Source: Capillidium heterosporum
Lineage: Eukaryota; Entomophthoromycota; Entomophthoromycetes; Entomophthorales; Capillidiaceae
DNA: 38,452 bases
Direction of reading: 5' to 3'
NCBI GenBank assembly: GCA_016630905.1
Contig: WBMQ01000030.1
Coordinates: 1-38,452, forward strand
The notes under the pieces were generated by a model. It had not been told where the DNA came from, searched no databases, and saw nothing but the letters and a program-made list of their open reading frames with translations. Shown piece by piece: positions 1 through 38,452 of the stretch. Numbering within the stretch: position 1 is the first letter of the stretch; each line of letters starts with the position of its first letter. The position numbers and the translations under genes were made by a program.

Positions 1-1600
1 TATCTACTTTTATTATAATACTATTATTAGTTAAATCTTATAATTATAATTAAAGTTAAAAGTTTAAAATATATAAATTTAGGTATTAAATTTAGTTTAT
101 AAGTATTTTTACTAGCTTATTATTTTAAATTTTTTTATTATAGCTACTATTATCTTTAATCCTTTTATTTTAACTATACTTATCTTTAGCTTTAATAGTT
201 TTAATTATTTTAAATTTTAAAGTAAATATAATTAGAATTTTAGTTTTATTAATAAAATAGTATTTAGTTTAAGTATATTATTAATAAAGTAAGCTAATAT
301 AAGATAATATATATAAATTAGCTATATAATTAAAGTATTTTTATAATATAATATTAAACTTATTTTACTTTTTAATTTTTATATAAATATATTTAAGTTA
401 GTATAAAATTAATATTAGTAGCCTTTAACTATTTGTCTAATAATAAACTAGCTTTGCTATTTAAATAAGTTTACTTTAGGCTTATAAATTGTTTTAGTAT
501 AGTAAGTAAATTTTAAAAGGATTAATAGTTATTAACTTAGCTTTCTAATTAAGTTATAAATTAAATAATTAGATAACTTTTTCTTTTTTGTAAGTAACTT
601 ATAATAATACTACTAAATAACAAAATATTATAAGCTATATAGCATTTTTTATTAAAAATTTTTTATAAATAATTATACTATAATTTCTTTAAAGCTTTAA
701 TATATATTAAAGTTTATATATAAAAAAGAGTTTTCTTTTTTCTATTTTTTACTATATATACTATAGCTTTGTAATAAAGTATAATTTAAAAGCTTATAAG
801 TAATTTTTTTAATAAAAGTTTATTTTAGTAACAATTGTTTATTTTAAAACTTTAAACTTACTTTTTTATAAAATAATAGTTAAAGAATTCTTTATTAGAT
901 TTAAATTATATCTAAATTTTTAATAAAAGTTAATTTAGATAAGTTAAGCAACTTAGCTATTACTTAAAATAATAATTAATAAATAAAAGGTATTTTAAAG
1001 TATAAAAAACAGATAAGTATTATATAGTCCAAAACATATTATTAAGTAGTAGTAAAATTAAAAATTACTTTTAAAAAATAAAATATTTAATACTTAGCTT
1101 AGCTTTTTAGCTAAGTTAATATAGTATATTTTTTTATACTAAAAGATTTACTAAGTTTAGCCAAATCTATTAAACTAAAAGTCTAAACTAATAGTTAAAT
1201 ACTTAGCAAAGATAATTAGCTAATACTAAATAAATTAGTAATTAATTAAAATAATAAGTAAATAGTAAATTAAAAAAATATAATCTAAAATATATTATTA
1301 AATAGAAATATAACTATGGATTATTTATAAAACTTAATAATAATATAATGTTTAATATATAACTTAGTTAAAAAGCTAAGCTAATATATAACAATATATA
1401 CTTTTAAATATATGACTTTTAAAGATAATAAAATGTATTTAAAAGTAAATTATATATATCTACTCAAGCTATACTCTAATATAAAGATACTAATTAATAT
1501 TTAGTTAAAGCATATTAAAAACCTAATTTAGCTTTATAAAGAATAAAGTTAATTTAAAACTAAACTCTTTACCAAATATATATACAAATATAGAATAGAA
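1..1600. repeat. AT-rich block with RIP-like dinucleotide depletion
   Basis: This stretch is almost pure A/T and has no credible reading frame. In 1-420 I find no CpA, no TpG and no CpG: every C is followed by T or C, and every G is preceded by A or G. From 421 to about 1600 a few CpA and TpG dinucleotides appear, so the effect weakens to the right. Normal composition returns at about 1620, just before the 3' end of the V-ATPase gene. The pattern is what C-to-T change at CpA (and CpG) on both strands leaves behind, as in RIP of duplicated DNA. The original element cannot be recognised. Confidence 0.7.
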
Positions 1601-1731
1601 TACTATAAACCTACCTGAAATTAAATGATTGTATCTACATATATTTACACTAAAGCTTTCGAGAATAAGCCATTGTAAAACAATCAAAATAAAATACTAA
1701 TGCGTTTATATCAAAAGTAGAGCTCCAAAGA

Positions 1732-2645
1732 TCAGTTGAAGAATTTACGGCTTGGGGAGACTCCAAAGAGGGCATAACGGATCTGGGGTAACATCTAAAG
1801 GAAAAAGAAAAAACAGTTAGCACTACAATAATGCTAGAGCTATACCTGGTCCTTAAGTAAAGCCAAACGCGACTCCAAAGTGTTGGAGACCTTGATACGG
1901 CCATCATTGCATGATAAAATAATACCTCCAGCACTAAATAATCAAAAGTATTAGAAAAGCCCCCATACATTAGCTTACCTGTCTTCAGGCAAGTAGTTCT
2001 TATCCAACTCGATATGGACGGTGTAGTTAAACTTGGATTGGAAGGTCTCGTTGGCAACCTTGGCGGCATCCTCAACTAATCCAATATCCTTCTCACGGCA
2101 GGCGACGGTAACTTTAGGCTCCATCAGCTGGTAGAAGCCCTAAACACTACATTAACCAAAATGTAAAATATACCAATACATACCTGCAATAACAAGTCAG
2201 AGATGAACTTGGAGTATTTCTCACTGTCACTTGAGACTTTGACCAATTCCTGGGCGGCCTTGTCGAAGAGCGAATTCAACAAATTCTGGCGTTCTGCCAG
2301 AATTTCCAATCTCGATTTGTTGGTCAAGGTAGACTTGGTGCTAAAGGATATTAACGTCAGATACTAAACTAATAAATGTTCTTACATAGTCTTTTCAATC
2401 TCGACTTGTTTAATCTTGCGCTCAAAGGTAGCATCAATGTTAATCGATTCTTGACGTACTAGCTTGGCCTTTTCAATGTTAAATTCTTCATCGGACGTGA
2501 CTTTTATTTCGCGGGGCCTTCTCCAAAGCTTCCTGCTTGATGAAAGCAATCTAAACTGGGTTAGTTGTAATCTGCATGAAACGGTTACCATCTTTTTCAT
2601 CTCAGCGTAAACTTCATCGTCATTTAAAGCACGGGAACTGGACAT
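1732..2645 (-). CDS. VMA4: V-type proton ATPase subunit E
   Basis: Subunit E forms the peripheral stalk of the vacuolar H+-ATPase and holds the catalytic V1 head against the V0 rotor. The N-terminus MSSSRALNDDEVYAEMKKM and the later segment TNKSRLEILAERQNLLNSLF are typical of the family, as is the C-terminal SRKFFN. Exons read from the start are 2589-2645, 2386-2550, 2184-2340, 1979-2139, 1846-1933 and 1732-1794, giving five introns of 38-51 bases. The predicted length is 229 residues, the usual family size, once one extra base is discounted. That base lies in the G run at 2513-2516 of exon 2 (C run on the coding strand). With intron 1 (2551-2588) spliced, IAFIKQEALEKA and the following REIKVTSDEEF are in different frames. 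All other junctions keep phase. The oddity is either an assembly error or a recent mutation. Confidence 0.93.
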
Positions 2646-3380
2646 TTTATTATAGCTTAAAATAGTTAGATATTGGATAGGTGCAAGTGTGTTAAACTAA
2701 TTAAAAGGCATTCCTACAAGATTCTAATGCAGCTACAGCTTAATTCATATAACTTACTATGGTTGTGGAAACTTATAAAAACGTATGGAAAAAATTCAGG
2801 TTAGCTATGAAAGTAGTGTGGTGACATAATTGAGCCCGATCTAGCACTAGGATTGGCTAAATTCCAATTGAAATTTAGCCGATAGATATACGCTTACACC
2901 GCAACCCAACAAGATACAAACTAAAGTGATCCATAAAGGAATGTACAGGGTAGCAGATCTATATGCGATGGCTAGATATTATGAAACTAGTCTTTTGCAG
3001 TGTACAGTGTTCCATTGATACTGGCACTTAAGTGGCTTTTGTTAGAATATACTTTTTCCAGCTTTTATTGTATTTATATTTTACCAAACCATCAATTGAG
3101 GCGGTATTTAGAAATATATATGCTCTTTTAGCTGAAGAAACATATACAGCAGTATACTTTCACTGCAGTTTAAAATATATCAACTAGTTCTATTGCAAGT
3201 ATAAATATAGGGATTCATTTTCAGGCTTTTAAGAAACTAAATACTCACTATAAACAATACTATACCAATAAAAACATTGATATGACAGAAATTATATAGA
3301 GTATCTATTTAAATAAAACCTTTAATTTTAATTCCTACATCTATAATTAAATTTAACTCCATGTCCATTAAAGCATCAAA
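2646..3380. other. Intergenic region between VMA4 and LAS1
   Basis: This 735-base stretch separates the 5' end of VMA4 from the 3' end of LAS1 and must contain the VMA4 promoter. I see no coding frame. The only structure is a short hairpin: GGCTAAATT at 2855-2863 and AATTTAGCC at 2872-2880, a perfect 9-bp inverted repeat with an 8-base loop. Confidence 0.6.
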
Positions 3381-5376
3381 TTATTGACTCAACGTCGAAG
3401 GAATATACTTTGACAAACTATCCCACGTCAATGGGAGTTCCAAAGACGGAGTTTGGTCCTTTTGAACACATCCTAGTGGACATTGCTCCCAGCCATCTAT
3501 ATCAAAGCCTAGCAATTTGTCTTCATGAGCATCCACAGTACTATTATCAGCCTTGCCATTCGATTATCTAGCTTCAGACGTTTGGAATTCTAAAAGAATT
3601 AAATTAGCCTAAAAACATAGATAGTTGTACAAATTGGTCAAAGGAATTGGCTGCTTTGCAAACTTCATTCTTGACTTGGCTGAGAACATCGTGGGGGGTA
3701 GATGAGTTAGCCGATACACCTTCCTATAGAATTGAAGTGTAAGTAGACATCAAATAAAGAGATAACCTTATCGGTCCCGTTAACTAATTCCAACAAATGA
3801 ATATGCTTCGAAAGATCAATATCCCTTTCAGGGAAAATTTGATTGATAAAGGATAAGAGAACTTGCGTACTACAATAATGCCATTAACACTAGCAATTAA
3901 AACGTCTTACTATTTGCTTGGGTACTTCATACAGCTATCGACAATCTGATCGATATCTACCATCTCGAACGATTTGTAAAGATCTTGCGAGTGCCAAATC
4001 AATATCTGCTTAACCCACGAAACTAAACTATGAGTTTTAAAGATACATATCATCGGTTACTTAGAGTATAATAGTAGCTATCTTCATAAATGGTCTGGTC
4101 GTTCTTAAAAGTCTATAGCATCAGGCTATTAAATGGGTGAACTGCAATGTATAAGTTTACTTCGTAGCCAGAAAGAATATCTCTACCGAAATCGGAAAAC
4201 TTGCCTATAAGGGCATCAGCATCATAGTAGTCAATTTGTACATACCTGATTCTTCTGACGGCAGTTTCATTATTATGTGGCTTATTAATGTATCAGCGAA
4301 ATCGTTGAACTGATTGGCAAGTGGGCATAGCAACGGGTACCACAAAGTAAAGTACTCTATTTCCATGCTAAATCAGGTAAAACTGGTCTCTTCCTATAAG
4401 AGCATCAGTATCAAGAAAAATAAAACTTTACTTTTTCCTCAAAGGCACCAAGTTACCAGGTTCAAGTAACGCTGGTATAAGGAACTCAAAGGCAGATGAA
4501 AACGAAAACTTGCAGATACTCCTTTCCATCTCTTTAGAATCGGGTCCTAAAGTGTACCACAGCTCACTAGGGTCGTCTCCAAGGGCTATACAAAATTAAA
4601 AAGTCAATGGAATAAACCCAACAAACTTACATTTAATAAAAGTCTTTCTTTGCAACTTAAAACTAGAAAGGAATTCCTTCGTCTCCTCCAAACTATGGCT
4701 GAAAGTCTCCTTTGCCTCCAGCCAAAAGCTAACTCGAAGCCATTCCAACGCCTACAGAATAAAATGCATTGATAACCACTAAACTTAAAAAAAGTACCTC
4801 TATGCAAAAACTCTTCAAAGTAGACAATCTAGGCAAGTCAGAATGAGTAGCCTGGTGCCGCAAATCCACAAACTTCAAAGGTAAGTTCAACTTCTCGGCA
4901 ATGGTGGCTATTGATTGAGCGTAGGTTTTAGTTTGTTGACTATCGGTCAGCCCATTTAAAAATCTAAAACCAAAGTATAAAAAACTACAAACCCATAACC
5001 AAATTACCTAATAAACGCCATGGATAAGATCTGCCTTACTGACTTTTCGCTAATAAATTGCCCATCCAACTCTCTATTTCTACTAAACTCTCTATAAGCT
5101 ATCAATGCTTCAGTCAAGTCGGAAGTAGCTTCAACTGAATGAGGTACCTTTCCTCTAATTGACCAAGCTTTAACCTAAGTATGCCTATTTAACAAAAAAG
5201 ATTTCGGGCTGCTTTACTTTTTCGACTGCAAGGAGTTGGTTCTTAGTCGTTTCATTTGGATCGCTTTGACTGAAAAACATGCCAAATTCTTCTTTTACAT
5301 TGGGGTAGAATAAAGCAAACACCTGGTTGAATTCCTCTTGGTTTACCCAAGGCACTACCCTTGGCATAACTGGCAT
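3381..5376 (-). CDS. LAS1: Las1 pre-rRNA ITS2 endoribonuclease (HEPN)
   Basis: Las1 is the HEPN nuclease that works with the kinase Grc3 to cut ITS2 during large ribosomal subunit maturation in the nucleolus. The catalytic RHxxxH motif is visible as LRHQATHSDLP, residues R144, H145 and H149. Upstream is the family pattern WSIRGKVPHSVEAT. Exons are 5218-5376, 5008-5174, 4798-4963, 4631-4751, 4432-4585, 4246-4367, 4161-4204, 4061-4112, 3911-4022, 3767-3869, 3631-3723 and a last exon from 3589 to 3381. Phases agree for the first eleven exons. In the last exon the frame entered from the 41-base intron (3590-3630) gives NSKRLKLD and then soon a stop. The W-containing tail GWEQCPLGCV ending at TAA 3381-3383 is one frame away, so one base seems missing near 3559-3566. 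An alternative is a longer intron ending at the CAAG just downstream. The start could also be three codons in, at 5365-5367. Confidence 0.88.
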
Positions 5377-5538
5377 CTTGTTGAAAAATTGAAATGTTGA
5401 GTTGAACTGAAGCTAATATTGAAAGTCCAATTTGCACCAAAAATGTTTTCAACTTTGGTTTGATTAGAATTTATGACTTTTCGAAGCAAGTAAAGTTATT
5501 GGATTACAAAATAACTGGGCAAATAGGGAATAGATTTG

Positions 5539-6302
5539 ATGAAGTTTGTGGGCTATGCACCAATTAAAGCCGATCTGTATAGCGCCTTCTACAACAGCGG
5601 TCTTCAGGTCGAGGTAAACAGGCAGCCATCATTGAGATAACTTGAAGTTTCTAATTTATAAATAGATTGTTGTGAGAGTCATCAAGCTAGATCTTAGCAC
5701 AAGTTCAAGGCTAGCAGTTCTCAGCTTTATAGATATACTACAACTCTTACATAGAATTGTTTGACGTTTATAAGCTAAGATTGATTACCCTAATCCAAAC
5801 TCAAATCAAGTCCTACAGAAAGGACTACAAGCGCATATGTTTTATTCTTAGCTAGTCTGAAAAGAAATGGAAAATTCCTATAGATGAGCAAGTATCACAG
5901 ACCTTGGAAAATAAAAGCACTGCTAGGATTTCAACCACTGTACAAAACAATAGGCTTTTAGCTGTCGAACCTCTACCACACTACAGCTATTATCCCATTT
6001 AAACTTCAATATACATCTATTTGCAACCCCTACAACCCTTATGTTCGATTTAAAGGCAGCCTTGCCTCAAAATCCACATAGTCAAAGCACCCGTTGAATC
6101 AGAACATCAGCACCACCTTCCAATTCCAGACAAAGCTTATTTGAAAGGATATCATCAATTACGTAGATTTGCAAACTTTTATGCAAACCATCCAATAGCA
6201 TCAGCCTATGCTAAAAATCCAAAGGGTAAATGTGACATGCCAAACCTCAAGTTGATAAAAGTGAGGGCTGCAGCTTACCTTTTGAAAAGAACAGTCACCT
6301 AA
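5539..6302 (+). pseudogene. Unrecognised decayed or spliced reading frame upstream of the Rab GAP
   Basis: I do not recognise this sequence. An exon-like stretch runs from ATG 5539 to 5613 (begins MKFVGYAPIKADLYSAF, 25 codons) and ends at a GTAAAC donor. Further on, one frame (codons at 5733, 5736 and so on) stays open to 6300 apart from three stops: TAG at 5853, TAA at 6000 and TAA at 6051. About 190 codons with three internal stops is far fewer than random AT-rich sequence would give. The peptides look protein-like, for example ELFDVYKLRLITLIQTQIK and YLKGYHQLRRFANFYANHP. I found no set of normal-length introns that removes all the stops in phase, so a pseudogene is more likely than an intact gene. 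It lies divergently from LAS1, 162 bases from its start. Confidence 0.35.
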
Positions 6303-6394
6303 GCCACTAAACTAAACCAAATACAACACAGTACGATTCAACTCAGCAAGTTAAAGCTAGTACATCGTTATAACCTACCAATTTACCCATCAAC

Positions 6395-8436
6395 ATGAGT
6401 ATGTTTGGTGAACTTCGATGGAACGTCCTCGAAACGTTTGCCAAAGTTACTAGAGTAGCCGAAGAACTTCAAGGTAAGCCCATTTTAAATTCCCAATGTT
6501 ATCCAAATTCCATACCCATAACCTTATATTCTAGATAGAGTGCTCAATCTCCCAGTTTCTCAACAAGTACTTCCCTACATAGCACCCTCTGCCACCCCCT
6601 ACAACGAAAGCTCCACCAATTTACTACCAAGGTCGAGGCACATGGGCTCGCCTAATTCACCTTTGGTTGGACACATCACTTTTAACGGTTTAGACGAAAC
6701 AGCCAGGCTCTATTTATCACGATGGGCTGCTGGGATAGTGGAACGTGCCAGTTCCGAGATCCCTTTGCGTTTAAATTCAGCAATCTTTAAAAGCAGCAAC
6801 CAAAATGAAGCTAATGGACAAGGCCCAGGGTTTTGGGGGGCCCAGTTGGATACCGAAGTTGGAGCCTTTGAGCTTTGGCAGGTAAAATACAATGTTTCTA
6901 TATCTCCTAATTCAATTTAATAGGAAACACCTCAACCTGGAATCGAATTTATATGCATGACACGCGAACCGCTTGGTCCTATCGAATGGCTGGACTTCTT
7001 CAAGGCCCCAGAGTTCAAAACAGTAGTACTAGGTGACACCGAAGTTTGTGAGACCATACGAGTAGATAGCAAACTTATTTTGAAACGCATCTTTATGGGG
7101 GTAAATTATATTTGCGTTTAGTTTAATCCTGATTCCTATTAGGGTGTGGACCACGATATTAGACCCGAGGTATGGAAGTATATTTTGGAGGTATACCCTT
7201 GGAACTCTACTGCTGCTCAACGCGAAGCTATCAACGCCGACAACAAGTGCTTTAGATAAACTTTAGATGTACTAACCCAAGTTTAGAAACCGATACTGGT
7301 TCCTAAAGCATAGGTGGATGGACCCCAATATCCGTGCTACCGAAGACTACAAACTCCAGGAAACTCGAATTGGTAACCATTTAAACCTACAATCAAATTA
7401 ACCCATATTAGAAAAAGACGTCCTCAGAACCGACCGACACATTGAATTATTTGCACCCGGTAACGAGCAGCAAACTGACAGTGGACTCCCAATTTCCAAC
7501 GCGGCAGTCGAACAACTCAAAGATATATTGCTATGCTACCACTACCACAACCAAAGTCTAGGCTACGTGCAAGGTATGAGCGACTTACTTTCGCCAATTT
7601 ACGCTGTCATGCAGGACGAGGTGGATGCCTTTTGGTGCTTTGTCAAGTTTATGGAGAAGGTCGAGCCCAACTTCTACCGCGACCAAAAGAGTATGCACCA
7701 CCAGTTGCAAACGCTTCTGCTGCTTGTCAAGCTAGTCATCCCCAACCTGTACCTTCACCTAGGTAATTTTGCTATAAAATCGATACTAACATAGAATAGT
7801 TGAAATCAACGGGGACAACATGTTCAGCTGCTTCCGTTGGCTACTCATTTGGTACAAGCGTGAGTTTTCGTTTGACAACATAATGCGAGTTTGGGAGGTA
7901 ACTTTAGCATTAAAATCAAAACTAACAAAGCTGTAGGTCATGTGGACCAATCATCTATGCCGCCATCTACACCTCTTTATAGCGTTGGCGATCCTCGAAA
8001 TCCATCAGCACGTTATAATAACCCATTTGCGCGGCTTAGACGAGCTACTCAAGGTAAAATGCTTTATCAGTTCTATCGATCTGATCCTTTCTATCACTAG
8101 TACATAAACGATCTTTCCGGCACGATAGACTACCGAACCGTACTCAAGCGCTCCGAACTGATGTTTAGAGAATTTGAGGGCAAGATGCAGGTACACATGT
8201 CGCGTCAACATCTACCTTCTTCCAGCGGATTGGGTGACATCAACAGTAACAATATTGAAGTCAACAACGACTCACTGGGTGTCCTATCGGACGGTACGTC
8301 TACTCCACTCATCATCACCCCTCCACCGGAAGTCCACTCGTTTACTGCATCCCCTAGCTCCCCTGCCATGTCTGGTATTTCACCAGCCCTCCTCACTTTA
8401 GAAGAGCTCGATAGTCTCCGATTCATCCTGGAATGA
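6395..8436 (+). CDS. GYP7: Gyp7/TBC1D15-type Rab GTPase-activating protein
   Basis: This protein stimulates GTP hydrolysis by a Rab (Ypt7-type in yeast Gyp7), acting in vacuolar and endosomal traffic. The TBC domain fills the second half. Its arginine finger motif IxxDxxR is I264-E-K-D267-V-L-R270, and the glutamine finger is Y316-V-Q318 in LGYVQGMSDLLSP. Downstream, EVDAFWCF, KREFSF and WEVMWT follow the family order. Exons are 6395-6473, 6535-6881, 6924-7100, 7143-7246, 7287-7372, 7412-7762, 7800-7897, 7937-8053 and 8101-8436, all in phase, giving 564 residues. The tail after about residue 470 is Ser/Pro/Thr-rich. The protein begins at the RWNVLETFAKVT segment, so the roughly 200-residue N-terminal domain of yeast Gyp7 is absent, unless exons upstream were missed. 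It is convergent with the aminomethyltransferase gene. Confidence 0.92.
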
Positions 8437-8889
8437 CCATATGTACATTAATTACAAGTAGCTACGTTGGATTTTGGTCCATTCTCTATCTAATGCCATG
8501 AAAGAAAATAGTACTTTGCCTTTGAACCTCCATTATATTATATTTGCACCACCATGTTTTATTGCCAACTCCCATGTACCCTACTCTATGCACCATTATA
8601 TGCCTGACGGCTACTTTATTCGTTTTCAAGTTATCCTTTACCAAATATACAAGTGTACACTTTATCCAATACGATATATTAGTTCCATAGATATAGTTTA
8701 CTATTTTAGGACAAGACGACAGCAAATTTCCAAAGTATAAATACAACTCCATTTAGCAAACTTTCATTATACTACGTATTACTCGTATATACTTGAAGTA
8801 TATTGATTCGCTATCCAAATATTTTAAACAACCCAGTTTCAAACTTGAAACCTAATTTATTCAACCTTGGATCTAAATCCAACAGAAGC
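8437..8889. other. Convergent intergenic region
   Basis: This 453-base stretch holds the 3' ends of the Rab GAP gene (+) and the aminomethyltransferase gene (-). It is AT-rich. Overlapping open frames on both strands show no protein-like pattern, and I see no further gene. Confidence 0.6.
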
Positions 8890-10421
8890 TTAAGGCTTCT
8901 TGTAGTAGTTAGCGGGTACAAAGGGCATCTTGGTGACTTCGGCGGGGTAGAACTTGGTGCGGACCTTGACTTGCAATTGAGTTCCAGCTTTGGAGAACTC
9001 CTTGGAAACGTAACCCATCGCTACGTTCTTCTTTAGCGAGGGGGAGGGGCATCCACTGGTGATCTTACCGATCTCGTTACCCTCCTTGTCGAAGATGAGG
9101 GCGTTCTCTAGATAAACAGTAAAGCGTAAATAAATACTTAGCTTTAAAAGCAAAGACAGCAACACTTACCACGAGCAGGTGCACCCTGTACAACCAGACC
9201 TACCCTTTTCTGAGTCACTCCTTCTTTAGCTTGGGCCAAAATAATATCGGCACCCAAGAATCCACCTTCCTGGCGACGGCGCTTACCTTAATAATACATA
9301 TCATAAATCTACAGCATTAACCCAAAAAAGTTACCAATAGTCCACAACAAAGTAGCTTCTACAGGAGAAATATCTTCGTTAAGATCATGGCCGTACAGAC
9401 ATAGCCCAGCTTCCAATCTTAAACTATCACGGGCAGCTAAACCAGCCATCTTGATGTCTGGGTTCTCCAAAAGAATTTCAGCCAGCTTGACAGCATCAGA
9501 GTGAGGGACTGAGATCTACAAGGCAATGCAAAAAGGTTACTACCGAAATAAAACCTCCAAAGGTACCTCAAATCCATCCTCACCAGTGTAACCAACGCGG
9601 CCTACGTGGCAGTCGATGCCTTTGATAGATAAAGGACGACCCGTCATAAAATTCATGCTGCTCAAGTCGTGGCTGACCAACTTCTGAAGGCCAGCAGCAG
9701 CCTTGGGTCCTAAGCAAAACAAAGCACAAAAAACCTAATCAGTCTTAACATTCAAAATCAAAAAAGCTTACCTTGCAAAGCCAATAACGAATGGGTATCA
9801 ATGACATTGACATCGACATCACCACCCTTATTCTGGAACTCGGTAAGCTGCCTTCTAATGTGTGCCAAGTCCTTGTCGGCACAACCAGCGTTGCTAACGA
9901 CATATAAATGATCTTCATGCTTGCAGATGACGGTATCGTCGATAATACCACCGTTAGCATTAGTAAACAGCGAGAGACTGGCGTTTCCAGGAGCTAGACC
10001 TTCGATATCACCTACCACCAGACTCTCAATGAACTTGACGCGGTCCTTACCTACCCACCTTTACAATGAAAAGTTAGAAAACGACATATTTAAGCCTTTA
10101 TACTTAGTCTGCAACATATGCGATACATCGAAGATGGAGGCGTTGGTTCTGGTGTGGTGGTGACTTTCGACGTGCGACAAATCACCGTATCTTATAGGTA
10201 AAAGCCATCCAGCGAAGGGGACCATCTGACCCTTCTTTGATACGTGAAAATCATAGAGTGAGGTCTTTTTGACATCTATAAAAGTTAAAGTTAGCTACGC
10301 TTGCTTGAAATAGATTACCTGAAGTTTCGGTAGCAAGGCCTCGGCTGGCAAAAGCTTGCAAGTTGGAAAAGCTACGAAGGCTGTAACTCTTGGTGAGGTT
10401 TTTAGATAGAACCGACAACAT
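8890..10421 (-). CDS. GCV1: Aminomethyltransferase, mitochondrial (glycine cleavage T-protein)
   Basis: The T-protein transfers the methylene group from the aminomethyl-lipoyl H-protein to tetrahydrofolate, releasing ammonia, in the mitochondrial glycine cleavage system. Family motifs are FDVSHM (83-88), GYTGEDGFE (227-235) and RDSLRLEAG (264-272). The N-terminus [20 protein letters not shown] is rich in Ser, Arg and Lys with no acids, as expected of a mitochondrial targeting peptide. This favours the start at 10419-10421 over an in-frame ATG at 10523. Exons are 10319-10421, 10104-10275, 9772-10058, 9567-9709, 9335-9515, 9170-9286 and 8890-9107, all in phase, giving 406 residues, the usual size. 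Introns are 43-62 bases. No defect is visible. Confidence 0.96.
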
Positions 10422-11153
10422 TCTTGAATAAAGCAGTAGAAGGAAAGTATATGGCAGACAGATGTTGACTTGGGTATTTGTATTCTTGGATTTTTGTCTA
10501 CGACAAATTGAGTGCAATGTCACCTGATATTTCGTTCCCGAAACTAACTTGTGTGGGAATGCGATTGGCCAAAGTCAAAAGCAAGGCTTTTGTTGAGTCA
10601 CTCATTTCGGTAAGAATGTAAAAGAGGAAATTCTCAGAATCGAGACTATAGTGTATGTTTGAAATCTTTGAGTTTGCTCTTGAAATATATTAGTGCAGTT
10701 ATAGTTTAGTAGCGCAACAAACTATTGTATATATCTTTGTCAAGTTGCTTTCGATTTTAAACTAAAAGTCTATCGTTTACTATGGACCCAATTTATACCT
10801 TGTATCTAAAAGCAAAACGGTTATATCAGCTTGAAAATGTATATACAAAAGCACCATTTGTACAAAACTTTTAAACATAAATAGTATAAATAAACAACTG
10901 AAAATACAAACTTTATACTTGGATAAATAGATAAGCCACATATAATATTTACTGTGGCTGATAGCAAGGTGCCCCATCATTCAAAATATGGCTGGTAAGC
11001 CGCCAAACTGTTATTAATAGAGTATAGCACTACACCCCTTATCAACAGTAGCAGATATACAAGAATTTGGAGGTATAAATCCCGCCATTTGGTATGGAAT
11101 TTAGGTTGGGCTTCAATTTTAATACCCTGTAGATCGAAATTTACACAAAACTC
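10422..11153. other. Intergenic region between GCV1 and the exchanger gene
   Basis: This 732-base AT-rich region contains the GCV1 promoter and the exchanger 3' end. A short minus-strand frame at 10780-10980 is hydrophobic but has low-complexity composition and no family pattern. I see no gene here. Confidence 0.6.
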
Positions 11154-14084
11154 TCATCCCAACTGGTTGATCGTATAAATGACATTCACCAACATACCCA
11201 AAAAGTACACAAATATCAGCGTCATACCGAACTTCCTACCAATCCTAAACTGGTTGTAATGCAAATAGACATTATAAGCAATCAAGGTCAACAGGACGGC
11301 AAAGCCAGCTGATAACATGGTTTGGGTGACAGGAATACTTATAGCTTCACCGCGCGTTATACCTAGGTAAGTTCCAGCTAGGCCCGGACCCAACATCATA
11401 TCTAGAGGGGTTAGTTGAGTCGTAATAAAGCACTACTTACTTAACATAGGCCCGGCAAAGCAAGCCGACACTGCCATCATGGGGTAGCCCATACGAGCGA
11501 CTGAGAAGTTGGCTACTAGGTCGCCTAGGCTGTTCCCCTATAAGCACAAGTAGCTTGAATTAAAAAATAGCCCCATCATCCAAAACTTACCACAGCGAAT
11601 ACAGTCAACCCGATGATTTCCTCGTTGATACTAAATATAACTCCAAAAGCCTAAAAAATTCAATTAGACTACCAAATAGTTTCAAAACTACCCTAAGGAT
11701 ATCGACAACTTCGGTGGCAGTCATAGAGATCCAACACAAAGACTGAGCGAACCCCAGCAGACTTTTAACTAGTTTGGTAGGGTGAGGTAGCGTAGAACGG
11801 TACCTACGGGTAGTAATGCGTAAAGCCATCAACGCCAACGCCAGTACAAGACCAACTCCAACTGCATAGACAATATCCTGACGATCAGCTAAATCGTTGG
11901 AGACTAGCGTAGGTTATGTTACTAAAAATTAACCAATAAAAATACCTAGTATGGTCTCAAACAAAAATATGGGGATGGTAAAGGCCTGCAAGGTACTCAG
12001 CAGCAGATCAGCGGTAAAGCTGTCGTCGTTGACGAATTTGTACCAGGTCGCCGAGGTCGGTGGAGTCGGGATAGGTAGGGGGAGCATAGGTGAATTTATA
12101 ATAATCGCAGGTAGATCGGGATTGGGTACAGGAGTAAGGCTCTGGTTAATAACCAAGTCATCATCATAAGCTGGTGTAGGTACGGTTAGCGTTAGGACGA
12201 GGATGGCAGGTAAGGACACTACGTTAAAGAACTTTTCAAAGGTGGTCAGCTGCCTCCAGTCACAGAGGCCAGGGAAGAGTAGTTGCCACAGGGCGGTACG
12301 CTGGTAGGCAGGGGTAGCTATGGGATCGGTAGATGCGGTCAATGGCTCCGAATCGGTAGGGAATCGGGGCGGATCGAGCTCCTGGTAAGGAGATAACGAC
12401 AGGGTGGATTGACGATCACCGTCGGGTATGGTGATGAAGGTGGGGGCGTTGGGTCGGATAAAGTGCTTTGGAGTAGCTACTGATGGGGATGGTGTTGGTG
12501 TTGGGGCAAGGGCTTGGTTTTCAATCTCGAATCGGACTCGACTAGGACTTTCCGCTGGAAATACAAGATAAATAAATTTTCAATTTCAAACTTACGTTTT
12601 GGTAACGAGCCTGAGTTTGGTAAAATAATTTCAGGTGCTTGAGACTGGTTCACGATCGAAGAGTCAGAGTAAGTGCGGACGGGTCGCATGGGAGGAGATT
12701 CGAGGAAGGTACCTCCTAGGACACGGGAGGAGAGCTTGGCTGAGACTGGCAAGAATTCGGTGCGACGGCGTTGTAAAGGGTTTGCTATGTGATTGTCTTG
12801 GCCGTTGTTCAAGGCGCGAGTTATCTTAGATGGAAATAAACATCTAACTTGCAATATAAATATACCTCATCGATGGTCCAGAAACTTAGTTTCTTGTAGT
12901 AGGTGATGGGGGTGATGAGAGGCAGGCGCTCTACCGGGCTACCGTTGGATTTGATGGAGATTGGACTCATACTCATGGGAGAAGCATGTCGCATCTGCGA
13001 AATTAGCCTAGTGTTCTCACTGGGACCGTCGGCATCTATTAAACAAAATTAGTAAATGTTCAAAACTAATGGTAAAAGCAAAACTCTATTGAAAAAGTAA
13101 GGAAAGTTGCCGCCCCAATGTTCTGGGTAGAACCTTACGTTCTAAATTACTCATCAGCAACCCTTCCAACTCATCGTCAACCTCATTTCCAAAACCATTA
13201 CCTAGAGTGGGCCCATCCACCCCGTACTGCTGGGCCCGAGCTCTAGGGTCAAGTTGGTTGGGATGCCTACCTTTGACGGCAAAATAATTCATGCAGACCA
13301 CCGTTATGACGTAGGAGACGTAGTACAACACTAGGCCGATCGACTCCATTTTGGTCAATTTCTGATCCCATACAATAATTAGCATCCAGATAACAGCTCC
13401 TGTGAAAAATAACAGATCGCGAAGAAAGAGCTGCTTGACTACTTGGAAACTCTTGACAACAGCCATCATACCTACTACTACACTAGTGACGAACCATGCA
13501 GCACCTATGAGCTCTCCCATCGCTAAAGCTCCTGAACCGGCCTTCAAGGCTGAAAAGGTTGAAAATAGGTCGGGACTTCCATTTCCGAAAGCTAGGAAGG
13601 TGACCCCAGCTACCGACTCACTAAGTTGTAAAGACTGGGCGATGGTTGACAAGTTGGGACAGAAGAAGTCGCTAGCCACAGTCCCCAAAAATAGGAACAT
13701 AAGGCCTAACATCGAAACTAAAGTGATGATGGCGATGGCTGGGCCGAGGTAGGGGTTGAGGTGGCAGTAGTAGATATCTAAAAAATCGATGAAGCCTTCT
13801 GAGAGTTCAGTACAGTGCTGTTGGACGTAGAGACATGGGTTGGGTTGTTTCCATATCTTGTTGCACTAGTCAACCTTTAATTCATTGATAGGTCCTATTA
13901 AAATTACCTTCTCGGGAACTTGACCACCCAAAGAGTTGTCGCGAGTCTCAATTGTGTTGGCACTCGTAGCAAGGGCTGGAGATTGGTTAGGTTGGGCCGG
14001 TAAGTTTCTATTAGTTGGGGTTACTGTCGATTGGTACTGGTATAGCTGTAGTACTAAACAGATGACGAAAAAGATGTTGGCCAT
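11154..14084 (-). CDS. NCLX/CCX-type cation/Ca2+ exchanger
   Basis: This is a membrane antiporter of the Ca2+/cation antiporter superfamily, closest in pattern to mitochondrial NCLX and fungal YDL206W-like proteins. The two alpha repeats are clear: GNGSPDLF (153-160, after ASDFFCPNL and SESVAGVTFLAF) and GNSLGDL (729-735). The N-terminus is a likely signal peptide (MANIFFVICLVLQLYQ), followed by cysteines 60, 70, 77 and 93, the family's lumenal cysteine cluster. A long Pro/Ser-rich loop of about 270 residues separates the two hydrophobic halves. Exons are 13908-14084, 13139-13865, 12866-13035, 12596-12824, 11946-12554, 11692-11903, 11591-11650, 11441-11537 and 11154-11401. All phases agree, giving 842 residues. 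Intron 2 (103 bases) is unusually long here and uses the GTAAGG donor at 13138. An ATG twelve codons upstream (14118-14120) is possible. Which compartment it serves cannot be read from the sequence. Confidence 0.92.
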
Positions 14085-15915
14085 GTTGAACTTCCGTACC
14101 CTAAATTTAAAAATGTGCATCGTGCTGTGGTTAAATAGGCAAAGTGGATTCTAAGCTGATCTAGGTTGGTAATATATAGTTGTATATTTCTCCTGTCTAA
14201 GATTGGTATGTATGTAAATAGGTACTTTAGAATATTAAAAGCGGCCGCTGTCGCTTTAAACACCCACTTTGACTACAGTTTGAAACTAAAAATTCCAAGT
14301 CGAATGATGAAAACTTGCAACTTAAGCTTTTGAGTTTCGGTTTGGAAGCTAAACTTCACCCCTGCTAACTTATAAACGGATTGATTGCCACAGCCACCCA
14401 ATCAACTCGTTGAACTGGCGAAGATGTGTGCTGGTAAAGCTGGTTCAAAGGTTTCTAGGAAATTAGCTAGAATGAAAGTAAACTAAAACAGCACTTTATG
14501 ATGGATGCAGTAGTATAAATGGCAACAAAGCAATTAGATACTTGATAAGCTGACGGATATAAATTACAAGCATTTCCTAAATAGCTTTTATAAACATTGC
14601 ATCGGTATCTCAATGGTACAAAGCTTAATATCGAAATGGAAATCCTTGACAACTCAAAGCTTGCTAGAGTGCATCCAAGTTCGGCCTGCACTACAAAGCA
14701 ACCAAGTGAACTATACTTTAAGGGAGAAGCCTACTGCCATCTGCATCCCTACAACTCCCCCACTTCAAAGTTCCAAACTTTTTACTAAGCCTTGATGCTG
14801 GTACAAGTTCCCACGTGCCCTAACACCAAACATAAGAATATTCTTTGTCTGCAAACCTTAAACGCAGCCTTCCCTTATTTGGAAAAGTCAAGAATTCTCA
14901 AATCCGGAACTAGTCCCCCACTTCAAAACAAATTGGGTTCTAGTCCATATTCCATAGAATTCTTGGAAGGATGCAAGGTTGGCTTGGCACTGAAGCGTTA
15001 GCTAAAGAAAGTTGGTTGGCAAACAGTTTATAAGCTTTGTGAAAATAGTCAACTATGATTTTGTAGCATAAACATATGAATTTGTGACGTTACTTGGAAA
15101 TTTCACCGAAATTTTGAATTTGCCAGTATCCTTTGCATAGACTGCATTTATAAGTGTAGACGATTCATGGCCCAGCTAATCCTTTAAAATTATAAGATAT
15201 TGTTGTAAAGCTTGGAACACTAACATTACAGATTTGTTGCAATACCAGTCAGTTAGTACAGCTTTTTGCTTCCTACTTTGGAAGCTTTAAAGCATGCTGC
15301 ACAATCCCAACTATTTCTATAAAAGGCTAATATTTAATGACATTCATGTACCTTTGATCTACTCAAAAGAAAGCTCAAAGTTTGTTATTCACAACTGAAA
15401 TTACAAGTCCAAAGCACTTTCTATAAAATTACATCTCAAAAATTGTTTGCTGGCTTAGACTCAACCTTCAACTTCAAAGCCACCTGTCAGGAAAAATCCA
15501 CCAAGAACGTTCACCAGTAGGGATTAGCCAAGAGGCAATAGTAGCCAGTACTCCAAAAAGCTAAAGAAATTAACAATAAGATTATATGGGGAAGAAGCTT
15601 GTGCTTTGAGCTTAATCCAGATGCGATGGGCGGGTAGGAAGACTTCAATTGTAACCAGAGGGCTAAGGAGCATAGTCAGATATAAAGTTCTAAAGCTCAA
15701 CCTAGTTTGGTTCAGATCAGATCAGTGCCACTCTCTGGCTTAGAGGGATGCCAATCCTCAGTTCTAAATTATACTATTACAGTGAGTATATTATGTTGAT
15801 AGCAGAAGAAAGTATCAAATGATTCAAGACGTTTATTTAATAATCATTTACTCTACTACTAAGTTCACTGTGCACTTTATATAGCTTACTTGTCTTTAGT
15901 AGCTGGTTCTCTGGG
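14085..15915. other. Long intergenic region without a supported gene
   Basis: The first part must hold the exchanger promoter. A short plus-strand frame at ATG 14423 (MCAGKAGSKVSRKLARMK) ends in a GTAAAC donor-like site after 18 codons, but no matching second exon was found. Plus-strand frames at 14597-15001 overlap one another and have no family pattern. From 15060 to 15780 I see nothing. Confidence 0.5.
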
Positions 15916-15948
15916 TACTGGTGATTAACGTTTATCTAATCACCAGTA
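15916..15948. repeat. Perfect 12-bp hairpin
   Basis: TACTGGTGATTA at 15916-15927 is the exact reverse complement of TAATCACCAGTA at 15937-15948, with a 9-base loop. It lies at the far end of the decayed receptor-like region. It could be a transcript hairpin or a remnant terminal inverted repeat. No tRNA-like arms surround it. Confidence 0.7.
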
Positions 15949-16740
15949 TCAAAATCCATCGGGTTCCTCTAGCGGATCAACATTAACTTTAGGGAATGCA
16001 AGGGTTGGGGGCAGTCAGTACGAAATTGATCACTTAATTCCTGCTAAAAAGGAGGGGGTTTCTAATCTTGATAGAGAGATGTTGACTAGTCGTCCAAGTC
16101 GGGTATAGCTTGAATTCGGATTATGGAGTGAAACTACAGCTGATTTAGGAATATCTCCTTACATCACCTACAACTCAATACTTTAAAATATAAAATTTGA
16201 TATATTCACCTTATTAGTAGTGATTTGTAACATCCAAGCTTTAGCCTCAGCCACTTTGAATGATGTATTATAGGCGATGGTAAAGTCAATTAAAAGCACA
16301 AGTACAAGTGGCTAGCTTATTTGGATACCCAAATTTCCTTCCTATGTGCAGGTGTTTCCATCAGTCCTACTGTTATCCTAACTTCAGCTGGCTGTCTTAA
16401 TGGTACCGATCCACATAGTTTAGGGACAAGTCATCACTACAGCTTATAGTGCTCCCTTTTAAAGGAGAAGAAAAATAAGAAAGCAGTTATACTGAAAGTA
16501 ATTCTCCACTTCAACTTTACTGTAAAAATGCTAGTGACCTGGCCATCTAGAAGCTGATCTTTCTATTAAGGACAACCTAGGTAAATTAGAGCAGGATGGC
16601 AGTACCAAAGTTGAAGCTAGCATCACTAAGTTTTCATTCATTGGTTATAGTGGTACTAATCCCTAGTCCGGCTTTCTGAAATTTGCACTAAGCTAAATCA
16701 AACTCTGCATCCTCCCCTTTTAGCAGTGCTATGATAAGGT

Positions 16741-17470
16741 AAAATGTAAGGTCCAAGGAGGTGCCGTTAGATCCAACTAATAATGGTGTCATAATGGGGG
16801 ATATGGTAGGATAGGTCAGGACAGTAGAACCAATGTAAATCACTGCATTGGTAATAGAAATCACCCAAAGGAGGTAAGTCTAAAGGGAAGCGAAGAAAGT
16901 TTGAATGGAGTGAGCTGAGAGGGTAGAGAAGTCGGACCATATAGTCGTGCTGTCTAATAACTAAAAGGTTTACTAGGAACAAGACTTTATTTGTAGGCAA
17001 AACAGAAGATCAGGCTATTAGAAACAGCTATGGCTAAGGGTTGGGATCAAGAGGTGAGTAACAGCTATAAATAGCAAAGTGGAACGTTGTCAAGATGGGT
17101 GCTTTCAGTAGCAATCATTGAGTTCAAGTACCTCTGCTGTTTTGTAATAGTTGGATTTGACGTAAACTATCTCTCCTCCACATAAAACAGTTGGTAAAGC
17201 GGTACTATTGGAATTCCTAGGTCAGACACTATGCTGCTGATCGTTTGAACTTTAAAGTAGCGATCGAGCTGAGAAAGTATCAAGGTATTCAATTAAAATC
17301 TAAGGGGCGGAGCAGGTTTGTAACCAAGGTAATTACGAATTGGAGATATGATAGAATGAAAGTTGGTAGAGCAAGTAGTACAAAAAATAAATAAGCGGGA
17401 CAGGTTTATGACCTAGTAGTAAGGACTGTAACAATCAGGATTGTTATACTTTGGAAATAATTTACAATGC
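16741..17470 (-). pseudogene. Decayed membrane-protein gene, copy A (seven-TM receptor-like)
   Basis: The minus strand translates to hydrophobic segments broken by stops and frame changes, for example CPAYLFFVLLALPTFILSYL, then LDRYFKVQTISSIVSDLG, then LLWVISITNAVIYIGSTVL. The LDRYFKV stretch resembles the DRY region of family A G-protein-coupled receptors, but this is weak. A second copy at 36280-36940 is clearly related at the DNA level, for example by GTGGAACGTTGTCAAGAT present in both (17078-17095 on the + strand). Protein-like fragments appear to continue leftwards to about 15960, so the original gene may have been about 1.5 kb or more. No intact frame exists. Confidence 0.4.
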
Positions 17471-17570
17471 TTCTATATAGACAAACTCCACTACCAGGTA
17501 GACTTATATCTATATAGCCTGTTGAAAATGTTGTTAAATGTCAGTGTATCGTATATAAACTTTATTCCAG

Positions 17571-20546
17571 CTACCCGTACATGGCCTCGAACATCTCCTC
17601 ATCAAAGTCGTCCACGATAGGAGCACTTATACGAGCTCGTTTAGCCTGGATATCCTCATCTGAATCATCCAACTCGATCGTCCTAGTTAGGTTACCATCA
17701 ATACCATTGCCCATATCAGTAGTCTCGTTCGCTTGATCTCGACTGTTATCTAAAGCCTCTTGATTCATCCCTTCAATATACACATCCCTCGGTGATCCAC
17801 CAGCCTCAGCTTCGCCCCCTTCCTTACTACCCTTCTTGCTAGGTCTAGCTATATTCTTCCATGATTTCGGCTCGAGCGCCACCAAGATATCCTGGTGTTG
17901 GTTGATTTCGATAATAACCCTTTGAGTGACGAACGCTGCAAACTGTATCAGTTCCCTCGTCCATCGGAAGGTATCCTCTGACAACTCTTTCAATCTGGGC
18001 TCCCTCTTAATCGTCATCAACAACTTTTGCCCACAGAGCTCGGCTTCCCGTAACACTTTGAGGTAACTCAGCTTGAAGACTAACTTTAAGGTGCCTAGCT
18101 TTACGATGAGGTGGTGTAACAGGGAGATTACTTTTTGCAATCGTAAGTTAATACTGGTGCGGTGAATTGGAGAATAGAGATATTCGGCTGGGTTGAGAGT
18201 GAGCTTTAGTAATGTCGATTCCAAGTGGATGATGTGGGCTTGCACTACGGGATCGCTACAGTAGGACTATAAAATAAAATTTAAGTAAGCAAGTACCCAA
18301 ACACCAATTACCATAATATACTTATCATAATCCAAGACGTAGTCGTCGTAGTGGGTGCCATCATCCTCTTCATTTTCTGAATCTGGACCGTCGTCATCGG
18401 CAGCAGCTTGAATCATACCAAAGAACCCGTCAAGCTCGCTGTCAACACTAGATTTCGACTTGCGATTGGCTTTTTTTTTCTTCTTGGCAAAGACGATACC
18501 GCTCTGCTGTGATTTTATGAACATCTTGACCGTTTTGTTGAAGGTGAATGTCAAATCTACTAATGTGTCGTTGATGTAGGAATGGTAATGCTTGTTGTAG
18601 AGATCATTTAACGGTCGGAGATTGGCATAGGAGTAGATAAACTCGTGTAGATTCTTTTGGGCGATCTGAACAAACTGCTCGCAGACGATAGGGTTCTCGA
18701 TGTGGTTGGGAGGTAGAAACCGCATAGTTAGAAGCAGCTGCAGGTAGTTATTGATGGCGTATAAGTTTTCGCGCAGGGCCTTGAACTGCCCGCTTTGCTT
18801 GAGCTCGTCGCTAGTCTGCATGAGCCATTGGGCCAGCTTAGGGTTCGTTAGTAGAGGTATGACTTGCTTAAGCGCTTGGACTCGTTTGTGGTCCATGAGT
18901 TGGTGTTCCAGGTAGTAGAAGGAGGATTGTAAAAGGTAGAGGACACGTCCAATGTCGTTGGCATCGTCAACCTTGACTTGAGTTCGCTTGAAGAAGGTCA
19001 AAATCATCTTTGCCAGCCCCGAGCTGACGAAGCTGTCCATGAAACTACTCAAGGGGTCCAAGATCCTGCTGTCATTAGCTATGACCTTCACATCCACGTC
19101 AATTTTCAACTTCTTACGTTTGTGGTGCCCGTCCGACTTTTTAAATGGCATCTGAGCCAACAGACTGTCGATATTTTCGACTGGAATGGAAGGGAGTTTA
19201 TACTTGCCAGTGTCGGGTTTAGGGAAAAGTTGTAGGGCACCTCCCTTGCGTCGCATGGTGGCAAGGTTTCCTAAAAGGTTGTTGGTACCGCCGAACCTGG
19301 AATGTCTATCATTGCTGTTCTCAACTTCAAGGAAAGACAGCTTCTCTAACCTAAGCTGGTTGGATAAGATATCGCTATCGCCTTTGGACTGGCTCTGTGG
19401 GTCTTGGGGATGTAAGCCGAATAGGTGGTCTAGCTGAAAAGGATAGAACAGGTTGTATACTATACTGATGATCAGTTCGGTTAGAGGTTGGAACTTTTTG
19501 TTTTCAACTAGGCTGACCATAGTCAATATAAACTCCAAACCCAAACTCTCTTCCAAAGCCTGTATGGTCCTCATTTGCAAAACCTTGTCCTCCTTTGAAA
19601 TTTTGATCAAGCTGTCGATAAATGTCAGGCAGGTAAATAGGAATTGATCGTCCTTATGGCTTAGTTTGTCCAGCTTTATAACTTCAGCCACATTGAACAT
19701 CACCTGCTCTAAGAGCCAAGGGAACCTTAGGATAGCCTTCTTGTACTCAACTAGCTCTCGGTTATGCTCTTTGACTTTAGTTAGTAGATCGACTTTGTTG
19801 GAATCAGTTTCCAGTTCATCGTCGCTTTCTATGATTGTCTCTTCGTCATAGCCAAAGTCCTCCAAATCATCACTGTTGAGTTCGACGGTCGGTTCTTGCT
19901 CGTAGCGATCCTCTTTACCCTTTTCAAAGTTGGAATTTTCCATCTCGACCTGCTCTTCTAATAAAACATCCGCTAGATTGTTCAAGTAGGGACGGTCTAT
20001 CAAAGGGGCTATCATGTAAGTCAAAAGTTCGAAGCAGGTACGTCCAAGTGGGTCGGTCTTGAAGTCGGGCTGTAATGCCAATAACGGTATCAAATCTTTA
20101 GTTACCAAATCGAATTGGAAAAGTAGATTCCTGGTTGTCAAATTGAAGTTTATCTTGGTCTTACTACTTTTCTCCTCCCTCTTCAATAGCTTACGTAGAT
20201 CCTGTAAGCAGCCTATGCAACATTAAAATAATAAATGACAAAATGTATTACCCAAGCTTTCATGCCCCTTTACATACACCTGCCTACTTGTTTTGATACC
20301 ACTTAAATCCAACTTCCTAGTTGGATCGGGAATAAACCTAGGTTTGTAACCTTTATCTTCTCCTAAAGGCTCGAACCCACCAATTGCTGCACAGATGGAT
20401 AAGACGTAGTCCTTGTAACTGGATCTAGCATCAGTTGGCTCCTCATCAGAAGAATAGAAGGTTGAATGCTCAGAATCGCGTTCAGAATCGCTACTCAAAT
20501 CTGCGTTGAAGTTTGGTGATGCGTCGATTGGTGGTGGTGTCGACAT
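17571..20546 (-). CDS. TOF1: Timeless/Tof1/Swi1 replication fork-protection protein
   Basis: This protein pairs with Tipin/Csm3/Swi3 at replication forks, couples helicase and polymerase, and supports checkpoint signalling. Family evidence includes the N-terminal ICAAIGGFEPLG, ESLGCLQDLRKLLKREEK at the first splice junction, and NDRHSRFGG near residue 400, the motif shared with animal Timeless. Acidic tracts and a Lys-rich stretch (AKKKKKANRK) lie in the middle and second half. Exons are 20252-20546, 18312-20212 and 17571-18266, with introns of 39 and 45 bases, all in phase, giving 963 residues. This is within the range of fungal orthologues. I prefer the start MSTPPPID at 20544-20546. An upstream in-frame ATG at 20655-20657 would add 37 residues encoded by AT-rich DNA. 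Confidence 0.94.
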
Positions 20547-21081
20547 GTTCCTTGATGCTTTAGACTCAACAACAAATTGGTCAAGCCGGCTTTGGGATGA
20601 AATTTTTAGCAATTCAAAAATTATGAGCTTTGTGATGACTTGCCCAAATTTTTTCAAACTTGCTTAAAAGAATGATCAAGGAATTATGAAGAATGAGAAA
20701 TTGGGGCAAGTTTTTGGGATAAAGAAATATGTTTTCAAATACATAAAGTACAAACATATCGTATATCCTTGGTAGTAATAAAGGTAGTAGTTTACAGAGC
20801 TTGCATTTCTGAGTTTACAAGTATTTAATAAATTCTATGTAAATATCTTAAGCCTTTTGATGCTATATACGGCACTATAAGAAGCTACGGACAATACAAC
20901 TAAACAAAATCAGGGTACATAACTAAAAGCTACATTCGCTTACAAAGCTTGTAATTTTAATTGGAATAAGATGAGGATAATTTCAAAAAGTAAGTTAATT
21001 GAAACTTATAATTAAGTTGCCATGCAAACATATCGGTATATAATTAAGTAGGGGATTGCCGCCTTGGTTGCCAGTCTGAAA
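20547..21081. other. Intergenic region between TOF1 and the Zn2Cys6 gene
   Basis: This 535-base AT-rich stretch contains the TOF1 5' region and the 3' end of the regulator gene. I see no gene or notable structure in it. Confidence 0.6.
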
Positions 21082-22026
21082 TTAAATTAGGGAATTTTTA
21101 GGTTTCAGAGACTTGAGCAAGATGTGACCGTAGGCCCAGTTGGGGTGCTGCTGTATCTCTTCGTCATGGTAGTTGATCTCTAGGGCCTTGTGATAGAACT
21201 GAGTCTTGTCAAAGCGTGCCTTGGAGTTGCTTCCGAAGGGGCAGGCCACCGCACAGATACAGTTGAGGAGGAAGAGCATAGAGGTCGTCATAGGTTGGGT
21301 GAGTTGGTACATGAAGCTTTCGATGTTGAGGCTGGGGTATTGGGGGTAGACATGGGTGAAGAATATAATGGTTATGTAGATCTGCTGGCTGGTCAAAAGT
21401 CCCAAGACTTGGTGGGTCTGGCAGGTGTCGGGCTCGATGTTCTCAAAGGGGTGGTCGGTTAAGCTGGTGGAGGATACTGGGGTGTAGCGTGGTGGATGTT
21501 GGTCATCGCGGACGCAGAGGTAGAAGTGGGCCATCTTCCGGCCTCTGGAGTCGACCATGATGTTCAGGCTCCCGTACTCATCGGTTTTCACTGAAAAGGT
21601 AGTGGTGCCGGCTGTACTGATAGGGTTGATGTCTTGGGAAGAAATATGTTCCATCCCATCAGATACAAACTCAGGCTTGATGTGGTTGGTAAACTCCATA
21701 CGGGTACCGTAGATTGGCTTAGACCCTATATCTATGTGGTTGTTTTGGTTGAACGAGATGTCAAAATTTCCAGATCCATGCAGGCTGTTGGAGTCTCTGT
21801 CGCGTGGCTTGGGCCCTCGTTTCATAACAGGGTTGACAAAGGTACAAGGCACATTTCGCTTTACGCAGGATTCGCAAGAGTTGTCCAGCGGCTTGCACCT
21901 AATTTTACGAATGCGGCAATCATCACATGCACGGTGGGTGTGGGGACCGTTGCTGGCTTTAAGCTTTGAAGGCTTGGTGAGTAGGGGTGAAGTACTTATT
22001 TGTGGCTCTATAGGTAGATGGGACAT
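21082..22026 (-). CDS. Zn2Cys6 fungal transcription factor, short form
   Basis: The N-terminus carries a complete zinc binuclear cluster: C34, C37, C44, C51, C54 and C61 in the CX2CX6CX6CX2CX6C spacing, with the basic RIRKIRC stretch. This is the DNA-binding domain found only in fungi. A polar linker of about 140 residues follows, and then from about residue 210 the beginning of what looks like the fungal-specific regulatory domain (VYPQYPSLNIESFMYQL, MLFLLNCICAVACPFG). The frame ends at 314 residues, whereas most members have 500-900, so the regulatory domain is cut short. There is a TTTCAG acceptor-like site just past the stop, but no good GTAAGT-like donor and no recognisable continuation. 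The gene has no intron. Target genes cannot be inferred, and the nearby secreted-protein array is only a neighbour. Confidence 0.85.
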   Translation of the reverse strand: MSHLPIEPQISTSPLLTKPSKLKASNGPHTHRACDDCRIRKIRCKPLDNSCESCVKRNVPCTFVNPVMKRGPKPRDRDSNSLHGSGNFDISFNQNNHIDIGSKPIYGTRMEFTNHIKPEFVSDGMEHISSQDINPISTAGTTTFSVKTDEYGSLNIMVDSRGRKMAHFYLCVRDDQHPPRYTPVSSTSLTDHPFENIEPDTCQTHQVLGLLTSQQIYITIIFFTHVYPQYPSLNIESFMYQLTQPMTTSMLFLLNCICAVACPFGSNSKARFDKTQFYHKALEINYHDEEIQQHPNWAYGHILLKSLKPKNSLI

Positions 22027-23321
22027 CCTACAAGAAAGTATCAGTTAAGGTGGTCTACCAGTTTATAGCGTTATAGAAACTCGGTATATCTCAAAGTCAC
22101 TTGTGACGTTGAAAATTTTCAATCGGACAAACGTAAAGGCTTACCTAAATTTTAACTAGATGGTTGGCTCGGTCGGGTTAAAGAAGGTTGAGAGAAGGTG
22201 AAATACAGCCTTTTGTAGGTAAGAATAGAACCGTCGGTTTAAATTTTTGCTACTCCAGCTAATCAGAGGCAAGCAAAGTTCTGATTTAGATTAATTGCGG
22301 TTGGGCAAATTCGAACATTATCAAATTCTTCCGCCTAACTAGCAGCTAAGTTAATCTGGATTTCTACCAATAGGACTGCGTTGATTTATTAATTCCTTGG
22401 TTCCCGTGCATTGTATTTTGGAATTCTAGATTGTCTAGTTTGAAAATAGCAAGCTTATGAGCAACCTAATCACGATATCCAAAGAAACGATGGCTGATGT
22501 GGGAGATATAGAAAGATAAGCTTCTCTTCATACAGTGTTAGTTCAGAACATAAAATCGAAAGAGCATTTTTGGATTATATATGAATATCGAAATTAATAA
22601 GTCAAGTTTTCGGTGGCATAGTAAAAGGATTTAATTTATCTGGTGATACCGTAGCTTTGGACACTTACCATCTTTTCCTTTCCTTGGAAGTGACTCCGCT
22701 AGCATTGGCTCTATCGAAGAAAAATCCATCATACAGGACTATGAAACAGTAAGTTGCATGCTTGTATTGAACCCTTTTCAACTGGGTCAATATAAGAGCC
22801 ACTACCAACAATATATCTCTATTCCGTCAAGATTTTGAATTCCAAGAGTTCAAAACATATGAACTTGAAAAGTCACAGCTATATATGCAAGTAAAAAAAT
22901 ATAAATTCCATTCAATGTTTATCTATGGTATTGTATATATATATCAATACATTATTAGATTTGTATAATGATTGAGAGTATAAGTAATATATATATTTGC
23001 GACACTCAAGGTTACAGTATCCAATATTAAATGCCATTCTACTCAACTTTCTAAATTTAGAAATCCAGCTTCATCACAAATCGATTTTCAACTCAGTTTC
23101 AAGCTTCTTTTAAAGCTCCAACTCAACCAACAACACTAGCTAAAGGTCGACACTTTGAGCAACTTAGATATTGGTAGTAAAAGCTTTCTGTATAGAGAAT
23201 TATGTATGTCCAACTACTGGGAATGGTTTTCAAAAGTTTAATTTATAGATTTTTAATGCAATAAAGTCGACTTTGGTATTTAATTTGTTGATTGCAGATT
23301 GATGTAATAGTCAAATAGAAA
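22027..23321. other. Intergenic region with fragmentary open frames
   Basis: The first 200-300 bases are presumably the promoter of the Zn2Cys6 gene. A plus-strand frame near 22590-22755 is open for about 55 codons and includes GFNLSGDTVALDTYHLFL. A minus-strand exon-like piece overlaps it. Neither has a start, a partner exon and a family match together. The rest is AT-rich with no feature seen. Confidence 0.45.
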
Positions 23322-24830
23322 ATGATATCAAAGTTCTTCAACTCTAGTTTTGATAATGAAATTAAGGACCAGGTAATTAAGTTTATATTCGTTTATGAAT
23401 GTAAAAAGGCTAACCAATATATCAAGAGTGTAAATGTCTCACTAGATGATTGGAAGGCTTATTTGGAGCTACTCATAAGGCAACCTAAAAGACAATTATA
23501 TCATCTACACTATCATTGTAAATCCAGCTTTAAGCACTCCTCATATCTGAATATTCGCTACAGACCATCAATTATATTTTTAACAACAGATACTGTTTCT
23601 AGTTCCAAGTGATTTTAAAGCTATCCCAACCAAATTGGCTACGACTACTGCCGTTATCTTCCAACAGTTTTGTATCAATCATTGGCAATAGTTTTAATTA
23701 TGGAGAATATACAGTTAAAGTTATCTACTTTTCTTACCAACTATGAAGCTTTTCAATGAGGAAATTGTCCATATTAGCGTATTTCGGAGAAAGAACGATA
23801 TAGGGCTGAGCATCAACATGATAAGTTTGAGGTAATTCCCATTTATAAACTTTATAGAAAGGTATTTGAATATCTTAGTACCAATTTAAAAGCAACTTAT
23901 TTTGGAATGCCAGTCCAATTTCCCCAAGCTTTCAGAGATGAATCTTGAAACTATAAACATGTTTACAGGTATTTAATACTTTAATTTTTGGGTAAAACCA
24001 GGTCTATATCAATTTAGTAGTGATCAACTTTCTTATGTCCTTACACTTTCAGCTTCTACACTCAAATAATAATTTTGAGATCCAGGGTAGATAGCATTTA
24101 GGCTTTTATTTAATACACCTACCAGTGGGCTCTTTATAATAAGTTTGAAAACCTAATTCTCTATATACTCAAATCTCTTTCCAACGACTCTGAGAAGGTA
24201 TTAGCCAACGCCTTTCCTATTAGAAACAGGCTTTTAAGCTCGATAAATTTACTGTGTTTAGCACCTAAATTAAAGCAATTGGTTCAAGTACCACGCTAGT
24301 ACAATAATATATCCCTTTACTTACAACAAGAAATCCTCCTTTCCAAGTTCCTTGAAAACTTCAACAGGGAAGATAATGATGAAAAGGAAGAGGATGCTCA
24401 GTTTGGAGAAATTTGAAAGGTAAAGTAATTTAGAGTTAGTAACTGTTATCTTTAAATCCTTTAAAACTTTTTTTGACTCCATCGCTTTACTCACACATTT
24501 CCAAATATTACAGCTATTCTATCGACAAATGCTACCTCCAATTCCAAAACGAAAACTTATTTGAACAACTCAAGTAACGTTAGCAGCCTTATCACTTCGA
24601 TGACTGGTCTTGAAAGTGATTCAAAGTAGTATGTATTACCTTGAATTTTTTGAATCCGGCACTACAATAAATACTTTGAACTGTCCCACTCCTCCATGGC
24701 CTCTTTTTATCACAACAGCATCGTATGCTACCATCAATTCTTTAATATTTGACCCGATCATGTACTGACTTTACTCAAGTAACCAACAAGCTTCTACAGG
24801 TTGTAGGTAGATTCGCCTAGGAAAACTATA
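23322..24830 (+). pseudogene. Leucine-rich-repeat-like gene relic
   Basis: A 96-codon frame starts at 23322 (MISKFFNSSFDNEIKDQVI) and ends at 23612. It is followed on the same strand by protein-like pieces in shifting frames. Examples are KLFNEEIVHISVFRRKND near 23750, QLILECQSNFPKLSEMNLE near 23900 and KYYSYSIDKCYLQFQNENL near 24520. The spacing of Leu, Asn and Cys is like leucine-rich repeats, perhaps an F-box/LRR family protein, but no F-box is clear. I could not join the pieces through normal introns into one open frame. An intact gene with many introns is possible, but a pseudogene seems more likely. Confidence 0.3.
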
Positions 24831-25650
24831 CCTTAAATAAGGCCAAGATAACTTTAGCCTAGTTCTCTTGATAATAGTTTAACTCTAGTTGACATATATA
24901 TCATTCAGCTGTTTACATTGGTTACTACAGATCCAAATAGCATAGTATATCCTTAATAAAAGATATATCACGAGTTTATTAACACGCTGTATTTTCATAA
25001 TGGTTTATTAAGTGGCACATTATATCTTGATGTATGCTATTTTTATATGATTTAAAATAATTTATTGAACAGCTGCTATGAACTTCAATAGTTTATAGGG
25101 AAATGTCTAATTGCTATTGTCAAAACAAGCCTTAGTCCATTTTGTTTCAGCTTTAATATTAAAAATGGACAACTTCCTTTGCTTTTAAAATGTAAAGTCT
25201 AGAATGGCTGTGTGCTTTTGAGCTATTGTAGCAGCATATATATACCCTGTAGATTCAAGAGAAACTTAATAGGAAATATTTATATCGTTGGAAGTGGGCT
25301 AAGGAGGTATGAACAAAGCCGACGCTTTTCGAGGATAAATATCCGCATCTATTGATTTGAAGATATGGAAAACATAGTCGACAAATATACTGCCCTGTTC
25401 CAAAAATATAAATACTGGCTTCTAAGTTTATCTGTAAGAATGTTGCCCATAGTATCCAAACAGAGTAGTCTTCATGTTAATGATGGCTAAATTTGTCAGG
25501 ACAGCCCTTTCTAAATCACATATTTTGACATAGTACGATAGTTTCTCTACCAAGACAAGCTACATTTTCATTATTCAGTTTACAAAGGGGCCTAAACAGA
25601 AGAAAGCAAGTAGACGCAATCACATATAACTATTCCAGTTGGCCTCAAAG

Positions 25651-25683
25651 TTAAAAATAGATGGCCTGGGTTTATATTTTTAG
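25651..25683. promoter_or_regulatory. Paired MADS-box (MEF2/Rlm1-type) sites, copy 1
   Basis: TTAAAAATAG at 25651 fits the MEF2/Rlm1 consensus YTAWWWWTAR. ATATTTTTAG at 25674 fits in nine of ten positions. The start-to-start distance is 23 bp, the same as upstream of copies 2, 3 and 8. The pair lies 250 bp before the TATA box. Confidence 0.55.
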
Positions 25684-25878
25684 TTGCTATTGAACATTAA
25701 GCCACACTGTTGTAAATTTTCTGTCAAGTATAAGGATTTAAGTCGTGTGATATGTATCAAATATATTGCCGAATTAATAAAAGCTATAGATGAGTTGGTT
25801 AATATAATATACATTGGATTAGTACTTTATCAGGTAAGTGCCACAAGACATAAATATCTATAAATGTTGCGTTGCATG

Positions 25879-25908
25879 TTAAAAATAAGTGAAAAGTACA
25901 TATAAAAG
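25879..25908 (+). promoter_or_regulatory. Proximal MADS-type site and TATA box, copy 1
   Basis: TTAAAAATAA at 25879-25888 fits YTAWWWWTAR and ends 13 bp before the start of TATAAAAG at 25901-25908. The start codon follows 64 bp after the TATA box. Confidence 0.65.
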
Positions 25909-25964
25909 AGAGCTTTGCATCTTAATTTTTCATAGAAAAACTCAACTCCAACCGACTTTTCCAA

Positions 25965-26357
25965 ATGAAATTGCAAATCATTCTCTTAGCCTCTCTCCTC
26001 AGTCTCATCAATGCTGATAAATGTCCCACCCCTAGTGGTGGCTGCGGCGATGTCCACTTACCTCCTGGTGGCGCTTGGAATATGGACACCACCTTCTACT
26101 CCGAGGCCAACTATGGTGGCCAGTACAACACCACCAAAGTCAATGGTATTTATGGATGTAGCAACGATATCCCCGACTTTCAGATCAAGTCTATGATAAG
26201 TTCTGGCAGTACTCGAGTATTTTTACACTATGGTAAGGACTGTGTTGGCCATATTCTTTATGAAGTTCAAGGTGGCACTAACAACTTGGATAGTTTGAAG
26301 GGATGTCCTGGGTCAGTTTTCATCAAGTACAACCGTCCTGAAGGTGCAAGCTGTTAA
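25965..26357 (+). CDS. Secreted beta/gamma-crystallin-like protein, array copy 1
   Basis: This intronless gene encodes 130 residues. Residues 1-17 form a signal peptide (MKLQIILLASLLSLINA), and the mature chain starts DKCP. Cysteines are at 20, 27, 65, 93, 114 and 130, enough for three disulfides. The segment FYSEANYGG matches the beta/gamma-crystallin sheet-corner pattern (aromatic, x4, aromatic, x, Gly), and IPDFQIKSM and PGSVFIKYN resemble the closing Ser-containing strands. The second half, with HYGKDCVGH, has Cys where the second aromatic would be. The function is unknown. Small secreted proteins of similar fold include some microbial antifungal proteins, which is suggestive only. It is the first copy of the array and the only one whose C-terminus reads PEGASC. 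Confidence 0.88.
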   Translation: MKLQIILLASLLSLINADKCPTPSGGCGDVHLPPGGAWNMDTTFYSEANYGGQYNTTKVNGIYGCSNDIPDFQIKSMISSGSTRVFLHYGKDCVGHILYEVQGGTNNLDSLKGCPGSVFIKYNRPEGASC

Positions 26358-27450
26358 TAGTGTATATTATCTAGATTCGTCTATATATTTGATAAATGGT
26401 GTATTATAATTTTCGCTTGAATTGTAGTTTAATATGGGTTTATTTACAAGTATTCAAATATAAACCTTGTAAGATTGGCTTTTTAATATTGATAAATATA
26501 CTTACTACTACTAAGAATAGCGATGTGTATTTAAGTATAGACAATTATTTAGTGAATTTCCAAGAGTCACATTTAGTATGTTATTAAAAGCAGGCAATAT
26601 TCTATTGCAAGGTACATGTAGGTATGCCATCAAAGTTCCACATCCTAGCTCTACGGCATCCGATAAAGTAGACATGTTTTCTATAGAAAATAGAGGCTGA
26701 TCCAATAAGCTTAGGAACTCTTTGGGTGATCGATCCAACTAAAATTTAGTAATTTTAATCCGGCCTCGGGAATTTTTTAGCCCGAATTGTCCCACCTTCG
26801 GCTATTTACATCTGCCATCTTGTGACAAGATTTAATATGTGCTTAATGAAATTTGTAGCACATGCATTACAAACATGTAATATCGTCTGCAACTTTTATT
26901 AATAGGTACATCGTATCTTAATATCTGCTATTTTTACCTCTTGAAGTAGCTGTATTAAACCATTTTCATACATCCTAATAGCTGGAAGAGTGAAAAGATA
27001 CTTTGTACGGATATTTTACAAACTTTTAAATAGGTGTATTAAACCACTATTGTAGAATGTATAGTTTAATGGGTAAATACATAATTTATGTTAGCAATTT
27101 AGGTCTTATTCATTATAATGAAATTTCAACCCTAAAAATAAATATCTATTTTAAATTTTGCTTTCAAAGTGGAATAATAAAGTATACATAGCGGTGAACT
27201 GTTGGGTGCTTACAGGCTATTAGAGTGATATATAGGCATTTTTATTAAACGACACACATTATAGCGAGTGGCTTAAGGAAATACCAGCAAAGTTGCTTTG
27301 GCTAATTAAATGCCCGCATTCATTCAAGTAAAAGAGGTGTGGAGGAGCCATGTCTTCATAATTGATGCCAATGTTTGCTAAATTAAGCTTCCTTTGCTTG
27401 CATATTTCATCAAGGAAGATCGTTCTCATTTGCACAATTGGACTTCAGTG
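26358..27450. other. Array spacer 1-2
   Basis: This is AT-rich spacer, homologous in parts to the spacers before copies 1 and 3. A minus-strand open frame at 26511-26738 (75 codons) has no recognisable family and no supporting exon, so I do not call it a gene. Confidence 0.5.
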
Positions 27451-27483
27451 CTAAAAATAATATACTTGGCAGGTTATTTATAA
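27451..27483. promoter_or_regulatory. Paired MADS-box sites, copy 2
   Basis: CTAAAAATAA at 27451 and TTATTTATAA at 27474 both fit YTAWWWWTAR fully, and they start 23 bp apart. The second differs in sequence from the equivalent site of the other copies but still fits the consensus. The pair lies 137 bp before the TATA box. Confidence 0.6.
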
Positions 27484-27565
27484 CTTGAAATTAGAAATTA
27501 TGCTGCATTACTTTGAAATTTCGGATCATGACATCTGTTGGACTAAATGAGTGTTACATTATCAA

Positions 27566-27595
27566 CTAAAAATAAGTGAAGGTTACGTATAAAAA
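27566..27595 (+). promoter_or_regulatory. Proximal MADS-type site and TATA box, copy 2
   Basis: CTAAAAATAA at 27566-27575 ends 13 bp before TATAAAAA at 27588-27595, the same spacing as in copies 1 and 4. The start codon is 74 bp after the TATA box. Confidence 0.65.
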
Positions 27596-27661
27596 GAGGA
27601 TCGGCGACTCGATTGTTTAGACAGAAATCAACACCTCTTAAGTCTAAAACTCAAACGCAAA

Positions 27662-28048
27662 ATGAAATTCCAAGCCGCCCTCCTAGCTTTAGCTGCCACT
27701 CTTATTTCCGCCGACAAGTGCCCTGCTCCAAGTGACAACTGCGGTGATGTTTCTCTACCTCCCAACTACAACGTCAACCTGGATGCCACCTTCTACTCTG
27801 GCACCAACTTCACCGGTGACTTTAAGAAGTCTACTATCAAGGGTATTTACGGATGTACTAATGATATCCCCGACTTCCAAATTAAGTCGATGTTGAGTAC
27901 CGGCTCCACTCAACTTACTTTCCACTATGGTAAGGACTGTATCGGTCACGTCATCACCCAGGTCCAGGGTGGTAGCTCCAACTTGGATACTTCCAAGGGT
28001 TGCCCCGGTTCGGTATTTATCAAGTTGAACCGTTACGGAAGTTGTTAA
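27662..28048 (+). CDS. Secreted beta/gamma-crystallin-like protein, array copy 2
   Basis: This intronless gene encodes 128 residues. The signal peptide (MKFQAALLALAATLISA) is followed by DKCPAPSDNCGD. Cysteines are at 20, 27, 65, 93, 114 and 128, as in copy 1 except for the shorter tail ending RYGSC. YSGTNFTG at 44-51 is an exact (Y)x4(F)xG crystallin pattern. It differs from copy 3 by only three residues (34, 43 and 106). From about 70 bp upstream of the start to codon 112 the two genes are about 98% identical, but their last 17 codons and 3' flanks are not close. Confidence 0.9.
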   Translation: MKFQAALLALAATLISADKCPAPSDNCGDVSLPPNYNVNLDATFYSGTNFTGDFKKSTIKGIYGCTNDIPDFQIKSMLSTGSTQLTFHYGKDCIGHVITQVQGGSSNLDTSKGCPGSVFIKLNRYGSC

Positions 28049-29417
28049 TGGATGTATAGGATCTAGAGTCGTCAGTATATAGTTAATTAAAATTGTAGTA
28101 TACTTTTATTTTGAATAGTTGTTGATATATGCTTGTTTATACCTATAAAATGTTTCTTGGGTTCACTTGATCTTCTGAAATGGATTGCTATTTTCAAATG
28201 TGCCTTATCGCTACTAAGAATTACGATATATTTAAATGTAAATGTAACTGTATTTACTTATTTCAATGAACGGGCTCTAGGCAGCCATTCAAATTTAATA
28301 TCTTGCAAAGGGTACTTGTTTTTGATATACGTACCTTTGTAGCCTTAGATCCGGCAATATATCCTACTTTATAGTACATAGCTTTGAAGAAAAGGAATAC
28401 AGCCAAATTATCTAATCAATTTAAATAATCGTTTATACCGACATTAACAGGTTTTGACTTTGGCCTCCAGCTCATCCTTCAAAATAAATTTAAAATCTAA
28501 TAAATCTTTTACAGGTTACACGTAGATAGATCCATAGATTCCTTAACCCAACTTTACACCATCTGGTAAAATAACACCTTTCCATAGATTCTTGAAAGTC
28601 CATTTAGCCAATTTAGTTAAACTTAAGTGGTTGAATCAACCAAACCAAACTGCCCCATCTCTCATCGGACATTTACATCGGTTACTGTTGGGAAGATGGG
28701 CTTAATCTATGCTTAATTAAATTTATATCCCATGGTTCACCAACACGCAATTTGGTTTATATACTTTATAAATAACTACATCACAGTTTAATACCTACTA
28801 TTTTTACAAAGTTTAAAATAAATGTATTAAGCTATAACTGTATACCTCAATATCGAAATAGGCAACCATATACCTTGTACAGCTGTAGTAAATCATTATC
28901 GTATGCTTTGCTATTGAAATGGGTAAATGCATAGCTGCCATTGCCCGATAAGTCTTATCCCACCAGGTTCAAACTTTGGGATCAGAAATAAATGTCTTAA
29001 TATAGTTTCGAGGTGTAATGGATAAAATGTACCCAACGCATAGTAGCTGGGTGCCTTTGGAGTATTGGAGCGATATTTACATATCCCATAGATTTAAGGA
29101 ACGGTTAACGGAAAATGTCTATGTATAGGATGCTTAAAGGAAGTATCAGCGAAGCTGGCCCCTTACAATTTCATTTAAATGCCCACAATTATCGATTTGA
29201 AGAGGCGGTGTGTAGGAGCCACTTTATATCCGCCACTTTGTTCCAAAAAATATAAGCGCTACTATCAAAACTCAATTGTATAGCTTTACTCAAACTATCT
29301 GAACAAGCAAAAATCGATCTCAATGTTTGCTAAATTTAGATTTGTCCAAGTTTTCTAAATCATATCCTTTGGCAGAAACGTGATCAAACTCAATATGAAT
29401 TTGTTTTAGCTTATAGG
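28049..29417. other. Array spacer 2-3
   Basis: This spacer contains blocks related to the previous spacer, for example around 28660-28980 compared with 26790-27110, and a short direct repeat TCCATAGATTC at about 28535 and 28585. A plus-strand frame at 28133-28342 is not supported as a gene. Confidence 0.5.
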
Positions 29418-29450
29418 CTAAAAATAGTTGATTTAGCCAGCTATTTTTAG
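29418..29450. promoter_or_regulatory. Paired MADS-box sites, copy 3 (perfect inverted pair)
   Basis: CTAAAAATAG at 29418-29427 and CTATTTTTAG at 29441-29450 are exact reverse complements. Each is a perfect MEF2/Rlm1 site (CTA, four A/T, TAG), and they start 23 bp apart. The pair lies 109 bp before the TATA box. Confidence 0.65.
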
Positions 29451-29510
29451 CTGCAGTTGCAAATTGCGTTGTAGTTCATTATAAATCTTTCAGATATGAC
29501 AGCTGTTGAG

Positions 29511-29534
29511 CTAAATAGAAAGCAGGTATAAAAG
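29511..29534 (+). promoter_or_regulatory. Degenerate proximal site and TATA box, copy 3
   Basis: CTAAATAG at 29511-29518 looks like the proximal MADS site of copies 1, 2 and 4 shortened by two bases. TATAAAAG follows at 29527-29534, 75 bp before the start codon. Confidence 0.5.
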
Positions 29535-29601
29535 GAGGGTCGGTGACTCGATTGTTTAGACAGAAATCAACACCTCTTAAGTTTAAAACTCAAACGCAAA
29601 A

Positions 29602-29988
29602 ATGAAATTCCAAGCCGCCCTCCTAGCTTTAGCTGCCACTCTTATTTCCGCCGACAAGTGCCCTGCTCCAAGTGACAACTGCGGTGATGTTTCCCTTCCC
29701 TCTAACTACAACGTCAACCTGGATGCCGCCTTCTACTCTGGCACCAACTTCACCGGTGACTTTAAGAAGTCTACTATCAAGGGTATTTACGGATGTACTA
29801 ATGATATCCCCGACTTCCAAATTAAGTCGATGTTGAGTACCGGCTCCACTCAACTTACTTTCCACTATGGTAAGGACTGTATCGGTCACGTCATCACCCA
29901 GGTCCAGGGTGGTAGCTTCAACTTGGATACTTCCAAGGGCTGTCCTGGTAGTGTTTTCATCAAGTTGAACCGTTATGGAAGTTGTTAA
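29602..29988 (+). CDS. Secreted beta/gamma-crystallin-like protein, array copy 3
   Basis: This intronless gene encodes 128 residues with the same signal peptide and six cysteines as copy 2. The three residue changes from copy 2 are P34S, T43A and S106F. Codons 1-112 match copy 2 at all but seven bases. The last 17 codons, stop included, differ at nine bases, all silent, and resemble other copies there (GGCTGTCCTGGTAGTGT occurs in near-identical form in copy 4). This indicates a chimeric gene made by conversion or unequal exchange. Confidence 0.9.
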   Translation: MKFQAALLALAATLISADKCPAPSDNCGDVSLPSNYNVNLDAAFYSGTNFTGDFKKSTIKGIYGCTNDIPDFQIKSMLSTGSTQLTFHYGKDCIGHVITQVQGGSFNLDTSKGCPGSVFIKLNRYGSC

Positions 29989-30985
29989 TTTGTGGATTTT
30001 GTTTATAATAAATTGCTAACCCATATACCATACATTGGTGCTTTTGAATAATGTCCGTTGTTTATTAATAAATAAAAATATGACTAATACCTTTATTAAC
30101 GGCAATTTATTTTACAATCCACTTTTATGAGCTATTTTATAGATATACCTTTTTCAAATAGCTACTTGCTTTGTTTATCAAAACTTATATAAAGTGCATT
30201 TCTTATTTCCAATCCATAAAGATGGAATAGTAGCTTCCATTCAATTGAATATCCAAATAGAGGATTTATACCTATCTACTCTTTAAAGAAAGGGAAAGAA
30301 ATGTAGCTCATTTGATAGCAGAGTATTTAAAACTAGTCTTCGGATTATCCCTCTAACTTTCATCTTCTACTACCTGTTATACACTATTGATATAAATATC
30401 TGTGCATGCTGTATACAGGATAGTTTTAAGATTGAGGCGTCAAATGGAAGGTGCCTATAGTTAGATTAATTGTAGTTGATTTTCCAGCAATATGAATAGT
30501 GCTTGGCCTATTTGATATAAGTACAACGATTGAAATATATTCCTCAGGTTTCCAAGATAATTTGATGGATTTGAAGTGATAGTTTCAAACTAAACTGTAT
30601 TTTGCCCCAGATTTCAACTTCCTACTACTTTGGTCTCAATAAAGCGTTGCAAATTCAATGTTAAGCTGTTCAAATAACCTGAGCGATTTCTTATCAATTC
30701 AATAGTAAGAAATTCGGTATATCCTGAACAGAATAATATTAACCTGGAATTATTGATTTGGACCAGAGTAGTAGGAAGCTAAGGTTTGTCCATTTCCAAG
30801 TTTGAGTATCGTGAAATAGACTTTTTGATAGGTAGCTTAAGGAGTACTAAGCAAAGTCTGTCTTCCTACCCAGATGTCCACATCTACCCAACCTAAGCTA
30901 TAGGTATACATAGCCGAGTTATTTATATCGTTTTTAACTTTCGCTAGATCTAGCTATACTCTAATTTAGATTTGATGTGTCAAAG
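29989..30985. other. Array spacer 3-4
   Basis: This is AT-rich spacer. A block near 30830-30860 (TAGCTTAAGGAGTACTAAGC) resembles blocks before copies 2 and 3. I see no gene. Confidence 0.5.
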
Positions 30986-30995
30986 TTAAAAATAG
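30986..30995. promoter_or_regulatory. Single distal MADS-type site, copy 4
   Basis: TTAAAAATAG fits YTAWWWWTAR and lies 125 bp before the TATA box. The expected partner 23 bp further on (31009-31018) no longer fits the consensus. Confidence 0.5.
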
Positions 30996-31088
30996 CATTC
31001 TTACCTGCTGTGTTTACTTTGAGGTTGAAGTGTACTTATGACAACTTTGTTTCGCCGACCGTTGCAAAAAGATGGGATATAGTATTAT

Positions 31089-31118
31089 TTAAAAATAAAC
31101 AAAGAATATGTATAAAAA
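31089..31118 (+). promoter_or_regulatory. Proximal MADS-type site and TATA box, copy 4
   Basis: TTAAAAATAA at 31089-31098 ends 13 bp before TATAAAAA at 31111-31118. The start codon is 68 bp after the TATA box. Confidence 0.65.
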
Positions 31119-31178
31119 GGGAGTTGACAAAGCAAATACTTCAAACAATAAATTGATTTTTAATATATTCATATAAAA

Positions 31179-31565
31179 ATGAAATTCCAATCCATCTTCC
31201 TAGCTTTGATTGCCAACCTAGTAATTTCTGACAAGTGTCCAACCCCAAGTGACAACTGTGGTCCCGTTGGTCTGCCTCCTAACAGTAATTACACGATGGA
31301 GGCAACTTTCTGGCCTGAAGTCAACTTCACCGGTCAATACAAAACCTCCAAAATCAACGGAATCTACGGATGTACCAACGACGTCCCCGACTTTCAAATT
31401 AAATCGTTCGTAAGTACGGGGTCGACGCAGGTCACCTTCCACTATGGTAAGGATTGCTTTGGCCACGTCATATACCAGGTCGAAGGTGGAAGTGCCGATT
31501 TGGAGGCTTCCAAAGGCTGTCCAGGTAGTGTCTTTATCAAATTGAACCGGTATGGATCCTGTTAG
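31179..31565 (+). CDS. Secreted beta/gamma-crystallin-like protein, array copy 4
   Basis: This intronless gene encodes 128 residues. Signal peptide MKFQSIFLALIANLVIS is followed by DKCPTPSDNCGP. Cysteines are at 20, 27, 65, 93, 114 and 128, and WPEVNFTGQY is the first crystallin-like corner. The tail IKLNRYGSC is the same as in copies 2 and 3, while the middle differs at many positions (FVSTGSTQVTFHYGKDCFG). It is the most diverged intact member of the first subfamily. Confidence 0.9.
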   Translation: MKFQSIFLALIANLVISDKCPTPSDNCGPVGLPPNSNYTMEATFWPEVNFTGQYKTSKINGIYGCTNDVPDFQIKSFVSTGSTQVTFHYGKDCFGHVIYQVEGGSADLEASKGCPGSVFIKLNRYGSC

Positions 31566-32475
31566 TTTTGTTCATTAGCTCCAATAAATCTGTAGTGCAT
31601 ATTTTAATCAAGTAAGTCTTATAAGTTATAGCTTTATAGGTGACTTTTTCATTTCTATAGATACTATTTATGCGTTATTTTACCAGTGATATAAGTCTAG
31701 CTAACATTTCTATCAGTAGCAATTCAACTTTATAAAGTGAGGCCAACTGATTGATTAAATCAACTCCCTTTCAGCAACCCCGGCTTTATATTCAGCTTTT
31801 TATAGCTCTGATTTATACATCATAGAATTGGGAATTTGTATTTGAAATATTTTAATATAAATATAGTATATAGAAAATAAAATTCAATAAATAAATATAG
31901 CCTTCGACAATACATATATTTATATTGTGAGGCTCGAGATTCCAGCTATTCCTTTGATATAATGTAAAAAATACAAATTTCAGTCTATCTTTCAAGTACT
32001 GATTCACTAGTATACTTGAGTACTAGCTACTTTCGAATGTATATTTCCCCTACAACTGATATAGTTACCATAAAAACTATATGGCTTACTAGTTATCGAC
32101 AAATCAGCATTTGAGAACCTGCCTTGAACACAAATTTCTCTCAAAGCATGACCCATCTTCAAATCTAAAGTAGAGCAAAATGAACTTTATAGGCATGCCT
32201 TTGAGAACTATCGACGAAGTTTACTTTTCTATTTGAAAGTCTAGATCTATATACGAAATAAAAGTGGATAAAGACTGCTTTCTGAACACTGGTTTAACGT
32301 TTACTTGATCTAATTACGAAATTTTAACTGCGTAGCTTAATTTTAAAGTTAACAGTAGTAGGTTGAACTATAACATTAATAGAAGCTGAGCTACATCCAT
32401 TATAGCCTTGATCCGAGACACCTCGAAGAAAGGAACAATAGGTGCCACTTAACCACTTAAGAATATGAAAGACAG
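31566..32475. other. Array spacer 4-5
   Basis: This spacer belongs to the second subfamily. The stretch 32100-32400 is homologous to 33720-34020 before copy 6 (for example GTTTACTTGATCTAATTACG compared with GTCTACTTGATCTAGGTACG). It lacks the 23-bp paired MADS sites of the other copies. Confidence 0.55.
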
Positions 32476-32483
32476 TATAAAAG
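32476..32483 (+). promoter_or_regulatory. TATA box, copy 5
   Basis: TATAAAAG lies 59 bp before the start codon of copy 5, in the same relative place as in the other copies. Confidence 0.6.
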
Positions 32484-32534
32484 AGATGCCAATAACTCGA
32501 ATCCTTAATAGAAACATCTCAACCAAGTGCCCAG

Positions 32535-32960
32535 ATGCATTTCCAAACTATTTTCCTAATTTTCACTATCATCGGTATGGTAGCCAGTGCCAAGTGCCTG
32601 ACCCCAAGCGATCCTTGTGACAACGTCCGCGCGTTTGACTACCAAAATATTGGGCACGATGTATTCTTCCACTCTGAACCCGAATTCCTTGATGAAGCCA
32701 AGGCAGCCAGTGTGAAGGGAACCTACGGGTGCATCGATGACGTTCCCAACTTCAAAGTCAAATCCATCTTGAGTAATGGCGTCAACTTTATCACCTTGCA
32801 CAAAGGTAAGGGCTGCATTGGTCCGGTCATCGACAAGTTCCTGAGTGCTAAAGAGAATTTGGAGGCTACAGAAAGCTGTCCTGGTATTGTTTTCGTCCAG
32901 CTCCGTTTTGATGAGAACTGCAAGCCTTCTTTATCTCGAAACATCCAGATCAGTGGATAG
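32535..32960 (+). CDS. Secreted crystallin-like protein, array copy 5 (second subfamily)
   Basis: This intronless gene encodes 141 residues. Signal peptide MHFQTIFLIFTIIGMVASA is followed by KCLTPSDPCDN. Six cysteines are kept (21, 28, 66, 94, 115 and 129), but the sequence has moved far from copies 1-4. The first corner motif is altered (HSEPEFLDEA, with no Gly), the second half reads LHKGKGCIGPVI, and a 12-residue tail after the last cysteine (KPSLSRNIQISG) is new. It keeps the order YGCIDDVPNFKVKS and CPGIVFVQL. Copy 6 shares the MHFQ start and the extended tail. Confidence 0.87.
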   Translation: MHFQTIFLIFTIIGMVASAKCLTPSDPCDNVRAFDYQNIGHDVFFHSEPEFLDEAKAASVKGTYGCIDDVPNFKVKSILSNGVNFITLHKGKGCIGPVIDKFLSAKENLEATESCPGIVFVQLRFDENCKPSLSRNIQISG

Positions 32961-34082
32961 ATTTCCAAATATTTTTAAGGTAGACAAATGCCACCAAATA
33001 AATATATAGTTTACTAACTTTTATTTTGAGTATAGGATGCTTTTGCTTTTACCTAGCCTTAATTTGATTGAAGGATGATAATATATAAGAGCCACTTGCG
33101 ATTTCAACAATTTTTAGAGATGTCAAACTTGCAAGTATTTTGCAATGAATTGAGCAATTGCAGTTTCAAATAAGCTTTTTAACTCATAGATAATGATGAC
33201 CATCCATATGGATGTGAGTTTCATTTGAGTGCACCATCAATCAATTTGAAGCAAAAGAAATAAGGCAAGTAAACCAAAAGCTAAAATAAATGTATAAGTC
33301 AAGAAGTTTATTTAAAAACGACCCTTCTAAAGGGCTAATACAAGCCCAGTTGATATTGCTATCGACAGTAGTTTGCTTTCATGGATACAGTATCTACTAA
33401 CAATTTTAATTTTCCTACGGTAGTAATATGACGATACTCAGCTATTAATAGTACTGATTTATAAATTTTAATTTTAAAGTAACTAAATTAAAATATTTAG
33501 TGTATGCACATTTAAGTTCAAAAAGTAGGGATAGTTTTCAATTTTATAAGTCTTTATATGATGGGGCCGAAATTATGAGCATTTTTTAGATCCAAGTGTA
33601 ATAGGAAAATATCAATTTCGGATCTATCCTTCAAATAATGACACACCATTATTGGTAGTTTTATATATATTAATATAGATTTCCTCTACATCTTGTATAG
33701 TTAGCTAAAATTACTGGTTACTGACAAGCCAGTATTTTATAGTTTGTTTGGAGAGTCAATTTTAGTCTCAAAGTATAATCCACCTTCAAATCTAAAGACC
33801 CTAGGACCTATTGATGAAATCTAACCCTCTACTTGAAGATCTGGATCTAAGTATGAAATAGAGATGGATAAAAGCTGCTTCTTAAATATTGGTTTGAAGT
33901 CTACTTGATCTAGGTACGAAACTTTAACTTTGGATAATCTAACTTTAAAGCTAAGTTATGGGCTGAGCTGTCGCTTTAATAGGAATTGGGCTATATCCAA
34001 CACAGGTCTTTGTCCGAGACAACTCCAGGAAAACAAAGAAACAGTAGGCGCTATCTAAAATGCAAAGGCATTAAAATTAGTG
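32961..34082. other. Array spacer 5-6
   Basis: This is AT-rich spacer whose right part is homologous to the region upstream of copy 5. I see no gene. It includes a TTAAAATTAG sequence at 34071-34080 directly before the TATA box, a possible remnant of the proximal site. Confidence 0.5.
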
Positions 34083-34090
34083 TATAAAAG
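34083..34090 (+). promoter_or_regulatory. TATA box, copy 6
   Basis: TATAAAAG lies 75 bp before the start codon of copy 6. The promoter of this frameshifted copy is therefore still recognisable. Confidence 0.55.
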
Positions 34091-34157
34091 AGTACTAGAT
34101 ACTCGAGTCATCAAAAAACTCAAGCTATTAGTAAAAGAATATAAGCAGCTAACCCAA

Positions 34158-34569
34158 ATGCATTTCCAAGTCGTCTTTCTAGCCCTCATTATCAGTCTTG
34201 TAGCTAGTGATAAGTGTCCCGCTCTAGACAGTTATTGCGACGACTTCAGCTTAGGTGATGAAAAAGATTTGGAACGCCAAGTTAAATTCTACTCCAATGC
34301 TTACTTATCGGGCAAATCCAAAACCTCAACCATCAAGAGTGCGTTTGGATGCATCAACGACATGCCCGACTTTGAGATTAAATCACATTTCGAGCAATGA
34401 TGTCAACTATGTTACATTGTACAAGGGTAAGGACTGCATTGGAAAAATCATCGACCAATATCAGTATATGAATCTGGATTTGAATTCTACCAAGGGATGC
34501 CCCGGTAGTGTCTTTGTCCAAATCCGCCTTCCTGAGAAATGCAACACCTTTTTACCAGGACACATCTAG
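34158..34569 (+). pseudogene. Array copy 6, crystallin-like gene with one-base frameshift
   Basis: The first frame runs from ATG 34158 (MHFQVVFLALIISLVAS, DKCPALDSYCDD) through FGCINDMPDFEIKSH and then meets a TGA at 34398. The family sequence continues in the next frame as ISSNDVNYVTLYKGKDCIG to a TAG at 34567. Comparison with copy 5 places one surplus base, a C, at about 34386. Without it the gene would encode 136 residues with six cysteines and an extended tail. An upstream in-frame ATG at 34080 lies within the promoter and is unlikely to be used. It is a recent pseudogene or a sequencing error. No homopolymer is involved. Confidence 0.8.
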
Positions 34570-35717
34570 ATCATATATTAGATTTAGAAGACTTTAAAGA
34601 TTGAGGATTATATAGATAAAGATTTATTTGATTATTTTTATTTTACGTATGTTATTCTTTATTTTTACCCAGCTAGGTTTTTATTTAAAGATAGCTATCT
34701 ATATATGAACTACTCTTGATTTCAAAGTTTTTGAGGCATGTTGGGTAGTTAAATAGATTTAAAGAAATTGCAATTGGATTGAATTATAAGACAAGTTATA
34801 TTAGAATTTAGAAAATACTTCTACTGTAGCCTTATCGAATCAAATGCTAATCTAAATTGAAAATAGGGCATATTTATGATACAAGCCTACTGAGATATAC
34901 TTTAATATATTTTAGATCTTAAAGTACTAAAAGACTTGGAGTACCATTCATAAGTTGTAAAATGTACTTAAATCTCCTTTAGTTTGAAGTTTTAATTTTA
35001 TAGCTGATAATGGCATCAGCTTATACATATTTAATCTACTTCATCTGCTACAAGTAAGGTATGTTTGGATGAATGTTGCTTATCAATGACAACCTGCCCT
35101 TATTCTTTTATAAACTCCAACTTTCAGCGGCCATAAACCAACTTCCATACAACATCTCAAATTTTATAAGCAACTATCTAAACGATTAGCCTAGATAGCC
35201 AATAATGGGTTATGTATACCTAAAGCCAACTGTATACGAAACAGCGAGTACTCAAATAGAATAAAATTTCCAACCTTGAATTGACTTGACCAAACTTTAG
35301 TTCTTTCAAATATACCTATCTATCAAACTTTAGATGGCAGGTTTCTTGGAATGGAATCGGCAATTAATAGCTTAAAAAGTAACAAACGGAGCTCTCACTT
35401 CTATTAGATGTCAAGATCTAGATTTACAAAGAATAGCGATTTAAAAAATTACTATATGTAAGGTTTTAATATCTACTAGATTTAGTTACATGCCAATCTA
35501 GACCTAAGTAGCTTAAATTTCAAGGTGAAAGTTGAAAGCAATGGAGTTGCTGTCATTTAAGTTGATTAAACTACACCTAGTACAAATTGTTTTCCAAGAC
35601 ATCTGAAATATGAAGAAAAGCTAGGTGTTCAACAACCTTCTAATTTTGATTACTTGGTGTAAATAAAAAGGAAAACTAATTCTTAAGATTTCAACAAAAA
35701 GATATACTTCAGCCTAG
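34570..35717. other. Array spacer 6-7
   Basis: This AT-rich spacer has patches resembling the upstream regions of copies 5 and 6 (for example around 35410-35560). I see no gene. Confidence 0.5.
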
Positions 35718-36040
35718 ATGAGCATCCTCTTATTCTTCTAGCATTGGCTGTCAACTTTATGGCCATCAAAAAGTACCCAGTCAAAAATGACAACTGCAGT
35801 GTCGGTCACATACATCTCAACTCTGACTTTAGGATGAAAGTTAGGTTCTAATTGTAACCCAACTTTGTAGGTGATCACAAGAGTTTGATAATTCCAAATA
35901 CTTTTACATGCATCAATATTGTACCCAACTTTCAAACAAAACCTATATTGAATGGTTGTTACAATCGAATGATTTTAAACTATAAGTGTAAAGTTCAGAA
36001 AGTGCTGCTGGATCCAGCTAATGATACGATAGGTTAGAAA
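35718..36040 (+). pseudogene. Array copy 7, decayed crystallin-like relic
   Basis: An ATG at 35718 is quickly out of frame. The family is readable in an adjacent frame: LILLALAVNFMAIKKYPVKN, DNCSVGH, then after two stops NFVGDHK, TFTCINIVPNFQTKPIL and YKCKVQ. These align with NFTGDFK, YGCTNDIPDFQIKSM and YGKDC of the intact copies. The TATA-like AAATAAAAAG at 35661 is degenerate. The coding region has several stops and at least one frameshift, so this copy is dead and older than copy 6. Confidence 0.65.
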
Positions 36041-36279
36041 GTGAAATTAAAACTTACCGCTGCATTAGTGATAAAGGTTTGAACTCTCTGGATGGCAGGT
36101 CGAATAGAAAACTAAAGAATATATACCATAAGGAGCGCTCACACAATGATAATCAAGTTCCAGTTCCAAGAGGGGGTAGATTGAGACTTAGATACGGACT
36201 GGGGCTAGATAGGATGGGGCCTTCTAGATGATGATTGAGCAGCAGTAATACTATAGTATTAGAGTCAAGGATAGGGGTT

Positions 36280-36940
36280 GGCTGATAGGTCGACGTCGGT
36301 TTAAAACGATTGATCGTATTAGTAATATTAATCGCCCAAAGAGGTGAGATCCAAGGGTAGTAAGGATCGTTAACAGGTGATAGGAGGCATGGAGGGTAGA
36401 AGAACTAGACCACATAGTAATTCTATGCTGAAAACAAAGATGTGAGCAAGGACAAATTTTATTCAGAAACTAAGAACCGAAACCAAGCTGCTAGGAACAA
36501 AGGGTGAGTAGCAACTAGGAGTACGAGGTGGAACGTTGTCAAGATTCTGGCTTTCGGTACTAACAAATGGTTTAAATATCTCTATACCATCTTGGTCGTA
36601 GTTACGTTAGGAAGATTAAGTTTCCGTCTGTAATTAACTATTCTACATAGCAATTAGATATTTACCAAGTTTAGCTAGAAAGGTTGGTGATACTGTCAAC
36701 TACTGCGAGTGGGTTTACCATCATTGGAATGATAGAATCAGATAACATACCGCTAATCGTTGGAGTTCTCAGATGATAGTCTAAATCAAGAAAAATAAAA
36801 GGGAATCAAAATATCCGATATGTGATGTAAATTGTAGCTAAGGTAGTTACGAATTAAGGATGGAAAAAATTGAAAAGAAATATAACAAAAAATAAAGAGG
36901 ATAATAGATCTATGACCTAGTAATACATATTTTAATGAAC
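36280..36940 (-). pseudogene. Decayed membrane-protein gene, copy B
   Basis: The minus strand is homologous to 16790-17450 over most of its length. Shared blocks include GGTCATAGATCTATTATCCT against GGTCATAAACCTGTCCCGCT, and LDYHLRTPTISGMLSDSIIP against LDRYFKVQTISSIVSDLGIP in translation. It also reads ILTTFHLVLLVATHPLFL and YPWISPLWAINITNTI, both membrane-like. Stops and frame changes are frequent. It sits between copies 7 and 8 of the array, where it lengthens that interval by about 1 kb. Confidence 0.45.
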
Positions 36941-38153
36941 AAGGCCATTACAGATTATATAAAATCTGTGGTTATATATACATCACATTCTTAGTAGAAA
37001 GCGAAAATATAAACTGGTAACAAGGCAAACCCTTCAAAGGGTTCATTATGAATAGGTTGACACTATATGTCGAGACCTTAAAATTTATGATATGTACCTT
37101 TTACGATTACTAAAAACCAATATTTGTTGATATATTGCAAGCTGTATGTAGATGTATAAATATAAAATCTACCCTAACAATTTAACATCTGATAAATCAA
37201 AGACACCTTATTTTGTTATTGAAAGCTAATTAGCCTTGACATTTAAGATTGCTAATTTCCAAAGAAACTCAAAAGTAGTCTTCATCCTGTTAGGAATTTT
37301 TAATTCCAAAAGCCTTATCTTTGTCCTTATATCGAATATATTATATTTATAATTGCAAAATAACTATATATTGCACTATACAGTTACTAAACATGTATCA
37401 AAAAGCCTATTAACATACAGCTGTCTTGACGTTTCGTTTAAACTTTAAAAATAGATATATCCCATCTATATGTTTAGTCCCCCAATCGTGAATTCTGGGA
37501 CGCTCTACTATAAAGCATTTTCTTTATACTTATATTCAACTAATTTATAGGAAAGTATAGATAATAATGAACAACGGATACTAAGTTAAACGTTCAAAAA
37601 ATAATAAACGGAGAAGCTACTAAGTTTGGAAATTGTATCAATATAATAATAACAAAATATTTAAAGATATAACTACATACTTTCAATTACTATAATGGGC
37701 TTTATTCCGTAATTTTGAATCTTTTGACCTAAAAATAAATTTTTTCGAGTTTGTAATGTGACCTATATACTATAGTCTACACAAAACCTAATAGATAGGT
37801 GTATCTGAAGTAACTTGATGACACTTATGAATATATATTACATTTGATGGATTCTTACTAAAGAGATGTTTGAATTGTAGGGAGCATTTTGAAAAATCTG
37901 TCAAGGCTCGCTTACTTTTGACTTCATTTAAATGCCTGTATCCCCTCGACCAGCCAAGCGATGAGTAGGGGTATTTGCTTTGGTACCTTCTATACTTTGC
38001 TCCAAAAATTTAGATCAATTTCCAAAACTTCATTCAAATTGCTTGAACAGCCAAAAGCAAACCCAAATGTTTACCAAACTTAGTAATGGCATGCTTTGAA
38101 ACCTCCTGCTCTTCAAGAAATCAATCGTTCATATTTGAACTACTCAGTGAAAG
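36941..38153. other. Array spacer before copy 8
   Basis: This is AT-rich. The part from about 37860 onward is related to the spacers before copies 1-4 (for example AAATGCC at about 37930 and CAAATGTTTACCAAACTTAG near 38065). I see no gene. Confidence 0.5.
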
Positions 38154-38186
38154 TTAAAAATAGTATGCTTGACCTACTATTTTTAG
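38154..38186. promoter_or_regulatory. Paired MADS-box sites, copy 8
   Basis: TTAAAAATAG at 38154 and CTATTTTTAG at 38177 both fit YTAWWWWTAR, with the same 23-bp start-to-start distance as in copies 1, 2 and 3. The TATA box TATAAAAG is at 38296-38303. Confidence 0.6.
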
Positions 38187-38295
38187 TTTTTAATATAAAA
38201 TTGAATTGTCTATCCTTATAAATCCCGGACTATGACAGTTGTAAGTAAGTAAGGTAGATACCACATTACCATCTAGAATCAGCTCCAAAAGTATA

Positions 38296-38303
38296 TATAA
38301 AAG
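38296..38303 (+). promoter_or_regulatory. TATA box, copy 8
   Basis: TATAAAAG lies 77 bp before the copy 8 start codon, 142 bp downstream of the start of the distal site pair. Confidence 0.6.
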
Positions 38304-38372
38304 AAGAGCCAGCAACTCAAACATTTCAAAACACAAATAAACAACTAGACTAAACTTAAGCCAACTGGCAAA

Positions 38373-38452
38373 ATGAAATTCCAAATTCTCATCTTAGCCT
38401 TAGCCGCTTCCCTCATCTCGGCTGACAGTGCTCTGCCCCTTGACAACTGTGG
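38373..38452 (+). CDS. Array copy 8, crystallin-like gene, cut by the window edge
   Basis: Only 26 codons are present. Signal peptide MKFQILILALAASLISA is followed by DSALPLDNCG. The equivalent region of copy 2 is DKCPAPSDNCG, so the first mature cysteine is gone. The DNA suggests one base lost in AAG and two lost just before GAC, together keeping the frame. Whether the rest of the gene is intact lies outside the window. Confidence 0.75.
   Translation, partial: MKFQILILALAASLISADSALPLDNC

Follow-up and report, generated by a model that had tools for sequence, protein, structure and literature searches.

In a tandem gene array, the promoters of four genes (g1, g2, g3 and g8) carry two MEF2/Rlm1-type sites each. 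Are these pairs kept by selection, and which protein would read them? The array lies in the window, the whole stretch of 38,452 nucleotides that was analysed. The site positions given in a preliminary description of this DNA (Table 1), and the start-to-start distance of 23 bp, proved correct for all four pairs, with 13 bp between the sites of a pair. The pattern YTAWWWWTAR reported there fits seven of the eight sites, the exception being ATATTTTTAG at 25674, one base off. The second site of g2, described as altered within the consensus, indeed keeps that of MEF2. The further proposal that both sites lie on one face of the DNA is not supported: at 10.5 bp per turn, 23 bp corresponds to 2.19 turns, about 70 degrees off.

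Table 1. Sites and genes of the array in coordinates of the window.
Feature	Position	Strand	Sequence or product	Remark
g1 site 1	25651..25660	+	TTAAAAATAG	
g1 site 2	25674..25683	+	ATATTTTTAG	first base departs from YTAWWWWTAR
g1 third site	25879..25888	+	TTAAAAATAA	TATAAAA 22 bp further on
Gene g1	25965..26357	+	130 aa	hydrophobic start judged by eye
g2 site 1	27451..27460	+	CTAAAAATAA	
g2 site 2	27474..27483	+	TTATTTATAA	
g2 third site	27566..27575	+	CTAAAAATAA	TATAAAA 22 bp further on
Gene g2	27662..28048	+	128 aa	
g3 site 1	29418..29427	+	CTAAAAATAG	
g3 site 2	29441..29450	+	CTATTTTTAG	
Gene g3	29602..29988	+	128 aa	predicted model with betagamma-crystallin fold
g4 site 1	30986..30995	+	TTAAAAATAG	half element
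g4 likely decayed site 2	31008..31017	+	CTGTGTTTAC	3 mismatches, 22 bp from site 1
g4 TATA-proximal site	31089..31098	+	TTAAAAATAA	TATAAAA 22 bp further on
Gene g4	31179..31565	+	128 aa	
Gene g5	32535..32960	+	141 aa	promoter without pair
g8 site 1	38154..38163	+	TTAAAAATAG	
g8 site 2	38177..38186	+	CTATTTTTAG	
Gene g8	38373..38452	+	128 aa in allele C2, where it is open	cut by contig end

Variation within the sites fits the MEF2 consensus, as had been proposed, and is largely confined to its degenerate positions. Four of the five variable columns change solely within Y, W or R, and the fifth has an A in g1. A MEF2-class regulator, which the preliminary description had assumed, is present in the same genome (C12 locus L052). 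The best match of its exon 2 is MEF2A, over 69 residues, with an E value of 1.2e-32 versus about 1e-5 for SRF and Mcm1. It is the one clearly MEF2-class gene among three MADS genes; the remaining two appear SRF/Mcm1-like from their translations, read by eye.

The 418 bp upstream of the MEF2-class gene contain four strict sites, with 0.18 expected and at least four in none of 4000 shuffles. Two of these sites form a strict 23-bp pair at -127/-104, likewise seen in 0/4000 shuffles. This pair was found after the fact, and a strict 23-bp pair is also present in 8 of 2119 overlapping background windows. A TATAAA word precedes it at -163, upstream of both sites, and its two sites have the same A/T orientation, unlike those of g1, g3 and g8.

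The selected pair might instead be read by another factor, such as a homeodomain, forkhead or HMG protein, a TBP-like A-tract reader, or a single binder of the inverted repeat TAAAAATA...TATTTTTA. The pairs of g1, g3 and g8 are indeed inverted repeats that begin with the A-rich arm, seven of the eight sites have AAAA or TTTT as their W4 core, and the decayed second site of g4, CTGTGTTTAC, is one that we take to be forkhead-like. We nevertheless regard this reading as rather unlikely, since the second site of g2 (TTATTTATAA) breaks the inverted repeat while the MEF2 consensus is kept, most differences at the site ends are of the Y or R type, and MEF2 words are about twice as frequent as controls genome-wide. 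Specifically, CTAAAAATAG has 442 copies versus 180 for its reversed word and 222 for GTAAAAATAC, and CTATTTATAG has 361 versus 179 for its control. GTAAAAATAC, which is not a MEF2 site, is itself commoner than its reversed word (222 versus 128), a point in favour of the other factor, so that the excess seen across the genome may in part reflect the TAAAAATA core more broadly. Of the 442 CTAAAAATAG positions, the first 100 include no neighbours less than 1 kb apart other than the g3 pair, which suggests that pairs of the exact consensus do not serve as a widespread code. In the C3 region, where four CTAAAAATAG words lie about 2.3 kb apart, no clear gene was seen in the 3.3 kb read.

Conservation of the pair stands out against diverged surroundings. 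Pairwise identity among g1, g2, g3 and g8 is 88% in site 1 (53/60) and 82% in site 2 (49/60), compared with 42% in the spacer (33/78) and 35-42% in the adjoining 20 bp (44/120 on the left, 51/120 on the right). The earlier remark that the spacers differ between copies is thus mostly right, their 33 matches being slightly more than random (P 0.011). Spacer and flanks show similarity above random (P 0.001-0.03; right flank P 0.002), which indicates that the copies are not independent events. Invariant columns number 8/10 in site 1, which served as the anchor and whose invariance is partly by construction, 7/10 in site 2, 1/13 in the spacer and 14/177 in the flanks. The invariance of site 2 exceeds that of spacer and flanks combined (15/190; P 7e-6 by Fisher's test) and that of the spacer alone (P 0.003). 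The three alleles are identical at every site position. Among the 41 columns that differ between alleles in the 700-bp upstream stretches of five genes, none falls in the sites and one in a spacer, a weak result since about one would be expected in the sites.

Plain shared descent would explain the pairs by one inherited promoter, with the sites as chance remnants and the spacing unselected. Upstream blocks common to the copies extend over several hundred bp, g4 and g8 align locally over 43 bp at 81%, and the weak similarity in spacer and right flank points the same way. However, four-fold synonymous positions match at only 9-14 of 27-36 (32-42%) in five comparisons among g1, g2, g3 and g8, with g2/g3 excluded. 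Because these positions and the flanks are far diverged while the sites are not, shared descent by itself is a poor explanation of pair conservation. In addition, all four copies with both sites keep the 23-bp spacing without a net spacer indel, yet the distance from pair to TATA box varies by 141 bp, and the sole copy with a different best-aligned spacing, g4, has lost site 2. We judge descent without selection to be clearly unlikely.

The original proposal that both sites and the distance between them are under selection is supported by site identity set against four-fold and flank identity and by shuffling. When the flanks were shuffled around a fixed site 1, 0/3000 trials gave all four promoters a second site (one mismatch at most) at a common offset. 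Matches to YTAWWWWTAR number 44 in the whole window, whereas 100 shuffles gave 17.65 on average. Allele C2 has 13 sites of A4/T4 type in its 13.7-kb array region, versus 1.1 in 60 shuffles (maximum 4), none of which had a 23-bp pair. For these sites, 23 bp is the sole spacing within 10-60 bp (two pairs); with the looser W4 pattern it occurs three times, and spacings of 15, 26 and 41 bp once each. A chance origin of the four pairs taken together is excluded, and chance matches to a loose consensus in AT-rich DNA are a highly improbable reading given these counts, even though the consensus is degenerate, the array region has 34% GC, and 23-bp pairs whose two sites total no more than one mismatch are also present elsewhere in the analysed DNA.

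Gene conversion was rejected as the cause of site conservation, as the converted-looking tract of g2 and g3 does not reach up to the pair, beginning downstream of it at the TATA box, and the copies differ in spacer and flanks. An origin of the pair from a dispersed repeat or mobile element was likewise rejected: with 181 bp of the g3 promoter as query, the three alleles alone were retrieved, in a search that skipped simple repeats and very common words.

The distance from site 1 to TATAAAA, stated as 109-250 bp, is right for g1, g2, g3 and g8 on allele C2. The pair had on this basis been called a movable module, which is not supported: in g1, g2 and g3 it holds its order among the conserved upstream blocks, a result that covers these three copies, the blocks of g4 and g8 being weak. 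The pair is one among several such blocks: ranked by the sum of best 33-bp matches, it takes first place as seen from g8, third place as seen from g1 and seventh place with g3 as the starting point, the last ranking being dominated by the g2/g3 converted tract. Paralogues without the pair, named beforehand as counter-evidence, exist in part. The close paralogue g4 (60-72% identity) has site 1 only, and its best second-site match has 3 mismatches at 22 bp versus 6 at 23 bp. The pair is absent from the 12 other upstream regions examined, all of more distant relatives, including g5, g6, g9, C4a and C4b. The family as a whole therefore does not need the pair.

The array genes constitute an orphan family, for which a betagamma-crystallin fold is predicted from a structural domain match of the g3 model. 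Pfam profiles gave no family at E 0.1 for g1, g2, g4 and g5, and g3 is 98% identical to g2. The products are small and, judging by eye from a hydrophobic start, probably secreted. Homologues occur in Neoconidiobolus thromboides FSU 785 (K502DRAFT_326133, K502DRAFT_320920). A protein tree, built to date the pair relative to N. thromboides, leaves 10 of its 13 inner branches open; one input row, P0001, included gaps carried from the alignment file. The part of PMC8237998 (Conidiobolus/crystallin) available to us deals with HSP20/alpha-crystallin, not with the array family.

Our favoured explanation, which we hold to be reasonably probable, is that the pair is a composite MEF2 element under selection, through which two cooperating dimers set the expression of the array group. 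The element would have been present in the promoter of the ancestral array gene, passed on to the copies and retained by selection. One dimer of a fungal MEF2/Rlm1-class MADS protein would occupy each site, about 110-250 bp upstream of the TATA box, and the two dimers, 23 bp apart, would act jointly, directly or via a shared co-factor. The presumed effect is activation rather than repression, and the genes so controlled would be one group that encodes betagamma-crystallin-like, probably secreted proteins.

That the pair is a promoter footprint of a known general kind is well supported, and from its sites we infer MEF2 binding. Plant MIKC MADS tetramers, whose proteins have a K domain, bind pairs of CArG boxes at a preferred distance, two dimers forming one unit. 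The array pair resembles these in having two MADS sites at a set distance; it consists of MEF2-type sites rather than CArG boxes, and no tetramer is implied. According to the portion of PMC3250504 consulted, Mef2A/D and yeast Rlm1 bind CTAAAAATAG, and the Drosophila Actin57B site is CTATTTTTAG. Identical 10-bp words are found in the array, but unlike the promoters described there, it combines two such words at a constant distance that diverged paralogues have retained. In the yeast MLP1 promoter, as far as covered by the excerpt of PMC8836261, two functional Rlm1 boxes lie at -510/-501 and -359/-350, 151 bp apart, the one being exposed and the other covered by a nucleosome; MLP1 encodes a pseudokinase. 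This is likewise a case of two Rlm1/MEF2-class sites upstream of one fungal gene, whereas the short fixed spacing of the array is absent from MLP1 in that excerpt (PMC8836261). Among the open-access papers searched, we found none on the spacing of two MEF2 sites, nor one on Conidiobolus MADS-box.

Animals and the cell-wall stress response of yeast are where MEF2/Rlm1 regulation is best known. A pair of sites that has survived deep divergence of the paralogues would provide a set of targets open to testing in what seems to be an early-diverging (Entomophthorales-like) fungus, apparently related to Conidiobolus, and a fixed-distance pair would inform how two MEF2 dimers cooperate. More speculatively, and with considerable doubt, the fixed 23-bp MEF2 pair may be a regulatory word of its own, with a self-regulating MEF2 driving the array via two cooperating dimers. 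If so, the 23-bp pair before both the MEF2-class gene and the array would represent a MEF2 circuit of fungi that is separate from the cell-wall pathway of yeast.

The pair of MEF2/Rlm1-type sites (consensus YTAWWWWTAR) lies in a tandem array of small-protein genes in the right half of C24, the contig forming the whole window in a 29.5-Mb genome. Three alleles with ~99% identity are represented by C24, C21 and the end of C2; C2, which extends beyond the window end, was our main working allele, and the genes are numbered g1 to g9 along it. The array proteins are probably secreted, judging by eye from their hydrophobic start. A profile search at E 0.01 matched six proteins, including two from Neoconidiobolus thromboides and one from Conidiobolus coronatus; the initial one-sequence search had recovered one of these six. 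These matches suggest that the DNA most likely comes from a fungus of the Conidiobolus group (Entomophthorales). In C24, g6 (34158-34527) consists of two overlapping matched pieces resembling a frame shift, and in C2 it is open (136 aa), as if by polymorphism or sequencing error. C24 and C21 terminate with an identical 60 letters inside g8 (38373-38452), where the reading differs from C2; this shared terminus looks like an assembly break.

Coordinates of the site pairs and related features
Feature	Position	Description
g1 pair	25651/25674	starts 23 bp apart
g2 pair	27451/27474	starts 23 bp apart
g3 pair	29418/29441	starts 23 bp apart
g8 pair	38154/38177	starts 23 bp apart
g7	35732-35983	decayed array member; two TAA codons within matched stretch
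MEF2-class gene, upstream sites	L052 nt 37-324 = C12 2029837-2030124	four strict sites

The invariant spacing reported in the preliminary description was found in all four pairs, and every site position is identical across the three alleles. The fit to the consensus holds for seven of the eight sites and fails at site 2 of g1, which reads ATATTTTTAG. We surveyed 17 upstream regions (eight open array genes, six further matches including g7, and three more distant ones), some of which are near-copies of one another; three weak matches on contig C4 at 86, 103 and 137 kb are left out. The pair is present in 4/17, those of g1, g2, g3 and g8. The g4 region keeps site 1 and has a second site, likely decayed, 22 bp away with three mismatches; in the remaining 12 regions the pair was not found. 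Two family members on C4 (L016 and L017, 1019373-1021011) are arranged head-to-head, without the pair between them.

The pairs exceed chance. The 13.7-kb array region contains 13 sites of A4/T4 type, where 60 shuffles give 1.1 (maximum 4); the other DNA examined (129.5 kb, near-copies included) contains 17 vs 6.8 expected from shuffles. When site 1 was kept constant and the 110 bp to either side of it were shuffled, neither a common offset with a site of at most one mismatch in all four promoters nor a 10-column window holding seven invariant columns arose in 3000 trials (0/3000 each).

The promoter copies are homologous, and their upstream blocks occur in the same order in g1, g2 and g3, more weakly in g8 and g4. 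From TATA box through stop codon (27587-28049 and 29526-29989), g2 and g3 are 95.5% identical, with far lower identity beyond, as would be expected of a gene-conversion tract; the pair sits just beyond it. Leaving out g2/g3, four-fold degenerate matches are 9-14 of 27-36 in five comparisons among g1, g2, g3 and g8, and 19 of 37-39 for g4 against g2 or g3; for NG86 dS, four of the nine comparisons between these five genes yield no defined value and the other five yield 1.46-1.85. Among the four copies, pairwise matches reach 53/60 in site 1 and 49/60 in site 2 vs 33/78 in the 13-bp spacer, with 44/120 and 51/120 in the 20-bp flanks (random expectation 27%). Spacer and flanks are slightly above random (P 0.001-0.03), as expected of an unbroken homologous stretch. 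Invariant columns number 8/10 in site 1 (the alignment anchor), 7/10 in site 2, 1/13 in the spacer and 14/177 in the flanks, and changes respect the MEF2 consensus in four of the five variable site columns. The copy without an intact site 2, g4, is also the one whose best spacing differs from 23. Set against the spacer and the diverged four-fold positions, the sites are kept better than descent would explain, a pattern that bears out the proposed selection on both of them and on their spacing. Allele differences, with 0/41 columns inside the sites (~1 expected), are too few to test selection.

The preliminary description went further in two respects. It proposed a movable module, which is unsupported, as g1, g2 and g3 keep their block order and only distances vary, and it placed the sites on one DNA face about two turns apart, whereas a distance of 23 bp makes 2.19 turns with 10.5 bp to the turn. 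When non-overlapping 33-bp windows are ordered by best match among the remaining four promoters, the pair comes first as viewed from g8, third from g1 and seventh from g3, which marks it as a strong conserved block, one of several. By eye, it is flanked in g2, g3 and g8 by a GTTTGCTAAATTTAG-like and a TGACAGYTGT-like block. An extra YTAAAAATAA lies exactly 22 bp before TATAAAA in g1, g2 and g4 (25879, 27566, 31089) and was not recognised in this form in g8 or g3. A distal MEF2-like pair, 32 bp apart, lies in a conserved block of g2 (26896/26928) and g3 (28766/28798), its second site being CTATTTTTAC, one base off; a weaker one is seen by eye at 25005/25037.

Four MADS-box matches in the genome correspond to three genes, one of which is split. 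Exon 2 of the one on contig C12, which has MADS and MEF2 domains, matches human MEF2A over 69 residues (E 1.2e-32) vs about 1e-5 for SRF and Mcm1; the other two are, by eye, of SRF/Mcm1 type. PMC3250504 describes CTAAAAATAG as bound by yeast Rlm1 and MEF2A/D. MEF2 words are in genome-wide excess, since CTAAAAATAG (442 vs 180, both strands) and CTATTTATAG (361 vs 179) outnumber their reversed words. The control GTAAAAATAC, not a MEF2 word, also does so (222 vs 128), which makes the MEF2 reading slightly less secure; the surplus of MEF2 words may in part stem from the TAAAAATA core. Among the first 100 of the 442 CTAAAAATAG positions listed, only the two of g3 are less than 1 kb apart. On contig C3 (245390-252421), four CTAAAAATAG words ~2.3 kb apart on one strand suggest another tandem unit, with no clear gene in the 3.3 kb read.

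In the 418 bp preceding its ATG, the MEF2-class gene itself carries four strict sites where 0.18 are expected (0/4000 shuffles). Two of them are exactly 23 bp apart (-127/-104), with a TATAAA word upstream of both at -163; this pair came up unplanned, in a list of every 23-bp pair in the examined DNA. In overlapping windows of background DNA, a strict 23-bp pair occurs in 8/2119 and at least four sites in 6/2119; of the two SRF/Mcm1-like loci, one has a single site in 1.1 kb and the other has no site in 1.2 kb. Animal Mef2 genes are known to regulate themselves. The pair before the MEF2-class gene is a lead, not proof. The array pair is best described as a real, selected, paired MEF2-type element upstream of one group within an orphan family, for which we infer a MEF2-class protein as the reader.
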